Shown here piece after piece: positions 1 through 64,000 of a DNA stretch of 64,000 bases. Under the pieces are notes generated by a model. It saw only the letters and a program-made list of their open reading frames with translations, ran no database searches and was not told the origin of the DNA. The DNA is from Armatimonadota bacterium (GTDB taxonomy: Bacteria > Armatimonadota > Hebobacteria > CAIYQO01). Location: positions 1 through 64,000 of the forward strand of contig JAKPKV010000078.1 in assembly GCA_029553475.1 (NCBI GenBank), in the 5' to 3' direction. The position numbers and the translations under genes were made by a program. Position 1 is the first letter of the stretch. Each line of letters starts with the position of its first letter.

Positions 1-354
1 GATCATGTCGAACAGGCCGTCGTGATTGAGATCGTTGACGCAGAGGATCTGGTTGTGCTCGGTGGTCTGTGGCTCCGTCTCGGTAAGATTGATCGGATAC
101 CCCACGGCAAAACCGAAGCGCGGTGCAATCGCCGTGCCCGCGTTGAGATGTACGGTCATGCTGTGCATCCCCGTATTCGCCAGGAAGATGTCCAGCAGCC
201 CGTCGCCGTCGAAGTCCATCAAGTCGAAGGCGCAGTCATACTTGAGCTGCGGGCCGGGCAGCATCTCGCCGTAGAGCGAGAAACGCGCCATTTCCTGGGC
301 GGCCCCCCCCGCCGCGAGCAGCCAGAACGCACCGACGATCAATAACCAGCGCAT
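1..354 (-). CDS. Secreted FG-GAP/VCBS-repeat protein, 3' end cut off by window edge
   Basis: Only the first 118 codons lie in the window; the frame is open to base 1. The start ATG is preceded by an AAGGGGG ribosome binding site. Residues 1-19 form a signal peptide (MRWLLIVGAFWLLAAGGAA followed by Q). Two calcium-binding type motifs follow: DFDGDGLLDIF and, near the cut, DLNHDGLFDM. Such DxDxDG loops mark blades of FG-GAP/VCBS beta-propellers, which usually bind carbohydrate or other ligands outside the cell. It lies just downstream of the GH36-like gene on the same strand with an 18-base gap, so probably in the same transcript. The rest of the protein and any catalytic domain are not visible. 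Confidence 0.75.
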   Translation of the reverse strand, partial: MRWLLIVGAFWLLAAGGAAQEMARFSLYGEMLPGPQLKYDCAFDLMDFDGDGLLDIFLANTGMHSMTVHLNAGTAIAPRFGFAVGYPINLTETEPQTTEHNQILCVNDLNHDGLFDMI

Positions 355-372
355 GCCGTACCCCCTTTCGCG

Positions 373-2523
373 TCAGACCATGCGATACACCGCCATCCTC
401 TTTGCCCGCAGCGTGCCGTCAATCAGCGGCGCGGGCGTTTCCCCCTCGGCGGTCACCTCGAATACTTTCGTACCCGCGGTGACGGGGTGCGTGAAGGCAC
501 GGAAGGCGAAGAGCAGTTGCTGCTCCTCCCCCGTCCAGAGCACGCCGTGATCCTTCGGCAGTATGGCGCGATGCCCGGTGACGGGGGCGATGCGCGCGTG
601 CAGTTGATTGAACGCTTTCAGCCAGCCGCGCCACATTTCGCATGGCCCCTCGTGCTGGGTGAAGCCGAAGCGCCCGCCGGCGGCGACGGCGCGGAAGGCG
701 AATTCGCGCGCCAGCTTCTCGCGTCCCGGCCAGAGCCGCTGCCCGATGCCCATGTTGAGGCCGATCATCATGTCTTCCTGCCCGATCCACCAGTCCAGCG
801 CGTTCTGGTACCGGCCGGAATGCTCCGTCACCGTCTCCGGCAGCAGATTCATGCCGAAATGGCCCACGCCAAACGGCCCCAGCCCCTCGATGGTCATCGT
901 CTTCAGCCCGACACCTTGCAGGCGGCGCACCAGCGACTCAAACGCCGCCTGCTGCCCCTCGCGCCGCGGATCGTTATAGGCCACCGGCAGGAAGGTCATA
1001 TTGCCGTAGGAATCGTGGAAGAAGCCGTCAATGCCGGTGGCCTCGTAGACCGCCTTCAGCTTCTGGAACTCCCACTCCAGGCAGGCGGGATTGGCCAGAT
1101 TCATGGTGATGATCTGCTGGTGCCCGTAGCCGCCGCCGTTCGCCAGCCCGTCGCGGGCGATCATCATGAAGTCAGGACGCTCTTTGTAAATCGGCGCGCG
1201 CAGGCTGAGATGCGTGGCCCACCAGAGCTGCACGGCGATGCCCAGCGCATGCGCGCGCGCCGTGAAGCGTGCCACCGCCTCCGGCCCACCCCACAGCGGG
1301 TCAATAATCCGGTCGCGCACGCAGCAAATGCTGCCCACCATCAACCCGCCGTGCATCCCGGTCTGCTGTTTGTATTTGAAGCGGTCCAGCGTGTAGTCGC
1401 TCTGCCACAGCGAATGCATGCAGATTTCCCTCACGCCCATCTCCGCCCAGCGCGGCAGCAGCTCCGCCGCCATGTAGTCCAGCGTGTCGGGGCGCGGCAT
1501 CCAGGTATTGCCCAACCGTACCTTGTCCTTGGAAAACTGCGGGATCCACACCCGCGGCAGCACCGGCGAGGGGGCGATGCCGGCGCGTTCGCGCTCGCGG
1601 GCATAGACGAACTCGCGGGCGTGCCACCAGGCGTTGCGCTGCGTGTCGCGCGCCAGCGCCTGCGCCGTGGGATGGAAAAGGATGTGCTTGGGAAAAGTGC
1701 TGAACTCGGCGGAGAGCGGCCGGCGCAGCTCGTCCAGCACGTGCAGCAGGTCTTCGTCGGCCTCCTTCTGCACGATGGTGTAGACTTCCATCACCGGATC
1801 GAAGTAGTTGAAGAGCATGCCGCGGTCGTGCGCGAGGAAATCGAAGGCTTGCAGCGTGCCGATGCGCGGCAGGCGCTGCATGGAGACGCGCGCCGGCTTG
1901 CCCATCACCCCGCGCATCTCCGCGCCGTAGTAGTTGCAGGCGGTGGTGAAGTACTCCGCCCTGCGCAGCTCGGTCACCGGCGGATTCACCTGCCCTTGCA
2001 GCAGCAGCGTGTTGCCGTCCACGTGCCCGCCGATCTCCCAGGTGGCGTCGTCGAAGAGGCGATAGATCTGTCGCCCGTCGTCGCTGGCGAAATGGTAGCG
2101 CACGGAAAAGCCGGAGTATTCCCGCCCATCCAGCTCCAGCCTGCTCGGCGCCAACTCCCAGGCGAAACGATCGAGCAGCGGCGCGTCGGATGTCGGCAGC
2201 GTGAGGATATCGCACAGGTATTCATCCTGCTCCTCCCGGATATAGCCCGCTATCCCCACCGCCTCGGTCTCCACCCGCACCGCGCCGTCGCCCGTTTCAA
2301 CCGTATCGCGCAGGCGGAAGGCCGCGTAGTGCACGCCTTCCGGGGTGATGATCACCGGCCGCCAGAGTTTCGCGGGATTGCGCAGCGGCACGCCGCCTAC
2401 CGCGACATCGCGAATGCCGAGCACGTGGTCGCCGTCAAGGGCGAAAACGACCTCGGCGCCATTGGGCCAGCACAGGCGCAGCGCGCCGGCGTCACGGGTG
2501 ATGGTTACCGTGGCTGTGAGCAT
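373..2523 (-). CDS. Alpha-galactosidase-like glycoside hydrolase (GH36/clan GH-D type TIM barrel)
   Basis: 716 aa, no signal peptide, so likely cytoplasmic. An N-terminal beta-rich half is followed by a TIM barrel with segments typical of GH36/GH27-like enzymes: a barrel strand around 'GVREICMHSLW', 'GIAVQLWWATHLS' and 'ATGIDGFFHDSYGN', where the Asp residues of GIDGFFHDS are candidates for the nucleophile. A small C-terminal beta domain follows. The start was placed at the ATG with GAGGAGA six bases upstream; an in-frame ATG 33 bases earlier lacks a ribosome binding site. It is followed by the secreted FG-GAP gene and preceded by an amidohydrolase on the same strand. Substrate unknown; the family call rests on general fold features, not on a full motif set. 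Confidence 0.65.
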   Translation of the reverse strand: MLTATVTITRDAGALRLCWPNGAEVVFALDGDHVLGIRDVAVGGVPLRNPAKLWRPVIITPEGVHYAAFRLRDTVETGDGAVRVETEAVGIAGYIREEQDEYLCDILTLPTSDAPLLDRFAWELAPSRLELDGREYSGFSVRYHFASDDGRQIYRLFDDATWEIGGHVDGNTLLLQGQVNPPVTELRRAEYFTTACNYYGAEMRGVMGKPARVSMQRLPRIGTLQAFDFLAHDRGMLFNYFDPVMEVYTIVQKEADEDLLHVLDELRRPLSAEFSTFPKHILFHPTAQALARDTQRNAWWHAREFVYARERERAGIAPSPVLPRVWIPQFSKDKVRLGNTWMPRPDTLDYMAAELLPRWAEMGVREICMHSLWQSDYTLDRFKYKQQTGMHGGLMVGSICCVRDRIIDPLWGGPEAVARFTARAHALGIAVQLWWATHLSLRAPIYKERPDFMMIARDGLANGGGYGHQQIITMNLANPACLEWEFQKLKAVYEATGIDGFFHDSYGNMTFLPVAYNDPRREGQQAAFESLVRRLQGVGLKTMTIEGLGPFGVGHFGMNLLPETVTEHSGRYQNALDWWIGQEDMMIGLNMGIGQRLWPGREKLAREFAFRAVAAGGRFGFTQHEGPCEMWRGWLKAFNQLHARIAPVTGHRAILPKDHGVLWTGEEQQLLFAFRAFTHPVTAGTKVFEVTAEGETPAPLIDGTLRAKRMAVYRMV

Positions 2524-2624
2524 GCATCTCTCCTCAATATCGGCATAGTCCGGCATTCCCGCACACTATATCATGCGCATGAATAACCGGCAAGAGTTTC
2601 CCATGCCATGCTGTCGAATGGCCG

Positions 2625-3506
2625 TCACGCGGTGACTTCCGCGTTCAGCGGCACCAATCGCAGGGCGTTTTCCCGTACGATCTTCGCCAAAACCGCCTCC
2701 GGCAGGTCGCAACTGACCAGGAAGCGGTAGAGCGCGTCGTCGAAATAATCGCGCCCGAAGAGACAGCGGTCCTGATACGTCAGCAAAAACGCCTTCCCCG
2801 CCTCCGGGTCGCGCGCGATGGCGCCCAGCCCGCTGCCGGCGGAGAGATCGCAGTAGAGATTGGGATAGCGATCGAGGTAGGCTTGCAGCCGCCCGCCCGG
2901 CGCCACCGGCCCCCGCGGGTAATAGCCGGCGTCGCTGTCCGCGTCACCGCTGATTTCGCGCCAGAATCCCGGCGCATGCCCGATGAAGATCGTCCGCGGA
3001 CAGCGCTCCAGCGCCCGCGCCAGGTTCTCCCAGTCGCAGCAGTACCAGTAGCCGGGGTCTTTTCCCCGCGCATACCGGGGCAGCGGCACGTCCATGTGAA
3101 AGATGACCGGCAGGCCCGCCTCGCCGCAGTAATGGAACAGCTCCAGCGCGTGAGGATCGTCCAGCATCACCCGGCACTTCAACTCGCCGCACACGCGCAC
3201 GCCCAGATACTGCACCGCTCCCTGCAGCCGTTTCAACGCCCCCGGCCGACGCGGGTCCGGCGCGTAGCCGGGGATGAAGCGGTCGGGGAACTGCTCCACC
3301 GCCTCCACCACATGCGCGAACGGCAGTTGCAGATGCCCCGGCCAGAAGATGTCGCCATACAGATTCAGGTCCATCTCCTCCGGCGCGCACTCCCAGGAGA
3401 GCAGCCACATGCGCGCGATGCCGTGCGCATCCATATTCTCCACCAGCTTCGCCGGGGTATACCCGTACCATTTCACGTGCCCGTGGCAATCAATGATGCC
3501 GCCCAT
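2625..3506 (-). CDS. Amidohydrolase 2 family TIM-barrel hydrolase
   Basis: 293 aa. The N-terminal metal-binding motif is IDCHGH (residues 5-10), later GHAPGFW gives the conserved His, and the C-terminal FGRDYF supplies the barrel-end Asp. These are the ligands of the metal-dependent amidohydrolase/decarboxylase family that includes 2-pyrone-4,6-dicarboxylate lactonase. It shares the stretches 'GHA..FW.EISGD', 'YPNLY.D.SAGSG' and 'RDP..G..FL...QD' with the protein at 51531-52364, so the two are paralogues. It sits on the same strand as the neighbouring glycosidases, suggesting it works on a sugar-derived lactone or acid, which is inference. Confidence 0.8.
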   Translation of the reverse strand: MGGIIDCHGHVKWYGYTPAKLVENMDAHGIARMWLLSWECAPEEMDLNLYGDIFWPGHLQLPFAHVVEAVEQFPDRFIPGYAPDPRRPGALKRLQGAVQYLGVRVCGELKCRVMLDDPHALELFHYCGEAGLPVIFHMDVPLPRYARGKDPGYWYCCDWENLARALERCPRTIFIGHAPGFWREISGDADSDAGYYPRGPVAPGGRLQAYLDRYPNLYCDLSAGSGLGAIARDPEAGKAFLLTYQDRCLFGRDYFDDALYRFLVSCDLPEAVLAKIVRENALRLVPLNAEVTA

Positions 3507-3560
3507 CGCCTCCCCCTTCCCGCGCCGCTCCTCTACTTATGCAACGCGCGGCGCCATTCT

Positions 3561-3581
3561 CCTCCCGGGATTCGCGGGAGG
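3561..3581. other. Intergenic hairpin
   Basis: CCTCCCG and CGGGAGG pair across a 7-base loop in the 275-base gap between the GH130 and amidohydrolase genes. There is no T-tract on either side, so it is at best a weak terminator or an RNA-stability hairpin. I see no gene in the rest of this gap. Confidence 0.4.
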
Positions 3582-3781
3582 ACATTCCCGGCCCGCCGCG
3601 GGGGAAAAGGGATATGCCTGGCGCCGAAGGAGCCGCCGGGGGGCGCGAAGGATCGCCCGCGCGTCGAAGTAGCGCAGGATACCGGCGACCTGACCGAGGG
3701 ACAGCCGAGAGACCGGCGTCGTCCGTGCGCGGCGCGCGCGTGCCGACCGCCCGCGGCGTCTGCCGCCCCCCACCCCGGCCT

Positions 3782-4747
3782 TCACGCCATCATCCCCTTC
3801 GATCGCCCGATGGCATGTAAGAAGTCGTGCTCACGAGTGAAATCCAGCAGGTCGCGCACGTTCGCGATGGCGAGGGCGATGACGGTGTCGGCGGCGCCGT
3901 AATACATCCACACCTCGTCGCCGCGCAGGAGGGCGCCGCAGGTGTAGACGACGTTCGGCACCAACCCGCGCTGCTCGTAATCCACCTCCGGGGCGAAAAC
4001 CCAACGCGCGGCACGGGCGACGACTTTCCGGGGATCGTCGCGCTCCAGCAGCGCCAGCCCCAGGCGATAGACGGGATGGTTCCCCATCTCCTTCGCGCCG
4101 TGGTAGATGAGCAGCCAGCCCTCGTCGGTGGGCAGCGGCGGCGCCCCCACGCCCACCCGCAGGCCGTCCCACCACGGCCCGGCGCGCTCCGGCAGCAGCA
4201 CGCCGTGCCCGCCCCAGCGGTGCAGGTCGTGATGCGAGCAGGCGAACCAGATGTGCTCCTGCCCGCCCGTCACCGGCCGGTGCAGCAGAATCCAACTCTC
4301 CCCCACGCGCTCCGGGAAGATGGTGGCGTCTTTATTCGTCGGGGAGAGCACCACGCCCAGCCGCTGCGCCGTCTCAAAATCGCCGGTTATCGCCAGCGCC
4401 ACCGCCGGCCCGTAGCGGGAATACGCCGTGTAGGCGATGATCCACTCCCGCGGCCCGATCTGCGTCACCCGCGCATCCTCGCATCCCCACTCCTCGAACG
4501 GGTGCCCCGGCAGGTCCGGCTCCAGCAGCGGCGCTTTCTCCACCCGCCAGCCGTCCACCCCGTTCGGACTGCGCGCGACGCGAATGTGCGATAAGCCGTT
4601 CGGGTCTTCCACCCGCAGCAGCAGCACTACCTCCCCATCCATCTCCGCCACGCCGGGGTTCAGCACCCCGTTGCACTGCACCGGCACGTCCGCCGGCGTC
4701 AATAGCGGCCGGTCGCCATACCGCATGAACACGCGCGAATGCTGCAT
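3782..4747 (-). CDS. GH130 family beta-mannosyl (1,4- or 1,2-) phosphorylase-like protein
   Basis: 321 aa, the usual length of the family. The start is the ATG behind GGGAGGTAGAGG; the open frame upstream has no coding character. It reads as a five-bladed propeller: N-terminal 'RYGDRPLLTPADV' and 'NGVLNPG', then GCEDARVTQIG around residues 88-98, whose Asp91 corresponds to the GH130 catalytic acid motif EDPR, and 'PTNKDATIFPE'. The C-terminus has 'YYGAADTVIALA', also typical. GH130 enzymes phosphorolyse or hydrolyse beta-mannosides in the cytoplasm. With the GH2 beta-mannosidase at 11508-14057 it points to use of mannan or mannose-containing glycans. It is divergent from the response regulator at 4971. 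Confidence 0.85.
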   Translation of the reverse strand: MQHSRVFMRYGDRPLLTPADVPVQCNGVLNPGVAEMDGEVVLLLRVEDPNGLSHIRVARSPNGVDGWRVEKAPLLEPDLPGHPFEEWGCEDARVTQIGPREWIIAYTAYSRYGPAVALAITGDFETAQRLGVVLSPTNKDATIFPERVGESWILLHRPVTGGQEHIWFACSHHDLHRWGGHGVLLPERAGPWWDGLRVGVGAPPLPTDEGWLLIYHGAKEMGNHPVYRLGLALLERDDPRKVVARAARWVFAPEVDYEQRGLVPNVVYTCGALLRGDEVWMYYGAADTVIALAIANVRDLLDFTREHDFLHAIGRSKGMMA

Positions 4748-4970
4748 GCCTCTACCTCCCGCCCGGCACTCAGCATACCGACCCCACGGCACGACGTGTG
4801 GCACAATCGCGCGGCACGCCTTCCTCCCTCCGCCGGCTTGATACGACAACCGCCCATCCCGTGCGCGAAAACTCCCGCCGGGAGCGTATATCACAGTACG
4901 ATCGGCGGACACTGCGGAAGATTTGCCACGCGGCCGCCGGGGGTATACCATCGGAGGGAGCACGGGACCC

Positions 4971-5366
4971 ATGCATCACGCGGGACACATTCTCATTGTT
5001 GAGGACGATGCGGATCAGATGCAGCTCTACACCATGGCGCTGGCGGCGGCCGGCTACCGCTACGTCACGGCTGAAGACGCCGAGACCGCGCTGATTCACC
5101 TCGCCGCTGCGCGGTTTGATCTGCTCCTCACCGACCTCATGCTCCCGGGCATTCACGGCGACGCGCTCATCAACGCGGCGCGCGACCGCTTCCCCGAGGT
5201 GAAGACGATCCTGATGAGCAACCGCGACAACGTCCGGGACATCGCCATCGCCTGCGGCGCCGACGCCTGTCTGCCCAAAGGCGACCTGAAGCGCATGGTC
5301 GCCCTCGTCGGCATGGTGCTGCGCGGCGACGCGGGGAAATCCGCCGGCGGCGACGGACACCGGTAG
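4971..5366 (+). CDS. Single-domain response regulator (CheY-like receiver)
   Basis: 131 aa, a receiver domain alone. Acidic pair Asp12/Asp13 in LIVEDDAD, phosphoacceptor Asp55 in LLLTDLMLPG, switch Ser83 in TILMSN and Lys103 in CLPKGD are all present, so it should be phosphorylatable. There is no output domain and no histidine kinase in the window, so it must act by protein contact or as a phosphate sink for an unlinked kinase. The start at 4971 agrees with a GGAGGG site about 12 bases upstream; an earlier in-frame ATG overlaps the region upstream of the divergent GH130 gene. It is the only plus-strand gene in the first 21 kb. Confidence 0.88.
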   Translation: MHHAGHILIVEDDADQMQLYTMALAAAGYRYVTAEDAETALIHLAAARFDLLLTDLMLPGIHGDALINAARDRFPEVKTILMSNRDNVRDIAIACGADACLPKGDLKRMVALVGMVLRGDAGKSAGGDGHR

Positions 5367-5430
5367 GAGTCCGCCGGGACGCGGCCGGTGACGTTCACCA
5401 TCGCGCATGCGCCTCACCGGCGGGGCGGCG

Positions 5431-7413
5431 TCAGCCATCTCCATCCATCGCCAGCACCTGCTGCTTCGCCGGGTAAAATGGCGAACCGACGAACTCCGGC
5501 CGGAAGACCAGCCGCCGCTGGCGCACCGTGCGCCCATCCGGGAATAGCGTCGTCAGCGCCGGGTCCATGCCGGTGGCGCTGAAGAAGGTCGGCGTCTCCA
5601 GCATCCCGTCCACCGCCATGAAGCGCACCCCTTCGGGATCCACGGAATCCACGATCTGCAGCTCACCGTGCCGGCCCGCATAGCGGGCATTGCGATAGAA
5701 GCAGCGATAACACGCCCAGCGCGCCGCCAGGCACTCCGCCCGAAATTGCGCGAAGGAGCACTCCTCCGCCGACGCCATCTCCACCACGCAGGCCACGTCG
5801 AGACTCGCGCGGAACTCCGGCGTCACCCGCGTCGGCATCCCCTCCAGCGCCGGCACCTCGACGCGCAGGTAGCCGTCCTTGATCGCCCGGCGCACCGGCA
5901 GCGCGCGCTCGTGCAGCACCCCGGCCGCGCGGATGCCGACAAAAACGTCGCCACAGCGCAGGAAATGCCAATCCGCCGCCGTGGCCTCGCCTGCCCACGC
6001 GGTCAACGGCACCGCATTCACGAACATCTCCTCCGGCAGCGCGCCGAAGATGCTGGCGATGATCACGAACCGTAGCTCCGCGATCTCCGTGTCGTAGAGC
6101 GAGGTGCCCAGGTGCCCGACCACCATCGCGCTGCCCGCGTCCTGGACCGTATGCCACTGGCCGCAGTCATTCACGTGCGTGGTGGGGGTGACGGTATGGT
6201 TATAGGATGGCTCCAGCGCGCCCCAATCCTTCCCGCCGCTGTGCAGGTAATGCCACAGTGCCACGCGCTGCCGCCAATCCGTCGGATCATCGCCGCGCAG
6301 CAGCGTGCCGCGCAGCGTGACGTGATGCCCCGCCTGCCCGGCCCACATCTCGCCCGACGCCGTGCCCAACGACCAGCGCGGCATGGCGTACATGCGCGTC
6401 TGGAACGCCCCCGTCTTGCCGGAATCCATGGTGGCCCGCACGGCATAGGGGTAGGCCCGCGACGCGCGCGCAAACTCCACGATCTCCCGTCGCACTTCCG
6501 TGAAGTCCGCGGCGAAACACTCGACAAACTGCGCGGTGAGGAAGGCGTTGTCCGGGCCGTGATGCAGCGGCCCGCCGTAGGCGTCGCCAGCGAGCATGGC
6601 GATGGGATCGAGGCAGTTGGGGTAGCCCCAATACCACATCAGCGCGTTCTGCGTGCTTAACTGGATGGTGTAGTCGGGCAGATACGCCCGTGACGACGAC
6701 CCGGCGGGGCCGCCGATCTCCGGGTGCCAGTGCGCGACCATGTCCAGCAGGGCGCGGTTGGCGCAGGCTTTCGCCATCTCCCGCGCCTCCGCCGTCCGCG
6801 CCATTTCCGCGATATCCATCAACGCGACCAGCGTAATCGGCGTATAGGTGCTGCTGTTATACTCCGCCAGCAGCCCCCGCCGCTGGAAATGCGCGCACAG
6901 TCCCTCCAGGAAGAAGAGGCCGTGATCGAGCATGGCCGCATTGTCGAGCACCTCGCCCGCGAAGATCATCGCCCGCGTCGCCATCGCCGGCATGTTGTCG
7001 TTGAAGCCGTGGAACATGTAGTCATTCGCGCCGCTGCTCGGCACACGCCCATCCCCCGGGTCCACGAAGCGCGCCAGATGCTCCTCTGAGCGTGCGATCA
7101 GCTCAGGCGTCAGGCGCGCCCGCTCGCGCACCAGGTTGGCGGCGATGGACGAGGTGGTGAAGATATTCCACCCGCCCCAGCAGGGGTCGGCGGCATACAC
7201 CGCCAGCGCCAGCTCGCGAATCTCCGCGTCGTTCGCGGCGAGCAGCGCGGGCAGAATCCAGTAAGTAATCCGCCGGTCCGGCTCCACCGACGGCCGATAC
7301 TGCCCCGCGGGCGTGAAAAACCCCCGTGCGCGCGACTGCACGTAGCGGTAATACGCGTCTCTGCGCGCCCGCATCGTCTGCCGATCGAAGACGGTATGTA
7401 ATGCCGTGGTCAT
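5431..7413 (-). CDS. Putative alpha/alpha-toroid carbohydrate-active protein of unknown family
   Basis: 660 aa without a signal peptide. The N-terminal two thirds are helical with aromatic-rich motifs (for example 'DPCWGGWNIFTTSSIAANLV', 'EYNSSTYTPITLVALMDIAEMA'), like the six-hairpin toroids of polysaccharide lyases and glycosidases. A beta-rich C-terminal part follows 'NDCGQWHTVQDAGSAMVVG', which resembles the beta-sandwich of heparinase II/III-type or GH88/GH105-neighbour proteins. I do not recognise a catalytic motif. The start is preceded by GGGAGG. The gene is flanked by the URO-D-like gene upstream and runs convergently with the response regulator. An uronate- or mannan-related lyase or hydrolase is a guess from context. 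Confidence 0.6.
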   Translation of the reverse strand: MTTALHTVFDRQTMRARRDAYYRYVQSRARGFFTPAGQYRPSVEPDRRITYWILPALLAANDAEIRELALAVYAADPCWGGWNIFTTSSIAANLVRERARLTPELIARSEEHLARFVDPGDGRVPSSGANDYMFHGFNDNMPAMATRAMIFAGEVLDNAAMLDHGLFFLEGLCAHFQRRGLLAEYNSSTYTPITLVALMDIAEMARTAEAREMAKACANRALLDMVAHWHPEIGGPAGSSSRAYLPDYTIQLSTQNALMWYWGYPNCLDPIAMLAGDAYGGPLHHGPDNAFLTAQFVECFAADFTEVRREIVEFARASRAYPYAVRATMDSGKTGAFQTRMYAMPRWSLGTASGEMWAGQAGHHVTLRGTLLRGDDPTDWRQRVALWHYLHSGGKDWGALEPSYNHTVTPTTHVNDCGQWHTVQDAGSAMVVGHLGTSLYDTEIAELRFVIIASIFGALPEEMFVNAVPLTAWAGEATAADWHFLRCGDVFVGIRAAGVLHERALPVRRAIKDGYLRVEVPALEGMPTRVTPEFRASLDVACVVEMASAEECSFAQFRAECLAARWACYRCFYRNARYAGRHGELQIVDSVDPEGVRFMAVDGMLETPTFFSATGMDPALTTLFPDGRTVRQRRLVFRPEFVGSPFYPAKQQVLAMDGDG

Positions 7414-7431
7414 TTCGTGCCTCCCGAACGC

Positions 7432-7629
7432 TCACCTCTCCCCCCGGCCCCCTCCCCGCTTAGGGCCATCTGCGTCATGCTAGGGTTCGCGTATCCTTCC
7501 TACTCGTACTCGTGCTCGTACTCATCGGAGCGCGGACATCCTGTCCGCCCATATCCGATTTCGAGTACGAGCGCTGACGCTATGATGACGCGTATGCCGC
7601 TCAGGGGAGGGGGCCGGGGGGAGAGGTGA
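7432..7629. repeat. 26-bp perfect inverted repeat enclosing a mosaic intergenic repeat
   Basis: The arms 7432-7457 (starts TCACCTCTCCCC) and 7604-7629 (ends GGGAGAGGTGA) are perfect reverse complements over 26 bases, 146 bases apart. The interior holds TACTCG-type short repeats (7501-7524), a hairpin GCGGACA/TGTCCGC (about 7532-7548) and a block at 7563-7597 shared with 52441-52474. The right arm supplies the last codons and stop of the URO-D-like gene (SPPGPLP). The element may be a degenerate mobile element or a REP-like palindromic unit; no transposase is present. Confidence 0.8.
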
Positions 7630-8764
7630 ACAGCCCCCCATGATCCCGCGCCCAGCCGGGTATCCGCTCCAGCACCGCCCGCGCTTCCGCCTCGTTGAAG
7701 CGGATTTCTTCCGCGGTATCCGGCTGGTAGAGCACCGTGCAGGGATAGATGAAGAGGCGCTTGCCCGGCTCCCAGCCCTGGAGCACATACGCCAGATACT
7801 CCGCGTAACTATGGAAATTCGTGTCGGTGTTGATATAGGCGTGTGGCGCGATGACGAGATCGGGGAACTCCTCCATCAGCCGCGCGGGGCTGACGCTGGT
7901 GGAGATATCGCAGTTGATGCCGGTCAGTCCGCTGATCTGCTTCAGCGCCGGCAGGCAGGCGTCCTTGATGGTGCAGGAATGCAGAAACAGCCCGCCGAAC
8001 GCCCCGGCGATGCGGCTGTTATACGGCACCACGAACTCTTCATACACCTCCGGCGACACGTTCACCAGGTTGTCATCCGACATCTGGATGCCCGCGCGGC
8101 GCGGATACCACAGCGGCGGCCAGATGCCCGGGCAGGCGTTCGGCCCCGCGGCGTCACGCTGCGCGGTGAAGAAGGCGATGGCGTAATCCGTCACCACGTC
8201 CATCAGCCGGTGCAGCCGTTCCGGCTCATCGTAGGGCATCAGGAAGAAGCGGTCGCTGCCCAGCATCTGCTCCACGGTGGTGAAGGGGCTCTGAAAATCC
8301 ATGATGCGGATCGCCAGCCGCTCATCGGCGTAGGCGGCATACGCGCGCGTCTGCTCCAGCACCCAGCCCAGCTTGCCGGCATCCACCGCGGGCGGCGTCA
8401 GCGCGTCAATCTCCTCCATGCGCGTGATGCACGGCTCCACCCAGTAGACTCCCGACGCCTCCGACTCCGCGCAGCCGAACGCCGTGGCCATCGCGCAGGT
8501 GCCCGCGCCCGTGCTCAACGTCGGCACGAAATCGTCCCCGCCCAGCGGACGACGCCGCAACGCTTCCTGCAGCCGCCACACCGCGAGCTGCCCGTCGCTC
8601 AATCCCGCCGGCGGCGCCGCCTCCGGCACGTCCAGCGGCGCCGGATGCACCAGGCACCCCGGCCGGTCCACCGCCTCACCGCCGAATAACCGCGTCAGAA
8701 ATCCCTTCGCCGCCTCCACCCGCTCCCAGGGGTAGTCCGGCATGGGGATACGTGCCATACTCAT
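7601..8764 (-). CDS. Uroporphyrinogen decarboxylase-like (URO-D) family protein
   Basis: 387 aa. It matches the URO-D/methyltransferase TIM-barrel superfamily by overall plan: 'RFFLMPYDEPERLHRLMDVVTDYAIAFF', 'SDDNLVNVSPEVYEEFVVPYNSRI', 'GGLFLHSCTIKDACLPALKQI'. The LHSC motif corresponds to the barrel His/Cys region seen in corrinoid methyltransferase relatives. True heme-pathway HemE is unlikely, since three such paralogues lie among glycosidases here; a role in demethylation or sugar-derivative metabolism is inferred. The start has AGGAGA upstream. The last about nine residues are encoded by an arm of the inverted repeat at 7432-7629, suggesting the original C-terminus was replaced by the repeat. 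Confidence 0.75.
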   Translation of the reverse strand: MSMARIPMPDYPWERVEAAKGFLTRLFGGEAVDRPGCLVHPAPLDVPEAAPPAGLSDGQLAVWRLQEALRRRPLGGDDFVPTLSTGAGTCAMATAFGCAESEASGVYWVEPCITRMEEIDALTPPAVDAGKLGWVLEQTRAYAAYADERLAIRIMDFQSPFTTVEQMLGSDRFFLMPYDEPERLHRLMDVVTDYAIAFFTAQRDAAGPNACPGIWPPLWYPRRAGIQMSDDNLVNVSPEVYEEFVVPYNSRIAGAFGGLFLHSCTIKDACLPALKQISGLTGINCDISTSVSPARLMEEFPDLVIAPHAYINTDTNFHSYAEYLAYVLQGWEPGKRLFIYPCTVLYQPDTAEEIRFNEAEARAVLERIPGWARDHGGLFTSPPGPLP

Positions 8765-8982
8765 GCTCTCCTAACTTCAACATCCGCGGGTGGATGCCTG
8801 TCGCTTGACGATGAAAATCACCGGTCTTATTCACGGGGTTGAGCGGGCTGGCTAGGCGGGGGTTTCCTCGTCTGGGGCATCGGCTGCGGCATTGGATTCA
8901 CGGATTGAACGGCAGCTAATGTAAAAGTGAGTATCCGCAAGCGAGAGCGAATTGCGCAGGATTCTAGACCATCATGTGACCA
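8765..8982. other. Intergenic region, no gene seen
   Basis: 218 bases between the GH4 gene and the URO-D-like gene, both on the minus strand. It holds only the ribosome binding site of the URO-D-like gene and presumably its promoter; I see no clear -35/-10 pair, hairpin or conserved motif. Confidence 0.5.
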
Positions 8983-10266
8983 TCAGCATGAAAACCGGGG
9001 CAGGTATTCCGCCTGCAGCCGCAGCAATTCATCCAAACACGCTTCAGCGGCGGTCATGTCGGTGACGACCGGGTCGAGCAGGAGCGCTTGCAGTGCAGCC
9101 GTCCGGGAGCCGAAGATCGCCGCGCCGACCGCGAGGGATTGTATGGCAAGCTGCGTGCGGCAGAAGGCGGCGATGGGATCGGGAAGGTCGCCCACGCATG
9201 TGCCGTGAATCCCATTCGCATCCACCAGCGCGGGCACTTCCACCACGGCATCGGCGGGCAGGTTGGGGATGCAGCCGTTATTGCGGATATTCACCGCCGG
9301 CGCGTGGAATATCTCCCCAGTGAGCATGGCGCTGACGATCGCGAATGCGCTTTCCCCGGAGGTATCGCGGACATAGGCATCCACCGGATCCACGCCGGCA
9401 GCCATGCGTGCAATATGCTCCCACGCCTCCCGATTCCGCCGTTCGGCGGCGGCGAAATCGTAGCCGTGATGCAGGCAGCTCTGCCAGGCGAAGCCCAGGT
9501 ATTCGCCCACGTGGTCATCGCTGGGGAATGGAAACAGGCCAAATCGCCGGCAGAGACCGACGGAAAGCGGAAGGTAATCCGGCGGCAGCTCTTCGACGCG
9601 CGTACGCACCAGCGAGTACAGGTCTTCACCGGTGCTCTTACGGCGCACGGCAGTCATCCAGAGGAAGTGATTCAGTCCTGCCGCCTGAATCGCAAGATCC
9701 TCGACCGGCACGCCGGTGATGTGGCTGATGGTACCGTATCCCATAAAAATGCCGTGGCAGAGGCCGACGGCCTTGATGCTTGTTGCGCGGTCAATCGCCA
9801 GGCAGATGCGGCTTTCCGGGTTGGTGTAATTGAGGAGCCACGCGCCGGGACATAGCTCCTCCATATCGTACGCGATGTCGAGCATCAGCGGCACATTGCG
9901 CAAGGTATGGAACAGCCCGCCCGGCCCGCCATTTTCTCCCAGGACTTGCTTGAAGCCGTATTTGAGCGGAATCTCGTAATCGAGCCGCCACAGTTCATTG
10001 CGCTTCACGGCGATGGCGGTGATGACGAACTCCGCGCCCGGCAGCGCCTGACAGCGCTCCGTGGTGCTTTCAATGACGAGACCGGCACCGGTCTCGTCAT
10101 TCAATCGCTGAGCGAGACGCGTTATCACATCAAGACGCTCGGCATTCAAATCCACAAGCACCAGCGTGCTGCCGCGCAGTGCGGCGCAATGCACCGCATC
10201 AAGCAGTACGCCCGGTCCGAAGGATGCGCTGGCCGCGCCGATGACGACGACTTTTGTATCGCGCAT
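8983..10266 (-). CDS. GH4 family NAD-dependent alpha-glycosidase (alpha-galactosidase/glucosidase/glucuronidase type)
   Basis: 427 aa, standard length for GH4. N-terminal Rossmann start 'VVVIGAASASFGPG', the NAD-binding 'LVDLNAERL', the 'NYTNPES' motif, and the Mn2+ ligands Cys170 (GLCHG) and His200 (GLNHF) are all in place. GH4 enzymes act by an oxidation-elimination-hydration mechanism in the cytoplasm and need NAD+ and a divalent metal. The C-terminal 'LPDPIAAFCRTQLAIQSLAVGAA' also fits. The start has GAGG nearby. It is preceded by a URO-D-like gene (57-base gap) and is part of the minus-strand glycosidase run. The exact sugar cannot be read from sequence. Confidence 0.9.
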   Translation of the reverse strand: MRDTKVVVIGAASASFGPGVLLDAVHCAALRGSTLVLVDLNAERLDVITRLAQRLNDETGAGLVIESTTERCQALPGAEFVITAIAVKRNELWRLDYEIPLKYGFKQVLGENGGPGGLFHTLRNVPLMLDIAYDMEELCPGAWLLNYTNPESRICLAIDRATSIKAVGLCHGIFMGYGTISHITGVPVEDLAIQAAGLNHFLWMTAVRRKSTGEDLYSLVRTRVEELPPDYLPLSVGLCRRFGLFPFPSDDHVGEYLGFAWQSCLHHGYDFAAAERRNREAWEHIARMAAGVDPVDAYVRDTSGESAFAIVSAMLTGEIFHAPAVNIRNNGCIPNLPADAVVEVPALVDANGIHGTCVGDLPDPIAAFCRTQLAIQSLAVGAAIFGSRTAALQALLLDPVVTDMTAAEACLDELLRLQAEYLPRFSC

Positions 10267-10323
10267 GAATGCCTCTATCTCTCCTCTCCTCGGGGGGAGG
10301 GGATCGGGAGTGAGGGGTAGCTG

Positions 10324-11511
10324 TCAGTACCGCCCGTAGCGCTGAATCGCCGCCATGATCAGCCGCATGCCGGTGAGGCGCGAGCCGTTATTGATGGAGC
10401 CGGCGGTGGAGAAGATCAGGCCGCGGGCCGCGCGGGTGAGCGCGAAATCGCGGAGGAATTCGGCGACGATGCCGGCTTCCTCGTTGCGGCTGAAGGTGAA
10501 GGGCGCCAGCTCGCCATAGATGACGGCGTTGGGCAGGTGCGCGCGAATCTCGTCGGCCATCACCGTGGGGCCGAAATTCGTGCTGGTGAGTCCCAATCGG
10601 CCGAGCAGCGGCAGCAGGTGCCCCATCGCCGAATCGGAATGCTGGTGGCGTCCGTCGCCGGGGTTAGGCGCGTAGCGCGCAAAGACCCCCGCGAGAATCG
10701 GGTAGGCGAAGAGCTCGTACATCTCCGGCGTGAGCAGATAGCAGTTGTCATCGGCGAAGCTGAAGCCGTGGGGCGCCGTCTCCGGGGTATCGCCCGCCTC
10801 CTCGTCGAGCACGCGGCCCAGCTCCAGCATCGCCCGCAGGATGGTATCGCGGAAGCGCACCGCCAGCGGCTCGTGATCCACCAGCAGGTAGATCAGGTTT
10901 TCGATGCCGAAGATGGAGGTGGCGAAGGTGACCGGCCCGCGCTGATGGCGGTAGCGCGGCGGCTTCACGCCCAGCGCAGCCAGCCGCGCCTTCTCCGCGT
11001 CCCAGTTCGCCGGCAGGATGAAGGCGCGCGGGCGCTCCAGGCGAGCCTCCACCCGATCCAGCAGCGCCGCCAGCTCTCCCTCGGTATGGGCGGACTGCTC
11101 CAGCCACCAGGAGCCGTTCGACCAGACGACCTCCGCCTCGAAGATATCCGACAGTCCTTTCACCGCCGGATATTGCAGCGTCGGATCGTGCCACTGCTCG
11201 GACAGGAGCCGCCGGCCGACAATGGGCTCCGCCAGATCGTTATACGCCTTGTGGAGCTCCAGCCGCCACTCCTGGTCATGGGCATAGCGCCAGTAATCCT
11301 CCGGGATGCCGAGCTCGTCGTAGACGCATTCGCCGCTCATCAGGATGCCCAGCGGGCACTGCGGGATATCGGCGCCGAAGGGATCGGCGACGGCGGCCGC
11401 CTGGTCGGCCCAGAATTGCTCCAGGTCCACCGGCGCCAGCCCGCCGTTCGCGCGGGTATCGGCGAGCAGACACGCCACCATGCGCTGGTGGTCGGACGCA
11501 ATCGCGGTCAT
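10324..11511 (-). CDS. Uroporphyrinogen decarboxylase-like (URO-D) family protein
   Basis: 395 aa. It carries the URO-D-like barrel signature 'GPVTFATSIFGIENLIYLLVDHEPLAVRFRDTILRAMLELGRVLDEEAG', followed by 'FADDNCYLLTPEMYELFAYPILAGVFARYAP' and 'RHQHSDSAMGHLLPLLGRLGL', in the same order as in URO-D and corrinoid methyltransferase families. The start is preceded by AAGGAG and its ATG overlaps the stop of the upstream beta-mannosidase (ATGA), so the two are translationally coupled. This coupling to a glycosidase argues against a porphyrin role. It is only distantly similar to the other two URO-D-like proteins in the window (7601-8764, 59763-60866). Confidence 0.78.
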   Translation of the reverse strand: MTAIASDHQRMVACLLADTRANGGLAPVDLEQFWADQAAAVADPFGADIPQCPLGILMSGECVYDELGIPEDYWRYAHDQEWRLELHKAYNDLAEPIVGRRLLSEQWHDPTLQYPAVKGLSDIFEAEVVWSNGSWWLEQSAHTEGELAALLDRVEARLERPRAFILPANWDAEKARLAALGVKPPRYRHQRGPVTFATSIFGIENLIYLLVDHEPLAVRFRDTILRAMLELGRVLDEEAGDTPETAPHGFSFADDNCYLLTPEMYELFAYPILAGVFARYAPNPGDGRHQHSDSAMGHLLPLLGRLGLTSTNFGPTVMADEIRAHLPNAVIYGELAPFTFSRNEEAGIVAEFLRDFALTRAARGLIFSTAGSINNGSRLTGMRLIMAAIQRYGRY

Positions 11512-14057
11512 GCGGACTCCTTTTCACGCGGGGCGCGGCGCGCCCCATTGGCGGGTACCACGGCGCGGAAGGTCAGTTGCGCCGGATCGCCGGCGCCGAG
11601 ATAGCTGATGCGTTTCGGCAGGCCCGGCAGCAGGTCGAAATAGTTGTCGGAGAGCAGCGCGCGCCCGCCATCCTCCGCGTGAACGGCATGGCAGTAGACG
11701 GGGCTGACCAGCGCGATCTCCCGCCCGCTGACGGTCACCTGTATCTCCGGTGTCGGAAGTTTGAGCTGGCGCGCGGGCAGCAGCGGATAGATCGCCTCAT
11801 CGGGTTCACAACGGTCGCCGCCGCGCAGCAGCGCCAGGTAGAGCCAGCGGCGCGGATCACGCTCCGCCTTCGCGGGGATGCGCGCCCGCGCCACCTCGAT
11901 CATCGCGTTGGTGGGGATGAAGACGGTCAGGTCCTGCACGCGGGCGTCGGAGCCGTCCAGCCGCATCCAGCCCAGGCGCACCTCGCCGCGATACGCCTGG
12001 CGGGTGTCGTTGACGATGCGGGTCACGAGCGTGCGCCCGCGCCGGCGCACGATCACCTTCACCGGTTTGCAGGCGCGCTTGATCCAGTAGTACGCGGCCT
12101 TGCGGCGGAGGTAGTAGTCAATCGGCGTCCAGCCCATCTCGCCCCAGCAGTCGTCGAACATCCAGATGAGCGCCCCCTGGCAGTCATCGGCGGGATCGAA
12201 GCGCCGGAAGCGCAGCGCCTCCAGCGAGCCGCCGTAAAAGTGCGCCTGCGCCAACTGCCCGTACAGGGTGAAGTCGCGCAGCGACAGGCCGTCGGGATCG
12301 GCGTAATACCGCGCGATGGCGCGCTCGACCGGCGCGGCGGTGCTGCTATTGGTGTGCACCTGAAAGGCGAGGCTGTCCCGCCGGCGCTCCTCCGGTTTGA
12401 GGAAAGTCTTCAGCGAATCGAGGTGCACCGGCCCGATCATGCCGTATTCGCTGACGAAGCGCGCGCGGCAGGTATCGAAGACTTCATGCAGGAGCGCGAA
12501 CTCCGCCTGGCGCCGGCCGTACGTCCACCAGTGGCAATCGCCATCGGTCTCGCCGTTCGGCGAGACGCCGCCGGCGGGGCTGCTCGGCCAGTAGACGCGC
12601 TCAGGATCGAGCGCGCGGCACACCTCGGGGAGAATCCGGTTATAGATGACGCTGCCGGCGTAGTTGTCCGGCTGGGTCGTCCACCATTCGGCGAACGCCC
12701 ACAGGTTCTCGTTATTGCCGCACCAGAGGGCGATGCAGGGGTGATGACGCAGCGCGCGCACGACGGCCAGCGCCTCCTCGCGGGCGGCGGCGCGGAAGGC
12801 GGGATCATGATCGGGATAGAGCTTGCAGGCGAACATGAAGTCCTGCCAGACGAGGATGCCGGCGCGGTCGCAGGCGTCGTAGAAGGCGGGATCTTCATAG
12901 ATGCCCCCGCCCCACACGCGCAGCATATTCAGGTTGGCGTCCTTCGCCGCCGCCACCAGCGCCGCGTATTTTTTCGCGTCCACGCGCGCGAGGATGGAAT
13001 CCGCCGGCACCCAGTTGCCGCCCTTGCAGAAGACATCGTGACCGTTCACGCGGATGCAGAAGCGGCTGCCGCCGGCGGGCAGCGGGGCGCGGTCCACCTC
13101 GATGACGCGCAGGCCGACGGAGAATTCTCGCCGGTCGCGGCAGGCTTTCTCTTCCCGCAGCACGGCGGAGACGTGATAGAGCGGCTGCTCGCCCATGCCG
13201 TTGGGCCACCAGAGCTGTGGGTCGGGCACCTCGATGTAGTCCCGCAGCGGCGAACGGCCCGGCGGCAGGCTGAGCGGGTATTCGCGGACGAGCCGCGCCC
13301 CGTCGGGCGCGGTGAGGGTGAGCGCGAAGATGGCGGCACGTTCGCTGAACGGATGCAGGTTCTCCAGCATCGCATCCATGGACAGAAAGACCTGCGGTCC
13401 CTGAATCACCGTATCGAGGCGCAGATCGTCTATGACCGCGTGGGAACGGCCTTCCAGCCGCACCTCGCGCCAGATGCCGATATTCGGCAGCGCTTCCGCC
13501 CAGTCCCAGCCATAGCTGAACTGCGGCTTGCGCAGCCAGCGGCGCTGATGATAGTCGCGATGCCCGTAGAGACCCTCGGGTTGCGTGTGCCCGTCAGGAA
13601 ACGGCTTGTCGGCGGTGAGCTCGGTGCCGGCGGTCAGCCGCACCATCAGCTCGTTCGTCCCCGCGCGCAGCACGCCCTTCACGTCGAAGATGGCGGGCAC
13701 GAACGCATTGGTCGCCGTGCCGACCAGCGCGCCGTTCAGAAAGACCTGCGCATACAGGTCGAGACCGTCGAAGATGAGCTGCTGGCGCTCCTCGCGCGGG
13801 AAGGCGGCGGGCACCGTCACCGTGGTGCGATACCACCAGGCATGCTCTTCCGGCCAGCGACACCGGGGCGTATTGGTACTGGCCAGCGGCTCGTCCATTT
13901 GCCCGGCGCGCATCAGGTCGAGGTGAATCTCGCCCGGCACGCGCGCGTCAATCCAGCCCTCCGCCCGGCGGGAGATCTCGGCATATCCGTCCTGTCCATC
14001 CAGCGCCAGGCTGTCAGGGCGCACCTGCCAGTGACCGTTCAATGATCGTGACTGCAT
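11508..14057 (-). CDS. Beta-mannosidase, GH2 family
   Basis: 849 aa, the usual size of GH2 beta-mannosidases. N-terminal sugar-binding domain 'LNGHWQVRPDS...VPGEIHLDLMRAGQMDEP', then 'EEHAWWYRTTVTVP', immunoglobulin-like domain, and a TIM barrel. The acid/base Glu450 lies in ALWCGNNENLW and the nucleophile Glu537 in RFVSEYGM; 'GGNWVPADS' and 'LRVWGGGIYEDPAFYDACDRAGILVWQDFMFAC' are beta-mannosidase hallmarks. No signal peptide, so it acts on imported beta-mannosides. The start ATG follows GAGGTG; upstream frame is out-of-frame sequence of the neighbour. It lies 14 bases after the heparinase-like gene and overlaps the next URO-D-like gene by ATGA. Confidence 0.92.
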   Translation of the reverse strand: MQSRSLNGHWQVRPDSLALDGQDGYAEISRRAEGWIDARVPGEIHLDLMRAGQMDEPLASTNTPRCRWPEEHAWWYRTTVTVPAAFPREERQQLIFDGLDLYAQVFLNGALVGTATNAFVPAIFDVKGVLRAGTNELMVRLTAGTELTADKPFPDGHTQPEGLYGHRDYHQRRWLRKPQFSYGWDWAEALPNIGIWREVRLEGRSHAVIDDLRLDTVIQGPQVFLSMDAMLENLHPFSERAAIFALTLTAPDGARLVREYPLSLPPGRSPLRDYIEVPDPQLWWPNGMGEQPLYHVSAVLREEKACRDRREFSVGLRVIEVDRAPLPAGGSRFCIRVNGHDVFCKGGNWVPADSILARVDAKKYAALVAAAKDANLNMLRVWGGGIYEDPAFYDACDRAGILVWQDFMFACKLYPDHDPAFRAAAREEALAVVRALRHHPCIALWCGNNENLWAFAEWWTTQPDNYAGSVIYNRILPEVCRALDPERVYWPSSPAGGVSPNGETDGDCHWWTYGRRQAEFALLHEVFDTCRARFVSEYGMIGPVHLDSLKTFLKPEERRRDSLAFQVHTNSSTAAPVERAIARYYADPDGLSLRDFTLYGQLAQAHFYGGSLEALRFRRFDPADDCQGALIWMFDDCWGEMGWTPIDYYLRRKAAYYWIKRACKPVKVIVRRRGRTLVTRIVNDTRQAYRGEVRLGWMRLDGSDARVQDLTVFIPTNAMIEVARARIPAKAERDPRRWLYLALLRGGDRCEPDEAIYPLLPARQLKLPTPEIQVTVSGREIALVSPVYCHAVHAEDGGRALLSDNYFDLLPGLPKRISYLGAGDPAQLTFRAVVPANGARRAPREKESA

Positions 14058-14071
14058 CAGCACCTCGTTGA

Positions 14072-17000
14072 TTACCGTATTGCGAAAGTATGCTCGCCCG
14101 CGGGGATGTTGATCGTCGCCGTCCGCTTCGCCGTGCGGCCGATGACGACGCCATCCAGCGTGATGGTCCCATCGAACGGCAGGCGCACGGTGACCGTCTG
14201 CGCATCGCCGGCGGTCTCGCCGCTCACGGCGCCGGCGGTGATGGTCAGCGAGACCGGCCCTTCCGCCGCGACACTGTATTTGCCCACTCGCGCCGACCGT
14301 CCCTTGATGAGCGTCAGCGACTGGCGAGCCGCGCCGCGCCGCACCACCGCCACCGCGGCATCCAGCGCGATGTCGCCGTCGTTCACCTGCACCGTCTGCG
14401 ACGCGAGGAGCAGATAGTGCGTTTCCGCGGGCAGCGTCACCTTCGCCCCCTGCCCGTTCGCCCATCCGGCGTAGGTCGGGATCGGCTCCCCGCCGCGCTT
14501 GCGCGGATACAGGAGGGCCAGATAGCCGGCGCCCACCGGCTGGGTGAGGCGCGCGCAGATTTGCCGCTCCTCGAAGACTTTGTTGCCGTTGACTTTCTTC
14601 CACGCCTCGCCCAGATACATGAAATTATGGCTCATGATGGGCGGGTGCTCCTGCTCCGGCTGCTGGTATTCCTTCGGCCACCCCGGCACCCCCGGACCGT
14701 AGGAGAGCTTCGCCACGGTGGGCGGTGGGGGAATCGCCTCGCGGTTTTGCACCCAGCTCGCCGTCGCCGGGGTCAGCGCCACCACGTCCAGGTCCACCCC
14801 GTGCTGCCCGGTGAAGCGCGCGATATTGCCGTCGAAGGCCACATCCGTCGCCAGGCACCACGCGGACCAGTCGGTCGGCTTCGTCGCGCCGGAAAAATCA
14901 TCGCGCACCAGGAAGTAATTCGGCCCCAGCAGATCGGCGTCTTTCACGAAGAGCACCGCACGCCGCCAGGTCATCGCCGGGATGGTCTCCGGTTGCGATG
15001 CCGGCGTGTTGGGGAGCAGCTCCATCGGGTGGTACGGCGTCTCGCTCATCGGGAACAGCGTATCAATCACCGCTTTGCCGGCCACGAAATCCGCGGCGCG
15101 CAGGCTTGTGAATGTATAGATATCGTGCTCATGCTGGAGCATGGGGTCGAGCTTATGGTCCACGCTGATGCGGTTGTGCAGCCAGGGGCGGCTCATCATG
15201 GGGCCATACTGCGAGCCGAAATCGAGCGACAGCGGGGCGCCTTTGGCATAGAGGTGCCAGCTCCCCTGATCGCCGTCTTCATAGTGGCTCATCCACGACC
15301 CCTGCCGATAGGCCATGTAGGTCTCGTTCGGATCGGGGAAGCCATTGCGCAGGATCGCGCCGAAGCCTTTATACCAGGTGGAGCGGCTTTCCGGCGGCGC
15401 GGCCGGCAGCTCGGGACGGATGATCTCCCGCGAGCCTTTATACACGAAGAGCTTGCCGTCCTCCTGCCACATCCATTGCAGGCGCGCGGAGAGCGCGGGG
15501 TCGGTGTTCGCGTAGGCCGCCGCCGCCCAACCGAGGATGGTGGCGCCTTCCAGCGAGGTGTTGCCCTGGGTGGGGATGATGCGGAAACCGAAGCGCGGGT
15601 CCGGCGGCGGCATGATGCCGATGCAGTAGTCCAGCAGGCGCTTCACCGATGGCCGGTCGAAGAGGTCGCCATAGCCGCCGTGGCGGAGGGCGAACATCGC
15701 CTCGAACATCTGATAGAGCGAGGCGTCATACATATAATGCGGGCATTCGTTCCACGCGCCGCTCTCCGGGTGCACGTATTTATCGAAGGCGCCGGAGATT
15801 TTCATGATGCCGCGGGTCGCCCAGCGGGCGGCGGCGGGATGGTCGGGCAGCGCGCAGCCGATGAGCGCCAGCGCGGAATCCAGCGCGAGCGGCATATTCG
15901 GGTTGCCCAGGTGAAAGCCGGTGCCGACCGGGAAAAAGTCGCGGTCGGTGAGCACCAGCGCCTGGAAGGCGAGCAGCTTCGTCAGCTCGTCCCGCTGTTC
16001 GGTTGTGCAGTGCGGTGAGGAGAGCAGGGCATCCACCGGGAGCACGCAGGTGCGAGCGCTGATCGTGAAGGGGAAAAAGTGCGATTGCCGGCCCAGCGCG
16101 CCATTGCCATCGAGCAAGGTGTTGACCACGTTCCGCATGGCGGTGATCTGCGCGTCAATCTGCGCGGGGGTGGCGTTCGACTGGAATTCGGCGGCGCGCG
16201 CGGGCGGCGTATGCAGGCGCGGGCGCGCCACCGCCTCCCGCCGCCAATCGAGCGTCCAGTCCTTCACCTTATCCAGCGGGAACTCGCCATAGGCGATCAT
16301 CGCGCGGTTCGGCCCGGCTTTCATCATGACATTGTCGGCGGGAATCGCCCGGCCCTTGGGCGCGGCGTAGAGCGCCCAGCAGCGTTTGCCGGCGTCGGCG
16401 GCGACATCGGCGTCCAGAAAACCGGAGTAGATGTCGGTAGCGAGCTCCGGGTCGTGCACGCCATCCACCTGCCAGTGGCGCCGGTGGGTGATGCCCAGCG
16501 GCGCGCAGAGATAGAGCCCGTCGTGCGGATCGCCCCACACCTGGATGCCGGTGGGATTGCTCCAGCGCCCGGTGAACATCCGCATGAAGCCGAGCACGGG
16601 ACCGTCGGCGCCGTCGCCGTCGCGATAGACGGTGTAGTAGGCGCCGGCGTCCGGCCACCAACTCATCCAGCCCAGCAGCGACCAGTGGCGGCGCCGCTCC
16701 GTCGTCGCCAGCCGGTAACTCCCCTCGCGGCGGTCGCTGTCCGGCTTCTGGATCGTGCCGCGCTCAGGCGTGGAGGCATACCCGCGATAGCGCGCGGTAT
16801 CGGGGTTCAGCCCCTGGCTCAGCGAGAAGCAGATGAGGGGGACCTTCCCGCCGTCGGAGGGGTCGCGCTGCTCCAGGCTGTTCGTCGCGTCTTGAGCAGC
16901 AGGCAGGTTAAACTGCTCCGTCACCAGCGCCACCGGGCTGCCGGCGTCCACGCGCACGGTGACGGTGTAGGCTTTCCCATTCACCGCTTCATACGTCACC

Positions 17001-17593
17001 GTCGCCTCCGCAAAAAGCGGGCCGCGGGCCGTGATAGTCGTCGCGGCGTTCGCGATGGGCTGGTCGCCGACCAGCCAGCCTTTCCCCGCCCAGGCGCCGC
17101 CGGGCAGGCGCACCGCCAGCAGGGGCGCGGGCAGCGCGGCGAGCGCGGCGGGCTGGCCGAGCGGCGCGAGGTCGGGCAGGCGCACGGCGGTCGTCGTCCC
17201 GTCCAGCTCGATGACCCCATCCGCCTGCCGCACCGCGGCGGCGACGGCGGGCGCCGGCGGCGCGCCCGCGGCCAACCGGTACACGCGGGTGGCGTCAGCG
17301 GGCAAATCGGTCAGGAACCAGACGTCGCCCGCGCGCACGGAGCCGTCCGCGTGCGTCCGCAGCGCGCTCCACTGGCAGGCGCGCGGCGCGCCGGCCTCAT
17401 CCAGCACCACGGTGGCGTCCGGCTGCACCGCGCCCACGGGCAGCCCTTCCACCGCGAAATGAACCAGTTGCGCCGGCCAGTCGCGGTGCAGGTGCTCGCG
17501 CAGGGTGAACGCCGGCAAAGGGTCAGCGGCCCCGGCGCTGATGCGCAACATGATCAGTAGACTCACACAGATGGCAGCGGTATATCGTCGCAT
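14072..17593 (-). CDS. Large secreted heparinase II/III-like (alpha/alpha-toroid) protein
   Basis: 1173 aa. Residues 1-22 are a signal peptide (ends ISAGAA). After a beta-rich N-terminal region comes a helical toroid ('ALDSALALIGCALPDHPAAARWATRGIMKI', 'YPESGAWNECPHYMYDASLYQMFEAMFALRH' type segments) followed by 'RQGSWMSHYEDGDQGSWHLYAKGAPLSLDFGSQYGP', which resembles the heparinase II/III beta-sandwich with its Tyr/His residues. The C-terminal 150 residues are beta-rich with a terminal PEGA-like 'GTITLDGVVIGRTAKRTATINIPAGEHTF' repeat, common as a surface-anchoring or carbohydrate-binding module. The ribosome binding site is GAGGGAG. A polysaccharide lyase role is likely but the substrate is not. 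Confidence 0.72.
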   Translation of the reverse strand: MRRYTAAICVSLLIMLRISAGAADPLPAFTLREHLHRDWPAQLVHFAVEGLPVGAVQPDATVVLDEAGAPRACQWSALRTHADGSVRAGDVWFLTDLPADATRVYRLAAGAPPAPAVAAAVRQADGVIELDGTTTAVRLPDLAPLGQPAALAALPAPLLAVRLPGGAWAGKGWLVGDQPIANAATTITARGPLFAEATVTYEAVNGKAYTVTVRVDAGSPVALVTEQFNLPAAQDATNSLEQRDPSDGGKVPLICFSLSQGLNPDTARYRGYASTPERGTIQKPDSDRREGSYRLATTERRRHWSLLGWMSWWPDAGAYYTVYRDGDGADGPVLGFMRMFTGRWSNPTGIQVWGDPHDGLYLCAPLGITHRRHWQVDGVHDPELATDIYSGFLDADVAADAGKRCWALYAAPKGRAIPADNVMMKAGPNRAMIAYGEFPLDKVKDWTLDWRREAVARPRLHTPPARAAEFQSNATPAQIDAQITAMRNVVNTLLDGNGALGRQSHFFPFTISARTCVLPVDALLSSPHCTTEQRDELTKLLAFQALVLTDRDFFPVGTGFHLGNPNMPLALDSALALIGCALPDHPAAARWATRGIMKISGAFDKYVHPESGAWNECPHYMYDASLYQMFEAMFALRHGGYGDLFDRPSVKRLLDYCIGIMPPPDPRFGFRIIPTQGNTSLEGATILGWAAAAYANTDPALSARLQWMWQEDGKLFVYKGSREIIRPELPAAPPESRSTWYKGFGAILRNGFPDPNETYMAYRQGSWMSHYEDGDQGSWHLYAKGAPLSLDFGSQYGPMMSRPWLHNRISVDHKLDPMLQHEHDIYTFTSLRAADFVAGKAVIDTLFPMSETPYHPMELLPNTPASQPETIPAMTWRRAVLFVKDADLLGPNYFLVRDDFSGATKPTDWSAWCLATDVAFDGNIARFTGQHGVDLDVVALTPATASWVQNREAIPPPPTVAKLSYGPGVPGWPKEYQQPEQEHPPIMSHNFMYLGEAWKKVNGNKVFEERQICARLTQPVGAGYLALLYPRKRGGEPIPTYAGWANGQGAKVTLPAETHYLLLASQTVQVNDGDIALDAAVAVVRRGAARQSLTLIKGRSARVGKYSVAAEGPVSLTITAGAVSGETAGDAQTVTVRLPFDGTITLDGVVIGRTAKRTATINIPAGEHTFAIR

Positions 17594-17666
17594 CGCAGCA
17601 CTCCCTCAACTACCCGGAACCGGATATCGTGTGCTTTCACCGCCGGGAGAGAAACCCCTCCCCGGC

Positions 17667-20600
17667 TCATTGCCCAAGCAGCCACTTCCCCAGCGCGGTC
17701 ATCAGTGTCGGCCATTCGGCCCATTCCCAGAACGCGGTGGCGCCGGCGGGCGCCTCGCCCAGCGGCGCGGCGGTGATGACCGCCACCCGGCCCTTGCCGT
17801 ATGTCCCGGTGACGAGCACGGGCTGGCCGCCGGCGGTGACGTGGACGGTCGCCTCGGGTTTCGGGGTGACGAGGTGCTGCCAAAGCGCGACCGGGCGCTG
17901 TGTTGAGCCAATCCCCTTCGCCAGCGGGCCGGACGGCTCCAGCGCCGCCGGCGCCTTCTCGCCGACGAAGCGCAGATCGCGATAACTGTTCAGCGCCACC
18001 GGCAGCACCTCGCGCAGCAGCGCGGAATCCTGCCATTCACCGTTCCCGAAACCGTAAGGCCCGCCGAGGAGCAGCAGGCTGCCGCCGTCGCGCACGTAGC
18101 CGCGCAGCCAGTCGCGCTGACTGACGGTGAGCGTCGCCATCGGCACGTTTCCCAGCACCACGCAGCCGTAGCGCATCAGCCGCCCCGGCGTGTCGGGGAA
18201 CGGCGCGGTCTGCCAGGAGGGCGTGCCCCAGGACATCACGTGGTCGGCGCGGGTCACGCGCACGCCCAGCGCCGTCGTGAAGACCGCTTCCAGGCCATAA
18301 TACTCGGCGTAGAGTCCGTTGCCCAGCCAGACCCGCGACCCGGTGAATGTCTCGGTGGGCGGCGGAATATCCATCTCCCCGTCCTCCGGGTCCGGGTCCG
18401 CGCGCGCCGGCGCGGGCGCCGTCACGATTTCCGGTTCCTCGGGCGCCGGCGGCTCGGCCGGCCATGGCGGCCTATTCGTCCAGGCCAGCTGCGCATCGTC
18501 CGCGAACAGCTCGATGGGCGTGAGGGTGAAGGTATCGAGCAGCAGGCCATCCCATCCGCCGAAGAAGCCGCCCCAGTAGCGCGGGTAGGTCATCACCACT
18601 TCGGCGGTCACCTCGCCCCACGTCCCCGGTTCGGGAAAGGCGGCGGCGGGGATGGCCCACTCGGCGCGGTACGGCTTCGCCCAGGGGGTCGCGTTATTAT
18701 TCGCGCTGGAGAGGAAACCGGCCACGCCGCCCGGCGCGGGCACGGGGGTGTTCACGCGCAACGCGAGGCGGTAACGGCCCGGCGCGGGCGGCGCGGGGGC
18801 GAAGCCGGTATCCACGCCGGCGAAACCCTTCGGCCCCAGCTTCAACGCCTTGCCGCCCATCGCTTCGGAGTCATCTACGATGCTCATGCCTTCGCGTTTC
18901 ACGCCGATCATGCGCAGCAGGAACGTCTTGGGCGCCGGTTTCACGACATCGGGGGCGGGCAGCGCCACGATGGGCGCGGTGATGTCCGGCAGCGGCGGCA
19001 CCGGCGGCAGCGCCAGCCGCTCCTCCGGCTCCGGCGCATCGGCCGGGCCGGTGCACTCGACGGCGACGATGCTCCACTGCCGTACCTCCGGCACGAGCAC
19101 CGACGTGCCGGCGAGCTCCAGCGGCTGCCGCTCAAGCCCGGTGGACTCCAGATAGGTATAGCGGCGATCCCGCATCTCCGAACGCTGGTGCATCTCCCCG
19201 CGGGCATCGGCGGTGATATGATATGCCGCCCGCGCCGTCCAGCCGTCGGGCAGCAGCCAGGTGAGCGTCACCTCGCGCACCGGCGGGGGCAAGGCGGCGA
19301 CCGGCGCGGCGGGCGGCGCGGGAGCCGCCGCTGCCTCATCCGGATCGGGGATCTCCCCCCCCACGTCCGCGCGCCCGCCAGCCGTGCCCGGCCGTTCCCC
19401 CATCCTCTCGGTGACCGGAGGGTTGAAGAGGTGGACATAATACACGCGCTTGCCGGGCGCGACGGCGCGATAGCGCACGTAGTCGCGCCACCACAGCTTG
19501 CCGCCGTCCATCACGCGCAGCGTCTCATCGGGCGGAGGACAGTGGCGGTTATCGCCATAGAGGAGATCGCTGTAGCGGCAGGCGAGGCGCATGTACGGCG
19601 CCTGCTCCTCCTGCACGCCGTAGGCGATGTGACAGCCGCCGGCCATCTCCAGCGCGATGAGGTAATTCCGGTCCACGGCATGCGCGCCGCTGTCGTCGGC
19701 GACATCGGTAATCACGTATTGTTCGCCGCCGTAGCGGGCGATCTGCGTGCCGGCACGGAGCGTGCGCTTCGCCCACTCCTCCCAGCGGGCACGGTTGGTG
19801 AAGGCACGATTCGACCAGTCTTCCTGCAGCGCCATGCCGCCGTCACGCACCGCCTCGGTATACTCCGCGGGTATCCCCCGCATGGGATCGGGGCGCTCCT
19901 CCTGGTTCCACTGCATGTTATGGCCGAAGATCGCCTCCGGCTTTGCCCCACGGATACGACCGCGCAGATACGCGTACATCGTCGGGTTCGTCCAGCCGTT
20001 GAACGGCGCCTTCCGACCGAGCAGGTCCACCATGGTCCGGCCGTAGCTCATCCAGTCATCATAGCGATACCCGTCAAAATCGAATGTCGCGATGCCGGCG
20101 GCCAGTTGGTCGCCATGCCATTGCAGCGCCCGCGGATTGCCGGCGATGAGGAAGGCGCACATGCTGGTCGGCTCAATATCCGCGCCCCGCGTCTCCAGCT
20201 CGGCATCGTCTTCCTGCCGCAGCACAGCCATGTCCCCCACGCGGTATGACGGTTTGGTACCGTACCAGTCCAACCAATCGGGATGCGCGCGGCCCAGCTC
20301 GAAGATGCGCCAGCCGAAGACGTTGCCATACACCGTATACGCCACTACCGACATGCCGTGTTCGTGGGCGATCCGCGTATACTCCTGATACTTCTGCACG
20401 GAGCCGAGCTTCCCCGTCTGCCCGGACCACCAGCGCTCTTTGCCGGGCGGCGGCGCCAACTGGCTCATGTCGCACGGCGCCCAGAACATCACCTCCAGCA
20501 GCGGGAAGTAGTGCCGGCGGTGCGCCATGATCGCCTCCGCGGCGCTTTCACAGCCATACCCCTCCCCCGTGCCCAGGCCGCCGTAATGCCCCACGTGCAG

Positions 20601-21419
20601 CGGGCGGTTCGTCGCGTAAAAATATTCCGTGGCGCGCCCGATCAGCGCCTCACCCTGGCGCACCTCGGCGATGACGGCGTGCCCGTATTCCGGCTGCGGC
20701 GGCAGCGCCACCGGGATCACCTGGGTGCCGGGATTGACGACGATCTCCCGGTCATGGGTGACCGCGCGGTCGGCCAGGCCGCTCTCGACGGCGACGGTGA
20801 GGCGGACGCGCCGCGCCTCCCCGGCGTCGTTGCGCAGCGTCACCTCGGCCACGCCGGCCTCATCCAACCGGTAGAGCAGCTTGTTCGGCCAGACGCGCAG
20901 CAGTTGCACGGCGGGTGGGTCCAGCAGCGAGCAAGTCAGCCGCTCGATGCGCAGGCCCGGCCACCTGCCGCTCAGCGAAAAGCCAGGGCGATCGAGCTCG
21001 TCCAGCAGCATGTCGCGGGTGATGGTGACGTAGCGGTCGCCGCGCGGGAACTCGCGCGCCTCCACCCGCGTTTCGGTGCGCCAGTCCGTGCCGGACCAGA
21101 CGGCGAGTGCGAGGTGGGCATCCGCGGGCGCCGGCGCGAGCGCCCGCGCGCGCAGGGTGACGCGCAGCAGTTTTCCGGCGTCCTCCGCGGCCAGGTCGCC
21201 GTAACGCTCCAGCCGCAGCGCGCCCTGGACTGCAAATGCCCGCCCGCCGTCCGCGACCGCATCTTCCACCAGCGCGCCCTGCTTCGCGCCCAGCGCGTCC
21301 CAGAGGCGGCCGGCGGTGACATCGAGGACGGGCTGCCGCTGGGCATGCGCACCCAGGCCGAGCACCAGCAACCCCAGGAGCATGATGACCGAGCGACGAG
21401 CATCGGGTCGGTACGACAT
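17667..21419 (-). CDS. Large secreted multi-domain protein: TIM-barrel glycosidase-like plus GATase-like C-terminus
   Basis: 1250 aa. Signal peptide near residues 9-26 (VIMLLGLLVLGLGAHA). A beta-rich N-terminus is followed by a barrel-like region with 'YFPLLEVMFWAPCDMSQL', 'HEHGMSVVAYTVYGNVFGW', and 'TFDFDGYRYDDWMSYGRT', an arrangement reminiscent of GH66 or related barrels; the Asp residues of DFDGYRYDD are candidate catalytic groups. A Pro/Ala-rich linker and beta modules follow. The last 220 residues form a class I glutamine-amidotransferase-like fold ('RYGCVVLGNVPMATLTVSQRDWLRGYVRDGGSLLLLGGPYGFGNGEW'), as in beta-galactosidase trimerisation or ThuA-like domains, without a nucleophile Cys I can see. 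It is the first gene of the minus-strand block, divergent from 21541. Confidence 0.65.
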   Translation of the reverse strand: MSYRPDARRSVIMLLGLLVLGLGAHAQRQPVLDVTAGRLWDALGAKQGALVEDAVADGGRAFAVQGALRLERYGDLAAEDAGKLLRVTLRARALAPAPADAHLALAVWSGTDWRTETRVEAREFPRGDRYVTITRDMLLDELDRPGFSLSGRWPGLRIERLTCSLLDPPAVQLLRVWPNKLLYRLDEAGVAEVTLRNDAGEARRVRLTVAVESGLADRAVTHDREIVVNPGTQVIPVALPPQPEYGHAVIAEVRQGEALIGRATEYFYATNRPLHVGHYGGLGTGEGYGCESAAEAIMAHRRHYFPLLEVMFWAPCDMSQLAPPPGKERWWSGQTGKLGSVQKYQEYTRIAHEHGMSVVAYTVYGNVFGWRIFELGRAHPDWLDWYGTKPSYRVGDMAVLRQEDDAELETRGADIEPTSMCAFLIAGNPRALQWHGDQLAAGIATFDFDGYRYDDWMSYGRTMVDLLGRKAPFNGWTNPTMYAYLRGRIRGAKPEAIFGHNMQWNQEERPDPMRGIPAEYTEAVRDGGMALQEDWSNRAFTNRARWEEWAKRTLRAGTQIARYGGEQYVITDVADDSGAHAVDRNYLIALEMAGGCHIAYGVQEEQAPYMRLACRYSDLLYGDNRHCPPPDETLRVMDGGKLWWRDYVRYRAVAPGKRVYYVHLFNPPVTERMGERPGTAGGRADVGGEIPDPDEAAAAPAPPAAPVAALPPPVREVTLTWLLPDGWTARAAYHITADARGEMHQRSEMRDRRYTYLESTGLERQPLELAGTSVLVPEVRQWSIVAVECTGPADAPEPEERLALPPVPPLPDITAPIVALPAPDVVKPAPKTFLLRMIGVKREGMSIVDDSEAMGGKALKLGPKGFAGVDTGFAPAPPAPGRYRLALRVNTPVPAPGGVAGFLSSANNNATPWAKPYRAEWAIPAAAFPEPGTWGEVTAEVVMTYPRYWGGFFGGWDGLLLDTFTLTPIELFADDAQLAWTNRPPWPAEPPAPEEPEIVTAPAPARADPDPEDGEMDIPPPTETFTGSRVWLGNGLYAEYYGLEAVFTTALGVRVTRADHVMSWGTPSWQTAPFPDTPGRLMRYGCVVLGNVPMATLTVSQRDWLRGYVRDGGSLLLLGGPYGFGNGEWQDSALLREVLPVALNSYRDLRFVGEKAPAALEPSGPLAKGIGSTQRPVALWQHLVTPKPEATVHVTAGGQPVLVTGTYGKGRVAVITAAPLGEAPAGATAFWEWAEWPTLMTALGKWLLGQ

Positions 21420-21488
21420 GCCTTCACTAATACGCTGTGCGCCGGTATTTCCCTCCCACTGGCGCTAGGCGGCAGCAGGAGAACGCGA

Positions 21489-21494
21489 TATACT
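21489..21494 (+). promoter_or_regulatory. Possible -10 element of the secreted protein gene
   Basis: TATACT lies 47 bases before the ATG at 21541 in the divergent intergenic region. No convincing -35 is visible at the usual spacing, so this is a weak suggestion. Confidence 0.25.
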
Positions 21495-21540
21495 AGAGAG
21501 CAGGCCTGTGACACAACCGTCGCGAATTCTGGAGGTTTCC

Positions 21541-22635
21541 ATGCGTATCCTCACCCTCTCACTCCTGTGCCTCTGCGCGCTGGCGTACGCGGTGGAGAAC
21601 CAGGCGTACCTGGGCATCTTCGCCGAAACGAAGCTGTTGAAGATGGCGGGCATGCCGGCCATCGAGCTGCCCCCGGGCGTGGATCCGGCGATGCTGGGCG
21701 GCGCGCCGATGCCGGGCATGCCGGAGCGCCTGCTCTCCGTGCGCCTCTGGTCGCCCACCATTGCGCCCAAGAACGCCACCGCCTCCATCGTCCCGCCGGC
21801 GGGGTTGAAAGTCGGCAACCGCATGGACCTGGAGCTCTATCGGCCCAAACCCGGGCAGACCGGACCGGAGAAGGGCCAGTTCGACCCGGATGCGATGAAA
21901 GACTTCACCATCCTCATCTACTGGGGGTCCGCGGAGACGGTGAAACAGGGCCAGCCGAAAGTCATCAAATGGACCGGCCTCACCGATGAGCAGAAAGCGG
22001 CGATGCGCGAGCAGGCCAACGCGGCGCAGAACGCGGCGTCCTACTTCTACAAGCCGAACTGGACCACCGGCTACTGGCCGACAAAGCGGCAGCCGGGCCG
22101 CATCGCCAAGGACGCCTCGCTGGTGGGCACCTACGCGCTGACCACGAATTATACCGGCACGATCAGTATTGACGCGCCGCGGAACGTGGATTTCCTCGCC
22201 CCCATCGAGCTGGCCAGCCCGAAGATGGACAAGCAGGTGGCAATGGAGCCGGCCATCCCGCTGCAGTGGACCGCCATTCCGAACGCGCTGGGCATCGCCG
22301 CGGTGGCCTACGGCATGCAGGGCAAGAACACCATGGTTATCTGGAGCGCGTCGGAAGTCTACACCGAAGCGATGATGTCCGCCGATTGGGGCTACATGCA
22401 GATGGCCGACGTGCGCCGCCTCGTGGAGCAGACGGTGATGCTGGAAGGCGACGCGACGAAGGCGACTATCCCCGCCGGCATCTTCAAAGACGCGGACATG
22501 GTGATGCTGATGATGACCGGCTACGGGCCGGGCAGCGCGCTGGCGGAAGGCCAGCCCCTGCCGCGCATCCAGACGAAAACCTCGCTGATGGCGATGCTCG
22601 GCGGGAAAGAGATGGCGGGGATGTTCGACGAATAA
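21541..22635 (+). CDS. Secreted protein of unknown function
   Basis: 364 aa. A clear signal peptide at residues 1-17 (MRILTLSLLCLCALAYA) precedes a mature protein rich in Met, Pro and Ala ('MAGMPAIELPPGVDPAMLGGAPMPGMPERLL'). The rest has the look of a two-domain beta protein ('ERLLSVRLWSPTIAPKNATASIVPPAGLKVGNRMDLELYRP', 'AMEPAIPLQWTAIPNALGIAAVAYGMQGKNTMVIWSAS'). I do not recognise the family. GGAGG sits seven bases before the start. It is transcribed divergently from the large secreted protein at 17667-21419 and lies before the inverted-repeat element at 22676. Confidence 0.8.
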   Translation: MRILTLSLLCLCALAYAVENQAYLGIFAETKLLKMAGMPAIELPPGVDPAMLGGAPMPGMPERLLSVRLWSPTIAPKNATASIVPPAGLKVGNRMDLELYRPKPGQTGPEKGQFDPDAMKDFTILIYWGSAETVKQGQPKVIKWTGLTDEQKAAMREQANAAQNAASYFYKPNWTTGYWPTKRQPGRIAKDASLVGTYALTTNYTGTISIDAPRNVDFLAPIELASPKMDKQVAMEPAIPLQWTAIPNALGIAAVAYGMQGKNTMVIWSASEVYTEAMMSADWGYMQMADVRRLVEQTVMLEGDATKATIPAGIFKDADMVMLMMTGYGPGSALAEGQPLPRIQTKTSLMAMLGGKEMAGMFDE

Positions 22636-22675
22636 CCCGCGCCGCGGCGCGCCTGCCGGCCCACCATAACCAGCT

Positions 22676-22801
22676 GTAGGGAACGCCCTCCGTGGCGTTC
22701 CTGGTCGCCACAGGGTTGAGCCGCTGCGGGCGAGAGCCAGTTGTTGACCGAGGGCGGCTCGACACAAGGCGCACCGGAACGCCAGGGACGACGTTCCCTA
22801 C
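22676..22801. repeat. Inverted-repeat element (family A), about 126 bp
   Basis: Arms 22676-22703 (starts GTAGGGAACGCCCTCC) and 22774-22801 match as inverted repeats at 24 of 28 positions. The interior has a nested GAGCCGC/GCGGCTC stem. The flank to the right contains CGTGACAACCCGCTACA (about 22824-22840), the same end sequence as the 25294-25515 element. It occupies most of the gap between two plus-strand genes. Confidence 0.7.
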
Positions 22802-22856
22802 GATAGACGAGGCAAAGTCTATCGTGACAACCCGCTACAACCAGGAACGAGAAACC

Positions 22857-23891
22857 ATGTTTCTGCTCTTCGGCATGGGGCCAACCCGCCGCAAGCTGCT
22901 CTTTCAATACCCGGACACCCTGCGCGACGCCCTGACCGGCGAAGCTGTTTGTCACTGGCGCACACGGGCAACGCGGCTCGACGCCGCTGCCTGCACGGTG
23001 ACCATGGAAACGCCGAACGGCGACGTCAGACTCTCTGAGGACACGCACGGGGTGTGGCTCGAAGCGTCCGGCGATCGCCGGGCGCTCACCACGGGCGCCC
23101 CCGTCGCGCTGCCGACGTTCGCGGAATCGCCCCACGCCGCCGTGCTGCGCATCCTGCACGCGGAAGTGCTGGTCAATCTCATGCCGTTTGGACCGGTGCC
23201 CAATCTCTGGGCCTATCCGCGCCCCTGGTATCGCGATGCCGCGATGGTGCTGATGTGCCTGCGGCACACCGGCAATCTGCACCTGGTCGAGCCCTGGGTG
23301 CACGGACTCCGGTCGCCTTACGACTTCAATAATGGCGGGATCCCCGAAGCCGATAATCTGGGCCAGGTGCTCTACATGCTGGCGCTGGTTGACGCACGCC
23401 ATCACCCGCTGGTCGAAAAAATCTTCCAGGAAATCCCGCGATTTCTCGACGGAAAACATCTGCGCGGACTCAGTGACTACGCGGAGCATCCGGTGTATCA
23501 GACAAAGTGGCTGAAGTATGGTCTGCAACACCTGGGGCTGGACGATCCGTACCGGATTCCGGCGGAATACGACAGCTACAGCGCCCTTTTTTGGATGGAC
23601 TATCGCGACCAGCACGTCCCCGGCCCCGGATTCAGCGCGCGGGATATCGCCCTGTACCCGTACCTGGGCTGGGCCGAAGCCCATTTTCACCGCACGCCCC
23701 CGCCGCTGCCCATCACGGCCGCGCCCCTCCCCCTCACCTGGGAGACGCAGGCCAGCGACGCCGAATACTGGCGCCTAGACCAACTTTTCCCCGCGACGGA
23801 GCGGCATCGTTCCTGTCGCCCGCACACCTGGCACGCCGCCGAGATGTTGCTGTATCTGCGTGACGCGGATGCGTTCGTCGCCCCGCCGTGA
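22857..23891 (+). CDS. Putative six-hairpin glycosidase-like protein
   Basis: 344 aa. A stretch of beta-strands at residues 1-85 precedes a helical region with 'PRPWYRDAAMVLMCLRHTGNLHLVEPWVHGL', 'FNNGGIPEADNLGQVLYMLALV' and 'IPRFLDGKHLRGLSDYAEHPVYQTKWLKYGLQHLGL'. The WYRDAAM helix followed by repeating helical hairpins is the pattern of (alpha/alpha)6 glycosidases such as GH63- or GH78-like enzymes. The start at 22857 was chosen because it follows AGGAACGAG and because the longer frame runs through the inverted-repeat element. It converges with the frameshifted propeller gene at 23911. No signal peptide. Confidence 0.6.
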   Translation: MFLLFGMGPTRRKLLFQYPDTLRDALTGEAVCHWRTRATRLDAAACTVTMETPNGDVRLSEDTHGVWLEASGDRRALTTGAPVALPTFAESPHAAVLRILHAEVLVNLMPFGPVPNLWAYPRPWYRDAAMVLMCLRHTGNLHLVEPWVHGLRSPYDFNNGGIPEADNLGQVLYMLALVDARHHPLVEKIFQEIPRFLDGKHLRGLSDYAEHPVYQTKWLKYGLQHLGLDDPYRIPAEYDSYSALFWMDYRDQHVPGPGFSARDIALYPYLGWAEAHFHRTPPPLPITAAPLPLTWETQASDAEYWRLDQLFPATERHRSCRPHTWHAAEMLLYLRDADAFVAPP

Positions 23892-23910
23892 GGATTATCG
23901 CGGAAGGGGA

Positions 23911-24940
23911 TCAATTCGCAGAGCAGATTTCACTGATTTTCAGATACATCTGCTCCTGACCGTACACGCCACTGTTGTAAAACAGCGCGAGCTGGCCCGT
24001 CGCGAGCGCCAGCAGGTGATGGCGCCAAAAATTATCGCCTTCACCATCCCGGATGGCGTCCGGAGGCATCGCCTGAATCCATTCCATCGGTTCAGGGCAC
24101 CAGTGCCAGTTTTGCACCGGCCACGCCTCGTCACAATAGGCGAATCCCCCCAGGCTCGGGGGAGGTTCTTCTCGTGAGGCCAGGGTATCCGTGGGATCGG
24201 GAGCGGTCGGGGAAGCATTGAGCACGGCAATCCAGCGATGAGACGTTCCGGGGAACAACTGCAACCCCCCGACCCAACCGGACGCCCAGTGTCCGGATTG
24301 CTGGCATGGAGGAAGGATGATGCCCTGCTTCGTCGCCATTGTCTCCCCGGCCCGGTGCACGGCTACCGCCTGTGCGGATGATTCGGCGCCGTTGCGCCGC
24401 ATCGGGGTATCCCATATAAAAATACAGAAAACTCTCCCTCTCCGGGAAGAAATACCCCGACACTGCATCAATATGCTTGGCATCGAAGGCGCCGGCTTCA
24501 CCCCGCGGGATGCAGGCTGCGGACTCCAGCGTCCACGGGCCGGCCAGCGTAGAGGCTGTGGCACGCTGGACGACCTTATGCCCGCCGGGAGTACTGACGG
24601 TCAGCAGATAATACTCCCCCTCGACGCACGCTGCCCGGTTCGGGTGATAGGGATCCATCACCACAAAGGGTTTATGGGTTGCCCCACCCAGCAGCGCGTC
24701 CGGATTGGTGAAGACCAGCGCCTCCGGCTCGCTCCACTGTCCCGGCCCGACGGCCTCCGGCGTGAGACAGACGGATTGCCCATGCCCCGGCGGGTCAAAA
24801 AACAAGAACATCCGCCACCCAGTGATCGCCTCATCCCAGACAATACAGGGGTCCCCTACCACATGACAGCCCGGTCCGTGGGCATTCCGCGTCAGCACGG
24901 CGCCCAGACGGGACAAGGTATGGGGAATAGCATACGTCAT
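23911..24940 (-). pseudogene. Frameshifted five-bladed-propeller glycosidase-like gene (GH43/GH130 type)
   Basis: The first 180 codons from the ATG at 24940 (GGAGG ribosome binding site) read 'MTYAIPHTLSRLGAVLTRNAHGPGCHVVGDPCIVWDEAITGWRMFLFFDPP...' to 'FLYFYMGYPDAAQ'. Coding character then jumps frame near 24395-24410 to '...NGAESSAQAVAVHRAGETMATKQGIIL' and continues to 'QMYLKISEICSAN' at the stop at 23911. The propeller-type repeats (ending in strings like 'GYFFPERESFLYFYMGY') resemble GH43/GH130/GH32 glycosidases. It overlaps the upstream broken gene by ATGA. Either a recent pseudogene or an assembly error; resequencing would decide. Confidence 0.65.
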
Positions 24941-25267
24941 AAATCCTCCGCTCCATACGGCTTTTGCGCGCGAAGACGGTTGTCATCCGCTCCCAATGCA
25001 GGATACTCCACACCGGCATCCCAGAACAAGCGGTTCAGAAGAACGAACACACCGTGACCATGATCGCCGGGAACGCTGAGGTGGACTGCACAAAATTCCT
25101 GTGCAGTTGCTTGGTACCGGTGGACGATGCCGGCAGCATGCCGAACGTCTCCTGCAGCCACTTGCGCGCGATGCGCCGCTGGCGCGTGCCGATCTGGAAT
25201 ATTTCCTGCCAAGCTTTGCCTGCTGAAGCCGGTCTGGCGAAAACAGAGAGTCATAGCGCCTCCTCAT
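24937..25267 (-). pseudogene. Degraded gene of unknown function, three frame segments
   Basis: Protein-like sequence moves through three frames: 'MRRRYDSLFSPDRLQQA' from the ATG at 25267, then 'AWQEIFQIGTRQRRIARKWLQETFGMLPASSTGTKQLHRNF', then 'VHLSVPGDHGHGVFVLLNRLFWDAGVEYPALGADDNRLRAQKPYGAEDL' to the stop at 24937. The last frame overlaps the next start as ATGA and a short intact frame starting at 25254 (GAGGAGG ribosome binding site) shares it. The stitched protein, about 108 aa, is unfamiliar. This reading is by eye; the alternative is a genuine 105-aa protein in the single frame 24937-25254. The gene starts 27 bases from the end of the MITE-like element at 25294. Confidence 0.45.
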
Positions 25268-25293
25268 ACCATCGCCAATGCTAGTATACATAC

Positions 25294-25515
25294 TGTAGTG
25301 GGCCGTCACGCTGTACCTTGTGCCTTCAAACACGCCACCGGTAGTCCGCGCCCTCCGCGGCGCGTGGTGACGCATTGCTCCACCGCTTGCCAGCCGAAGC
25401 TTTAGCGAAGGCTGGTGCCCGATGCTGGTGTTGTCGGACACGGGTGCGCATGTCGGTCACACGCGCCGCGGAGGGCGCGGACTACAGAGCACGGTACAAC
25501 GTGACAACCCGCTAC
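25294..25515. mobile_element. MITE-like element (family B, copy 1) with 24-bp terminal inverted repeats and 8-bp target duplication
   Basis: Ends 25294-25317 (TGTAGTGGGCCGTCACGC...) and 25493-25516 match as inverted repeats at 20 of 24. A second inner pair, starting GTAGTCCGCGCCCTCCGCGG at 25341 and mirrored at 25456-25485, gives about 29 more bases. The element is flanked on both sides by ATACATAC (25286-25293 and 25516-25523), an apparent target-site duplication. The interior holds CCAGCC...GGCTGG and GTGCCCGA...TCGGACAC hairpins. No open frame inside, so it must rely on a transposase in trans. A partial second copy is at 44103-44263. Confidence 0.8.
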
Positions 25516-25696
25516 ATACATACGTCTAGATTGCCTGCCCCCTCATCTGTCTAGATTTTTTTGCAGTATTATGTTATACAGTTGCATGAGAGCGCTTGCT
25601 TGTATGGTAAAATGGGGGTGATATAGAGAAAGGGGCGATTCAAACTCCGTATAGTGTCTGCCGTGTGAAGAACAACGTATTAAGGAGATTGTTATA
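25516..25696. other. AT-rich intergenic leader upstream of the HsdR-N gene
   Basis: About 180 bases with conspicuously low G+C compared with the rest of the window (25540-25620 and 25660-25696). TTGCAT at 25582 and TAAAAT at 25608 look promoter-like but are 20 bases apart. The composition suggests DNA acquired from another source. Confidence 0.4.
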
Positions 25697-26437
25697 ATGG
25701 AGCCTGTCGAAGCGTCGAGCGCGCCCGCGCCGGAGAAGCCCAAAGCCGTGAAACGCAGTATGCCCGCCTGGGAAGAGGCGGCGCGTGATCGGTTGAAAGC
25801 CGCAGTCAAGAAATATCAAAAGCCGCTCGCTGACCTTGTAGAACGTGATGTGAATGAAGCCGATATTCGCCTGTTCATCACTGATTTTCTCTGTGACGCA
25901 CTGGGCTATGATAAGTACAGCGACCTTTCGACGGAATACCGCGTCAAAGGCGAGTATGCCGATTATGGCGTACGGATCGACAAGCAGCTTGTCGCATTCA
26001 TCGAGGTGAAGCGCCCATCAACCGTACTGGGAACCAAGCACCTGCGCCAGGTGGAGATGTACGCGGTCAATGAAGGCGTAGAGTGGATCATCTTAACAAA
26101 TGGGGCCGTGTGGCAGATATATCACGTTACGGGTGGCCTTCCTGTTGTCATTGATCTTGCCTTCGCGGTCAACTTGCTCGGCGAAGAATCCGTAGCCAAG
26201 AAAGCCGAATCCCTCTACTACCTGACGAAGGAGTCGTTGAAGCGCCGCCAGATTGACGAGTTGTGGAAGGCTAAGCGCGCTATGTCTCCCAAATCACTCG
26301 CGCAGATTGTGTGCTCTGCCGCGGTGACCGAGGCGATCCGTAAGGAGTTGAAGCGCCAGACGGGATATAGCACGGAAGCCGCAGACATTATCCGCGTGTT
26401 GAAAGAGGTGGTTATCAGACCTGGATGTTGCGAATGA
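25697..26437 (+). CDS. Solitary HsdR N-terminal-type nuclease domain protein
   Basis: 246 aa. A charged, Pro-rich N-terminus precedes a PD-(D/E)xK nuclease core of the type I restriction HsdR N-terminal family: Asp89 in EYADYGVRID, Glu103 and Lys105 in AFIEVKRPS, and Gln118 in RQVEMYAVNEGVEWIILTNGAVWQIYHV. The ATPase/helicase part of HsdR is absent, and no hsdM or hsdS is nearby. The helical C-terminus has Ser/Lys-rich text I do not recognise. AAGGAG precedes the start. Solo HsdR-N proteins are common and often of unknown role; defence, DNA repair or domestication are all possible. Its codon use is less GC-biased than its neighbours. Confidence 0.8.
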   Translation: MEPVEASSAPAPEKPKAVKRSMPAWEEAARDRLKAAVKKYQKPLADLVERDVNEADIRLFITDFLCDALGYDKYSDLSTEYRVKGEYADYGVRIDKQLVAFIEVKRPSTVLGTKHLRQVEMYAVNEGVEWIILTNGAVWQIYHVTGGLPVVIDLAFAVNLLGEESVAKKAESLYYLTKESLKRRQIDELWKAKRAMSPKSLAQIVCSAAVTEAIRKELKRQTGYSTEAADIIRVLKEVVIRPGCCE

Positions 26438-26549
26438 GGCAGCCATACGAGGTACAAGATAATCGTCATTAGCTGTGTACCAGATGGCAGAATAACGGGA
26501 TTCGGTAATGCTTGGATAACCTGGAGTAACCGATGACGGATCATGACCT

Positions 26550-26753
26550 TTGATCGAGATTCGCACGACCGTTACCGCGATCAAACATACGCTGGAGACG
26601 GCGGAAATCCCGCGCGGTGCGCGCCCCACGAGCAGGAGCACCGCTCGTACACTAGCCGCCTATAGCACGCTGAAGATGCGGCTATAGGCGGTGGTGATGA
26701 TGGTCATCGGGGCGATCATCACCGAGGCCATCGGCCTGTTATTGTGGCAGTAG
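26550..26753 (+). pseudogene. Broken small membrane protein, phage XhlA/holin-accessory-like
   Basis: Open from a TTG to a stop at 26751-26753 except for one in-frame TAG at 26685. Reads 'IEIRTTVTAIKHTLETAEIPRGARPTSRSTARTLAAYSTLKMRL', stop, then 'AVVMMVIGAIITEAIGLLLWQ', i.e. a coiled segment followed by one transmembrane helix just before the phage-type amidase, the usual place of a holin or XhlA-like protein. The TAG might come from a Trp TGG codon. It contains the inverted repeat at 26656-26691. Small and divergent, so low certainty. Confidence 0.4.
26656..26691. repeat. 11-bp perfect inverted repeat
   Basis: CCGCCTATAGC (26656-26666) and GCTATAGGCGG (26681-26691) flank a 14-base loop within the broken holin-accessory-like gene. 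It has no following T-tract. Confidence 0.6.
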
Positions 26754-26766
26754 AAAGGAGTAGCGC

Positions 26767-27249
26767 ATGCCTATGAAACGGATCATCGTCCACTGGACGG
26801 CGGGGACGCACACGCCGAACGGTCTGGACCGGACGCATTATCACCGGCTGATTGACGGCGAGGGGCGCACGGTGACGGGGGTGGATATTGCGAAAAACGC
26901 GGCGCCGATACAGCCAGGGTATGCCGCGCACACCCTCAACTGCAACACCGACAGCATCGGCGTCGCCATCTGCGCGGCGGCGGGGGCGACGGAAAACCCG
27001 CTCAATTTCGGTAAGTACCCGCCGACGCCCGTGCAACTCACGGAACTCATCCGCGTAGTGGCCGTGCTGTGCCAGCGCTACGGCATCCCCTGCACGCGCA
27101 CCACGGTGCTCACCCACGGGGAAGTGCAGGCGCATCTCGGCATCACGCAGCGCGGCAAGTGGGACCTCAAGCGGCTGCCGGGGATTGCGGGCAGCGGCGG
27201 CGATTGGCTCCGCGCCGAGGTGAAGGCGCGCCTCGATGCGGGGATATGA
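26767..27249 (+). CDS. N-acetylmuramoyl-L-alanine amidase, phage endolysin type (amidase_2)
   Basis: 160 aa. It starts with IIVHWTAG, carries a second zinc His in AAHT, and THGEVQAHLGITQRGKWDL holds the third His and the K..D region, matching the zinc-dependent amidase_2 fold of phage endolysins that cut the MurNAc-L-Ala bond of peptidoglycan. No signal peptide, as expected for an endolysin released by a holin. AAAGGAG sits just before the start. It is the only intact gene in a decayed phage-like cassette, between the holin-accessory-like pseudogene and another broken gene. A domesticated role or a gene transfer agent remnant are possible. Confidence 0.88.
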   Translation: MPMKRIIVHWTAGTHTPNGLDRTHYHRLIDGEGRTVTGVDIAKNAAPIQPGYAAHTLNCNTDSIGVAICAAAGATENPLNFGKYPPTPVQLTELIRVVAVLCQRYGIPCTRTTVLTHGEVQAHLGITQRGKWDLKRLPGIAGSGGDWLRAEVKARLDAGI

Positions 27250-27271
27250 TGGAGATGGCAAGAAGCGCGCG

Positions 27272-27475
27272 ATGAAATCCACCCGTTAAAACTTCCCGCT
27301 CACGCCGGGGGCGGTGCTGGTGGCGGTAGGGGCCACCACCGGCGAGATCGGGTAGGGGCAGGCGGTGCGGGCAGCGATACTCACCGTGCTGGGCGACCTC
27401 AGCATCGTGGGCGGCGCCGACATCGCCGCGATTCTCAAGGGGCTGGACGGCAGACTCACCCGTCCGGCGGGATGA
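27272..27475 (+). pseudogene. Broken small gene in the phage-like cassette
   Basis: In frame from ATG 27272: 'MKSTR', TAA, 'NFPLTPGAVLVAVGATTGEIG', TAG, 'GQAVRAAILTVLGDLSIVGGADIAAILKGLDGRLTRPAG', stop. The downstream part is compositionally protein-like and the stop overlaps the next small open frame as ATGA. The family is unknown. The TAG again could be a mutated Trp codon. Confidence 0.4.
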
Positions 27476-27573
27476 GTCCGTCGTCCCTGCCGGACAGCGT
27501 GATGCCCCTGCCCAATGAGGAACGGCGGGCCGCACTGGACGCCCATCTGCGGAAACCACTCGATCAACTGTAA
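27472..27573 (+). CDS. Possible 33-aa protein, translationally coupled
   Basis: Starts with the ATG overlapping the preceding stop (ATGA) and encodes 33 residues ending 'AALDAHLRKPLDQL'. Too short to classify; it may be a fragment of the phage-like cassette or chance. Confidence 0.3.
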   Translation: MSPSSLPDSVMPLPNEERRAALDAHLRKPLDQL

Positions 27574-27754
27574 CGCATTGCGCGTCCTCCAGCGCGCTGT
27601 TGGCTCCCGATGCGACCGGCGTCGGGAGCCTCCTCATTTGGTGGCCGGATGCCGGTTGCCAATTCAGGTTGCCATCACGCGGAAACAATTCGCCAGAATC
27701 TACAGTTTTTACCGGTGATGACGAGGTGATTTCGAGGATTTGAGTTCAAAATGA

Positions 27755-27840
27755 TGGTGCCGGTGGAGGGAGTCGAACCCCCATGCCCGTGAGGGCGGTT
27801 GATTTTGAGTCAACTGCGTCTGCCATTCCGCCACACCGGC
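27755..27840 (-). tRNA. tRNA-Leu (anticodon CAA)
   Basis: On the minus strand the acceptor GCCGGTG pairs with CACCGGC, the anticodon stem GTTGA/TCAAC encloses CTCAAAA, giving anticodon CAA for UUG, and a long variable arm (class II) is built from CGCCCTCACGGGC. The T-loop reads GGTTCGACTCC. The 3' CCA is encoded (27755-27757). It borders the phage-like cassette, but I find no duplicated 3' end of the tRNA that would mark an attachment site. Confidence 0.97.
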
Positions 27841-27980
27841 GCGATGAGGCGGGGTTATTGTAGCAGGGCGGGCCGAGGGCGTCAACGGGGATTTTGCGCG
27901 TGACTCCCGAGGTTTCTATGGTTGTTGCCGTCCGCGCATGCTCGCCACGGTACCCGCAGTTAATTGTGGTCGTTGCCACG

Positions 27981-28009
27981 GGGGAGAGCGCGTCAACGGC
28001 TCTCCCCCG
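27981..28009. other. Strong hairpin downstream of the DUF3006 gene
   Basis: GGGGGAGAGC (27981-27990) pairs perfectly with GCTCTCCCCC (28000-28009) over a 9-base loop. No T-run follows in either direction, so it may be a non-canonical terminator or processing signal for the minus-strand ComEC-like/DUF3006 transcript. Confidence 0.5.
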
Positions 28010-28014
28010 GCAGG

Positions 28015-28198
28015 GTGGCATTACTGGGAGTTGGGCCACCCGGCGCAACGCCTCCGTGCCGTCTACCGGTGAGACATTCGTCTTCGCGTTCTGGTCGGAG
28101 AGGGACGCCTAGGAGCCGGAGTTCGGCGGAAGCACGGCCCCGGTGGTCGGGGTTCCGTTGGCGTCAATGCCGGCCACGAAGCGGAAACCGCCAACAAG
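28015..28198 (-). pseudogene. Remnant of a tail-fibre/peptidase S74 intramolecular chaperone domain
   Basis: Directly after the DUF3006 stop, in the same frame: 'LVGGFRFVAGIDANGTPTTGAVLPPNSGS', TAG at 28109-28111, 'ASLSDQNAKTNVSPVDGTEALRRVAQLPVMP'. The pattern 'W..LSDrnAKtn..PVDGrEvL.rla.LPv' is that of S74/tail-fibre chaperone proteins, and a Trp normally stands where the TAG is. It is a fragment without a start; frame breaks off near 28015. Probably the decayed end of a phage-derived or secreted fibre gene. Confidence 0.55.
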
Positions 28199-28450
28199 CT
28201 ACGGTGCATTCCCCAACTCGTCCAGCAACTCCTGCACCCGCGCCTTCCCCGCCGCTGTGTCGTCCTGGTCCACGGACGGCTCCAGCCACAGCACCGTGCC
28301 TTCTTTGACGCCTTTGGGGAGCCACGCGAGCGGCACGTCCACGGTCACGGATTCGTCCGGGCCGAGGAGGAGGGTGGCAATGCCGTTGTGTATGCGGTCT
28401 ATGAAGGCGCGCAATACCCGCCCTTTCGTCGGTGCCGTTATGGGTGACAC
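28199..28450 (-). CDS. DUF3006 domain protein
   Basis: 83 aa. 'RAFIDRIHNGIATLLLGPDESVTVDVPLAWLPKGVKEGTVLWLE' is the DUF3006 pattern: a short beta domain with an ID(R)I..G.A.L..G start and the LP.GVKEG turn. The family is often found next to ComEC-like MBL-fold proteins, and here the start lies 13 bases inside the end of that gene. Function unknown; probably a partner of the MBL-fold protein. Confidence 0.85.
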   Translation of the reverse strand: MSPITAPTKGRVLRAFIDRIHNGIATLLLGPDESVTVDVPLAWLPKGVKEGTVLWLEPSVDQDDTAAGKARVQELLDELGNAP

Positions 28451-29508
28451 TTCTTACACGGCCGGTACCCGGCATGCACCGCCGCCTGCCGCGTGTTGAA
28501 GTAGACCCGGTTCTCCGGGTACGGCAAGTACGAGCAGGACGGCAGGTGGAAGACTTTCGTGTTCTTATTGCCGATATACCGCGTCCCGCCGCCGCTTCCT
28601 CCCGTTGCGCCGCTGCTCGCCCCGCTTCCTCCCGCCCCGCCGCTCGTCACCCCGCTTCCCGTCTTCACCACGTTCACGGTGGTGCCGTCGGTGGAAAACA
28701 CCACCGTGCCATGCAGCGCCGTGTGGTAGCCCTGCACGTTGGCGTGGTGCAGCGCGGTCAGGGTTTCCCGGTGGGGGTGGCCGTAGCTGTTGCCCTTCCC
28801 GTAGGAAATGGCAGCGTATTTCGGTTTCACCGCCTTGAGGAAGGCGGCGTCGGTGCCGTTGCGCGAGCCGTGGTGCGACACTTTCAGCACGGTCGCCTGC
28901 GGCCAGGCCGCCACCGCCGCCCGGCCCTTCTCTTCTCTGTCGCCGGTGAGGAGGAAACTGACGTTATGGTAGCGGACGTGGAGCACCAGGGAGTTGTTGT
29001 TGGCGTCACTGCTCGTGCCGGTGAGGAGGTTTCTGCCGGGCGCGACGACGGCGACGTGCACGTCGCCAATGTCTTCCGAGAAACCTGAGCGGGGCAGGCC
29101 GAAGCGAATTTGTTTCCGCTTGATGGTCTGGTAGAGGGCTTCCTGGGTTTTTGAGCCGTGGTTGTACCCGCTATCCCACACCTTGCCGACGGGGAAGGCG
29201 GTGAGCACTGCCTGCATGCCGCCAATGTGGTCTTCGTGCGGGTGGCTGGCGACGAGTATGTCCACCTTCTTCACGCCCCGGCTGCGCAGGTATTGGACGA
29301 CGGTTGAGCCGGCGGCGGTCGGCCCGGCGTCCACCAGCATGTGCGAGCCGTTCGGAAAAGTGAGCAGGATGCTGTCGCCCTGGCCCACGTGAATGACGCT
29401 GACGGTGAGGGGCGGGGGCGCGGTAGGACTGGGGGTGGACGAGAGCGTGAGCAGCACCCCCAGGAGGAGCAGCACCCACAGGCTATAACGGTATACCCAG
29501 CGCGTCAT
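28438..29508 (-). CDS. ComEC-like metallo-beta-lactamase-fold protein with C-terminal Ada-like zinc module
   Basis: 356 aa. Residues 8-24 form a signal or anchor helix. The MBL domain starts with 'VGQGDSILLTFPNGSHMLVDAG' and has the metal motif HPHEDH (89-94), 'LLTGDREEKG', 'VSHHGSRNGTD' and 'YGKGNSYGHPH', as in the ComEC/Rec2 C-terminal hydrolase domain, but no membrane transport part. After a Gly/Ser linker, the end 'YIGNKNTKVFHLPSCSYLPYPENRVYF...GYRPCKKCHP' is an Ada-type metal-binding zinc module found on many secreted nucleases. It is probably an extracellular nuclease or phosphodiesterase. It overlaps the DUF3006 gene and is divergent from aroA. Confidence 0.85.
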   Translation of the reverse strand: MTRWVYRYSLWVLLLLGVLLTLSSTPSPTAPPPLTVSVIHVGQGDSILLTFPNGSHMLVDAGPTAAGSTVVQYLRSRGVKKVDILVASHPHEDHIGGMQAVLTAFPVGKVWDSGYNHGSKTQEALYQTIKRKQIRFGLPRSGFSEDIGDVHVAVVAPGRNLLTGTSSDANNNSLVLHVRYHNVSFLLTGDREEKGRAAVAAWPQATVLKVSHHGSRNGTDAAFLKAVKPKYAAISYGKGNSYGHPHRETLTALHHANVQGYHTALHGTVVFSTDGTTVNVVKTGSGVTSGGAGGSGASSGATGGSGGGTRYIGNKNTKVFHLPSCSYLPYPENRVYFNTRQAAVHAGYRPCKKCHP

Positions 29509-29598
29509 GGCAGAGCCTCCTTGTCCCTACGACGATTTTGCCACGTTTGGCCTCCGCCGTGTGTCGCCGCAACCGCCCTATGCGTCCGTCCGCCGTCA

Positions 29599-29628
29599 TT
29601 GACGCGGCATGGAGGGCCGTGCTATCGT
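29599..29628 (+). promoter_or_regulatory. Candidate sigma70-type promoter of aroA
   Basis: TTGACG (29599-29604) and TATCGT (29623-29628) are 18 bases apart and end 38 bases before the aroA ATG, in the divergent gap. Five of six and four of six consensus bases. Confidence 0.4.
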
Positions 29629-29666
29629 GGGGCCTGCACCCGAACGACACACCCGTGGATACGTGC

Positions 29667-30968
29667 ATGACAACGCTCACCATCCAACCTGGCCGCCGCT
29701 TTTCCGGCAAGATGACCGTGCCTGGCGATAAATCCATCTCGCACCGCGCGCTGCTGTTCGGAGCGCTGGCGGAGGGCGAGACGGTGGTTACGGGCTTCCT
29801 GGAGTCCGAAGACACCGAGGCAACGGCGGGATGCCTGCGGGCGATGGGCGTGCGGATTGAGATGGGGGAGACCGTGCGCGTGCACGGCGTGGGGCTGCAC
29901 GGCCTGCACGCGCCCGCGAAGGAGCTGTGGACCGGCAACAGCGGCACCACCACCCGCCTGCTGCTGGGCATCCTGGCCGGGCAGCCGTTCACGGCGACCG
30001 TGCGCGGCGATGACTCCCTCGCCCAACGGCCGATGGACCGTGTGGCCATCCCGCTGCGGCTGATGGGCGCCGCCGTAGACGGCCAGGGGGACCGGTGTAC
30101 CCCGCCCATCACCATCACCGGCGGGCGGCTGCGCGGCATCGCGTACGCGACACCCGTCGCCAGCGCGCAAGTGAAGTCGGCCCTCCTCCTCGCCGGGCTG
30201 TATGCGAACGGCGAGACGGCGGTGACTGAGCCGCAGCACTCGCGCGATCACACCGAGCGCATGCTGCGCGGCTTCGGCGTGCCGGTCGAGGTGGACGGCC
30301 TCACCGCGCGCGTGCATGGCGGCGGGCGGTTGGCGGGACAGCATGTTGCCGTGCCCGGCGACATCTCTTCCGCGGCATTTTTTCTCGTCGCCGGCGCCAT
30401 CGTGCCGGGCGCGCGGGTCACCGTGCGCGGCGTGGGCGTGAATCCCACCCGGGCGGGAATCCTTGACGTGCTGCACGCGATGGGCGCCAAGCTGAGTATC
30501 GCGAACGAGCGCCTGGAAGGCGGCGAACCCGTGGCGGACGTGACCGTCGCGCATGGCCCCCTGTCCGCCACGACGCTCGACGGCTCGCTCATCCCCCGGC
30601 TCATTGACGAACTGCCGGTGCTCGCGGTCGCCGCCGCCGTCGCGGAGGGCACGACGGTGATTGCCGACGCGAAGGAGCTGCGGGTGAAGGAATCTGACCG
30701 CATCGCCACCGTCAGCCGTTTCCTGCGCGACATGGGCGCGGAGGTTGAAGAGCGCGAGGACGGCATGGTCATCCGTGGCGGGCGCCCGCTCCGCGGCACG
30801 GACGTGGAGAGCCACGGCGATCACCGCGTGGCGATGAGCGCCGCCGTCGCCGCCCTCGCCGCCGGCGTGGAAAACCGCATCCACCGCGCGGAGTGCATCG
30901 CCACCAGTTTTCCGCGCTTCACGACCTTACTGCGCACGCTGGGGGCGCGCTGCGCAGAGGGGGCGTAA
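29667..30968 (+). CDS. aroA: 3-phosphoshikimate 1-carboxyvinyltransferase (EPSP synthase)
   Basis: 433 aa, the normal size. The enzyme joins shikimate-3-phosphate and phosphoenolpyruvate in the shikimate pathway. Visible signatures: 'GDKSISHRALLFGALAEGET' near the N-terminus, 'LWTGNSGTTTRLLLGILAGQPF' with the NSGTT motif, 'RPMDRV', 'QVKSALLLAGLYA', 'GDISSAAFFLVAGAIVPG', and the late 'LRVKESDRI' and 'DHRVAMSAAVA' motifs of the PEP site. The start at 29667 is the ATG in the conserved N-terminal context, though an in-frame upstream ATG exists; no strong ribosome binding site. aroK and aroE are 31 kb away in the same window. It converges with the GAP1-like gene. Confidence 0.95.
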   Translation: MTTLTIQPGRRFSGKMTVPGDKSISHRALLFGALAEGETVVTGFLESEDTEATAGCLRAMGVRIEMGETVRVHGVGLHGLHAPAKELWTGNSGTTTRLLLGILAGQPFTATVRGDDSLAQRPMDRVAIPLRLMGAAVDGQGDRCTPPITITGGRLRGIAYATPVASAQVKSALLLAGLYANGETAVTEPQHSRDHTERMLRGFGVPVEVDGLTARVHGGGRLAGQHVAVPGDISSAAFFLVAGAIVPGARVTVRGVGVNPTRAGILDVLHAMGAKLSIANERLEGGEPVADVTVAHGPLSATTLDGSLIPRLIDELPVLAVAAAVAEGTTVIADAKELRVKESDRIATVSRFLRDMGAEVEEREDGMVIRGGRPLRGTDVESHGDHRVAMSAAVAALAAGVENRIHRAECIATSFPRFTTLLRTLGARCAEGA

Positions 30969-31040
30969 CGCTGCTCCCCGGCATCGTGCGCGCCAAACAG
31001 CCCAGGCTTCTCGTACTGCTGCTCAGGGGCGCCAGCGACA

Positions 31041-32678
31041 TTACCTGTCTTTGCCGAACAGTCGCTGGAACAATCCCCCCACCCCGCGCGGCTGCGGCAA
31101 GTCGCCGGCGGCGCGCTCGACTTCCAGTTGGAATGGTTCGGGGATTTCCGGCGCCTGTTTCACCAGGAGCTGCAGCGCGCGAAGCTCCTCCGGCGGACGC
31201 TGGGCGACGTGGGAGGTGAGGCGGTCAAGCAGGTCAGCCGCGCCATTGTCAACGAGCGCCTGCGCCAGCATGGCCAGATTCACGTATTCCATGCGCCGCG
31301 CGGCGAGCAGGCCGTCTACCAGCAAGCGACCTTTCCCCGGGAGGATGAGCCGCGCGAGATCCACGCCCGGCGCCACCAGCGCGCAGGTTAAAAAGGTGCG
31401 GAAATGATCGTCCGGCAGCCGCGTCAGCAGCGCCCGCGCCTCTTCCGGCGTGCCCGTCCAGTAGGTGTGCCAGATGCGCAGGCCGACGTGATCCGCTTTC
31501 GCCAGCAGCGCGCCCAGCGCCGCGAGCTCGCCGGCGGCGGGACGCGCGAAGCCTTGCGCGGCGTAGCGCTGATACAGCGCTTCCAACAGCGGCGGCAGTT
31601 CCAGCGGGTCGAGCAGCAGCGCCAGCACTTCGCCCGGTTCGCGCTGCTGCAGGGCCGGCAGTAATCGGTCGGCCAGCGCGCCGCCCACCGTCTGGGCCAG
31701 GCGGCGGCGCAACGCCGCGTGCACCTGCGTCGCGGAGGTAGAAAAGACGCTCCCCAACACGGGCGCGGCGATAGCCCGCAGCGTATCGGGTTCCGCCGGC
31801 TCGCCATCCAGCCAGCCGCAGAGCCGCCAGGCTTCGTCGCGCGCCCCCGCGACCACCCCCAGCGCCTGGTGATCGAGCGCGGCGGCGACCCAGCGCTCGT
31901 AACAGGAAGCGGGATCGGGCAGTTCGGGATCATCCACCGTGCGCGCCGCGCAGGAGACGGCCAGGTAATTCGGGTTGGCGGGCACGTCGGGCAGTCCCAC
32001 CGCCCAGCAGTAGGTGGCGACGGGATTGCACCGGTAAAAGTAGGTGTCGAAGGTGCAGGCCGATCGGTGCGCGGTGGGCACGGCCAGCATCGCCGCGCGC
32101 AGCACCGCCCGCGTCTCCTCCGGCGAGCCGATGATGGCCAGCATCTTCCGCGCGCCCGCCAGCCGCGCGGCATGCAGGCCGGCCATCACCAGCCGCCGCC
32201 GCGCCTCGCGGCTCCACTCAGCGAGCGGCGCCTCGCTCGCGCCCGCGTCAGGCAGCGTCAGCGTGAGCGGCGGGATGGCGCCGGTCGCCATGTCACCCCG
32301 CGCCAGCGCGTCGTCTACGGTCGTCAGGAATGGCGCATGCTCCAGGATGCGCAGCGGGTCGCCGCCGCAGCGGGCGAACGCCTCCGGCGGGAAAATCAGG
32401 CAGTGCGCGAGATAGCGGCCGCCGCGCCCCGCGCTGTCCGGCTCCGGCAGCGGCACCGCCTGCCCCACCACGGCATGCCCGGCCTGCGTCACGAAAAAGA
32501 GCTGTTTGATCGGCGCGGTCGCAGAGGGATAATAGAGGACCCGCGCCTCGATCTCCTCGACTTCCCGCTCCGACAGCCCCCCCGGGGTGACGAAGAGCGT
32601 CTGAAACCCCCCGCGCTTTTTCGGCGACTGCTCCTGCTCAACGTTGGCATAGATATGCTGATACGCCTGTAGCTCCAT
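31041..32678 (-). CDS. GAP1-like (GTPase-associated protein 1) protein
   Basis: 545 aa. The N-terminal third, 'MELQAYQHIYANVEQEQSPKKRGGFQTLFVTPGGLSEREVEEIEARVLYY' and 'GRGGRYLAHCLIFPPEAFARCGGDPLRILE', fits the GAP1-N2 domain as I remember it from TRAFAC-GTPase-associated multi-protein systems; the central part is helical with 'GARKMLAIIGSPEETRAVLRAAMLAVPTAHRSACTFDTYFYRCNP', and the C-terminus is a helical array. It lacks membrane segments. It is the last gene of the eleven-gene cluster, five bases after the first HEAT protein; start ATG preceded by GGAGTGAG. Proposed role: partner or effector-adaptor of the zinc-ribbon GTPase. The domain assignment is from memory and should be checked. Confidence 0.7.
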   Translation of the reverse strand: MELQAYQHIYANVEQEQSPKKRGGFQTLFVTPGGLSEREVEEIEARVLYYPSATAPIKQLFFVTQAGHAVVGQAVPLPEPDSAGRGGRYLAHCLIFPPEAFARCGGDPLRILEHAPFLTTVDDALARGDMATGAIPPLTLTLPDAGASEAPLAEWSREARRRLVMAGLHAARLAGARKMLAIIGSPEETRAVLRAAMLAVPTAHRSACTFDTYFYRCNPVATYCWAVGLPDVPANPNYLAVSCAARTVDDPELPDPASCYERWVAAALDHQALGVVAGARDEAWRLCGWLDGEPAEPDTLRAIAAPVLGSVFSTSATQVHAALRRRLAQTVGGALADRLLPALQQREPGEVLALLLDPLELPPLLEALYQRYAAQGFARPAAGELAALGALLAKADHVGLRIWHTYWTGTPEEARALLTRLPDDHFRTFLTCALVAPGVDLARLILPGKGRLLVDGLLAARRMEYVNLAMLAQALVDNGAADLLDRLTSHVAQRPPEELRALQLLVKQAPEIPEPFQLEVERAAGDLPQPRGVGGLFQRLFGKDR

Positions 32679-32683
32679 GATGC

Positions 32684-34426
32684 TCACTCCTCGCAAATCA
32701 CCCTGCCGAACATGCTGCGCAGCACGTTGATCGTACTCTCCGACAGCGCCGCGTGGTTCCATACCTGACAGAGCAGCCGGCGATATCGCCGCACGCGTTC
32801 AGCATCAAGATCGTTGCCGGCCCACATGCAGAAGCGTTCCACTTCATAATCGGTGGCGCGGAGAATCGCCACGGCGTCGAAATCGAACATCCCCTCGCGG
32901 GCGAGCGCATGCACGCGCGCGGTGGTTCCCTCCATCCGGTACGGCTCGCGCAGGGTGTTATCCAGCACCGCCACCACCAGATTCACCTCGCTGAGCGCGT
33001 GGGCGCTCTTGCCGCACTGGCGGCAGGCCAGATAGGGCGCCGTCCCCACCCCGTGCAGCACCGCCTGTTTCCAGATAAACCGTGACAGGCACGCGCCGCA
33101 GTAGAAGGCATGCGCGCGCGGCTCCAGCGTCTCCCGCAGCTCCAGCAGCGTCTGCACGGCCAGCGCGCGCAGCTCCGGACTGGCGCCATACAGCAGCGGC
33201 ACCAGCACATCCGTCACCTGTACCGCCCCCAGCAGGCACAGCGTCCGGCAGGCCGCCGCCCGCACCGGCAGGCATTCGTCCCCCGCGCAGGCCAGCAGGC
33301 CGGGTATGGCGCGCGGGTCGCCGAGCTGCCCCAGCGCCGTACAGGCCGCCGCCCGCACCGGCGCATCGGCATCGCCCAATCGCCCCAGCAGCCCGGATAC
33401 GGCGCGGCCATCCTTCAGCGTGCCGAGCACCTGGCAGGCCGCCAGCCGGGCCATCGTCTCCGGCGCCTCCAGGTACCGCAGCAGCGGCTCCAGGGCAATC
33501 GGCCCCAGCGCCGCCAGCGCCGCCCGCGCCGACTGCCGGGTGCGCCACTCCGCGTCGCCGAGCTTCGCCATCAGGGGCGGCACCGCGGCGGGATCGTTCA
33601 CCGCGCGGAGCACCTGCAGCACCAGGCGGCGCACCTCCGCCTCCGGCCGGCCCAGTTGCGCGATCACCGCCTCCAGGCAGGCGGGGCCGATGCGGCCCAG
33701 CGTGGCGCACGCGGCCACCCGCACGCGCGCCGATGAGTCATCCAGGTGCGAGGCGAGCACCGGGATGAGCCAGCCGGCGTCCGTGCGCGCCCGCTCCGCC
33801 AGCGCCTCCAGCGCCAGCGGATCACCCTGCAGGCTGCGCAGCACGGTGCGCCCCAGCGCGCCCTCCCCCACGCCCTCCAGCGCCGTGGCGGCCGCCTCGC
33901 GCACCCGCGCGTCATCGTCGCCGAGCAGCGCCAGCAGCGCCTCGCGCGCGCGCGGATCGCCCAGCGCGCCCAGCGCCCGGCAGGCGGCGATGCGCACCGC
34001 CGCGCGGGGGTGGCGCAATTGGTCGAGCAGGGCGGGCACCGCGTGCGGATCGCCCTGCCGCGCCAACCCGGCGCAGGCCGCCTGGCGCACCAGGATATTC
34101 TCGTCCGCCAGCCGCGCGAGCAGCGCCGCCAGCGCCCGCGCGTCCCGCACATACCCCAGCGCCTGGCAGGCTGACTGCCGCATCTCCGGCGACGCATGCG
34201 TCGCACGCGCCAGCAGCGGCTCCACCGCCGCCGCCCCCATGCGCCCCAGCGCCGCCCAGACCGCCTCACGCACGCGCGTATGCGCATCGAGCAGCAGGCC
34301 GAGCAGCGCCGGCAGTGCCGCCAGATCGGACGAGGCCCCCAGCCGCGCGCACGCCGCCGCCCGCACCTGCCAGTTCTCGCTCGTTATTGCCCCCAGGTCA
34401 TGCGAAATACTCATCTCGCGACTCAT
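32684..34426 (-). CDS. HEAT-repeat protein with C-terminal zinc-ribbon/ERFC module (first paralogue)
   Basis: About 580 aa. Roughly a dozen HEAT/PBS-lyase-like repeats (pattern 'ALGxLGDPRAxxxLLxxLGDxDAxVRxAAxxAL') fill residues 15-440. Then 'FYCGACLSRF...YLACRQCGKS' forms a C2..C2 zinc ribbon, and 'VVAVLD...FDFDAVAILRATDYEVERFCMWAGNDLDAERVRRYRRLL...LSESTINVLRSMFGRV' completes the C-terminal module shared with the proteins at 34587, 40834 and 42197. HEAT arrays usually bind other proteins; the module may be a shared sensor or docking platform. The start is uncertain (ATG at 34426 or 34414; an upstream frame to 34525 looks non-coding). Precedes the GAP1-like gene by five bases. Confidence 0.82.
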   Translation of the reverse strand: MSREMSISHDLGAITSENWQVRAAACARLGASSDLAALPALLGLLLDAHTRVREAVWAALGRMGAAAVEPLLARATHASPEMRQSACQALGYVRDARALAALLARLADENILVRQAACAGLARQGDPHAVPALLDQLRHPRAAVRIAACRALGALGDPRAREALLALLGDDDARVREAAATALEGVGEGALGRTVLRSLQGDPLALEALAERARTDAGWLIPVLASHLDDSSARVRVAACATLGRIGPACLEAVIAQLGRPEAEVRRLVLQVLRAVNDPAAVPPLMAKLGDAEWRTRQSARAALAALGPIALEPLLRYLEAPETMARLAACQVLGTLKDGRAVSGLLGRLGDADAPVRAAACTALGQLGDPRAIPGLLACAGDECLPVRAAACRTLCLLGAVQVTDVLVPLLYGASPELRALAVQTLLELRETLEPRAHAFYCGACLSRFIWKQAVLHGVGTAPYLACRQCGKSAHALSEVNLVVAVLDNTLREPYRMEGTTARVHALAREGMFDFDAVAILRATDYEVERFCMWAGNDLDAERVRRYRRLLCQVWNHAALSESTINVLRSMFGRVICEE

Positions 34427-34586
34427 GACCGCGATACCTGCGCTCGACTCCGCACCCGTGCGTTGGCCGTGCGCCACGCCGCACAGCGGCGTGTCCCCCA
34501 TGCTTTCGCGAAAAGGGATCGGCATGCGCCACCTTCGCCAGCCACCGGCGCGTCGGCAGTTCCGCGGTGATGCCCATCCGGAGTTT

Positions 34587-36149
34587 CTATTCGCCGCCCT
34601 CCGGCAACTTCCTCGCCACCCGCACCGTCCCGAAAATGTGCTCCAGCACCCGCAGCGCGTTCTCCGACAGCGCGCACGCCACCGTCACCGGGATGTCGCG
34701 GCGGCGCGGCGCGCGATACGGGTCCAGGTCGTTGCCGGCGCTCATGCAAAAGCGTTCGATGGTGTAGTCATCGGCGGCACGGATCTCCACGCGGTCGAAA
34801 TCGCAGAGCGTCTCGCGCCGCGGCCAGCAGACGCGGGCGATGCCGTTGTGCACCGATACCGCCTTCGTCTCCCGGCTGTCCAGCACCGCCACCACCTCAC
34901 GCACCTCCGGCGCGAACTGCAGGACCGCGCCGCAGCCGCGGCAGGTGAGCACCCGCGCCCGGCCCGCCAGCCAGGTGCGGTACTCGCGCGGCGTGGGCCG
35001 CAGCAGGCACGGTCGGCACAACATCCGCGGCGCCGCCGCCGCCTGCGCCGCCCAGACACATTGGAAAAGGCTGATGAGCGCGCGCTGCAGCGGGATATCG
35101 AAGCGCGTGGCGGCCAGCAACTCCAGCAGCGGCTTGGTCACCGCCTGCTCTCCCGCCAGCACCAGTGCCGCCAGCGCCGACGGATCACCCGCAAACATCG
35201 CGCGCGCCGCCTCCGCCAACTCCACCTGCCCCAAGCGTTCCAGCGCGTCCAGTGCCGCGCGGCGCACCACCGGCGCCGTATCTCCCACCCGCGCCGCCAC
35301 TTTCCTCACCTCGCGCGCGGCGCCCATCGCCCCCAGCGCCGTGCAGGCGGCCTCGCGCACGGTCGGCATGGGGTCATGCACGCACTTCGCCACCTGCGGC
35401 AGCGCCGCCGTTGTCCGCAGCGCCCCGAGCACCCGGCAGGCCGCCAGCCGCAGTCGCGCATCCTGCCGCGTGGTCCAGCGCAGCAGCACCGGCACCACCA
35501 GCGTCTGCGCCTCCTGCCCCAGCCGGAAGAGCGGTCCGGTATCGCCGGTGCGCAGCAGGTGATCCAGGGCATCGAGCAGCGCCCCCTGCCCCAGCGCGGT
35601 ATAGATCGCCATCCGCACCTCGTAAAATTTCCGCTCCAGCGGCAGGCGTTCCAGCAGTATGTCAACCGCCCGCGGATCGCGCAGGCGGCCCAGCGCGCGG
35701 CAGACGGTCGCGCGCATCCCCCGATCACCCTCCTGCAGCAGGCGCAGCAAGTGCTCGTATGCCCGGACATCGCCCAGCGCCGCCAGTGCCTCGCCGGCGG
35801 CCAGGCGCACGGGCAGCGACCGGTCAGTGCACAGCGCGAGCAGCGGCTCCACCGCCCGCGCGTCGCCCAGGCGGCCCAGCGCCCGCGCCGCCGCTTCCCG
35901 CACGCGCCGGTTGCCTTCACCCAGGCGCCCGACCAGGGGCTCCAGTGCTCGCGCGCCGCCCAGGATCACCAGCGCCGCGCACGCGTCCGCGCGCGTGATA
36001 TGGCTGCTGTGCTTCAGACAGGCCAGCAGCGGACCCCAGGCCCGCAGGTCGCCGGACGTCGCCAGCTGTGCGATCGCCCGCTGCCGCGTCCGGGACTGGC
36101 GGCTGTCCAACTGCCTGATCCATTGCTCCACCCGGCGCACCGGTGGCAT
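34587..36149 (-). CDS. HEAT-repeat protein with C-terminal zinc-ribbon/ERFC module (second paralogue)
   Basis: 520 aa. HEAT-like repeats occupy residues 10-345 ('GDLRAWGPLLACLKHSSHITRADACAALVILGG', 'GDARAVEPLLALCTDRSLPVRLAAGEALAAL'), then 'MLCRPCLLR...VLTCRGCGAVL' makes the zinc ribbon and '...LCDFDRVEIRAADDYTIERFCMSAGNDLDPYR...VTVACALSENALRVLEHIFGTVRV' the module. Its ERFC module is the most divergent at the RYRR position (PRRRD). The start at 36149 lies two bases after the stop of the FGE-like gene, with GGGGGTG before it; the longer upstream frame overlaps that gene and was rejected. Probably a scaffold in the same complex as its paralogue. Confidence 0.82.
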   Translation of the reverse strand: MPPVRRVEQWIRQLDSRQSRTRQRAIAQLATSGDLRAWGPLLACLKHSSHITRADACAALVILGGARALEPLVGRLGEGNRRVREAAARALGRLGDARAVEPLLALCTDRSLPVRLAAGEALAALGDVRAYEHLLRLLQEGDRGMRATVCRALGRLRDPRAVDILLERLPLERKFYEVRMAIYTALGQGALLDALDHLLRTGDTGPLFRLGQEAQTLVVPVLLRWTTRQDARLRLAACRVLGALRTTAALPQVAKCVHDPMPTVREAACTALGAMGAAREVRKVAARVGDTAPVVRRAALDALERLGQVELAEAARAMFAGDPSALAALVLAGEQAVTKPLLELLAATRFDIPLQRALISLFQCVWAAQAAAAPRMLCRPCLLRPTPREYRTWLAGRARVLTCRGCGAVLQFAPEVREVVAVLDSRETKAVSVHNGIARVCWPRRETLCDFDRVEIRAADDYTIERFCMSAGNDLDPYRAPRRRDIPVTVACALSENALRVLEHIFGTVRVARKLPEGGE

Positions 36150-36151
36150 GT

Positions 36152-36772
36152 TCACCCCCGCTTCACCGCGCGGAATCCAAAAAACGGCAGGCGCTCGGCG
36201 GCGCGCATCGGCGTCACCGGCGGACAGGAGAGCGGCTCGCAGATGACCTCGTAGCACGCGGGGCGCGGTTTGCCGTAGCCGGCCCAGCGCGCGCCGTCGC
36301 GCACCCATTCCAGCACGCCCCCCTCCATCAGCGCCAGTTGATGCAGCGGGGCGGGGTTGAGCAGGCGCCGCAGCGTGCCGACCAACTCCCGCGCGGCAGG
36401 CGCGGCCTGCGCCAGCGCGCGATCCAGCTCCGCCTGCCAGGTGTAGCAGGACGAGAGCGCGCAATATCCCCGTCGCCACTCGTCCGCGGTGGGCAGATCG
36501 AAACCCGGCCCCAGCCAGCGCGCGAAGTGCACCGCCTCGTCGGGCAGGATGCCGGTGAGCAGCAGGCGCTCGCGGTCGGCATCCCCCGCCGCGCGATAGG
36601 AGGCGCGCGGATTCACCGCCAGCACGGCGCTGTACCAATCGTCGCCGACCGCGCCCGGCTCGGCCAGGTAGCGCTCAAACTGCACCTTCGAAACCGGCAG
36701 CAGGTGCAGGCGCAGCGCTGTGCCGGGGATCTGCACCAGCGGAAAGCCGGTCCGGTCACAGGAGAACAACAT
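36152..36772 (-). CDS. FGE-sulfatase-fold (formylglycine-generating enzyme-like) domain protein
   Basis: 206 aa. 'LLPVSKVQFERYL', 'LTGILPDEAVHFARWLGPGFDLPTADEWRRGY' and the terminal 'FFGFRAVKR' are the FGE-type order (V.....YP..v.f..wl..rLPTe.EWe....GfR). The family includes true formylglycine synthases and many non-enzymatic relatives in signalling and conflict systems. Several Cys lie in 'PACYEVICEPLSCPP', but I cannot tell whether they form a catalytic pair. It overlaps the end of the vWA gene by 17 bases and is followed two bases later by the HEAT protein. Role in this complex unknown; ligand-binding (as in C-type lectin folds) is a guess. Confidence 0.72.
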   Translation of the reverse strand: MLFSCDRTGFPLVQIPGTALRLHLLPVSKVQFERYLAEPGAVGDDWYSAVLAVNPRASYRAAGDADRERLLLTGILPDEAVHFARWLGPGFDLPTADEWRRGYCALSSCYTWQAELDRALAQAAPAARELVGTLRRLLNPAPLHQLALMEGGVLEWVRDGARWAGYGKPRPACYEVICEPLSCPPVTPMRAAERLPFFGFRAVKRG

Positions 36773-37862
36773 AGCAGCCGCCTCCTTCCACCGGGTGATA
36801 GGGCTGCAGCGGCCCGGCGGCCGCCCAGCGCGCCGCCGCCGGCTGATACGCGTACACGGTGCCGCGCTGCCCCTCGCGTACCACCACGCGGCCGGGCTCG
36901 AGCGGCAAGACGTCGGAGGCGGTCACGCGGAAACGTACCGCATCCTGCCCGGGCTGCAACAGCGCGAATTGCCCGGGCTGCGCCCGCAGCGAGGGATACA
37001 CCGGCGTGCCCAGCAGCGCCGTCCCTTCCGTGCAGGTGAGGACGTCCCAGCGGTGCCGACCACCGCAGGAGGGACAGGAAAAGTCTTCATGGCGCAGCGC
37101 CGCCTGGAAGATCGCCCTCTCCGCTCCGGTCAGGGAACCCTGCCAGGCAAGGCGCTCCGTCGGCGCCGGCTCCGGCTCCAGGGCGATGGCACGCGTCTGG
37201 CCGCTCACCAGCGTGGCCGCCGCCCGCACCGTGCCGCCGGGCGCCGCCAGGAAGCGCAGCGTCGTGCCGAACTCCTCCAGACGCTCGCCGGTGAGCAGGA
37301 AGGCGTCGGCGAGCCGGGCCAGGCGATATCCGGCATTACCCCACCCCAACGGCATGAAGCCGTCGCCGCCGATGCGCACTGCCGCCACCGGATCATGCAC
37401 GCGCTGGAACAGCTCGTTCGGCGACGGATGCGCGACCTCCATGGCATACATCGCTTCGCCCTGCAGCGAGGCGCCCATCGCCACCAGCGTGGTGCGCGCC
37501 AGCAGCGGGGTGTCCGCCCAGTCTTCCAGATCAAAGATCGGTCCGGCGCCGATGATCACGATCGGCGTGTCCGGCTGCGTGTCCAGCGCCGCCGCCACCG
37601 GCGCCAAGATGCTGCCGCGCCCGCGGTTCTCGCGGAACCAGCCGGCGGCCTTCAGCGGGAAATCGCCCGGCGAATACGGCGCGGCGCCGCCCAGAAAATA
37701 CAGGCTGCACGCCACCCGCGCCGGCAGCGCGGTGAGGAGCCCCGTCACCAGCGTCGAAATCGCCGCCTGCGCCGCCTCCGCGCTCTCCGAGGCGTCCAGC
37801 ACCAGCGCCAGGCTGCCGCCCGACGCCAGGCTCAACGTAGCGCTGTACGCTCCGACGTTCAT
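36756..37862 (-). CDS. vWA (MIDAS) domain protein with zinc ribbon
   Basis: 368 aa. The N-terminal vWA domain begins 'SGGSLALVLDASES' with the MIDAS motif DxSxS at Asp23-Ser27 and ends around residue 190. A middle region follows, then 'FSCPSCGGRHRWDVLTC', a single zinc ribbon, and a beta-rich tail ('VRFRVTASDVLPLEPGRVVVREGQRGTVYAY'). vWA proteins are commonly paired with AAA+ ATPases as here. The start ATG shares its A with the stop TGA of the ATPase gene (TGATG), so translation is coupled; a GTG three bases upstream is the alternative start. Together with the AAA+ protein it recalls chaperone-like MoxR/vWA pairings. Confidence 0.8.
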   Translation of the reverse strand: MNVGAYSATLSLASGGSLALVLDASESAEAAQAAISTLVTGLLTALPARVACSLYFLGGAAPYSPGDFPLKAAGWFRENRGRGSILAPVAAALDTQPDTPIVIIGAGPIFDLEDWADTPLLARTTLVAMGASLQGEAMYAMEVAHPSPNELFQRVHDPVAAVRIGGDGFMPLGWGNAGYRLARLADAFLLTGERLEEFGTTLRFLAAPGGTVRAAATLVSGQTRAIALEPEPAPTERLAWQGSLTGAERAIFQAALRHEDFSCPSCGGRHRWDVLTCTEGTALLGTPVYPSLRAQPGQFALLQPGQDAVRFRVTASDVLPLEPGRVVVREGQRGTVYAYQPAAARWAAAGPLQPYHPVEGGGCYVVLL

Positions 37863-39706
37863 CACACCGACGCCCCTTCCCGCACCACCGGTCCGCGCTG
37901 CGGGTCCACGCCCACGGTGAGCTGCACGCGCTCGCGCCCGGAATATTCCACCCGCAACACGGCGCGCGCCAGCGGCAGCATCACCTGCCGTTCCAGCGCG
38001 TTGGAGATGCCGCGCCCGCCGAACTCCGCCATCTTCTCGCCGAAATGCGCCACCAGCCAGGCAATCACCGCGTCATCGAAGGTGAGGCGATGCCCCAGCG
38101 CCCGGTACTTGTCCGCAAAGGTGGCGGTGATCTCGCGCAGGCGCGCGCGGACGATGGCATGCTGCACGTCCGGCAGGTCAATGAAATTGAACGGCACGAT
38201 ATTGCTGCCGATGCGGTTGAGCAGCTCTGGGCGGGAGATCTCCTGGGTGAAGAAGCGCTCCACCGCGGCGATGAAGTGCGCGCCGACCTTCACCCGCCGC
38301 TCATCGGGGGTGAGGCCGCGGTCGGCGCGGATGGCGTCCAGCGCCCGCCGTTCCTCCACCGGATTGCCGCGGCTGTCGGTGGTGCGCGTGCCCAGGTTGG
38401 AGGTGAAGATGATGACCGTCTCCGAGAAGAAGACGGTCTGCCCGCGCCCGTCGGTGAGGCGGCCGTCATCGAGGATCTGCAGGAAGATATCCATGATCTT
38501 CGGGTGCGCCTTCTCCACCTCGTCGAAGAGCACGATGGAGAAGGGGCGCTCGCGCACGGCGTTGGTGAGCATGCCCCCGCGCTCGTAGCCCACGTACCCC
38601 GGCGGCGAGCCGATGAGGCGGGAGACGGTGTGCTCCTCCTTCAGCTCGCTCATGTCGAAGCGGAGGAAGGCTTCTTCCGTGCTGAAGAGGAATTTCGCCA
38701 GCTTCTTCGCCACCAGCGTCTTCCCCACCCCGGTGGGACCGGCGAAATAGAGCACCCCCTTCGGTTTGGAGGCGGTGCCGCTCGCCAGCCCGGTCAGGCC
38801 GGCGCGCGCCAGCGTGAGCATCTCCAGCACGCGCAGAATCGGCTCGTCCTGCCCCTTCACGCCCTCCGTCTCCGTGAACCAGCCCGGCGCGCCGTTCAAC
38901 TGCTCGATGCTGAGGTCCGACCAGTAATCCTGCTGCTCGCCGATGCGGTATTTGTTCACGAGCATGCGCACGTCGCGCTCGCCGATGTCCGCGGCGCCGC
39001 GGATGTCTTCGATGATGTTATCGAGGTCGCGCAGGTAGAGGCCGTCGGTGAGGTTGGCGATGAGCTCGATGTGCGCGAACCCGTCGCCCAGCCGGTGGCG
39101 TAAATACGCTTCGCGGTCCGCCTTATCCGGCGAGGGGATGGCCAGCACGTGCGTCTTCGGCGAGTTGGTGTAGAGCTCGATGGGGATGAGCGTGTCCTGC
39201 AGCGCCACCATCACCAGCCGGTTGTTGGGGGTGATATTCTCCACCACCTTCTCCAGCCACAGCAGCGTCTTCATCTCCTCGTCGGCGTAGGTGCTTTTGT
39301 ACGGCGTCAGCTTGTCGAGGTAATACAGGGTCACGAACAGGTTCTGCTGGGTGGCGCTGAGATCGCGCGCCCAGGCGGCCAGCGTGGTGAGCACGTCCGG
39401 GCGCTTCGTCACCTTCGGCGCCGCCGCCCCGCCCAACTCCGCATCTGCCGGCGCATCGGCGCGCCGCTCCGGTGCCCCTTTCGCCTGCGCCTCCCGCCGC
39501 TCCATCCCCACGGCGTCGTAAAAGACCAGCTCGCCGAACACCAGCCCCCGCTCGCGCAGCGCCCGCGCCTGCGCCCGCAAGAGCTCCGTCAGGTTGTCAT
39601 ACACCACCCCGTTCTCATCAATATACTTATCCCGCACGTTGCCGTGCAGAATGATGACCGGGCGGTCTTCCAAACTCCCGCGCAGGTTTTTAATCCAGAC
39701 GGACAT
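37862..39706 (-). CDS. ClpB-like AAA+ ATPase with degenerate N-terminal AAA-like region
   Basis: 614 aa. Residues 290-590 are a Clp/Hsp100 AAA+ module: Walker A GPTGVGKT (323-330), 'SPPGYVGYERGGML', Walker B LFDEVEKAHP (Asp395-Glu396), 'FTSNLGT' sensor-1, 'PELLNRIG' and 'GGRGISNALERQ' (sensor-2/ClpB_D2-small). Residues 1-260 have the outline of another AAA domain ('RPVIILHGNVRDKYID', 'VENITPNNRLVMVALQDTLIPIELYT') without a P-loop, so only the second domain binds ATP productively. It probably remodels the vWA or GTPase partners. Start after GAGGTAACGGTG; preceded by a 189-base gap with three small GC hairpins; followed directly by the vWA gene. Confidence 0.88.
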   Translation of the reverse strand: MSVWIKNLRGSLEDRPVIILHGNVRDKYIDENGVVYDNLTELLRAQARALRERGLVFGELVFYDAVGMERREAQAKGAPERRADAPADAELGGAAAPKVTKRPDVLTTLAAWARDLSATQQNLFVTLYYLDKLTPYKSTYADEEMKTLLWLEKVVENITPNNRLVMVALQDTLIPIELYTNSPKTHVLAIPSPDKADREAYLRHRLGDGFAHIELIANLTDGLYLRDLDNIIEDIRGAADIGERDVRMLVNKYRIGEQQDYWSDLSIEQLNGAPGWFTETEGVKGQDEPILRVLEMLTLARAGLTGLASGTASKPKGVLYFAGPTGVGKTLVAKKLAKFLFSTEEAFLRFDMSELKEEHTVSRLIGSPPGYVGYERGGMLTNAVRERPFSIVLFDEVEKAHPKIMDIFLQILDDGRLTDGRGQTVFFSETVIIFTSNLGTRTTDSRGNPVEERRALDAIRADRGLTPDERRVKVGAHFIAAVERFFTQEISRPELLNRIGSNIVPFNFIDLPDVQHAIVRARLREITATFADKYRALGHRLTFDDAVIAWLVAHFGEKMAEFGGRGISNALERQVMLPLARAVLRVEYSGRERVQLTVGVDPQRGPVVREGASV

Positions 39707-39895
39707 CACCGTTACCTCATGTTTCTCGCATTTCAACCTGTTCGTTGGTAGTGCGCCACGCAGCAACGCGGAGTGGCGCTATGCCGGCTGCCGCCCCTTC
39801 GGGGCTCATGAGTCATATAACCCTACCTCCCACGGGTTCCGCTCCGCTTCACCCGTGGCTAGCGTCACACGGCCCTTCGGGCCTTCTTCACCTCT
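39707..39895. other. Gap with three GC hairpins inside the system operon
   Basis: Holds CCACGGG/CCCGTGG (with a 14-base loop), a GGCCC-TTC-GGGCC hairpin and GCCCC-TTC-GGGGC, all without T-tracts, and TTCACCTCTTCACC near the upstream stop. It may separate two transcription or processing units of the cluster, between the coiled-coil and ATPase genes. Confidence 0.4.
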
Positions 39896-40837
39896 TCACC
39901 GTTCCATCTGCCGCTGCACCCCCGTCGGTTCGTCCTTCTCCCCGCGCGCCTTCAGCACCGGCAGCGGCTCGCCATTCTCCAGATGAAATGCCGTTTCGAT
40001 GCCGAATTCTTCATCGAGGAACTGCGAAATCTGCTGGAAATCCTGCGGGCATTCGCGATCGGTGAGCCCGGAGTCGGTGCGGATGCCGTCCAGCGCCACG
40101 GTGAAGGCGATCTGGCCGCGGGCGATGGTATCCACCGTCAGCAGGATGTCGCTGCCGCGGTCGCCCTCGCGGGCGTAGCGCGGCGGAGCGGTCTCTTCAA
40201 AGCCCATCTCCGCGCACACCTGGCGCAGCGCTTTCAGCAGGTACAGGCGGTGCTGCTGCTGCGCCTCGCGGGCATCGGCGGCGGCGGTCTTCTCGGTGAG
40301 CTCCGCGCGCAGCGCCTTCAGCAGCGCCTCCAACTCCCCGTAGCGCTCCGTCTCCAGTAGCGCGCGGCCCTGCTTCAGCGCGTCGCGCCAGGCTTTCAGC
40401 TGCCCCTCGCCGTACCAGAGCGTCAGCACCTGCTGGCCAGCCAGCACCTGCCCCTCGGCGGCCGTCAACTCCGTCGCCAACCGCTGCCCCAGGGCATCCG
40501 CTTTCCGGGTGAGCGCCAGCAGCAGCCCTTCGCAGGCCCGCCGCCCGGCTTCCGCGTGTTTCGTCCAGCCGTCCAGCCCGGACAGAATGTCGGCGCGGTC
40601 GGCGTTGACGTTCAGATGCCCGCTCTCCGGCTCCGGCAGGCGCAGCCACGCTTCCACCCGCGCCACTTCAGCGGCAAACGTCGCCTTTAACCCGCCCGAC
40701 GCCCCTTCCAGCGCTTCCTGCACCCGCCCGCGCAGCGCCTCGCTCTCCGCCTGCAGCGCGTTGATGCGCTTGATGCGCTCCAGTTTCTCCGCCCGCTCGC
40801 GCTGGATGCGGTAATCGGTCGTCTTCACCCCGCTCAT
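39896..40837 (-). CDS. Coiled-coil protein of unknown function
   Basis: 313 aa. The first 215 residues are highly charged helical heptads ('RIQRERAEKLERIKRINALQAESEALRGRVQEALEGAS', 'YGELEALLKALRAELTEKTAAADAREAQQQHRLYLLKALRQVCAEMGFEE'), then a small alpha/beta domain ('LTVDTIARGQIAFTVALDGIRTDSG...DFQQISQFLDEEFGIETAFHLENG'). The ATG overlaps the stop of the upstream membrane protein (ATGA), so it is coupled. It looks like a structural linker between the membrane proteins and the ATPase part. I do not recognise the family. Confidence 0.75.
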   Translation of the reverse strand: MSGVKTTDYRIQRERAEKLERIKRINALQAESEALRGRVQEALEGASGGLKATFAAEVARVEAWLRLPEPESGHLNVNADRADILSGLDGWTKHAEAGRRACEGLLLALTRKADALGQRLATELTAAEGQVLAGQQVLTLWYGEGQLKAWRDALKQGRALLETERYGELEALLKALRAELTEKTAAADAREAQQQHRLYLLKALRQVCAEMGFEETAPPRYAREGDRGSDILLTVDTIARGQIAFTVALDGIRTDSGLTDRECPQDFQQISQFLDEEFGIETAFHLENGEPLPVLKARGEKDEPTGVQRQMER

Positions 40838-42207
40838 GCCGTCACTCCTTCCGCCGGCCCGATCGCCACCCGGCCAAACCGGCTCCGCAGAATCCTCAGT
40901 GTATTCTCCGACAAATCGCACGCCGCCGCAACCGTCACCGCCATGCGCCGGTATCGTGATATACGCCTGGCATCGGTATCGTTGCCAACCATGATGCAAA
41001 AACGCTCCACGTCGTAATCCGTGGCGTGGACGATCTCCACGCGGTCACAGTCGAAAAGGCGATTCCAAACCAACCAGTTCACGCGTATCTCTCCCTCCGC
41101 ATCCGCCAGGCGCTCGCTCATACGCGCGTCAATCACCGCCACGACCGGCCGGTAGTCGCGAAACGTCTCGCTCTGCCCGCAGCAGCGGCAGCCGTAATAC
41201 GTCACCGGGCGGCGCCGCGCGACGCGCACGCGATGGGGGGCGGGGTGGCACAGGCATGCGGGACAGAGCACGTCCTCCGTCCGTCCAGCCAGCCGCTCCG
41301 CCGTCTCGCGCCCGATGCAGCGCATGAGCCAGCGCGCCAGCCGGGCGTATTTCCCCGTCGCCGCGGCCCCGGCCAGCGGCTCCATTATCGCCCCACCCCG
41401 CCGCGTCAGATACTGTACGGCGTAGAAACGCTTCTCCCAGCTCCCGCCGAGCAGATCATCCCGCAGCACCTGCTCCAGCGCGGGAGGGATCTGCAGATAG
41501 ATCATCAGGCGCTTTTCCAGCAGCTCCGGCCACGGGCCGGCGGCGTCCGCCGACGCGGCGCACCGCTCGCGCAGCGCGCCTTCCAACATCAGCGGGTCCG
41601 GGCGCCTGGCCCACCAGATGATGGCGCGGTCAACCAGCATCTCCCCCCGGTGCTGCGTGCCGCCCACCCAGCCAAGATAGCCCAGCATGATCAACTGGAG
41701 CAGGACGGCAAAGGCCGTCGCCTGCTGGGGGTCATACCCCATCCGGTGAACCGGCAGCAGCCGGATGAGCAGGACTACACCCCACATGAGGATGCTCGCG
41801 ATGAGCACCGGCCACCACGCCCGCCAGAGATGGCCGAAGCCGCTGCGCATCCAACTCGCCAGCGTAGCCCGGCGGAAGGGGATTGTGCGCCAGACAATGT
41901 AGACCGTGGCGCCGAGAATCCAGAGCGGCAGCACCACGGTAAACACCGGGCCGGCCAGCTCGATCTCCACGCCGGCGCCGGCCACGGCGCTGAAAACCAT
42001 GCCGAGCACGCCGAGGAGCAGCAGCAACAGCAGCATGCCGGTCGCCCCGGCCCCCACCCCGGCCATGATACTCAATCCGAGCGCCGTCACCACCATCCGC
42101 CGCCCGGGATGCATCGCCTGGATGAACGGGAACAGCCGCCGCGCCAGCTCCTCATCCTCGCAGTGCGCCCACTCGCCCAGGATCACCTCCCGCGGATCAG
42201 GCGCCAT
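40834..42207 (-). CDS. Four-helix membrane protein with C-terminal zinc-ribbon/ERFC module
   Basis: 457 aa. Hydrophobic segments at about residues 30-70, 75-100, 118-137 and 155-180 ('LGLSIMAGVGAGATGMLLLLLLLGVLGM', 'PVFTVVLPLWILGATVYIVW', 'WWPVLIASILMWGVVLLIRLL', 'AFAVLLQLIMLGYLGWVGG'). A soluble helical region follows, then 'DVLCPACLC...YYGCRCCGQS', the zinc ribbon, and '...LFDCDRVEIVHATDYDVERFCIMVGNDTDARRISRYRRMAVTVAAACDLSENTLRILRSRFGRV'. The start is taken after GGGGGTGCGAG (11-base overlap with the upstream gene); an upstream ATG at 42225 is the alternative. The module is cytosolic by the positive-inside rule. It is a paralogue of the next gene upstream. Confidence 0.83.
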   Translation of the reverse strand: MAPDPREVILGEWAHCEDEELARRLFPFIQAMHPGRRMVVTALGLSIMAGVGAGATGMLLLLLLLGVLGMVFSAVAGAGVEIELAGPVFTVVLPLWILGATVYIVWRTIPFRRATLASWMRSGFGHLWRAWWPVLIASILMWGVVLLIRLLPVHRMGYDPQQATAFAVLLQLIMLGYLGWVGGTQHRGEMLVDRAIIWWARRPDPLMLEGALRERCAASADAAGPWPELLEKRLMIYLQIPPALEQVLRDDLLGGSWEKRFYAVQYLTRRGGAIMEPLAGAAATGKYARLARWLMRCIGRETAERLAGRTEDVLCPACLCHPAPHRVRVARRRPVTYYGCRCCGQSETFRDYRPVVAVIDARMSERLADAEGEIRVNWLVWNRLFDCDRVEIVHATDYDVERFCIMVGNDTDARRISRYRRMAVTVAAACDLSENTLRILRSRFGRVAIGPAEGVTA

Positions 42208-43759
42208 CTCGCACCCCCCGCCCATCCGCCACGCTCACCTGCCCAAAGATGCTTTTTAGCACCCGCAGCGCGTTCTCTTCCAGCGGGCAGGCGACGAGCA
42301 CGGGGATGCGTTTCCGGCGGTCGGCGCGGAATTCGTCGAGATCGTTGCCCAGCAGCATACAGAAGCGCTCGGTCTCGAATTCGCTGGCGTGGGCGATGAC
42401 GATGCGGTCGTAATCAATCGGCGCGCTATCGCGCAGCCAGTTGACGAGGAGGGCGCCGGGCGTCCGCTGGCGCGCCTCCGGCATCAGCGCGTCGAGCACC
42501 AGCACCACCTCGCCCTCCAGGAAATCGCGGCTTTGCCCGCAGGCGCGGCAGGCGTAGTAGCGGTAGCCGGCCGCCTGCCGCGCGACGCATTTCGTCCGGC
42601 AGGTGGGGCAGAGCAGCCGCGCGGCGTCGCGCCCCAGCCGCCGCCGGGTATCCTCGCTGATGGCCGCCAGCAGCCGGCGGATTTCCCGCCGCTGCGCGCG
42701 GTCGCGCAACCGCTGCGCCAGCGGCTCCATCGCCGGCCCGCCCAGGTGGATGAGGAGTTGCCGGCCTTCAAAGCGCTCTGACCAGAGCGGGTGTCCGAGG
42801 GCGGAGAGCAGCGGCGGCACGGTGAGCGGCGTCGCTTTGCGCGCCTCCAACTCCTCCATGATTTTCCCCCACGCCTCCTTCGCCCGCGGGTGCGCGCGCG
42901 CCGCCTCGCGCAGCGCCGCTTCGACCTCCGGCGGTTTTGGCCGCGGCCACCACCACCACCAGAGCCAGCGCCGGTCATACACGCGGCCGCGATAACTGCC
43001 GGCCATCAACGCGTGCAGCCAGACGGCGCACTCGATGCCCAACAGCACGACGGCGGCATACGGGTACAGCGCGCGCTCGCCCCACTTGAGGTACAGCGGC
43101 GCGGCGCCGGCCATCCCGCACAGCAGCGCGAACATCGCCCAGGAGAGGCGCTTTTTCCGGATGGCGGTCACGATATCGCCGACGAGGAAGGCCACCAGCG
43201 CCAGCGCGGCCAGCGCGAGCAATCCGTACCGGGTCGGCATCGTTTTCGCGGGATCGTTGAGCCAGCTCGTCAGCATCATGCCCACCACCGCCACCCCCGC
43301 GCCGACGGGGAAGCAGAGCAGCGCCAGATGAAAGGCCGTGGTGACGATGAACCAGAGGAAGCGAAAGAAATCGGCGAACAGCCGCACGTGCGTCAATGGC
43401 CAGGCCAGCAGGCTGTTCAGCCACCAGGCTGCCGTGAAACGGCGCCAGGCCAGCAGGCGCGTCAGCAGCAGCAGCGCCGCTCCGGCCAGCGCGCCCTGCT
43501 CCATCAGGCTGAACAGCGTGGCCTGATGGAACTGCCACAGCCACGGCATGCGCCAGGCGGGGGCGTTGAGGTAGATGAGCCAGCTCAGCGCGGCCAGCAG
43601 CGCTCCCAGCACCGCGCCGATGGGCAGCAGCGTCAGCGTGGCGAGCACTCCCGCCGGCTCGGCGCCGAGCACGCGGAACAGCCGCCCGGCGAATTCCGCA
43701 TCGCCGGTCGCCCGCCATTCCCGCCACAGTACCCGTCGCCAGCTCACCGCCCCTCCCAT
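42197..43759 (-). CDS. Multi-pass membrane protein with C-terminal zinc-ribbon/ERFC module
   Basis: 520 aa with about six to seven membrane helices between residues 35 and 245 ('VLATLTLLPIGAVLGALLAALSWLIYL', 'ALAGAALLLLTRLLAW', 'FIVTTAFHLALLCFPVGAGVAVVGMMLTSWL', 'YGLLALAALALVAFLVGDIV', 'LSWAMFALLCGMAGAAPLYL', 'YAAVVLLGIECAVWLHALMAG'). The end repeats the module: 'RLLCPTCRTKC...YYACRACGQS', 'IDYDRIVIAHASEFETERFCMLLGNDLDEFRADRRKRIPVLVACPLEENALRVLKSIFGQV'. It overlaps the next gene. The start shown is an ATG; a GTG 15 bases inside (after GGGAGGGG) is possible. It may anchor the system in the membrane. Confidence 0.83.
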   Translation of the reverse strand: MGGAVSWRRVLWREWRATGDAEFAGRLFRVLGAEPAGVLATLTLLPIGAVLGALLAALSWLIYLNAPAWRMPWLWQFHQATLFSLMEQGALAGAALLLLTRLLAWRRFTAAWWLNSLLAWPLTHVRLFADFFRFLWFIVTTAFHLALLCFPVGAGVAVVGMMLTSWLNDPAKTMPTRYGLLALAALALVAFLVGDIVTAIRKKRLSWAMFALLCGMAGAAPLYLKWGERALYPYAAVVLLGIECAVWLHALMAGSYRGRVYDRRWLWWWWWPRPKPPEVEAALREAARAHPRAKEAWGKIMEELEARKATPLTVPPLLSALGHPLWSERFEGRQLLIHLGGPAMEPLAQRLRDRAQRREIRRLLAAISEDTRRRLGRDAARLLCPTCRTKCVARQAAGYRYYACRACGQSRDFLEGEVVLVLDALMPEARQRTPGALLVNWLRDSAPIDYDRIVIAHASEFETERFCMLLGNDLDEFRADRRKRIPVLVACPLEENALRVLKSIFGQVSVADGRGVRDGA

Positions 43760-43808
43760 CCCATCGTCATCGTCATCGTACTCGTACTCGACCGCTCCTC
43801 TTCACCCC

Positions 43809-43954
43809 CTGGAGGGCGAGACTCCGTCGAGCCGCGCGCGTCAGCACCACTGCCGCCTCTCTTCATACGTTGGTGTGTAGCACCCGCTCAAAGGTATATC
43901 GAAATGTGATTACCGGCCCTTACGCGCGCGGCTCGACGGCGTCTCGCCCTCCAG
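43809..43954. repeat. Inverted-repeat element (family C), 146 bp
   Basis: Arms 43809-43841 and 43922-43954 (start CTGGAGGGCGAGAC) are inverted repeats with one mismatch in 33. No clear target duplication and no open frame inside. A 20-base fragment (19 identical) is at 45971-45990, so there were several copies. It lies within the 528-base gap of the multi-protein system. Confidence 0.75.
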
Positions 43955-44012
43955 AACATGCGGCGCTTCGTGTCTCCGCAAAAACGAATGCCTTTCGCTC
44001 ATACGCACCTCA

Positions 44013-44102
44013 ATAAATGGTGGCAGGTACGAATAATTCCGCCGTTCCACGCACGTATCACGTGATCCACCCGCAATTATTCGTGCCTGTTACCATTTAT
44101 TC
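44013..44102. repeat. AT-rich inverted-repeat element (family D), 90 bp
   Basis: Arms 44013-44039 (AATAAATGGTGGCAGGTACG...) and 44076-44102 match as inverted repeats at 24 of 27. The interior contains ATCACGTGAT, a short palindrome. It adjoins, and apparently interrupts, the left part of the family B copy at 44103. It differs in composition from its GC-rich neighbours, suggesting an independent origin. Confidence 0.75.
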
Positions 44103-44263
44103 GCATTTCTCCACCGTTTGCCAGCCGAAGCTTTAGCGAAGGCTGGTGCCCGACGCTGGTGTTGTCGGACACGGTGTCGCCTTTTGGTCACACGCGCCGC
44201 GGAGGGCGCGGACTACGGGTGGCTCGGCGATGGGACAAGGTACAGCGTGAACGACCACTACAA
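44103..44263. mobile_element. Partial MITE-like element (family B, copy 2), 161 bp
   Basis: Aligns with 25371-25516 from CGCATT onwards, including the CCAGCC...GGCTGG hairpin, the inner repeat arm ending GGAGGGCGCGGACTAC and the outer end 44240-44263, which matches the left end of copy 1 in inverted form at 21 of 24. The left half is missing where element D begins, so it is a truncated copy. Confidence 0.72.
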
Positions 44264-44287
44264 TTACTGATTACTGATGACTCTCCC

Positions 44288-45280
44288 CTACCCTCCCCAC
44301 CCCTGCATCCATCGCTTCACCCCCCGCCAGGGATCGGGCAACGACGACTCGATGGTCCAGAGCACGGGATCGAGCACGCGGCGGGGCATCACCTGCACCG
44401 TCAGGTCTCTTCCCTGCGGGCGGGCGCCCAGCGAGGACACCATGGAGAAGGAGACGCCGCGGAAGTAGGCGCGGGTGGCGTTGAGAAACTCGTCCGCTTC
44501 CAGCTCGTGCCGGGTGAAGGCGCGCAGGCGGTCGGAGACGAGCGCCATCTGCTCGTAGTATTTCAACGGCTGCGCCAGCCGCGCGATGGAGCCATCGCCC
44601 AGATACCCGGCGATGTCCGTCCACTTGCGCAGGCGCTCGCCCATCTGGTCCGCCTTGGTGTAGACCACGCTCAGATGCTGCGCCCGCGTCTCCGCGCCCA
44701 GCTCCGCCATGCCCACGATATAGGTGTTCAGCAGCTTGTGCAGGTCGCGCGAGGGGTCCGGCATATCGGGGATGCTCAGCAGCAGCATCGCCGTCCTCGC
44801 CCGCCGCACGAAGCGCGCGTCGCGCACCAGCTTTGTCGGCTGCTCAAAACTCTCACCGCTGGTGTCGTAGAAGACCAGCGTGCAGTTCGGCTGGTGGGGA
44901 ATGCCTTCCACCCGCACCAGCGTAGGCCGGGGGAAATTCGCCGGGGTGGCGTCCGGCAGGTGGCCGCCCTCCAGCATGCCCACGTTCTCGTAGACCGTCC
45001 GCAGGCTCTCCTCGTCCAGCCCTATGGTGAAGAAGCGCTGCCAGTGCCGCGCCATGCGCATCTTCTTCAGCAGATGGAAGAGGGAGGCGAAGTAGACCGT
45101 TTTCCCGTGCTGGCGAAAGCCCACCGCGCTCATCACCACCGGCGGGTATTGCCGGTATTCCTTGACGTAGAGCGCCGGCACCGGCTGGTTACAGGCCGGG
45201 CAGAGGAACACGCTGACGCCGCGCACGGTTTCCTGCTTGAACGTCACTTCGGTCAGGCACATGGGGCAGAGTATGGTCAT
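44288..45280 (-). CDS. Zinc-ribbon GTPase of the double-GTPase/TRAFAC-like type
   Basis: 330 aa. Cys5/Cys8 and Cys27/Cys30 form an N-terminal zinc ribbon. The P-loop is GFRQHGKT (54-61); 'YDTSGE' at 138-143 gives the DxxG switch II and 'YTKADQ' at 207-212 matches NKxD/TKAD base recognition. This is the Double-GTPase-2 style found beside GAP1 proteins, as I recall it. It probably acts as the molecular switch of the system. Its ATG overlaps the stop of the radical SAM gene (ATGA). The gap to the following gene in the operon, 528 bases, is filled with repeats. Confidence 0.85.
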   Translation of the reverse strand: MTILCPMCLTEVTFKQETVRGVSVFLCPACNQPVPALYVKEYRQYPPVVMSAVGFRQHGKTVYFASLFHLLKKMRMARHWQRFFTIGLDEESLRTVYENVGMLEGGHLPDATPANFPRPTLVRVEGIPHQPNCTLVFYDTSGESFEQPTKLVRDARFVRRARTAMLLLSIPDMPDPSRDLHKLLNTYIVGMAELGAETRAQHLSVVYTKADQMGERLRKWTDIAGYLGDGSIARLAQPLKYYEQMALVSDRLRAFTRHELEADEFLNATRAYFRGVSFSMVSSLGARPQGRDLTVQVMPRRVLDPVLWTIESSLPDPWRGVKRWMQGWGG

Positions 45281-45885
45281 GCTTGCAGCAGCTCCTTCAG
45301 GCGTTCCAGAAACCCCGGCGGCCAGATGCCAGTGGCGGAAAGATACGCCTCATCCACCGCGAGCTCGACCTCCGCGGGCGCCTCATCAATCGTCGCGGAG
45401 AGCGCCTGGTAGCGTGGGGTGAGAAAATGCACGCGTTGATTGCGGCTGCCGCGCCAGCGCAGCGCCGCCGCCTGCTCCGCCAGATACGGCCCGTCAATGA
45501 GAATATCCGTGAGGCGCAACAAGCGGTCAATGTCGGGGTCGTGTCGCGTCCGCAGCGCTTCCAGCGTATGTCCGGAGAAGCAGAGCACGGAGAGGCCGCC
45601 TTCGCGCAGGCGCTCGCTCAACTCGGCCAGCGCCCCCGCCTGCCGCGTCGGCTCGCCACCGGAGTAACTGACGCCCTCGATGCCGGAGGTGTCCAGCACC
45701 ATCGCGGCCACGGCGTTCACGGGCAGCACCGTGCGCGCGTCCAGCGGCTGGAATTCCGGATTGAAGCACCCGGGGCATCGCACGTCGCACCCCTGCAGCC
45801 ACAGCACGAAACGCGTCCCCGGCCCATTGGCCGTGGACCGCGCGCGCCACAGGCCGATATTCAACTCGCGGGAAGCCGCGGTCAT
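45277..45885 (-). CDS. Radical SAM protein, NrdG-like
   Basis: 202 aa, the short form of the superfamily. The 4Fe-4S site is C33-x3-C37-x2-C40 in QGCDVRCPGC, followed by 'SYSGGEP' and 'LIDGPY', as in anaerobic ribonucleotide reductase activators (NrdG). There is no class III reductase (nrdD) in the window, and the gene is coupled to the GTPase, so it probably modifies or activates a component of the system. It is the first gene of the cluster; the 138-base gap upstream carries a fragment of element C. Confidence 0.85.
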   Translation of the reverse strand: MTAASRELNIGLWRARSTANGPGTRFVLWLQGCDVRCPGCFNPEFQPLDARTVLPVNAVAAMVLDTSGIEGVSYSGGEPTRQAGALAELSERLREGGLSVLCFSGHTLEALRTRHDPDIDRLLRLTDILIDGPYLAEQAAALRWRGSRNQRVHFLTPRYQALSATIDEAPAEVELAVDEAYLSATGIWPPGFLERLKELLQA

Positions 45886-45970
45886 CGGAGTTCCGCCAAG
45901 AAAATTTGGTATATCCCTTTATACGCTGACCGGACGCGCACCTGCCGAATACAGCGCGTATTTTCCGGGC

Positions 45971-45990
45971 GGGCGAGACTCCATCGAGCC
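45971..45990. repeat. Short remnant of element C arm
   Basis: Matches 43814-43833 at 19 of 20 bases (GGGCGAGACTCCATCGAGCC). It lies in the 138-base gap between the radical SAM and DegT genes. Confidence 0.6.
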
Positions 45991-46023
45991 AGAGATTGGA
46001 AGGCGGGACGCGGCCGTGGCCCC

Positions 46024-47340
46024 TTACTTCAGCGCGTCGGCGTGCTCCGCGACTTTGCGATACGCGGCAGCGTATTCGGCGATGATCTCCGGGCGGTCGT
46101 GCTTGAACCAGGGGATGCCGAAGGCGATCTCTCCGATGCGCTCGGCTACCGGCAGCGTGCCCGGTCCCTGGCGCACGTCGCGCTGGCCGAAGGAGATCAT
46201 CGTCGGCTGGCCCATGCGGAAGATATCCGCGGTGTGAAAGACGGGATGCAGGTGCAGCGGGAAATTGGCGCCGGGGTGGCACCAATGCGCGGCGTTGGGC
46301 ATCTCGGCGCGCACCGCTTCACAGAATGTCGCCGCCGGCAGGCCGCCCAGCTCGTCCGCGCGATAGCGGCCGCGCGGCGAGTACCACCCGCCCATCGTGC
46401 TGCCGGAGTCCTTCGCCGGCCGATGCGCGCGCAGGCCGGGCACGCCCTCCAGCAGGTCCCAGAAGCGGTTCATCCCCGCATGAATCTCCGCCATGCGCGC
46501 GTCGTAGTACTTGAGCTGCACGCGGCCCATCGCCGCGCAGGTCTGGTTCAATCGGTGCTTAAAACCGCCCAGCGGCACGCCGGCGTACGGCTTCAGCTCT
46601 TCCATGGTGATCTGCGCATCGGGCGCGTTGAAGCGGCTGGCGACGCCGGTGCGCTCGTAGAAGCCGTAGGAGATGCAGCGCTCGTACAGCGCGCCGTTAT
46701 CGGTGGCCATCATCCCCGCTTCGCCGATGGCAAAGCTCTTGCCCGCCATCATGCTCATCGCCGCGATGTCGCCGAAAGTGCCGACCATCTGCCCTTTGTA
46801 GAGCGCGCCGTGCGCGTGGGAGACGTCTTCGATCACCCGCACGTCGTGCCGGCGGGCGATGGGCATGATCTCATCCATCGGCGCCGGATAGCCGGCGTAA
46901 TGCACCACCACGATGGCCTTCGTGCGCGGCCCGATGCGGTGCGCGATATCGTTTGGGTCAATGCACAGGGTCTCCGGATCAATGTCGGCAAAATTGACCG
47001 CCGCGCCCAGCGACAGCGCCGAGGTGCAGCTCGCCCAGTAGGTCATGCTCGGGCAGATGATCTCGTCGCCGGCGCCCACGCCGCACGCCCACATCGCCGC
47101 CCGCAGCGCTTCGGTGCCGTTCGGGTAGGTCAGCGCGTGCGCCAGGCCGATCCATGCCGCGAATTCCCGCTCAAACGCCTTGGAGACGTCGTTTCCGCTC
47201 ATCGCGCCCCGGCGCAAGACCTCCAGCACCGCCTCTTCATCTTCCGCCGTGACAATCGGCCAGGCGAAGATATCCCCCGCCTCCTTCGTCACCGCCGGCG
47301 TTCCACCGTTGAACGCCAGCACACTCGTCGAAGTCGTCAT
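46024..47340 (-). CDS. DegT/DnrJ/EryC1/StrS-family PLP-dependent sugar aminotransferase
   Basis: 438 aa. It has the family's fold-type I layout: 'AMSGNDVSKAFEREFAAWIG', 'YPNGTEALRAAMWACGVGAGDEII', 'VIEDVSHAHGALYKG' and the PLP lysine in 'MMAGKSFAIGEAGMM' (Lys201). The EDVSHAHGA motif corresponds to EDxAqahGA of the family. These enzymes usually transaminate keto-sugars for surface polysaccharides or antibiotics. AAGGAG precedes the ATG at 47340; the longer frame upstream is not coding-like. A 172-base gap separates it from the amidohydrolase pair. Its exact substrate and partner genes are not obvious in this window. Confidence 0.88.
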   Translation of the reverse strand: MTTSTSVLAFNGGTPAVTKEAGDIFAWPIVTAEDEEAVLEVLRRGAMSGNDVSKAFEREFAAWIGLAHALTYPNGTEALRAAMWACGVGAGDEIICPSMTYWASCTSALSLGAAVNFADIDPETLCIDPNDIAHRIGPRTKAIVVVHYAGYPAPMDEIMPIARRHDVRVIEDVSHAHGALYKGQMVGTFGDIAAMSMMAGKSFAIGEAGMMATDNGALYERCISYGFYERTGVASRFNAPDAQITMEELKPYAGVPLGGFKHRLNQTCAAMGRVQLKYYDARMAEIHAGMNRFWDLLEGVPGLRAHRPAKDSGSTMGGWYSPRGRYRADELGGLPAATFCEAVRAEMPNAAHWCHPGANFPLHLHPVFHTADIFRMGQPTMISFGQRDVRQGPGTLPVAERIGEIAFGIPWFKHDRPEIIAEYAAAYRKVAEHADALK

Positions 47341-47512
47341 CGCTGAACTCCTTTTTGGTATGCACCGCAGAGAGCACGGAGAACGCAGAGCGATCTCTTT
47401 CCGCTTCGCGCAAGAAACGGTTACGCACATGCAGCGCAATATCTGGACACCAGACTGTTCGTGTCTCCCCACCTTCGCGCCTTCGTGTTGAGCGCGCGAG
47501 CGCCGCCCCCGC

Positions 47513-48316
47513 TTATGACGCGGCCACCGTCTCGATGTGCGCCCGATCCACTAGCCGCCGGGCGTTGCCGCCGAGAATCATCCGCTTGGCCTCCTCGCTG
47601 ATCTTCGCGCCCGCCACCTTGCCGGGGTGCGGGGTCATGCTGTAAAAGAGGGCGTCGCTGCCCCAGGTGAGCTTGTCCGCGCCCACCGCCTCTACCAGGC
47701 GTTCCCACAAGCCGCGCGGCGTGCGGCTCATCGTCGGGTCGAGGTAGACATTGGGGAATTCGCGCGCCAGCGCGATATACGTATCCTCCGCCAGCACCCC
47801 GGCGTGGCCGAGCAGGAAGGCGGCGTCCGGATACCGCGGGGCCAACGCGCGCACGTCCGCGAAGGTGGGGGCATCGCCCCAGGTGTGCAGCAGCACCGGC
47901 AGGCGGCGCTCGTTGGCGATGGCCAGCGCCGGCGCGTAACCGGGATCGGTATAGCGAAAGCCGTTCGCATTATGCAGCTTCACGCCGATGAACCCCTGGC
48001 GCATCCGCAGCTCCATCTCCCGCCGCGCCGCCTCCGCGTCGCCGGGCCAGAGCGTGACGTAGCCGAGAAGGCGCCCGGGGAAGGCGCGCATCGCCGCCAA
48101 TACTTCCTCGTTGCCCTCGGCGGAATCCCACGACATGCAGTGCGTATGGCTCACCACCGCGCAATCCACGCCGATGCGGTCCATGGTCCGCAGATGCGTT
48201 TCGACCGACGGATCAGCCGCCGGCACCGCGCAGCGCCCGAGATGGCCGTGCAGATCAATCACCGCGCAATCCGCCAACGGCTGCCCCCGGCGGACGCGCT
48301 CCCATAACGCGCTCAT
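47513..48316 (-). CDS. Amidohydrolase 2 family protein
   Basis: 267 aa. The metal-binding motif is IDLHGH (20-25), later LLGHAG supplies the conserved His and LTWGSD the terminal Asp. It ends with the family's 'ILGGNARRLV' C-terminal signature. Compact metal-dependent TIM-barrel hydrolase or decarboxylase. The ATG overlaps the stop of the upstream gene (ATGA), which encodes a related protein without the metal ligands; the pair may form a heterodimer. Substrate unknown; sugar or aromatic acids are usual. Confidence 0.85.
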   Translation of the reverse strand: MSALWERVRRGQPLADCAVIDLHGHLGRCAVPAADPSVETHLRTMDRIGVDCAVVSHTHCMSWDSAEGNEEVLAAMRAFPGRLLGYVTLWPGDAEAARREMELRMRQGFIGVKLHNANGFRYTDPGYAPALAIANERRLPVLLHTWGDAPTFADVRALAPRYPDAAFLLGHAGVLAEDTYIALAREFPNVYLDPTMSRTPRGLWERLVEAVGADKLTWGSDALFYSMTPHPGKVAGAKISEEAKRMILGGNARRLVDRAHIETVAAS

Positions 48317-49065
48317 CGCTGCACCCCCTGCAGCAGGCGGTCGAGGTTGCCGGCGCCGATGAGCCGCTTCTCGTCATCGGCGATATCCGCGTACATGAGC
48401 TGCGCGATATGCGCGGGCATATCCACCTCCGGAAAACCGGTGCCGAACAGCAGCCGCCGCGCCCCCACCGTCTCGACGCATTGCTCGATGCCCCCCTGCA
48501 CGATGTAGTTGGAGCCGATGGACAGGTAGATAGTCGCGAAGGCTTCCAGGAGCGGCAGCAGGATGCGCTGGGAGCGATAGTCGGCGCCGATGATGACGAG
48601 CGGCAGCGTGGGATAGCGTTCGGCCAGCGCCGCGACGTCATCATACGACAGCTCGCCCAACTGGCAGAGCACCGGCAGCCGGCGGGTTTGCATGGCGGTG
48701 AAGAGGCGGTCGCAGCACCAGGGCGCCAGCGACCAGGTGTCCTGACGCGGGCGAATGCTCACCGCCCCGGCGCCCTGGCTGATCACCTCGCTGAGCTGCA
48801 GGTGCTCCGGCGCCAGGTCGCGCGCGCTGTTCGGCGCGACAATCGGGCAGGGCACCAGCCGCGGGTGGCCCGCGCAGGCCGCGAAGAGGTGGCGGTTCGA
48901 CCAGGAGATGTCTATCTCCAGCGCCGCCGGCACGGCCCGCGCCAGCGCCCGCTCCACGCCGGCTCCGTCCATCTCCGCCAGCAGCGCCGCCGCCGACAGC
49001 GGCTCCCGGCTGCCCGGCGCCGCCCCGCCGAATCCGCACTGCACATCAAAGAGCGCGATAGTCAT
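48313..49065 (-). CDS. Amidohydrolase-like protein lacking metal ligands
   Basis: 250 aa. Same barrel outline as the following gene ('LLAEMDGAGVERALARAVPAALEIDISWSNRHLFAACAGHPRLVPCPIVAP', 'IGAGNLDRLLQGV'), but the N-terminal HxH is replaced by FDVQCG and the HAG region by GADYRS, so the metal site is probably lost; the terminal 'FGTGFPEVD' has no Asp ligand in the usual place. It may be a regulatory or structural partner of the active enzyme encoded next door, to which it is coupled by ATGA. No signal peptide; ribosome binding site AGGAG-like. Confidence 0.75.
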   Translation of the reverse strand: MTIALFDVQCGFGGAAPGSREPLSAAALLAEMDGAGVERALARAVPAALEIDISWSNRHLFAACAGHPRLVPCPIVAPNSARDLAPEHLQLSEVISQGAGAVSIRPRQDTWSLAPWCCDRLFTAMQTRRLPVLCQLGELSYDDVAALAERYPTLPLVIIGADYRSQRILLPLLEAFATIYLSIGSNYIVQGGIEQCVETVGARRLLFGTGFPEVDMPAHIAQLMYADIADDEKRLIGAGNLDRLLQGVQR

Positions 49066-49159
49066 GACCGCTCCTTTCCCCCCGAATCGTACTCGTACTC
49101 GAAGGCTCCCCTCACCCCATCACCTCTTCACCTCTTCACCTCTTCACCCTGTCACCCCT
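49066..49159. repeat. Intergenic short repeats (TCGTACTCG and TCACCTCTT units)
   Basis: TCGTACTCGTACTCG (about 49087-49101) recurs at 7501, 43777 and 52382. Directly after it TCACCTCTT is repeated three times in tandem (about 49127-49153). The region also contains the Gfo/Idh stop and the promoter of the amidohydrolase-like gene, if any. Confidence 0.65.
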
Positions 49160-50311
49160 TCACCCCGCCACCAGCTTCGGGTCCGTCACCCGCGCCGCCG
49201 CCATCTCCCGCTTCCGGTAGGTGGAATTCGCCCGCCGCTCCGCCAGCAGCGCGTCATACGCCGCGCGGTCCACCGGCAGCGCCACCTCGCGCCCCAGCGC
49301 GCCGGACAGCGTGATGGCGTTCGCCAGCTCCAGCGACGCCAGCGCGGAGGCGGCGTCGCACCACAGCGGCTCGCCCCGCAATATATGGCGGGCGAAGTTT
49401 TCCAGCACCAGCGACTGCCTGGGAGCTTCATTCACCTCGCCGGCGCTGATGTCCTCCACCGGCGGCTTCGCCCACACCTCGTCGGCGACGCGCGCAAAGG
49501 CGCCCACCCCCGCCGGGTAGCGCAGGATGCGCAGCCGCCCGCCGCGATAGCGCACGGCGCCGCGCTCCCCCACCACCTCCAGCCCGCCGCCGTCCGGCGG
49601 CTCCACCGTCGAGCAATGGATATAGCCGCTGCCGCCGTCGGGATAGCGCAGCAGCGCCTCGGCGGTATCTTCGACCTCGATGTCGTGCAGGCGCGTCTCC
49701 GCCCGCCCGTACAGCGACGCCGGCAGCCCGCCCACCAGCGCGAAGATATCCAGCAGATGCGCCGCCTGGTTCAGCAGCACGCCGCCGCCTTCGCCGCGCC
49801 ACGTCGCCCGCCAGGGATTGGAATCGAAGTACCACTGCGCGCGGAACTCCTGCACCACCAGCTCCGTGCGGATGACGCGCCCGATCCCCCCGCCGCGCGC
49901 GAACTCGATGGCCGCGCGCATCATCCCGTCGAAACGCCGCTGGAACATCACCGCGAAGGCGACGCCGCGTGCCCGCGCGGCGGCCAGCATCGCGTCGGCG
50001 GCGCCGACCGTGTCCGCCAGCGGCTTTTCGCACAGCACGTGCCAGCCCGCGGCCAGGCACGGGAGCGTAATCGCCGCGTGCAGCGGATGCGGCACCGCCA
50101 CCAGCGCGGCGTCGGCGCAGCCGGCGGCCAGCAACGCGTCAACATCGGTGAAGGCGGGCACGCCGAAGCGGCTGCCCACCGCGCGCACCGTCTCTTCATG
50201 GGTATCGCACACCGCCGTCAGCCGCAGCTCGGGCACGCGGCCGATGCTCGAACAATGCCCCTGCCCCATGGCGCCGGCGCCGATGACCGCGATACGAAGC
50301 CGTTCGGTCAT
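49160..50311 (-). CDS. Gfo/Idh/MocA-family oxidoreductase
   Basis: 383 aa. The N-terminal Rossmann fold reads 'RIAVIGAGAMGQGHCSSI' with the GxGxxG core, then 'AALVAVPHPLHAAITLPCLAAGWHVLCEKPLADTV', whose EKP motif carries the catalytic Lys, and the C-terminal dimerisation and catalytic domain with 'GGVLLNQAAHLLDIFALVGG' (the conserved H of the family). NAD(P)-dependent sugar or inositol-type dehydrogenase. Its ATG overlaps the stop of the LacI-type regulator (ATGA), so both are co-translated; it is then likely controlled by that regulator. Confidence 0.9.
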   Translation of the reverse strand: MTERLRIAVIGAGAMGQGHCSSIGRVPELRLTAVCDTHEETVRAVGSRFGVPAFTDVDALLAAGCADAALVAVPHPLHAAITLPCLAAGWHVLCEKPLADTVGAADAMLAAARARGVAFAVMFQRRFDGMMRAAIEFARGGGIGRVIRTELVVQEFRAQWYFDSNPWRATWRGEGGGVLLNQAAHLLDIFALVGGLPASLYGRAETRLHDIEVEDTAEALLRYPDGGSGYIHCSTVEPPDGGGLEVVGERGAVRYRGGRLRILRYPAGVGAFARVADEVWAKPPVEDISAGEVNEAPRQSLVLENFARHILRGEPLWCDAASALASLELANAITLSGALGREVALPVDRAAYDALLAERRANSTYRKREMAAARVTDPKLVAG

Positions 50312-51339
50312 GCTGCATCCCCCTCTGAAATATGCCGTACCGGATAGCGGCGGTACGGGACCCGTACCGTCCGCTCGCTCACCACTTCCCGCCCGATGAG
50401 CGCCCGCAGCAGCCGCCAGGCTTCCGCCCCCACCAGGTCCGGCTGATGGGTGTAGGCGCTCTCCTCCAGCCCCTGCCGCGTAGTCCTGCCCTCGACGATG
50501 TCGGTGGAAATGAGGTGGAAATCGCGCGCGGGACGGAGCGCGGCGCGCTCGGCTTCCTCCAGCACGACCTCCGCGTATGTCACACCGTCGGTGATGATGC
50601 CGTCCCAACGCTGCCCCGCCGCGAAGGCGTTGCGCATCTGCAGGGCGAAGCGCGAGCCGTCCGGCGCCAGCGTCGAGCCGACCAGCCCCCGCGCGGCTCG
50701 CGCCGCCACCGCGGTCGAGAAGCCGTCGGCCATGCGGGCATTGGCATCACAGGCGCGAAAATCGTCCACCAGCAGCAGCGATTTGCACCCGAGCGCCGCC
50801 AGTTCCTCCACCGCCTGGCGCATCATGCCGTCGTGATCGGCGTGCACGCACCCCGCCCGCGGCCAGCCTTCGACCGGAACCCCCCGGTTCACCACTACGG
50901 TGGGGATGCCCGTCTCCAGCACGCGCGCGATATGCGAGACATCGAAATCGCTTTGCAGGATGAGCATGCCGTCCACCCGCCCCTGGGTGATGACCTTCAG
51001 GTAGCGGTGGTCGTCCGAGCGGAAGAGGGCGAGCAGGTGATAATCGTCCGGCTCCATCGCCCGCGCCATGCCGCGCATCATCGTCTGATAAAAGCCGTTG
51101 AAGACGGAATCATACGACGGCTGCAGCAGGCCCACGGTATAGCTCTTGCCCTCCACCAGCGCCCGCCCCACGAAGCTGGGCGTATAGCCCATCTCCCGCG
51201 CCAGGCGCTGCACGCGCAGCCGCGTCGCCGCGGAGACGCGCGCCCCCGGCACCGGGTTCAACGCGTGCGTCACCGTCGTCAGGCTCACGCCCGCCGCCCG
51301 CGCCACGTCCTGCCGCGATACCCGCCCATGTTTCGCCAC
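50308..51339 (-). CDS. LacI/GalR-family transcriptional regulator
   Basis: 343 aa. N-terminal helix-turn-helix 'VSRQDVARAAGVSLTTVTHALN' (residues 6-27) and the hinge 'RLAREMGYTPSFVGRALVEGKSYTVGLLQPS' lead into a periplasmic-binding-protein-like sensor ('LIGREVVSERTVRVPYR' at the end). The GTG at 51339 follows GGAGGG; an ATG 24 bases upstream lacks a ribosome binding site. A 17-base palindrome lies 39 bases upstream in the divergent region. It should control its own operon with the Gfo/Idh gene and perhaps the amidohydrolase at 51531. The effector is presumably a sugar, unknown. Confidence 0.93.
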   Translation of the reverse strand: MAKHGRVSRQDVARAAGVSLTTVTHALNPVPGARVSAATRLRVQRLAREMGYTPSFVGRALVEGKSYTVGLLQPSYDSVFNGFYQTMMRGMARAMEPDDYHLLALFRSDDHRYLKVITQGRVDGMLILQSDFDVSHIARVLETGIPTVVVNRGVPVEGWPRAGCVHADHDGMMRQAVEELAALGCKSLLLVDDFRACDANARMADGFSTAVAARAARGLVGSTLAPDGSRFALQMRNAFAAGQRWDGIITDGVTYAEVVLEEAERAALRPARDFHLISTDIVEGRTTRQGLEESAYTHQPDLVGAEAWRLLRALIGREVVSERTVRVPYRRYPVRHISEGDAA

Positions 51340-51378
51340 CCGCCGCCCTCCGGGAGATGCCAACTCGATTAAGCAGTG

Positions 51379-51395
51379 TAGCGGATGATCCGCTA
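51379..51395. promoter_or_regulatory. Palindromic LacI-type operator
   Basis: TAGCGGATGATCCGCTA, a perfect 8+1+8 inverted repeat, lies between the LacI-type gene (start 51339) and the plus-strand amidohydrolase (start 51531). Size, symmetry and position fit a LacI/GalR operator controlling both directions, though the central CG pair of typical operators is replaced by a single G. Confidence 0.65.
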
Positions 51396-51530
51396 TCTGT
51401 AAAGTGCGTGTGCCGGAAAACTCGAATCATCATGCCGGCGGACAGACGAAAAAAGGATTTCCCGGCACTCCGACGAACACCAACGTCACCCAGCAGGCGC
51501 TCTTCTCGTGCGCCGGACAGGACACGATCC

Positions 51531-52364
51531 ATGATTGACATCCACCTGCACATCGGCCGCCTGTATCTGTCGGAGCCAGGCCCCCTCACCGCCCGCCACC
51601 TGCTGAAGCTGATGGACACACACGGCATCGCGCGGGCCTGCCTGCTGCCGATGGAGAACCCCGAATACACCAGCTTTTACGTGACCAATGAAGACGTGCT
51701 GCGCGCCTGCCAGCGCCATCCTGATCGCTTTATCCCTTTCTGCAACGTGGATCCGCGCCGGGAAGGCCCGCTGCGCGGCATGCTGGAGCATTATCGCGAC
51801 CGCGGATGCCGCGGCTTCGGCGAGGGCATCGCCGCGCTGCCGATTGACGACCCGCGCTGCATGGAGATGTATGCCGTCTGCGGCGAGTTCGGCTGGCCGG
51901 TCATCCTCGACATCATGGGCGTGGCCAATATTGACGACGTGGGCTTCCCCCGCTACCAGCGCATGCTGCGCGAACTGCCCGACACCGTTTTCCTCGGCCA
52001 CGCGATGCATTTCTGGGCGGAAATCTCCGGCGACGTCACCGCCGACCAGATCACCGGCTATCCGAAAGGTCCCATCGCCCCCGGCGGCACCGTGCCGATG
52101 ATGCTGAACACCTACCCGAATCTCTACGGCGACATCTCCGCCGGCAGCGGCTACAACGCCCTCACCCGCGATCCGGCATTCGGCTATCGCTTCCTGGAGG
52201 AGTTCCAGGACAAACTCGTCCTCGGCACCGACATCTGCCGCCTCGATCAGGATATGCTGATCGTCCCCTACCTGAAGGACGCGCTCGCCACCGGCAAGAT
52301 CAGTCAGGCCGCCTTCACCAAGATCACGCGGACGAACGCGGAGAAGATCCTGCGCCTGGCGTAA
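51531..52364 (+). CDS. Amidohydrolase 2 family protein
   Basis: 277 aa. 'IDIHLH' supplies the HxH metal motif; 'LGHAMHFWAEISGD' and 'LGTDICRLD' the later ligands. Its closest partner in this window is the protein at 2625-3506 (shared 'GHA..FW.EISGD', 'YPNLYGDISAGSGYNALTRDP', 'LEEFQDKLVLGTD'). It ends 'KITRTNAEKILRLA'. It runs divergently from the LacI-type regulator with a palindromic operator between them, so it is likely controlled by it. Metal-dependent lactonase or decarboxylase on a sugar acid is plausible. Confidence 0.87.
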   Translation: MIDIHLHIGRLYLSEPGPLTARHLLKLMDTHGIARACLLPMENPEYTSFYVTNEDVLRACQRHPDRFIPFCNVDPRREGPLRGMLEHYRDRGCRGFGEGIAALPIDDPRCMEMYAVCGEFGWPVILDIMGVANIDDVGFPRYQRMLRELPDTVFLGHAMHFWAEISGDVTADQITGYPKGPIAPGGTVPMMLNTYPNLYGDISAGSGYNALTRDPAFGYRFLEEFQDKLVLGTDICRLDQDMLIVPYLKDALATGKISQAAFTKITRTNAEKILRLA

Positions 52365-52381
52365 TACCCGCCGCGCACGGG

Positions 52382-52475
52382 TCGTGCTCGTACTCGTATT
52401 CGAAATCAGCTACGTGCGGACAGGATGTCCGCGCTCCGACGAGTACAAGCGCTGACGCGCTGGTGACGCGTATGG
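52382..52475. repeat. Mosaic intergenic repeat (second copy)
   Basis: TACTCG-type repeats (52382-52401) are followed by GCGGACAGGATGTCCGCGCT (52416-), which is identical over 24 bases to 7525-7548 but inverted, and by 52441-52474, which matches 7563-7596 directly (28 of 34). So the blocks were rearranged relative to the copy near 7.5 kb. Confidence 0.7.
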
Positions 52476-52505
52476 GGCCGGGGAGTGGGGCCGATACCAG
52501 CTCCT

Positions 52506-54734
52506 TTACAGATCGCTCACCAGGGCCATCGCCGTCAGCGCGGGCACGGTCAGCGTCACGCGGCCGTCAATCGTCACCGTCTGCTGTGCATCGGAACCGG
52601 CGGTGAGCACCAGCCAGGCGCCGGCGGGCATCTCGTCGTCGAGGCAGAGCGTCACTGCGCGCGCATCGGTCGCCTCGTTCAGCAGCAATACCGCGAAATC
52701 GCCGTCGGGAGATTGCCACACCGTGTTGCGCACGGCGGGGCGCTCCAGCGCCACCGGGCGTTCTTTCCCGCAGCAGGCGGGGGAGAGATCCAGCGCCAGC
52801 GCGGCGCCGCTCACCGTCATCTCCAGCGGGCGCTGCATGATGCCGAAATGGAGGATGGCGCGCACCTGCGCGCGCAGGCGCACCAGGTCGCGCAGGAACG
52901 CGGCGGCCTCCGGGTGGTCGAGGATCGCGTCGTGCATCCAGCCAAGCTGCCCGCCGAACAGGAACTGCTCGCCTTGCTCGATGACGAACAGTTGCGGGTC
53001 CGCCATCACCGCCTCGGGCGTGGAGCGCCCCATGACCGTGGTGTAGCCACTGTAGATGGCGGGATGCAGCGGCACGTAGTCCTCGATGGGCGGCACGAAG
53101 GACAGGTACAGATCAATGCGGTCCATGAAGGCATCCGACAGCAACTCGCTGCTGAGGAAGCGGTCGGGATCTTCCGCGATCATCGGCGCCATCGCGCCCA
53201 GCGCGTCATCGTATCCCTGCCAGTACCACGCGCCCCCGCCGAGCGGGTGGCCGTGCCCCGCGTGGTAGCACAGCGAGGGGCCCATGGCGGTGATCTGATC
53301 GAAGTAGACGCCATCAGTGCCATAGTGCCGCCACAGCGTCCGCGCGGTATCCCACCACTGCATCCGTGCCCAGCGATCAGCCGGGCAGAGCGCCAGCGGC
53401 CAGTCATCCTGATCGGTGTATTTCTCCAGATACGGCTGGCCGTGCGCCTCGACGGTGGCATGCGCGCGGTCCGTCGCGAACGTCGGCCGGTCGCGATAGA
53501 GCAGGCGGCCCTGACAGTAGGGCATCACCACCACCCCGCGGCTCTGCAGATCGTCCAGCACTTCGACGAACCCTTCCTGCACGGGAAAATGCGCCGGGTA
53601 ATGCGTGTGCCAGGAGAAATCATGCCAGTGATACCAGTGAATCCCGAAGGGCGCGCCGAAAAAATCGAGGAGTTTGTGCATCGCGCGCTGGAAGTCCCAT
53701 GCCGGCGCTGACTCCCGCGCCCACGCCGGGAAGGCGTAGCGGATGAACCAGAGATCAAGGCTGGCCAGTGTCACCGACGCGTCATCGCGCTCGGCGAGCA
53801 GGCCGCGCCGGCACCAGCGCTGCCGCGTCGCCCACGCGCGGTGGATGTGCCCGGCGTCGAACCAATCGCCGGTGAAGCCGCGCAGCACCACCGGATACGG
53901 GCAGGTCCACGCATGGCGCATCTCCGGCCAGTGATTCACCCGGAGCTGCATCGCCGGGTCGGCGCTGAGACGCGCATCCAGCGGCGCGCGCGCGGGCAGC
54001 GGCGGCATCACCACGTCCCAGAAGTGGCGCCAGCCGGCGGGATGCTCCCCTTCCACGTACTGCGCGTCGAGGCCGGTGAAGTGGCTGTCGGGATCGAGCA
54101 CCCCCACATACAGGCCATGCGCGCCGTGGAACCACGCCATCATCTGGCACCAGTTCACCGAGCCGGGGTACTGGCCGGCGAAATCGGTCATGTCCGCCAG
54201 CGGGTTTCGGCGCAGCACGCCCCAGTTCTCCGGATAGAGCAGCGCGTCGTCGTCCGGCGCCGCGTAGTCGCCAAAACCGCGGATCCGCGGGAAGGCCGCG
54301 CGCTTCACCGCCCAGTCTTCCGGCAGGTGTACACCGAAGGTAAAGCGCAGCTCCTCCGCGTCCTCGCCCCCCGTGACGCGCAGCGTCACCGTCGCCAGGC
54401 CGCCGGGCACGGGCGCGGTATAGGTCAGCGACAGCCCGTCTTCGTCGCCGGCGATGACCGGGGTGAGCGCGCTGCTGTCCAGCGTGAGATCGGCGAGGTA
54501 TTCGTCGCGGTTCGCCATCGCCGTGCGCCCCGCGAAATCGTTCAGGCTCGGGAAATCAATCGCCGGCAGCGGATCGTCATAGCACACCGGTCGGATGATG
54601 CCCAGCTCCCACAGGCCCACCGGATGCCGCTGCGACGCCAGGAAATCATACGTCCCATCGCGCCGCGCCAGCGACACCGCGCGCCCTTGCGCGTCCAGGC
54701 GCAGCACCAACGACTGACAACGGACCTCATACAT
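52506..54734 (-). CDS. Large glycosidase-like protein (DUF6259-type, TIM barrel)
   Basis: 742 aa without a signal peptide. After a beta-rich N-terminal domain, a barrel region reads 'FDFQ..LDFFGAPFGIHWYHWHDFSWHTHYPAHFPVQEGFVEVLDDLQSRGVVVMPYCQGRLLY', then 'YGTDGVYFDQITAMGPSLCYHAGHGHPLGGG'. The Asp in GVYFDQ is a candidate catalytic residue, as in clan GH-A/GH-D barrels. I think this resembles the DUF6259 family of glycosidase-like proteins. The C-terminal 150 aa are a beta-sandwich. The ATG at 54734 is preferred over a GTG nine bases upstream; GGGGTG precedes it. Divergent from the esterase at 54916. Confidence 0.65.
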   Translation of the reverse strand: MYEVRCQSLVLRLDAQGRAVSLARRDGTYDFLASQRHPVGLWELGIIRPVCYDDPLPAIDFPSLNDFAGRTAMANRDEYLADLTLDSSALTPVIAGDEDGLSLTYTAPVPGGLATVTLRVTGGEDAEELRFTFGVHLPEDWAVKRAAFPRIRGFGDYAAPDDDALLYPENWGVLRRNPLADMTDFAGQYPGSVNWCQMMAWFHGAHGLYVGVLDPDSHFTGLDAQYVEGEHPAGWRHFWDVVMPPLPARAPLDARLSADPAMQLRVNHWPEMRHAWTCPYPVVLRGFTGDWFDAGHIHRAWATRQRWCRRGLLAERDDASVTLASLDLWFIRYAFPAWARESAPAWDFQRAMHKLLDFFGAPFGIHWYHWHDFSWHTHYPAHFPVQEGFVEVLDDLQSRGVVVMPYCQGRLLYRDRPTFATDRAHATVEAHGQPYLEKYTDQDDWPLALCPADRWARMQWWDTARTLWRHYGTDGVYFDQITAMGPSLCYHAGHGHPLGGGAWYWQGYDDALGAMAPMIAEDPDRFLSSELLSDAFMDRIDLYLSFVPPIEDYVPLHPAIYSGYTTVMGRSTPEAVMADPQLFVIEQGEQFLFGGQLGWMHDAILDHPEAAAFLRDLVRLRAQVRAILHFGIMQRPLEMTVSGAALALDLSPACCGKERPVALERPAVRNTVWQSPDGDFAVLLLNEATDARAVTLCLDDEMPAGAWLVLTAGSDAQQTVTIDGRVTLTVPALTAMALVSDL

Positions 54735-54915
54735 GCGCGTCACCCCATCAAGAAGATACTCGCCTGTATTTCGCGCTATCGCCCGTCTTTCCTTGCAGGA
54801 ACGGGCCGCTTCGCAAAGAAAGTATCCCTAATCGCTTCCGGAGCGCGCCGCGCGGGCAATGCGCTGCCGCGCGGGGGCGCCGGCCGGATAACGACAACGG
54901 CGGAGGAACGTCGCC

Positions 54916-56721
54916 ATGCGCTGGTTCATGCTGTTGCTGCTGTGTGTCATGGGGGGAGCATTCGCCGTGGAGCCCATCACGCTCGTTGCGCGCCCGACAG
55001 GGGGCTGGCGGACTGTCGGCCTGCCGTATGCCGCCCGCATCTCCGCGCAGGGGCATCTGGAATCACTCATCGTGGATGGGGTGGATTTCCTCGCGCCGGG
55101 GGACGGCCCGATTCGCGGTTTTTTCATCAGCGACCGCGAGGCGCCCGCGCCCTTCACCACCGTGGCGGCGACGGATACCACGCTCACCGTCGGCAATGAC
55201 GGCGCGGAAGCGAGACTGCGCTTCGCGGCGGACGGCATCCACGTCACGACGCGCAACCTGAAGTATACCGACGGCCACTGTTTCCGGTTGGCGGTCACGA
55301 AAGACCTGGCACGCCTCAAAAGCCCCGTCACCGGGCTGGAGCACGCGCTGCCGGTGACGGGCAACGTCAGCGAGAAGATGCGCCTCATCGCCTATAACGG
55401 CGCCTCGCTCACCCTCCCCGGCGATTACCTCTACGCCGGCGGCAACGGCTACCTGGTCAAGCTGCCGTGGGTGCTGCGGGAAGGGCCGGAAGCGAGCTAC
55501 GTCATCGCAGTCGCCGCCACGCCACAGGTCGAAGACCTGCTCAAAGTGCTGCCCAAAGCCGCCTTCCAGGACTTCACCTACTGGGAAGGCGGCGCGCAGC
55601 CGTATTACACCGAGCTGACCAACATGTCGCCCGACATCTTCCGCGGCGCGATGGTCCTCGCGCTGCGCCATTACCTGAAACCGGCGCCGACGACCGAGCT
55701 GCGCCAGAGCTTCGTGCTGGGCAAGGGGGCGACGAAGCTCCTCACCTGGAAGCTGGCAGGGCTGGAACCCGGCCTCTACATCGCCGAGATGCGCGTGGAG
55801 CGCAAGGCAGAGCGCGGCACCTGCGGCTTCTCGCGCTTCGTGTACCACGCCGGCGCACTCCAGCCGCAGACGAAGCCCGCTGATTTCGACGCCTTCTGGG
55901 CGCGCACGCTGGAGGAACAGGCGAAGATTCCGCTGGACCTGCGCATCGCGAAAGTGAAGGAGATCGGCAAGAGCGCGCTGTATAAATTCGACTTCGCCGG
56001 GCTGCTCGGGTATCGCTGCTACGGCTACCTCTCCGTGCCGCTGGACACGACGCGGACGTATCCCGCCGTGCTGGTGCTGCCCTCCTCCGGCTTGCACGCC
56101 ATCGCCCCGCCGTATGTTGACGACCACACCGTGGGCATGGCCATCAACATCAGCAACGTGGACGTGGACCTGCCGAACGAGCAGTATGACTGGCGCACGT
56201 GGCCGGCGCCGTACCTGGTCACCGGCATCCTGGACAAGGACCACTACAGCCTGCGCTTCTCGTATGCGGCCATGGTGCGCGCCGCCGAGCTGCTGGCCGC
56301 GCGCCCGGAGGTAGACGCGGAGCGGATGCTCGTCACCGGCAGCAGCCAGGGCGGCGGCCTCACCCTCATCGCCGCCGGCCTCTATCCGCGGTTCGCGGCG
56401 GCCATCGCCAACGTGCCCGCCCTCTGCCGGCTGGACTGGAACTTTGAGATCATCAAACCGGAGTATTTTCCCATCGGCGCCACGAAAGGCACGCAGCCGA
56501 TGATCTCGCGCACGCTCAACTACTACGACGCCGTACACTTCGCCCCGCGGATCACCTGCCCCACCTGGGTCTCCGTCGGCCTTTTTGACGACGTCACCCC
56601 CGCCATGAACGTCTTCTGCGCGTACAACGCCATCACCGCGCGGAAGCAGATGCTCGTCCAACCCTTCACCGGTCACGGCGGCGGCTGGCCGCGTGACGCG
56701 GCGAAGGGCGTCTGGCCGTAG
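54916..56721 (+). CDS. Secreted acetyl xylan esterase-like (CE7-type) alpha/beta hydrolase
   Basis: 601 aa. Signal peptide residues 1-17 (MRWFMLLLLCVMGGAFA). The N-terminal 310 residues are beta-rich and of unknown family. The C-terminal half, from 'DFDAFWARTLEEQAKIPLDLR', is a CE7/acetyl xylan esterase fold: 'VLVLPSSGLHAIAPPYVDDHTVGMAINISN', catalytic Ser477 in TGSSQGG, Asp in 'GLFDDVTP' and His in 'FTGHGGGWPRDA'. CE7 enzymes remove acetyl groups from xylan or cephalosporins. CGGCGGAGGAAC precedes the start. It is convergent with the nitrilase gene, 22 bases apart. Confidence 0.83.
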   Translation: MRWFMLLLLCVMGGAFAVEPITLVARPTGGWRTVGLPYAARISAQGHLESLIVDGVDFLAPGDGPIRGFFISDREAPAPFTTVAATDTTLTVGNDGAEARLRFAADGIHVTTRNLKYTDGHCFRLAVTKDLARLKSPVTGLEHALPVTGNVSEKMRLIAYNGASLTLPGDYLYAGGNGYLVKLPWVLREGPEASYVIAVAATPQVEDLLKVLPKAAFQDFTYWEGGAQPYYTELTNMSPDIFRGAMVLALRHYLKPAPTTELRQSFVLGKGATKLLTWKLAGLEPGLYIAEMRVERKAERGTCGFSRFVYHAGALQPQTKPADFDAFWARTLEEQAKIPLDLRIAKVKEIGKSALYKFDFAGLLGYRCYGYLSVPLDTTRTYPAVLVLPSSGLHAIAPPYVDDHTVGMAINISNVDVDLPNEQYDWRTWPAPYLVTGILDKDHYSLRFSYAAMVRAAELLAARPEVDAERMLVTGSSQGGGLTLIAAGLYPRFAAAIANVPALCRLDWNFEIIKPEYFPIGATKGTQPMISRTLNYYDAVHFAPRITCPTWVSVGLFDDVTPAMNVFCAYNAITARKQMLVQPFTGHGGGWPRDAAKGVWP

Positions 56722-56743
56722 CCCCCGCGCGCCCGCCCCCCGC

Positions 56744-57598
56744 TCACTCCGGCCATTCATCCTTTCGCGCCCGCATCTCGGCGATCATCGTTGCCCAATG
56801 GCCCTGCAAAAACGGCGGGTCTTTCAGGCTGTCCAGGACGTAGGAGCGGTCGGCGCGATCGAGATCGAGGACGGCGGTGATCATCTCTTCCTGGTAGTAG
56901 CCGGCCTCGGCCAGCGGGATGCCGTTGGGCTCGCGGATGACGGACATGCCGCTGGAGGTTTGCAGGCCGTCGGGGGATTGCCCCACCGTGTTCGCCACGC
57001 AGTGGAAGATCTTACAGTTCGGCCCCACCGGCTGTTGGGCGCGGCCGGAGACGCGCTTCCACGCCACCGCTTCGATCTCGTCGGAGCTGCAGGAGGGGTG
57101 GAAGAGAATTTGCGCGCCCGCCATCGCCGGCAGGCGGTAGAGCTCCGGGTGGCGGCCGTCGCGGCAGATGACCAGCGTGCAGAGGATGCCGTCAAGCTCG
57201 AAGAGCGCCAGCTTGTTCCCCCCGCGACAGTATTTCTGCTCGTCGCGGCCGGCCATGTGCACCTTGGCGTACTCGTAGACGATCTCGCCGTCGGGCGCGA
57301 TGACGTGCATCAGGTTCAGATAGCGGTCCGCCGTTTTTCGCAGGCTGCCGACGAGGCACCAGATGCCGGCGGCTTTCGTCAACCGGCAGGTCTCTTCCAG
57401 CGCCGCCCGCACCGCCGCCGGAGATAGGGTGACGACGTAGGGGAAGTAGTAGCCCGTCAGCGTGGTCTCCGGAAAGAGCACCACCCGGCTCCCCGCCCCC
57501 GCCGCCCGGCCGAGAGCCTCCCCCACCCGCGCCAGGTTATACTCCAGCGGCTTCGCCCAGTGCATTTGCACGCACGACACCTGCAGCGTCCGTCCCAT
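56744..57598 (-). CDS. Carbon-nitrogen hydrolase (nitrilase superfamily)
   Basis: 284 aa. The catalytic triad is in place: Glu44 in LFPETTLTG, Lys112 in YEYAKVHM and Cys145 in VICRDGRHPE. The family hydrolyses amides, carbamoyl groups or nitriles. The start has GGAGGGACGAGC; a longer frame upstream has no ribosome binding site. The last part ('YVLDSLKDPPFLQGHWATM') is the usual C-terminal extension. The gene stands alone between the convergent esterase and a long AT-rich intergenic region, so its substrate cannot be guessed. Confidence 0.9.
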   Translation of the reverse strand: MGRTLQVSCVQMHWAKPLEYNLARVGEALGRAAGAGSRVVLFPETTLTGYYFPYVVTLSPAAVRAALEETCRLTKAAGIWCLVGSLRKTADRYLNLMHVIAPDGEIVYEYAKVHMAGRDEQKYCRGGNKLALFELDGILCTLVICRDGRHPELYRLPAMAGAQILFHPSCSSDEIEAVAWKRVSGRAQQPVGPNCKIFHCVANTVGQSPDGLQTSSGMSVIREPNGIPLAEAGYYQEEMITAVLDLDRADRSYVLDSLKDPPFLQGHWATMIAEMRARKDEWPE

Positions 57599-58045
57599 GC
57601 TCGTCCCTCCGACCGTGTTACCGTACTGGAAGGCTTGCCCGCTGTCAAGCAACGCCACACTGTCGTGCGCGTGCCGGCACGCGGGCGTCGTGACGGATAC
57701 CGGCCAGGGCATGCCCGCCGCATCTTTTCGCCGCCCCCTGCCGCGCGGATGCCGCCCACGCGGTCACCTCCCGCTCCTCTTCGCGACCGGGGGCTTTACA
57801 AGCGTGAAAACAGGGTGTAAATTATAGGACAATATATAATATAGAGGTTTAGTATACCCACCTTTGTCCAGACTTTACTCCATTTTTATCAATCCTTTAT
57901 CATCGCGCGCAATTTGTCGGCGATAATCACGACACCATTCGCCGTCCCGGGCGGCTTGCGTTTTTCCGAGCTCTCATACCGCGATTCGGCGCTCTTTCGC
58001 CGTCATCGCAGCACGGTACGCTCATCTCTCGAAAGGAGACCATGC
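57599..58045. other. 447-base intergenic region with AT-rich promoter-like stretch
   Basis: No gene seen. It contains an AT-rich part at 57810-57900, unusual for this genome. TTTACA (57795-57800) and TAAATT (57818-57823) are 17 bases apart, a candidate plus-strand promoter for the twin membrane-protein genes, but about 220 bases before their start; TATAAT at about 57835 lacks a -35. The long untranslated stretch could hold a leader RNA; I see no known riboswitch. Confidence 0.4.
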
Positions 58046-58747
58046 ATGGAGAATCCGGACATCCAAGCCCAGATCAACGAGATCAGTTCCATCCGCGGCC
58101 AGATTTCCGTCTGGCGCTCGGCTCTGGTGCTGATCATGGTGCTGGTGCTCGTGATCTGCGTTGGGCAGATGTGGGGCGCCGTCACCAGGCTGACCCAGGC
58201 AGGGCCGACACAGCAGCAGTTCGTGGACAAGCTGACCCTGTCAACGCAACAGGATATTTTACCGCAGATACAGGATGTCGGCACGCAGGCGTGGAAGAGC
58301 ATTGACTTCAATACGCAGGTCGACAAGCTCAACGCCCGCGCCCCGGAAGTCGCCGCCGCCGCGCTGAAGGAAGCCCAGACGCTATCCACAAATATCCCGC
58401 GCAAAGGCAAAGAGATCATCAGCGCCCAGTTTGAGAAGGCGCTCAAGCAGCAGGCCGCCAAGCTCACGGAAGAGTTCCCCGACGTGGATGAGGAAGAGCT
58501 GCGCGCGTTCCTCGGCGACCTGGCGGAAGAGGCGCAGACCCAGGTCACCGACCTCACCGACACCCTCTTCACGCCACATATCGAGACGATGAACGCCATC
58601 GTCGCCGATATCGAAGCGATTAAGACGCTCGAAGGCCCCGCGGCGAAGGCCGACATCCCCACCTGGGAGATGGCGTTCCTCATCATTGATATCGCCCGCG
58701 CGGACTTTGCCGAAGAGCCGGCGACGGCTGGAAAGGGGACGAAATAA
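58046..58747 (+). CDS. Single-pass membrane protein of unknown function (first of a pair)
   Basis: 233 aa. A short N-terminus, one membrane helix at about residues 25-43 (ALVLIMVLVLVICVGQMWG), and a long helical extracytoplasmic region ('LPQIQDVGTQAWKSIDFNTQVDKLNARAPEVAAAALKEAQTLSTNIPRKGKEIISAQFEKALKQQAAKL', then an acidic 'EFPDVDEEELRAFLGDLAEEAQTQVTDLTDTL'). GAAAGGAG precedes the start. The stop overlaps the next ATG as TAATG. The two proteins share the same plan and may form a heterocomplex. Family unknown. Confidence 0.8.
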   Translation: MENPDIQAQINEISSIRGQISVWRSALVLIMVLVLVICVGQMWGAVTRLTQAGPTQQQFVDKLTLSTQQDILPQIQDVGTQAWKSIDFNTQVDKLNARAPEVAAAALKEAQTLSTNIPRKGKEIISAQFEKALKQQAAKLTEEFPDVDEEELRAFLGDLAEEAQTQVTDLTDTLFTPHIETMNAIVADIEAIKTLEGPAAKADIPTWEMAFLIIDIARADFAEEPATAGKGTK

Positions 58748-59643
58748 TGGCTGACGAAGAAAAAACCCCGCAACCCGAAGAGACCACCCCGGAAATGCCG
58801 GACGACGTGACCCAGGAAGTCGTCGAAGAGACCGCCCCGGACGCGGCCGAAGCGGCCGTCCCGGAAACGGCTGAAGAGCCCGCGGCCGCCGTCGCGGAGG
58901 CCGCGCCCGAAGCGCCCGTGACCGCCGAAGCCTACGTCGCCAAGGAGCTGGCCGCCGCGCGCGCCGCGCTGCTCCGCACCCAGGTGATCGGCTTGCTCGT
59001 CGTGATTGGCTTCAGCATCTATCTCATCGCCATCACGCGGATCTTCACGCTGAACTTGCAGCCGGACAACGCGGTACAGACCATCAGCGGCCTCGTGACC
59101 GGGCAGATCGAAGAGCATCAGGACGCGTTCATTCAGGACGTGAGCACCCGCGTGCCGGAGATGATCCAGGAGATTCCGGACCGCGTGATCACGCAGATGC
59201 CCGTCGTGCGCGGAGAGCTGGAAAGCCGTTTCGAAGAGACGCTGACGAAATACTGTGAAGCGACCGCGAACAACCTTAGCGGCAACCTGGCGCAGTATAT
59301 CGCCGACAATAAGGAAGCCATTGCCGCCGTGCTTACCGCCAGCAAAGACCCCGACGCCGTGGCGAAACTCGGCCCCTCCATTCGCGAAGAGGTGATGGCC
59401 TTCCTGAAAGCAGCGCCGGCCGACGGCGGCCCGAGCATTGACGCGCAGGTGAAGGAGTCCCTGAAGATGCTCACCGACGCCGAGAGCAAGCTGCATCACC
59501 TGATCACGGCGAAAACACTCACCGCGACCGAGCAGAAGACCCGCCGCGCCATCGCGATCATCGCCAACGCCATCGAAGCGGAAGCGCTTCAGCCGATCGA
59601 GATGCCGCAACTGACCCTGGAGGACGCGGACGTCGCCGAGTAA
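58747..59643 (+). CDS. Single-pass membrane protein of unknown function (second of a pair)
   Basis: 298 aa. The first 62 residues are an acidic, Pro/Ala/Glu-rich cytoplasmic tail ('EEKTPQPEETTPEMPDDVTQEVVEETAPDAAEAA'), then a membrane helix at about 77-99 (TQVIGLLVVIGFSIYLIAITRIF) and a long helical outer part ('DNAVQTISGLVTGQIEEHQDAFIQDVSTRVPEMIQEIPDRVITQMPVVRGELESRFEETL'). It lacks the charged regions of known families. Overlapping start with the previous gene (TAATG) and a strong terminator 20 bases after its stop define a two-gene operon. Paralogous in plan to its neighbour. Confidence 0.82.
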   Translation: MADEEKTPQPEETTPEMPDDVTQEVVEETAPDAAEAAVPETAEEPAAAVAEAAPEAPVTAEAYVAKELAAARAALLRTQVIGLLVVIGFSIYLIAITRIFTLNLQPDNAVQTISGLVTGQIEEHQDAFIQDVSTRVPEMIQEIPDRVITQMPVVRGELESRFEETLTKYCEATANNLSGNLAQYIADNKEAIAAVLTASKDPDAVAKLGPSIREEVMAFLKAAPADGGPSIDAQVKESLKMLTDAESKLHHLITAKTLTATEQKTRRAIAIIANAIEAEALQPIEMPQLTLEDADVAE

Positions 59644-59662
59644 TCCGCCGCTTCCTCACCCG

Positions 59663-59706
59663 GTGACGGCCCGACAGCGCTCCGCTGCCGGGCCGTCACA
59701 GTTTTT
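59663..59706 (+). terminator. Intrinsic terminator of the membrane-protein pair
   Basis: An 11-base perfect stem GTGACGGCCCG (59663-59673) / CGGGCCGTCAC (59689-59699), with a nested CAGCG/CGCTG stem in the loop, is followed by AGTTTTT. It closes the 58046-59643 operon, and is one of the clearest terminators in the window. Confidence 0.85.
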
Positions 59707-59762
59707 CGCGGGCGCGACGGCGGCACGCCGCGCGCGGAGGCGACGGGCACGCCAGTACTGCG

Positions 59763-60866
59763 CTAGGCGGTTCCCAGCACGCGCCGGCTGATCTCCCGCC
59801 CGCGGGCGAAAAAATACTGCATGGTAGGGAAATCCACCTGCGGGGGGATCGAGTGGTCGGACATGAGGATATAGCGCCCGCCGCTGCCGAGCATGGCCGG
59901 CAGCTTTTCCTCCAGCTCCGCGTCTATGCGCGCCCGGTCATTCGTGAGCAGCGCGCGCACGTCCATGTTGCCGAAGTAGGCGATGGCGTCGCCATGCTGT
60001 TCGCGCAACCGCCGCATATCCATGCCCGCTTTCACCTCCAGCGCCTGCAGGCAATCCATGCCCGCCTCGATAAGCCCCGGCACCAGCGGTTCGACGTAGC
60101 CGCACGAGTGCACGATCACCGGGCGATTGAGGCTATGCGCGTAGGAGAAGAGCAACGCGTGCCCCGGCTGCATGATCGCGCGATACATCGCCGGCGACAT
60201 AAACGGCTTGCCTTTGAAGCCCATATCCTCGCCGAAGAAGAAGGCATCCGGCGCGCCTGCCTCCGCGACCAGCGTCTCCAGATGCATGAGGGTGAAGCGC
60301 GCGTAGGTCATCACCATCTCCCGCACCCAGTCCGGATCTTCCGCCATCCCCGCCAGCAGGTTCTCGTGCCCGCACATCGGGTGCATCTGCTCGAAGGGGG
60401 CGATGCCCCACCAGACAAAATAGCGCTGACGCGCCGCCGCGTCGCGCTTCGCCGCGCGGTAGATCTCAACGGGGACGCGCCGCCGGTCCAGCTCCAGCAG
60501 ATGCGGTTTGATCCACTCCTCCCACCCGCGCCGGTCCGCCACGGTGAAGCCGACGTGCTCCGGCGTGCTGGCATGCTGCTTATGCTGGCGCAACATCGCC
60601 CCGTTGCCGTCGCGGGTCAGGATCGTCTCCTCCGTCTCGTCGAGCACTTCCGGTTCCACATCCAGGTTGGCGATGCTGTTGATCCAGCCGCCGCTGCGCA
60701 TATCCATGTCCAGCGCGTCGCACACGTCCTCCTCCGCGCCCATGTGCCCCTCCGCCCGCCAGCGCGCCGTCGTCTCGCCCCACGGCGCGTCATAACAGGC
60801 CACGCAGTCAATCGGCTTGCGGCGCAGGGTGTTGTCCATGCGCTCGAAACTCGTCAGCGCTCGCAT
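59763..60866 (-). CDS. Uroporphyrinogen decarboxylase-like (URO-D) family protein
   Basis: 367 aa. 'PFEQMHPMCGHENLLAGMAEDPDWVREMVMTYARFTLMHLETLVAEAGAPDAFFFGEDMGFKGKPFMSPAMYRAIMQPGH', 'IVHSCGYVEPLVPGLIEAGMDCLQALEVKAGMDMRRLREQHGDAIAYFGNMDVR' follow the family plan with the HSCG motif near the active site. It belongs to the same superfamily as 7601-8764 and 10324-11511 but is the most canonical of the three. Start two bases after the kinase stop, with GGGAGTGAG as ribosome binding site, so it is probably cotranscribed with the kinase. Confidence 0.85.
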   Translation of the reverse strand: MRALTSFERMDNTLRRKPIDCVACYDAPWGETTARWRAEGHMGAEEDVCDALDMDMRSGGWINSIANLDVEPEVLDETEETILTRDGNGAMLRQHKQHASTPEHVGFTVADRRGWEEWIKPHLLELDRRRVPVEIYRAAKRDAAARQRYFVWWGIAPFEQMHPMCGHENLLAGMAEDPDWVREMVMTYARFTLMHLETLVAEAGAPDAFFFGEDMGFKGKPFMSPAMYRAIMQPGHALLFSYAHSLNRPVIVHSCGYVEPLVPGLIEAGMDCLQALEVKAGMDMRRLREQHGDAIAYFGNMDVRALLTNDRARIDAELEEKLPAMLGSGGRYILMSDHSIPPQVDFPTMQYFFARGREISRRVLGTA

Positions 60867-60868
60867 AC

Positions 60869-62431
60869 TCACTCCCGTTCTCCCGCCGGTATGGGCAGGA
60901 TGTAAATGAGGCAATACCCGCCGTCGGCGAGGCGAATCTCCTGGTTGCGCTGCGCGCCGTGCAGCGCGTCGGGGCCGGCGCCGGCCCGACCGGGCAGCGT
61001 GCGCAGGCCGGCGAGCAGGTGGCGCTTCGCCATCACCTCCGCCGCCCGCCGATCCTTGGCGACGCCCATGCCGTAGATGAGGCGGTCGCCGACACTGACG
61101 AGGTAGTTGGTATACCCGAGCAGCCCGGGCAATTCCGCGGCGGTGGGCGCGCCGCCGAGAGGCGCGGGTTTCGTCGCCTCACCGGACGCGGGCGGGGCAA
61201 CCGGTCTCGTTGACGTAGGTGAACTTGCCGGTGGCGTAGTTGGCCTGGACACAGGATGCGTAGTCGTCGCGGTGCTAGGGGTGTGTGTCACGGGACGTTC
61301 CTGGGGTGTTGGGGGCGGTATTACGGTCGTCGTAGCAGTGGGTGCAGGTGGTGTTGGGGGTGAAACCGGCGGCTCCTGGCGCGGCGGCTGATAGATCAGC
61401 AGTGCCGCCGCCCCTGCCAGCACCACGGCGGCGATCCCGACCAGCGCGTGCCGGCGCCCGCGTCGCCACCAGCAAGATACTCGGGTGCATATTGCCATTG
61501 CCCCCTCGGCGATCCCGATCAACGCGCGCCGGTCCCCGCGTCGCTGCCCCGCCCACCAGGCGCGCACATCCCGCGGGCGATCCTCGCGCCGCGCGGCCAC
61601 CGCCCGGGCAATCAGCGATCGCCAGGGTTCCCCAACGCCCCGGGGGGTCCAGGAACGGGGGCGCGCGTATTCCGGCGGCGGCAGGGCGCCGGTGAGCAGC
61701 TCGTGCAGCGTCATCCCCAGCTCATAGATGTCGCTCTCCGGGCCGACGGGCCCGCCCTGCTGTACCTCCGGCGGCGCGTAGCCCGGCGTATAGATTCGCG
61801 TGGCGGGGCGGCCGTCGCGGGTCATCCGCGTGAACTCCTGCCGTGCCGCGCCGAAATCAATCAGCACCGCCCGCCCCTCCGGCGTCAGCAGGATATTCTC
61901 CGGCTTGATGTCCAGGTGGTAGATATGCCGTTCATGCAGCAGCGCCAACGCGTCCACCAGCATCGCGGTGATCGCCCAGGCGCGCGCCGGGGGCAGTTTC
62001 TCGCCCGGCTGCGCCAGGCGCTCCGCGTACAGCGAGCGCCCCGCGATCCGCTCCATCACCAGATACGCGGTGCCGTGTTCCTCAAACAGGTCGAAGACCT
62101 GCACCACGTGCGGGTGGGTCACCTCGGCCAGCAAATGTCCCTCGCGGATGAAGCGCTCCAGCCCGCGCGCGAACAGGTCACGGTAAGCGTCGTGCGGGAC
62201 GACGCCAGAGCCGCCTTCGGTCCGCGAGGCCCAGGCGCCTTCGCCGTCGCGGGGGAAATATTCTTTAATCGCCACCGTGCGCCCCAGCGCCCTCTGCGTG
62301 GCCGCATAGGTGATGCCGAATCCCCCGCGCCCCAGCGGCGCCTCCAGGCAATACTTCCCCTCGGCCAGCAGCGTGCCCGGCGGCAGCACGGCATCCGCCC
62401 GTATGCCACCCTGCTCTTCGCGGTAGTCCAT
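60869..62431 (-). CDS. Membrane-anchored Ser/Thr protein kinase with Pro/Thr-rich linker and LPP20-like tail
   Basis: 520 aa. An N-terminal PknB-type kinase has the Gly loop GRGGFG (34-39), Lys56 in VAIKEYFP, catalytic HLDIKPEN (Asp174) and IDFGAA (Asp192), so it should be active. One membrane helix at about 332-350 (ALVGIAAVVLAGAAALLIY), then a Pro/Thr-rich stretch, and a C-terminal domain with 'VSVGDRLIYGMGVAKDRRAAEVMAKRHLLAGLRTL', LPP20-like in style. The sequence around the helix is a near repeat of 40 bases (61429-61468 and 61507-61546, giving RALIGIA and HALVGIA), a local duplication. It precedes the URO-D-like gene and shares the strand of aroK-aroE. Confidence 0.9.
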   Translation of the reverse strand: MDYREEQGGIRADAVLPPGTLLAEGKYCLEAPLGRGGFGITYAATQRALGRTVAIKEYFPRDGEGAWASRTEGGSGVVPHDAYRDLFARGLERFIREGHLLAEVTHPHVVQVFDLFEEHGTAYLVMERIAGRSLYAERLAQPGEKLPPARAWAITAMLVDALALLHERHIYHLDIKPENILLTPEGRAVLIDFGAARQEFTRMTRDGRPATRIYTPGYAPPEVQQGGPVGPESDIYELGMTLHELLTGALPPPEYARPRSWTPRGVGEPWRSLIARAVAARREDRPRDVRAWWAGQRRGDRRALIGIAEGAMAICTRVSCWWRRGRRHALVGIAAVVLAGAAALLIYQPPRQEPPVSPPTPPAPTATTTVIPPPTPQERPVTHTPSTATTTHPVSRPTTPPASSPTSTRPVAPPASGEATKPAPLGGAPTAAELPGLLGYTNYLVSVGDRLIYGMGVAKDRRAAEVMAKRHLLAGLRTLPGRAGAGPDALHGAQRNQEIRLADGGYCLIYILPIPAGERE

Positions 62432-62509
62432 GCCGTAGTATAGTCCGCGCAGGCAGGAGATGCCAAGGGGAGCGAAGGGGGACGATCGTTCATCCCGCGC
62501 GGCGGTCGG

Positions 62510-63016
62510 CTACTCCCGCAGCCGCGCGAGAATCCGCTCCGCCACCTGGTCCGGGGTCAGCGGGTCGGTATCAATGGCGAGGTCGGCGGCGGCTTCATAC
62601 AGCGGCGCGCGGCGTTCCAGCACCTCGGCCACCTCGTCGGTGAAAGACTTGGCGCCGGTGAGCGAGGGGCGCTGGGTATCGCCCTGGATGCGGGTGACGA
62701 TGGTGGGCACGGCGGCGCGCAGCCAGACCACCCGGCCGTTGGCGCGCAGCGCCGCGAGATTCTCCGGGCGCTCGATAATGCCCCCGCCGCAGTCAATCAC
62801 CGCGTTGTCGAGGGCGGCCAGCTCGCGGGCCAGCGCCGACTCGCGGTCGCGGAAGCCCGGCCAGCCTTCCCGTTCAACGATCCGCGGGATCGGCATGCCG
62901 GCGCGCTCGACGAGGAGCGCGTCCATGCCGACCAGGCGCATGCCCAGCCGTTCCGCGAGCAGCGCGCCGACGGCGCTCTTGCCGGTGCCGCGATAGCCGA
63001 TGAGGACGATATTCAT
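62510..63016 (-). CDS. aroK: Shikimate kinase
   Basis: 168 aa, the normal size. 'IVLIGYRGTGKSAVGALLAERLGM' gives the Walker A GYRGTGKS, 'GMDALLVERAGMPIPRI' the shikimate-binding D and 'VIDCGGGI' the Walker B-like GGG motif; 'RPSLTG' supplies the lid Arg. It phosphorylates shikimate with ATP in aromatic amino-acid synthesis. Its ATG overlaps the aroE stop (ATGA), so the two are coupled. 78 bases separate it from the kinase gene. Confidence 0.95.
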   Translation of the reverse strand: MNIVLIGYRGTGKSAVGALLAERLGMRLVGMDALLVERAGMPIPRIVEREGWPGFRDRESALARELAALDNAVIDCGGGIIERPENLAALRANGRVVWLRAAVPTIVTRIQGDTQRPSLTGAKSFTDEVAEVLERRAPLYEAAADLAIDTDPLTPDQVAERILARLRE

Positions 63017-63873
63017 CGCGAGAGCTGCTCCATGAGGACGCGGCGCATCACCGCCGCGGGGGCGGGCGCGCCGGTGAAGTATTCGAACTGCAGCACGGCC
63101 TGGTTGAGGAACATCTCCACGCCGGGGATGACGCGGCAGCCGCGCGCGCGGGCGTCGGCCAGCAGCTTCGTCTCCAGCGGGGTGTAGACGATGTCGAAGA
63201 CCGCCTGCTCCGGGCGGAAAAGCCCGGCGGGCACCAGCGAGGCGCCCACCTTCGGGTGCATGCCGATGGGCGTGCAGTGGATGACCACCTCGGCGCGCGC
63301 CATGGCCTCCGCCAGCGTATCCGGGGCCAGCACGGCATCCACGATGGGCGTGGCGGAGCCGGCGCGCAAGTCGGCGGCCAACCCGCGCAGCATCTCCGCG
63401 TGAATGTCGAGCAGCGTCAATTCCGCCGGGGCGGCTTTCCAGGCCAGCGTGAAGCCGATGGCCCGCGCGGCGCCGCCGGCGCCGAGCATGAGGATGCGGC
63501 GGCCCTCCACCGCCACGCCGGCATCGGCCAGCGCCTTCAGCGCCCCCGGCCCATCGGTGCCGAACCCGATGAGCTTGTCGCCTTCATGGACGACGGTGTT
63601 GATGGAGCCGATGGCGCGGTCCACTTCCGCCACTTCATCCACGTGCCGCATCGCCTCGATCTTATGCGGGATGGTGACGCTGAGGCCGCGAAAATTGCCC
63701 AGCGCGCGCACGCCGCCCAGCGCCGCGGCCACGTCCTCCACCCGACAGGCGAGGTACACGAAATCAAGGTCGAGCGCCGCGTAGCCGGCATTATGAATGG
63801 CGGGCGACAGGCTGTGTCCTACCGGATTGCCCATCACCGCGCACAGTTGCGTATTGGGAGAAATGGTGCGCAT
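63013..63873 (-). CDS. aroE: Shikimate dehydrogenase (NADP+)
   Basis: 286 aa. 'AVMGNPVGHSLSPAIHNAGYAALDLDFVYLACRV' with the shikimate-binding SLSP, 'SVTIPHKIEAMRHVDEVAEVDRAIGSINTVV' with the catalytic Lys in IPHK, 'ALADAGVAVEGRRILMLGAGGAARAIGFTLA' with the NADP-binding GAGGAARA, and 'NQAVLQFEYFTGAPAP' at the end match AroE. It reduces dehydroshikimate, upstream of AroK. The ATG at 63873 follows AGGGGG; a longer frame upstream is not coding-like. First gene of the aroE-aroK pair. Confidence 0.95.
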   Translation of the reverse strand: MRTISPNTQLCAVMGNPVGHSLSPAIHNAGYAALDLDFVYLACRVEDVAAALGGVRALGNFRGLSVTIPHKIEAMRHVDEVAEVDRAIGSINTVVHEGDKLIGFGTDGPGALKALADAGVAVEGRRILMLGAGGAARAIGFTLAWKAAPAELTLLDIHAEMLRGLAADLRAGSATPIVDAVLAPDTLAEAMARAEVVIHCTPIGMHPKVGASLVPAGLFRPEQAVFDIVYTPLETKLLADARARGCRVIPGVEMFLNQAVLQFEYFTGAPAPAAVMRRVLMEQLSR

Positions 63874-64000
63874 CGCATGCCCCCTGGCGGCATCATGATA
63901 CCGCACGGGCGGGTGCGTGTCCAACGGCCCCGCCCGCGCGAGACGCCGGCGGGACCGGATCACGGCCAGTCCACCCATCGCCGGAACACGCCGGGCTGGG

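Follow-up and report, generated by a model that had tools for sequence, protein, structure and literature searches.

The window examined here is a stretch of 64,000 nucleotides on contig C5 of an Armatimonadota bacterium genome (5.27 Mb in 194 contigs; GenBank assembly GCA_029553475.1). Between a minus-strand open reading frame (ORF) at 24937-25254 and a plus-strand ORF at 25697-26437 with a match to the HsdR N-terminal domain HSDR_N_2 lies an intergenic element that starts with TGTAGTGGGCCGTCAC and ends with GTGACAACCCGCTACA (Table 1). A GTG-start ORF on the minus strand (24983-25441) that overlaps the element was not accepted as coding, and an Rfam search gave no match at this position. A first-pass annotation had described a MITE-like element of 222 bases; the non-coding element is real, and its ends, TGTAG...CTACA, bring its length to 223 bp. 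The outer 24-bp inverted repeats named in that annotation are indeed present, with 20 of 24 positions matching, so that the element is short, non-coding and bounded by terminal inverted repeats (TIRs), as a MITE is. The sequence ATACATAC does stand on both sides, but it had been counted as an 8-bp target duplication because the A that closes the element on the right is also the first A of the right-hand ATACATAC; the duplication at this copy is 7 bp long.

Table 1. Positions in the window of the element, its parts and its relatives.
Feature	Position	Strand	Remarks
Whole MITE copy	25294-25516	+	223 bp, non-coding, ends TGTAG...CTACA
Left TIR, TGTAGTGGGCCGTCACGCTGTACC	25294-25317	+	IS481-type end
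Right TIR, TGTAGCGGGTTGTCACGTTGTACC (minus-strand reading)	25493-25516	-	20/24 identical to the left TIR
Left target duplication, TACATAC	25287-25293		7 bp, window copy
Right target duplication, TACATAC	25517-25523		7 bp, window copy
Left REP1 of the REPIN	25341-25366	+	GTAG tag, hairpin CGCGCC-CTCCGC-GGCGCG
Right REP1 of the REPIN, inverted	25460-25485	-	
Central 27-bp palindrome, GCCAGCCGAAGCTTTAGCGAAGGCTGG	25389-25415		In the 145-bp REPIN form, missing from the 115-bp form
Second copy of the window element	44102-44262	+	Left part missing; adjoins another inverted repeat (44012-44101)
Third element	22675-22839 (within 22669-22845)	+	REP2-type REPIN, IS481-type right end; overlooked by the first-pass annotation

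The element belongs to a large family. A search of its own genome with the 222-bp query returned a full copy that is 94% identical and dozens more (about 40 related sites in total). This genome has 95 exact matches to the end motif TGTAGYGGGYYGTCAC, and 184 sites when up to one mismatch is allowed, compared with 2 sites for a reversed-pattern control. Facing ends were paired in selected stretches of the genome, which gave 67 candidate elements, and the duplication statistics use the 46 of these that were clean. With the ends set at TGTAG...CTACA, an exact 6-bp duplication was found in 16 of the 46 (permutation mean, 0.47; maximum, 5 in 2000 permutations), and 24 of the 46 had 6-bp duplications with at least 5 of 6 positions matching (permutation mean, 2.3). 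No other duplication length was similarly enriched, and a 7-bp duplication was seen at the window copy alone. The duplications have the consensus N[C/G]TAN[C], with examples such as GCTAGC, TCTAGC, CCTAAC, ACTACC, and AGTAAT. The copies thus carry the target duplications that are typical of MITEs.

These numbers bear on the proposal that the element is a MITE of an 8-bp-duplication transposon family unrelated to IS481, for which the ATACATAC on each side of the window copy had spoken. Exact 8-bp duplications are found in 0 of the 46 clean elements, and the genome contains an IS481-family element that shares these ends and has 6-bp duplications (see below); we therefore regard this proposal as extremely improbable and as refuted by the family statistics. 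The strand of the window element was also found to fold far more strongly than its shuffles (z = -8), and its location between genes, upstream of the ORF at 25697, would likewise suit a functional regulatory or structural hairpin, such as a transcription or mRNA-stability signal, that is kept by selection and is not mobile. This is very unlikely, since the target duplications and scattered sites show insertion, the interior and the length of the element vary among copies, and the window element gave no match to a terminator-like site.

No transposase is encoded in the window, as the first-pass annotation had stated, but one is encoded elsewhere in the assembly. Contigs C102 and C105 both start within one and the same 124-bp element end, from which an intact partner element was traced at C49:51796-52816 (1,021 bp) with ends matching those of the MITE, the duplication GCTAGC, and one 314-amino-acid ORF for a DDE transposase. 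The autonomous element predicted earlier was to have 8-bp duplications, and it was the wrong target, as the duplication measures 6 bp in the family and 7 bp at the window copy. For the C49 transposase, the best NCBIfam model is IS481 transposase (residues 14 to 291 of 314), which it matches at 160 bits (cut-off, 224), and the Pfam model rve_3 matches above its cut-off. Two damaged relatives were found, a frameshifted one on C131 with the duplication GCTAGC, and a diverged and frameshifted IS481-family element (60% identical) on C186 (L082:1436-2459, which is G000:C186:224327-225350) with the duplication ATTAGG; the C49, C131 and C186 elements all have 6-bp duplications at NCTAGN-like sites. 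The C186 element is itself inserted within another element with IS481-type ends. Comparison of the translations of the C49 transposase and its relatives showed TDK beside the presumed catalytic Asp in the former and TDN in the latter, and for this reason another copy, such as one of those collapsed at contig ends, may be the active source of transposase. A scan of contigs with the C49 transposase returned one distant relative (48%), in a Blastocatellia MAG.

The target sites agree with what has been published for this family. For IS481, the rule is that the 6 bp NCTAGN are duplicated (PMC3053399, citing Stibitz 1998), and the same paper reports an insertion at CCTAAC, a target site that was seen twice in our analysis. 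ISRe46, an IS481-family element, has NCTAGN adjoining TGTTGCGGGTCATGACGTTG (PMC6794481), and its inverted repeat is identical to the MITE consensus at 17 of 20 positions.

The interior of the element has a structure of its own. The inner inverted repeat noted by the first-pass annotation is present as a perfect 26-bp repeat, but it had not been recognised as a REPIN: its arms, GTAG-TC-CGCGCC-CTCCGC-GGCGCG, each consist of a GTAG tag and a short hairpin, and stand in inverted pairs. REPs and REPINs are described as GTAG tag plus hairpin and as inverted pairs in two papers (PMC3733652, PMC3116915). We call this repeat REP1; it occurs at 106 sites with up to 3 mismatches in the own genome, compared with 0 for the control. 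The selected stretches contain 41 complete REP1 pairs: 22 lie between two IS481-type ends, 8 have such an end on one side only, and 11 have none. This ratio is not a census, because the pairs were sampled through TIR and REP matches. The central palindrome GCCAGCCGAAGCTTTAGCGAAGGCTGG was considered as a further independent repeat of this genome and rejected, because all 19 of its copies fall at element sites.

One could argue that the inner repeat is merely a part of the MITE and not an independent REPIN, and that the copies without ends are decayed MITEs. In line with this, the apparently free copies at C4:59975 and C132:52601 retain remnants of MITE arms, and no RAYT gene flanked by REP1 itself was found. 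(IS200-type Y1 transposases, which account for most Pfam Y1_Tnp matches, were considered as the mover of REP1 and rejected, with no REP1 nearby.) In nine free REP1 copies, however, the arms are 97% identical and the spacers only 62%, so that the arms are conserved and the spacers are not. A tree of REP1 copies places all MITE-borne copies in one clade (support 96/89) and divergent free pairs outside it; support is weak for many inner branches, and the MITE clade also includes four copies that had been scored as free, two of them with MITE-arm remnants. As all MITE-borne type-1 REPINs lie in one clade, the simplest reading is that REP1 was captured once and then spread by IS481-driven transposition. 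A related repeat, REP2 (GTAG-GGAACGCC-CTCCGT-GGCGTTCC), occurs at 59 sites, is found inside 15 further MITEs, and brackets a RAYT gene on C159 that scores 82 bits, above the NCBIfam cut-off of 80. A RAYT gene with its own REP alongside was thus seen for REP2 and not for REP1, which is the REP of the window element. Outside the own genome (G000), REP1 pairs at sites without TIRs were also found in G001, a genome of the same genus, with one locus common to both genomes. REP1 therefore behaves as an independently dispersed repeat, and we judge it quite unlikely that it is only a piece of the MITE.

Further cargo types were observed between IS481-type ends at L048, L052, L169-L178, and other loci, among them GGGATTAGGG-rich units in the own genome and GGGGAGGG palindromes in G002, a genome of another genus in the same family; IS481-type ends thus carry several unrelated palindromes. 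The shortened second copy that had been reported in the window was confirmed (Table 1); the 90-bp inverted repeat that it abuts has 30-nt arms (AATAAATGGTGGCAGGTACGAATAATTCCG) that are 87% complementary, and had no other copy in the genome stretches examined. A 36-nt inverted repeat (CTGGAGGGCGAGACTCCGTCGAGCC...) at 43809-43954 and again at 45968, whose core was found at 11 places in the stretches examined, is another dispersed palindromic repeat.

The relatives of this genome contain the parts in different combinations. In G001, IS481-type ends are few (8, compared with 6 for the control), and two MITEs carry REP2-like cargo. G002 has 54 IS481-type ends, compared with 0 for the control, and exact 6-bp duplications in four of ten elements; REP1 and REP2 were not detected there, and only other palindromic cargo was seen. 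In the remaining 18 relatives searched, the end motif was at background level. Since G001 has REP1 pairs without ends and G002 has ends without REP1 or REP2, the two parts exist apart and are joined in the own genome. At an orthologous locus in two congeneric species (L128/L182; G000:C2 ~113600 and G001:C50 ~5130), one REPIN site is shared, and another REPIN of ~116 bp is present in G000, with a short remnant only in G001. A search for an orthologous empty site did not find the flank of the window copy in G001 or G002.

From the observed ends, duplications, copy number, partner IS, REPs outside MITEs, and REP2-flanked RAYT gene, we consider it highly probable that the window element is a MITE that is moved in trans by an IS481-family transposase, and that its interior is a REPIN trapped between IS481-type ends, the composite having spread as a MITE. 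The IS481-family transposase, presumably of the C49 type and supplied from another locus of the genome, would recognise the TGTAGYGGGYYGTCAC ends in trans; the MITE would then be inserted at N[C/G]TANN sites, and 6 bp of the target would be duplicated. The two inverted, GTAG-tagged REP hairpins of the interior belong to a class that is ascribed to RAYT (Y1) transposases, and a RAYT probably made the REPIN; once caught between IS481-type ends, the REPIN would have become the cargo of a composite that multiplies as a MITE. That the MITE itself has moved, and that the C49-type transposase mobilises it, is what comparison of the sequences points to. Several observations count against this explanation, namely, the 7-bp repeat of the window copy, which departs from the 6-bp rule; the score of the C49 transposase below the NCBIfam IS481 cut-off and its TDK in place of TDN; and, for REP1, the lack of a flanked RAYT gene, the weak inner branches of the tree, and the four free-scored copies within the MITE clade.

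The GTAG tag at which RAYTs cut is also part of the IS481-type tip TGTAG, and a RAYT may therefore load REPIN cargo between IS481-type ends, trim it, or replace it, which would make the MITE a reloadable REPIN carrier. The third element in the window (22675-22839) suggests such an event, as its left TIR is lost exactly up to the GTAG that is common to TIR tip and REP tag, and its flanks (ACCAGC and ACCAGG) match at 5 of 6 positions. We put this forward as a speculative and rather unlikely extension of the nested REPIN-in-MITE explanation.

REPINs are thought to spread via RAYTs. In the genome studied here, most sampled REPINs of one type ride in a MITE that looks DDE-transposase driven, and as a consequence, how many REPINs there are and where they lie can become independent of the RAYT. 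The nesting of a REPIN within a MITE means that two selfish DNAs spread together, and because three related genomes have the parts in different combinations, the order in which free REPIN, REP-free MITE, and composite arose is directly testable.

The partner element resembles IS481 of Bordetella pertussis and ISRe46 of Rhodococcus equi in its DDE transposase related to the IS481 model, its length of ~1 kb, its ends starting with TGT, and its 6-bp NCTAGN-like duplication; it differs in scoring below the NCBIfam IS481 cut-off, and the window element differs from the IS481 family in having no transposase gene. Like the bacterial MITEs RUP, NEMIS, ERIC, and Nezha, the window element falls within 70 to 300 bp, is non-coding, and has TIRs, target duplications, and a putative transposase partner in trans. 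What sets it apart from them is an interior made up of a second element that is repeated independently, and ends that are shared by several unrelated palindromic cargoes. With the GTAG REPs and REPINs that are associated with RAYTs (PMC3733652, PMC3116915), REP1 has in common the GTAG tag, the short hairpin, the inverted doublet, and about 100 copies, and REP2 also the RAYT gene flanked by REP doublets; in contrast to them, most sampled copies here are inside a DDE-type MITE. Some Pseudomonas repeats join degenerate REPs to unrelated hairpins, and in the part of the source available (PMC3733652), they do so without DDE-type ends and target duplications. A literature search in which few subscription journals were covered returned no paper that joins REPINs with IS481-type MITEs. 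MITE, IS481, and REPIN are each of a kind already known; the nesting of a second mobility system within a MITE was not found described in the literature so searched.

What the first reader, a model, noticed from the sequence alone, without database searches (positions are those of the whole stretch)
32684..43759. One C-terminal module shared by four proteins of the cluster
The two HEAT proteins (32684, 34587) and two membrane proteins (40834, 42197) end in the same approximately 130-residue block: CxxC...CxxCG zinc ribbon, VVAVLD, FDxDxVxI, xATDYxVERFC, GNDxD, RYRR-like and LSExxLxVLxSxFGxV. Fusion of this block to a cytosolic scaffold and to a membrane domain suggests an oligomerising or ligand-sensing docking domain that links the membrane and soluble arms. 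I do not know a name for it.
Basis: seen in the sequence. Interest (0 to 1): 0.85.

Follow-up and report, generated by a model that had tools for sequence, protein, structure and literature searches.

The report
Shared adaptor-like domain in GTPase conflict operon
Four proteins of one bacterial operon, two soluble scaffolds and two membrane proteins, end in the same undescribed zinc-ribbon plus alpha/beta domain, and the operon is a new layout of a known GTPase-based class of predicted bacterial self-defence systems, so the domain is probably the connector that holds its membrane and soluble parts together.

Summary
The four C-termini are homologous (pairwise BLASTP E 1e-16 to 1e-38). The block matches nothing in Pfam, NCBIfam or PADLOC and no solved structure. 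AlphaFold2 models it confidently (pLDDT 92): a zinc ribbon followed by an alpha/beta domain, with no significant fold match.

First, the shared unit is larger: the membrane proteins also carry a degenerate HEAT repeat just before the ribbon (hhalign E 5e-9). Second, the operon encodes a DO-GTPase2 and a GAP1-N2 protein, the core pair of the GAP1-N2-type "GTPase-centric" conflict systems predicted by Kaur et al. 2020 (PMC7159879). It lacks their FNIII component and adds a ClpB-like AAA protein, an FGE-like protein and the module proteins.

Of 291 Armatimonadota genomes, 5 have the module. Four of these are among the 7 with GAP1-N2 (Fisher p 6e-7); the fifth has it near contig ends, one copy beside the FGE-like gene. 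The GTPase's own N-terminal ribbon is the module ribbon's best match outside the family.

Best reading: a lineage-specific adaptor that assembles scaffold and membrane arms around the GTPase. It works like an effector-associated domain, but is not one by definition (no copy on GAP1). Function is inferred, not shown.

The parts
32684..34525 (-). Protein A: HEAT-repeat array with C-terminal zinc ribbon + alpha/beta module
   Evidence: Pfam HEAT_2 2.9e-64; homology of C-terminus
32693..33115 (-). Module of protein A
   Evidence: profile match
34587..36149 (-). Protein B: HEAT-repeat array with C-terminal module (start corrected from 36638)
   Evidence: Pfam HEAT_2 2.5e-37; start
34599..35033 (-). 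Module of protein B
40834..42225 (-). Protein C: membrane helices, degenerate HEAT unit, ribbon + module
   Evidence: hydropathy, AF2 of the full protein, HEAT-like segment
40837..41280 (-). Module of protein C (modelled, pLDDT 92)
42197..43759 (-). Protein D: membrane helices, degenerate HEAT unit, ribbon + module
42209..42625 (-). Module of protein D
31041..32678 (-). GAP1-N2 protein (GTPase-associated protein 1), last gene of the operon
   Evidence: Pfam PF20013 4.4e-9, above its cut-off
44288..45280 (-). DO-GTPase2 with N-terminal zinc ribbon; GFRQHGKT, DTSGE and TKAD motifs present
   Evidence: Pfam PF19993 1.1e-6, above its cut-off; sequence
45277..45885 (-). NrdG-like single-cluster radical SAM protein, first gene of the operon
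   Evidence: Pfam Fer4_12 4.3e-30
39896..40837 (-). Coiled-coil-like protein, no family
37862..39706 (-). ClpB-D2-like AAA+ ATPase
   Evidence: Pfam AAA_2 1.1e-51
36756..37862 (-). Protein with a zinc-ribbon-like CxxC segment; N-terminus faintly vWA-like, unconfirmed
   Evidence: no Pfam or PDB match
36152..36772 (-). FGE-sulfatase (formylglycine-generating-enzyme-like) protein
   Evidence: Pfam PF03781 4.1e-7

Best explanation
The shared block is a lineage-specific adaptor: a zinc ribbon plus a small alpha/beta domain, always preceded by a HEAT or HEAT-like unit where the N-terminal part is readable. It belongs to an Armatimonadota variant of the GAP1-N2-type DO-GTPase conflict system. Proposed mechanism (inferred): the two membrane proteins and the two HEAT scaffolds dock to each other through their modules, and/or to the ribbon-bearing DO-GTPase, forming a membrane-anchored platform. 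GAP1 and the AAA protein set the activation threshold. Sensing by the HEAT or membrane arms would switch the GTPase, and the platform would then change the membrane or recruit an effector. Shown: homology, structure confidence, operon context, co-occurrence with GAP1-N2, and constraint. Inferred: docking, membrane anchoring as the purpose, and the role in conflict.
For: Four homologous copies in one operon. The operon holds DO-GTPase2 and GAP1-N2, both above Pfam cut-offs; that pair defines the Kaur et al. class. The module occurs in 5 of 291 Armatimonadota genomes and GAP1-N2 in 7, with 4 shared, Fisher p 6e-7; by genus p 1e-4. A module gene lies next to GAP1-N2 in all four shared genomes. 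The fifth genome has one copy beside an FGE orthologue, 41% identical, near a contig end, and a second copy at another contig end. The DO-GTPase N-terminal ribbon is the best match outside the family: hhalign E 5e-5, probability 66%, whereas the best of the control ribbons and ferredoxins reached E 1.8e-3, probability 15%. All four slots are orthologous between the two same-genus genomes, so they are old and distinct. dN/dS of the modules is 0.17-0.28. The domain is confidently folded.
Against: No physical interaction is shown and no multimer could be modelled. GAP1 itself lacks the module (E 0.48), whereas published adaptor domains sit on a core component. The GTPase match covers only the 37-residue ribbon and could reflect general ribbon similarity. 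The many strongly conserved charged residues (D51, DxD 77-79, NDxD 100-103, R106, R109) suit a ligand or metal site as well as an interface. Some module copies stand far from any system gene (G000 C3, G023 C131).
Confidence: 0.5

Rival explanations
1. The module is a ligand- or metal-binding sensor domain. The conserved DxD and NDxD acidic residues and the two arginines form a pocket for a nucleotide, a metal or a second messenger, and binding changes the HEAT and membrane arms. The copies do not need to touch each other.
For: Much of the strongest conservation among 18 sequences is in polar residues: D51, D77, D79, N100, D101, R106, R109. The predicted alpha/beta fold is of a type that often binds ligands.
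Against: There is no match to any known ligand-binding family or fold. The same residues may be a structural salt-bridge network. No coordinates were available to test whether they cluster.
Confidence: 0.25
2. The module is only the C-terminal cap of a HEAT solenoid. It recurs because all four proteins descend from one HEAT-ribbon-cap protein, and it has no interaction role of its own.
For: Every copy with a readable N-terminal part is preceded by HEAT repeats or a degenerate HEAT unit (hhalign E 4.8e-9; score 45 against at most 13 in 100 column-shuffled controls).
Against: Only one or two degenerate HEAT units remain in the membrane proteins, yet the module is kept whole. In A and C the module is more conserved than the rest of the protein (84% against 75%, 77% against 71%); D shows the reverse. 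A similar zinc ribbon is on the GTPase, which has no HEAT repeats.
Confidence: 0.15
3. The module is a degenerate GTPase-like domain that pairs with the DO-GTPase, taking the place of the second GTPase seen in many of these systems.
For: Many of the top Foldseek PDB hits are Rab, Arf or Sar small GTPases, probability up to 0.72. The genome holds a single DO-GTPase2.
Against: None of the fold matches is significant (best GTPase E 0.06, TM-score about 0.36). There is no P-loop, and the profile comparison with the DO-GTPase aligns only the ribbon.
Confidence: 0.05

Closest known systems
GAP1-N2-type GTPase-centric conflict systems (Kaur et al. 2020, PMC7159879)
   Same: DO-GTPase2 with an N-terminal zinc ribbon, a GAP1-N2 protein, membrane-containing components, and an FGE/FGS-like protein (reported there for planctomycetes)
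   Different: No fibronectin III component and no tubulin, HSP70/GrpE or kinase theme. Instead a ClpB-like AAA protein, a coiled-coil-like protein, an NrdG-like radical SAM protein, and HEAT and membrane proteins with a shared C-terminal module
Effector-associated domains, EAD1-EAD10 (same paper)
   Same: Small domain of no known enzyme family, present in several copies in one operon and elsewhere in the genome, fused to different partners; EADs are proposed to act by homotypic coupling
   Different: No copy on GAP1; larger, with a zinc ribbon; copies in adjacent genes are old slot-specific paralogues, not each other's closest relatives
Zinc ribbon of DO-GTPases
   Same: Two CxxC pairs about 17-20 residues apart, with LCPxCL at the first; hhalign E 5e-5
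   Different: Only the ribbon is shared; the alpha/beta domain is absent from the GTPase

Membership tests
GAP1-N2-type GTPase-centric system | DO-GTPase of the TRAFAC clade, usually with N-terminal zinc ribbon(s) | tested here: met
   PF19993 at 28.9 bits, cut-off 27; one N-terminal ribbon (two CxxC pairs), GFRQHGKT, DTSGE and TKAD motifs
GAP1-N2-type GTPase-centric system | GAP1 protein with a GAP1-N2 domain encoded near the GTPase | tested here: met
   PF20013 at 36.9 bits, cut-off 24; same operon
GAP1-N2-type GTPase-centric system | GAP1-M and GAP1-C domains | tested here: inconclusive
   No Pfam match to GAP1-M or GAP1-C at E 0.1. GAP1-M is found in a canonical Armatimonadota system, G271, so here they may be divergent or absent
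GAP1-N2-type GTPase-centric system | FNIII-repeat component (described as characteristic of the class) | tested here: not met
   No fn3 match in any of the ten operon proteins scanned, whereas G271 has one. Filed therefore as a variant that holds the core pair, not as a typical member
Effector-associated domain (EAD) | One copy fused to a core component such as GAP1 | tested here: not met
   Module profile against GAP1 profile: hhalign E 0.48, probability 0.1%
Effector-associated domain (EAD) | Further copies in adjacent genes and elsewhere in the genome | tested here: met
   Four in the operon; one open copy on contig C3, one truncated on C56, remnants on C33 and C40
[quoted passage not shown]
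   A, B, C and D each pair with their orthologue in G001 (support 99-100); deeper branches unresolved
Effector-associated domain (EAD) | Small, non-enzymatic domain | tested here: inconclusive
   No enzyme family or fold matched, but conserved charged residues do not exclude activity
Any named domain family | Significant profile match | tested here: not met
   Pfam, NCBIfam, PADLOC and PDB sequence and fold searches

The most novel reading that the evidence does not exclude
A previously undescribed alpha/beta domain with a zinc ribbon is the common connector of a new layout of GTPase-centric conflict system. It joins two membrane proteins, two or three HEAT scaffolds and a ribbon-bearing GTPase into one membrane-anchored platform with a ClpB-like remodelling ATPase.
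Probability: 0.4. Interest if true: 0.7.

Novelty: new variant of a known kind. Interest (0 to 1): 0.55.

Why it matters
The class of systems this operon belongs to is predicted from genome comparison, and how its many parts come together is open. One domain repeated at the ends of membrane and scaffold proteins gives a direct, testable answer for one lineage. It extends the GAP1-N2 class with a ClpB-like AAA, FGE-like and HEAT layout in Armatimonadota, and gives profile searches a new domain to recognise further members.

Tried and rejected
HAD phosphatase: FDFD and VGNDxD look like HAD motifs, but the predicted strand follows DFD instead of preceding it, and no HAD hit stood out in the fold search.

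GTPase-like fold: only non-significant Foldseek hits.

GAP1 or the 36756 protein carrying the module: not supported.

Copies on plasmids, phages or viral contigs: none found.

Absence elsewhere is therefore not established.

Full-length AlphaFold2 of protein C was poor (pLDDT 64), except for the C-terminal domain, which has the same elements.

Single-sequence HEAT search of C and D was negative; the profile comparison was positive.

Full report
What was checked. The finding claims that four minus-strand proteins (32684-34525, 34587-36149, 40834-42225, 42197-43759; A, B, C and D) share a C-terminal block. They do. Pairwise BLASTP over the stretches that include the block gives E from 3e-16 to 1e-37, and Smith-Waterman z-scores are 31-45 against shuffles. 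Thirty-two columns are invariant. Protein B starts at about 36149, not 36638.

Is it a known domain? No match to the block was found in Pfam, NCBIfam or PADLOC. Scanning all 18 relatives against Pfam gave only sub-threshold matches, several of them zinc-ribbon models. A profile search of the PDB gave nothing significant. AlphaFold2 on the 18-row alignment gave a confident model (pLDDT 92, pTM 0.85): a zinc ribbon, then strand-strand-strand-helix-strand-helix-helix-strand-helix-strand. Foldseek found nothing at E 0.001 or better in the PDB or in viral models. Many of the top PDB hits were small GTPases at E 0.06 or worse and TM-score about 0.35.

The shared unit is larger than described. The segment before the ribbon in the membrane proteins aligns with the HEAT-repeat profile built from the HEAT proteins: hhalign probability 96%, E 4.8e-9, score 45 against at most 13 in 100 column-shuffled controls. 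The repeated unit is therefore HEAT + ribbon + alpha/beta domain, and the membrane proteins are this unit plus an N-terminal set of membrane helices (hydropathy; helical model).

The operon. On the minus strand from 45885 to 31041 lie an NrdG-like radical SAM protein, a DO-GTPase2 with N-terminal ribbon, D, C, a coiled-coil-like protein, a ClpB-D2-like AAA protein, a protein with a CxxC segment and a faintly vWA-like start, an FGE-like protein, B, A and GAP1-N2. Kaur et al. 2020 (PMC7159879) define GTPase-centric conflict systems by the DO-GTPase and GAP1 pair. The window operon has both above Pfam cut-offs. It lacks the FNIII component of that class, and it has none of the class's three published themes (tubulin, HSP70, kinase). 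A genome of the same phylum (G271, locus L074) carries the typical HSP70/GrpE/fn3 version and has no module hit, so both layouts exist in Armatimonadota.

Distribution. With E at most 1e-4 the module is in 5 of 291 Armatimonadota genomes; the 18-row profile adds only one weak hit with stops, in G072. GAP1-N2 is in 7 of 291. Four genomes hold both: Fisher p 6e-7, or 1e-4 counted by genus. In all four a module gene is next to GAP1-N2. In the fifth, G080, one module copy precedes an FGE-like gene 41% identical to the window's near a contig end, and a second copy lies at another contig end. G022 keeps most of the gene order in a lower-GC genome, with several frames broken; G023 has a reduced version: GTPase, module protein, FGE, HEAT-module, GAP1. 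Solitary copies occur in the own genome on C3 (open), C56 (truncated), C33 and C40 (remnants), and in G023. Searches of plasmids, phages and viral contigs were negative. The cross-phylum search was weak, so restriction to Armatimonadota is not established.

Evolution. A, B, C and D each pair with their orthologue in the sister genome with support of 99-100, while deeper branches are unresolved. All four modules are under purifying selection (dN/dS 0.17-0.28); the GTPase (0.08) and AAA protein (0.05) are tighter. The four slots are therefore old, distinct and kept.

Link to the GTPase. The module profile aligns with the N-terminal ribbon of the DO-GTPases at E 5e-5, probability 66%. Other proteins with two CxxC pairs in the fetched loci reached at most probability 15%. 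This is suggestive, not proof of common descent, since ribbons are short.

Mechanism. The most likely reading is an adaptor: modules on two membrane proteins and two scaffolds bind each other or the ribbon-bearing GTPase, and so build a membrane-anchored platform in which GAP1 and the AAA protein govern activation. The repeated module, the context and the constraint are shown. Binding, platform and conflict role are inferred. A ligand-sensing domain is the main rival because many of the best conserved residues are charged. A plain HEAT cap is the second.

Membership. The operon meets the two core features of the GAP1-N2 class, fails the FNIII feature, and is filed as a variant. The module works like an effector-associated domain but fails two defining features: no copy on GAP1, and adjacent copies not closest to each other.

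Noticed in passing
window 43809-43954 and 44012-44101: Two inverted repeats (36-nt and 30-nt arms) resembling small mobile or REP-like elements sit between the DO-GTPase and protein D; in the sister genome G001 the same gap is only about 50 bp.
   Followed up: partly
L029 11481-12608; L030 10128-10742; L031 12309-12425; L040 10245-10328: Dispersed copies of the HEAT-module protein in the own genome, one open and the others truncated or remnants, suggesting repeated duplication and decay.
   Followed up: partly
L074 1553-12713: A canonical HSP70-vWA/GrpE/HSP70/fn3/DO-GTPase/GAP1-N2 system in another Armatimonadota genome (G271), without the module.
   Followed up: partly
window 36756-37862: N-terminus (LALVLDASESAE) looks like a vWA domain with a degenerate metal site, next to the AAA gene; no Pfam or PDB match supports it.
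   Followed up: partly
window 37862-39706: The AAA protein has a ClpB-D2-like ATPase with Walker A (GPTGVGKT) after an N-terminal half of ~300 residues without a Pfam match; by eye that half could be an inactive first AAA domain.
   Followed up: no
L039 6103-8220: The sister genome G001 carries a third, larger HEAT-module protein (705 aa) between the orthologues of A and B, absent from the window operon.
   Followed up: partly
L032 3658-12276: In G022 the syntenic system is broken by frameshifts or stops in several genes at 49% GC; decay or assembly error.
   Followed up: no
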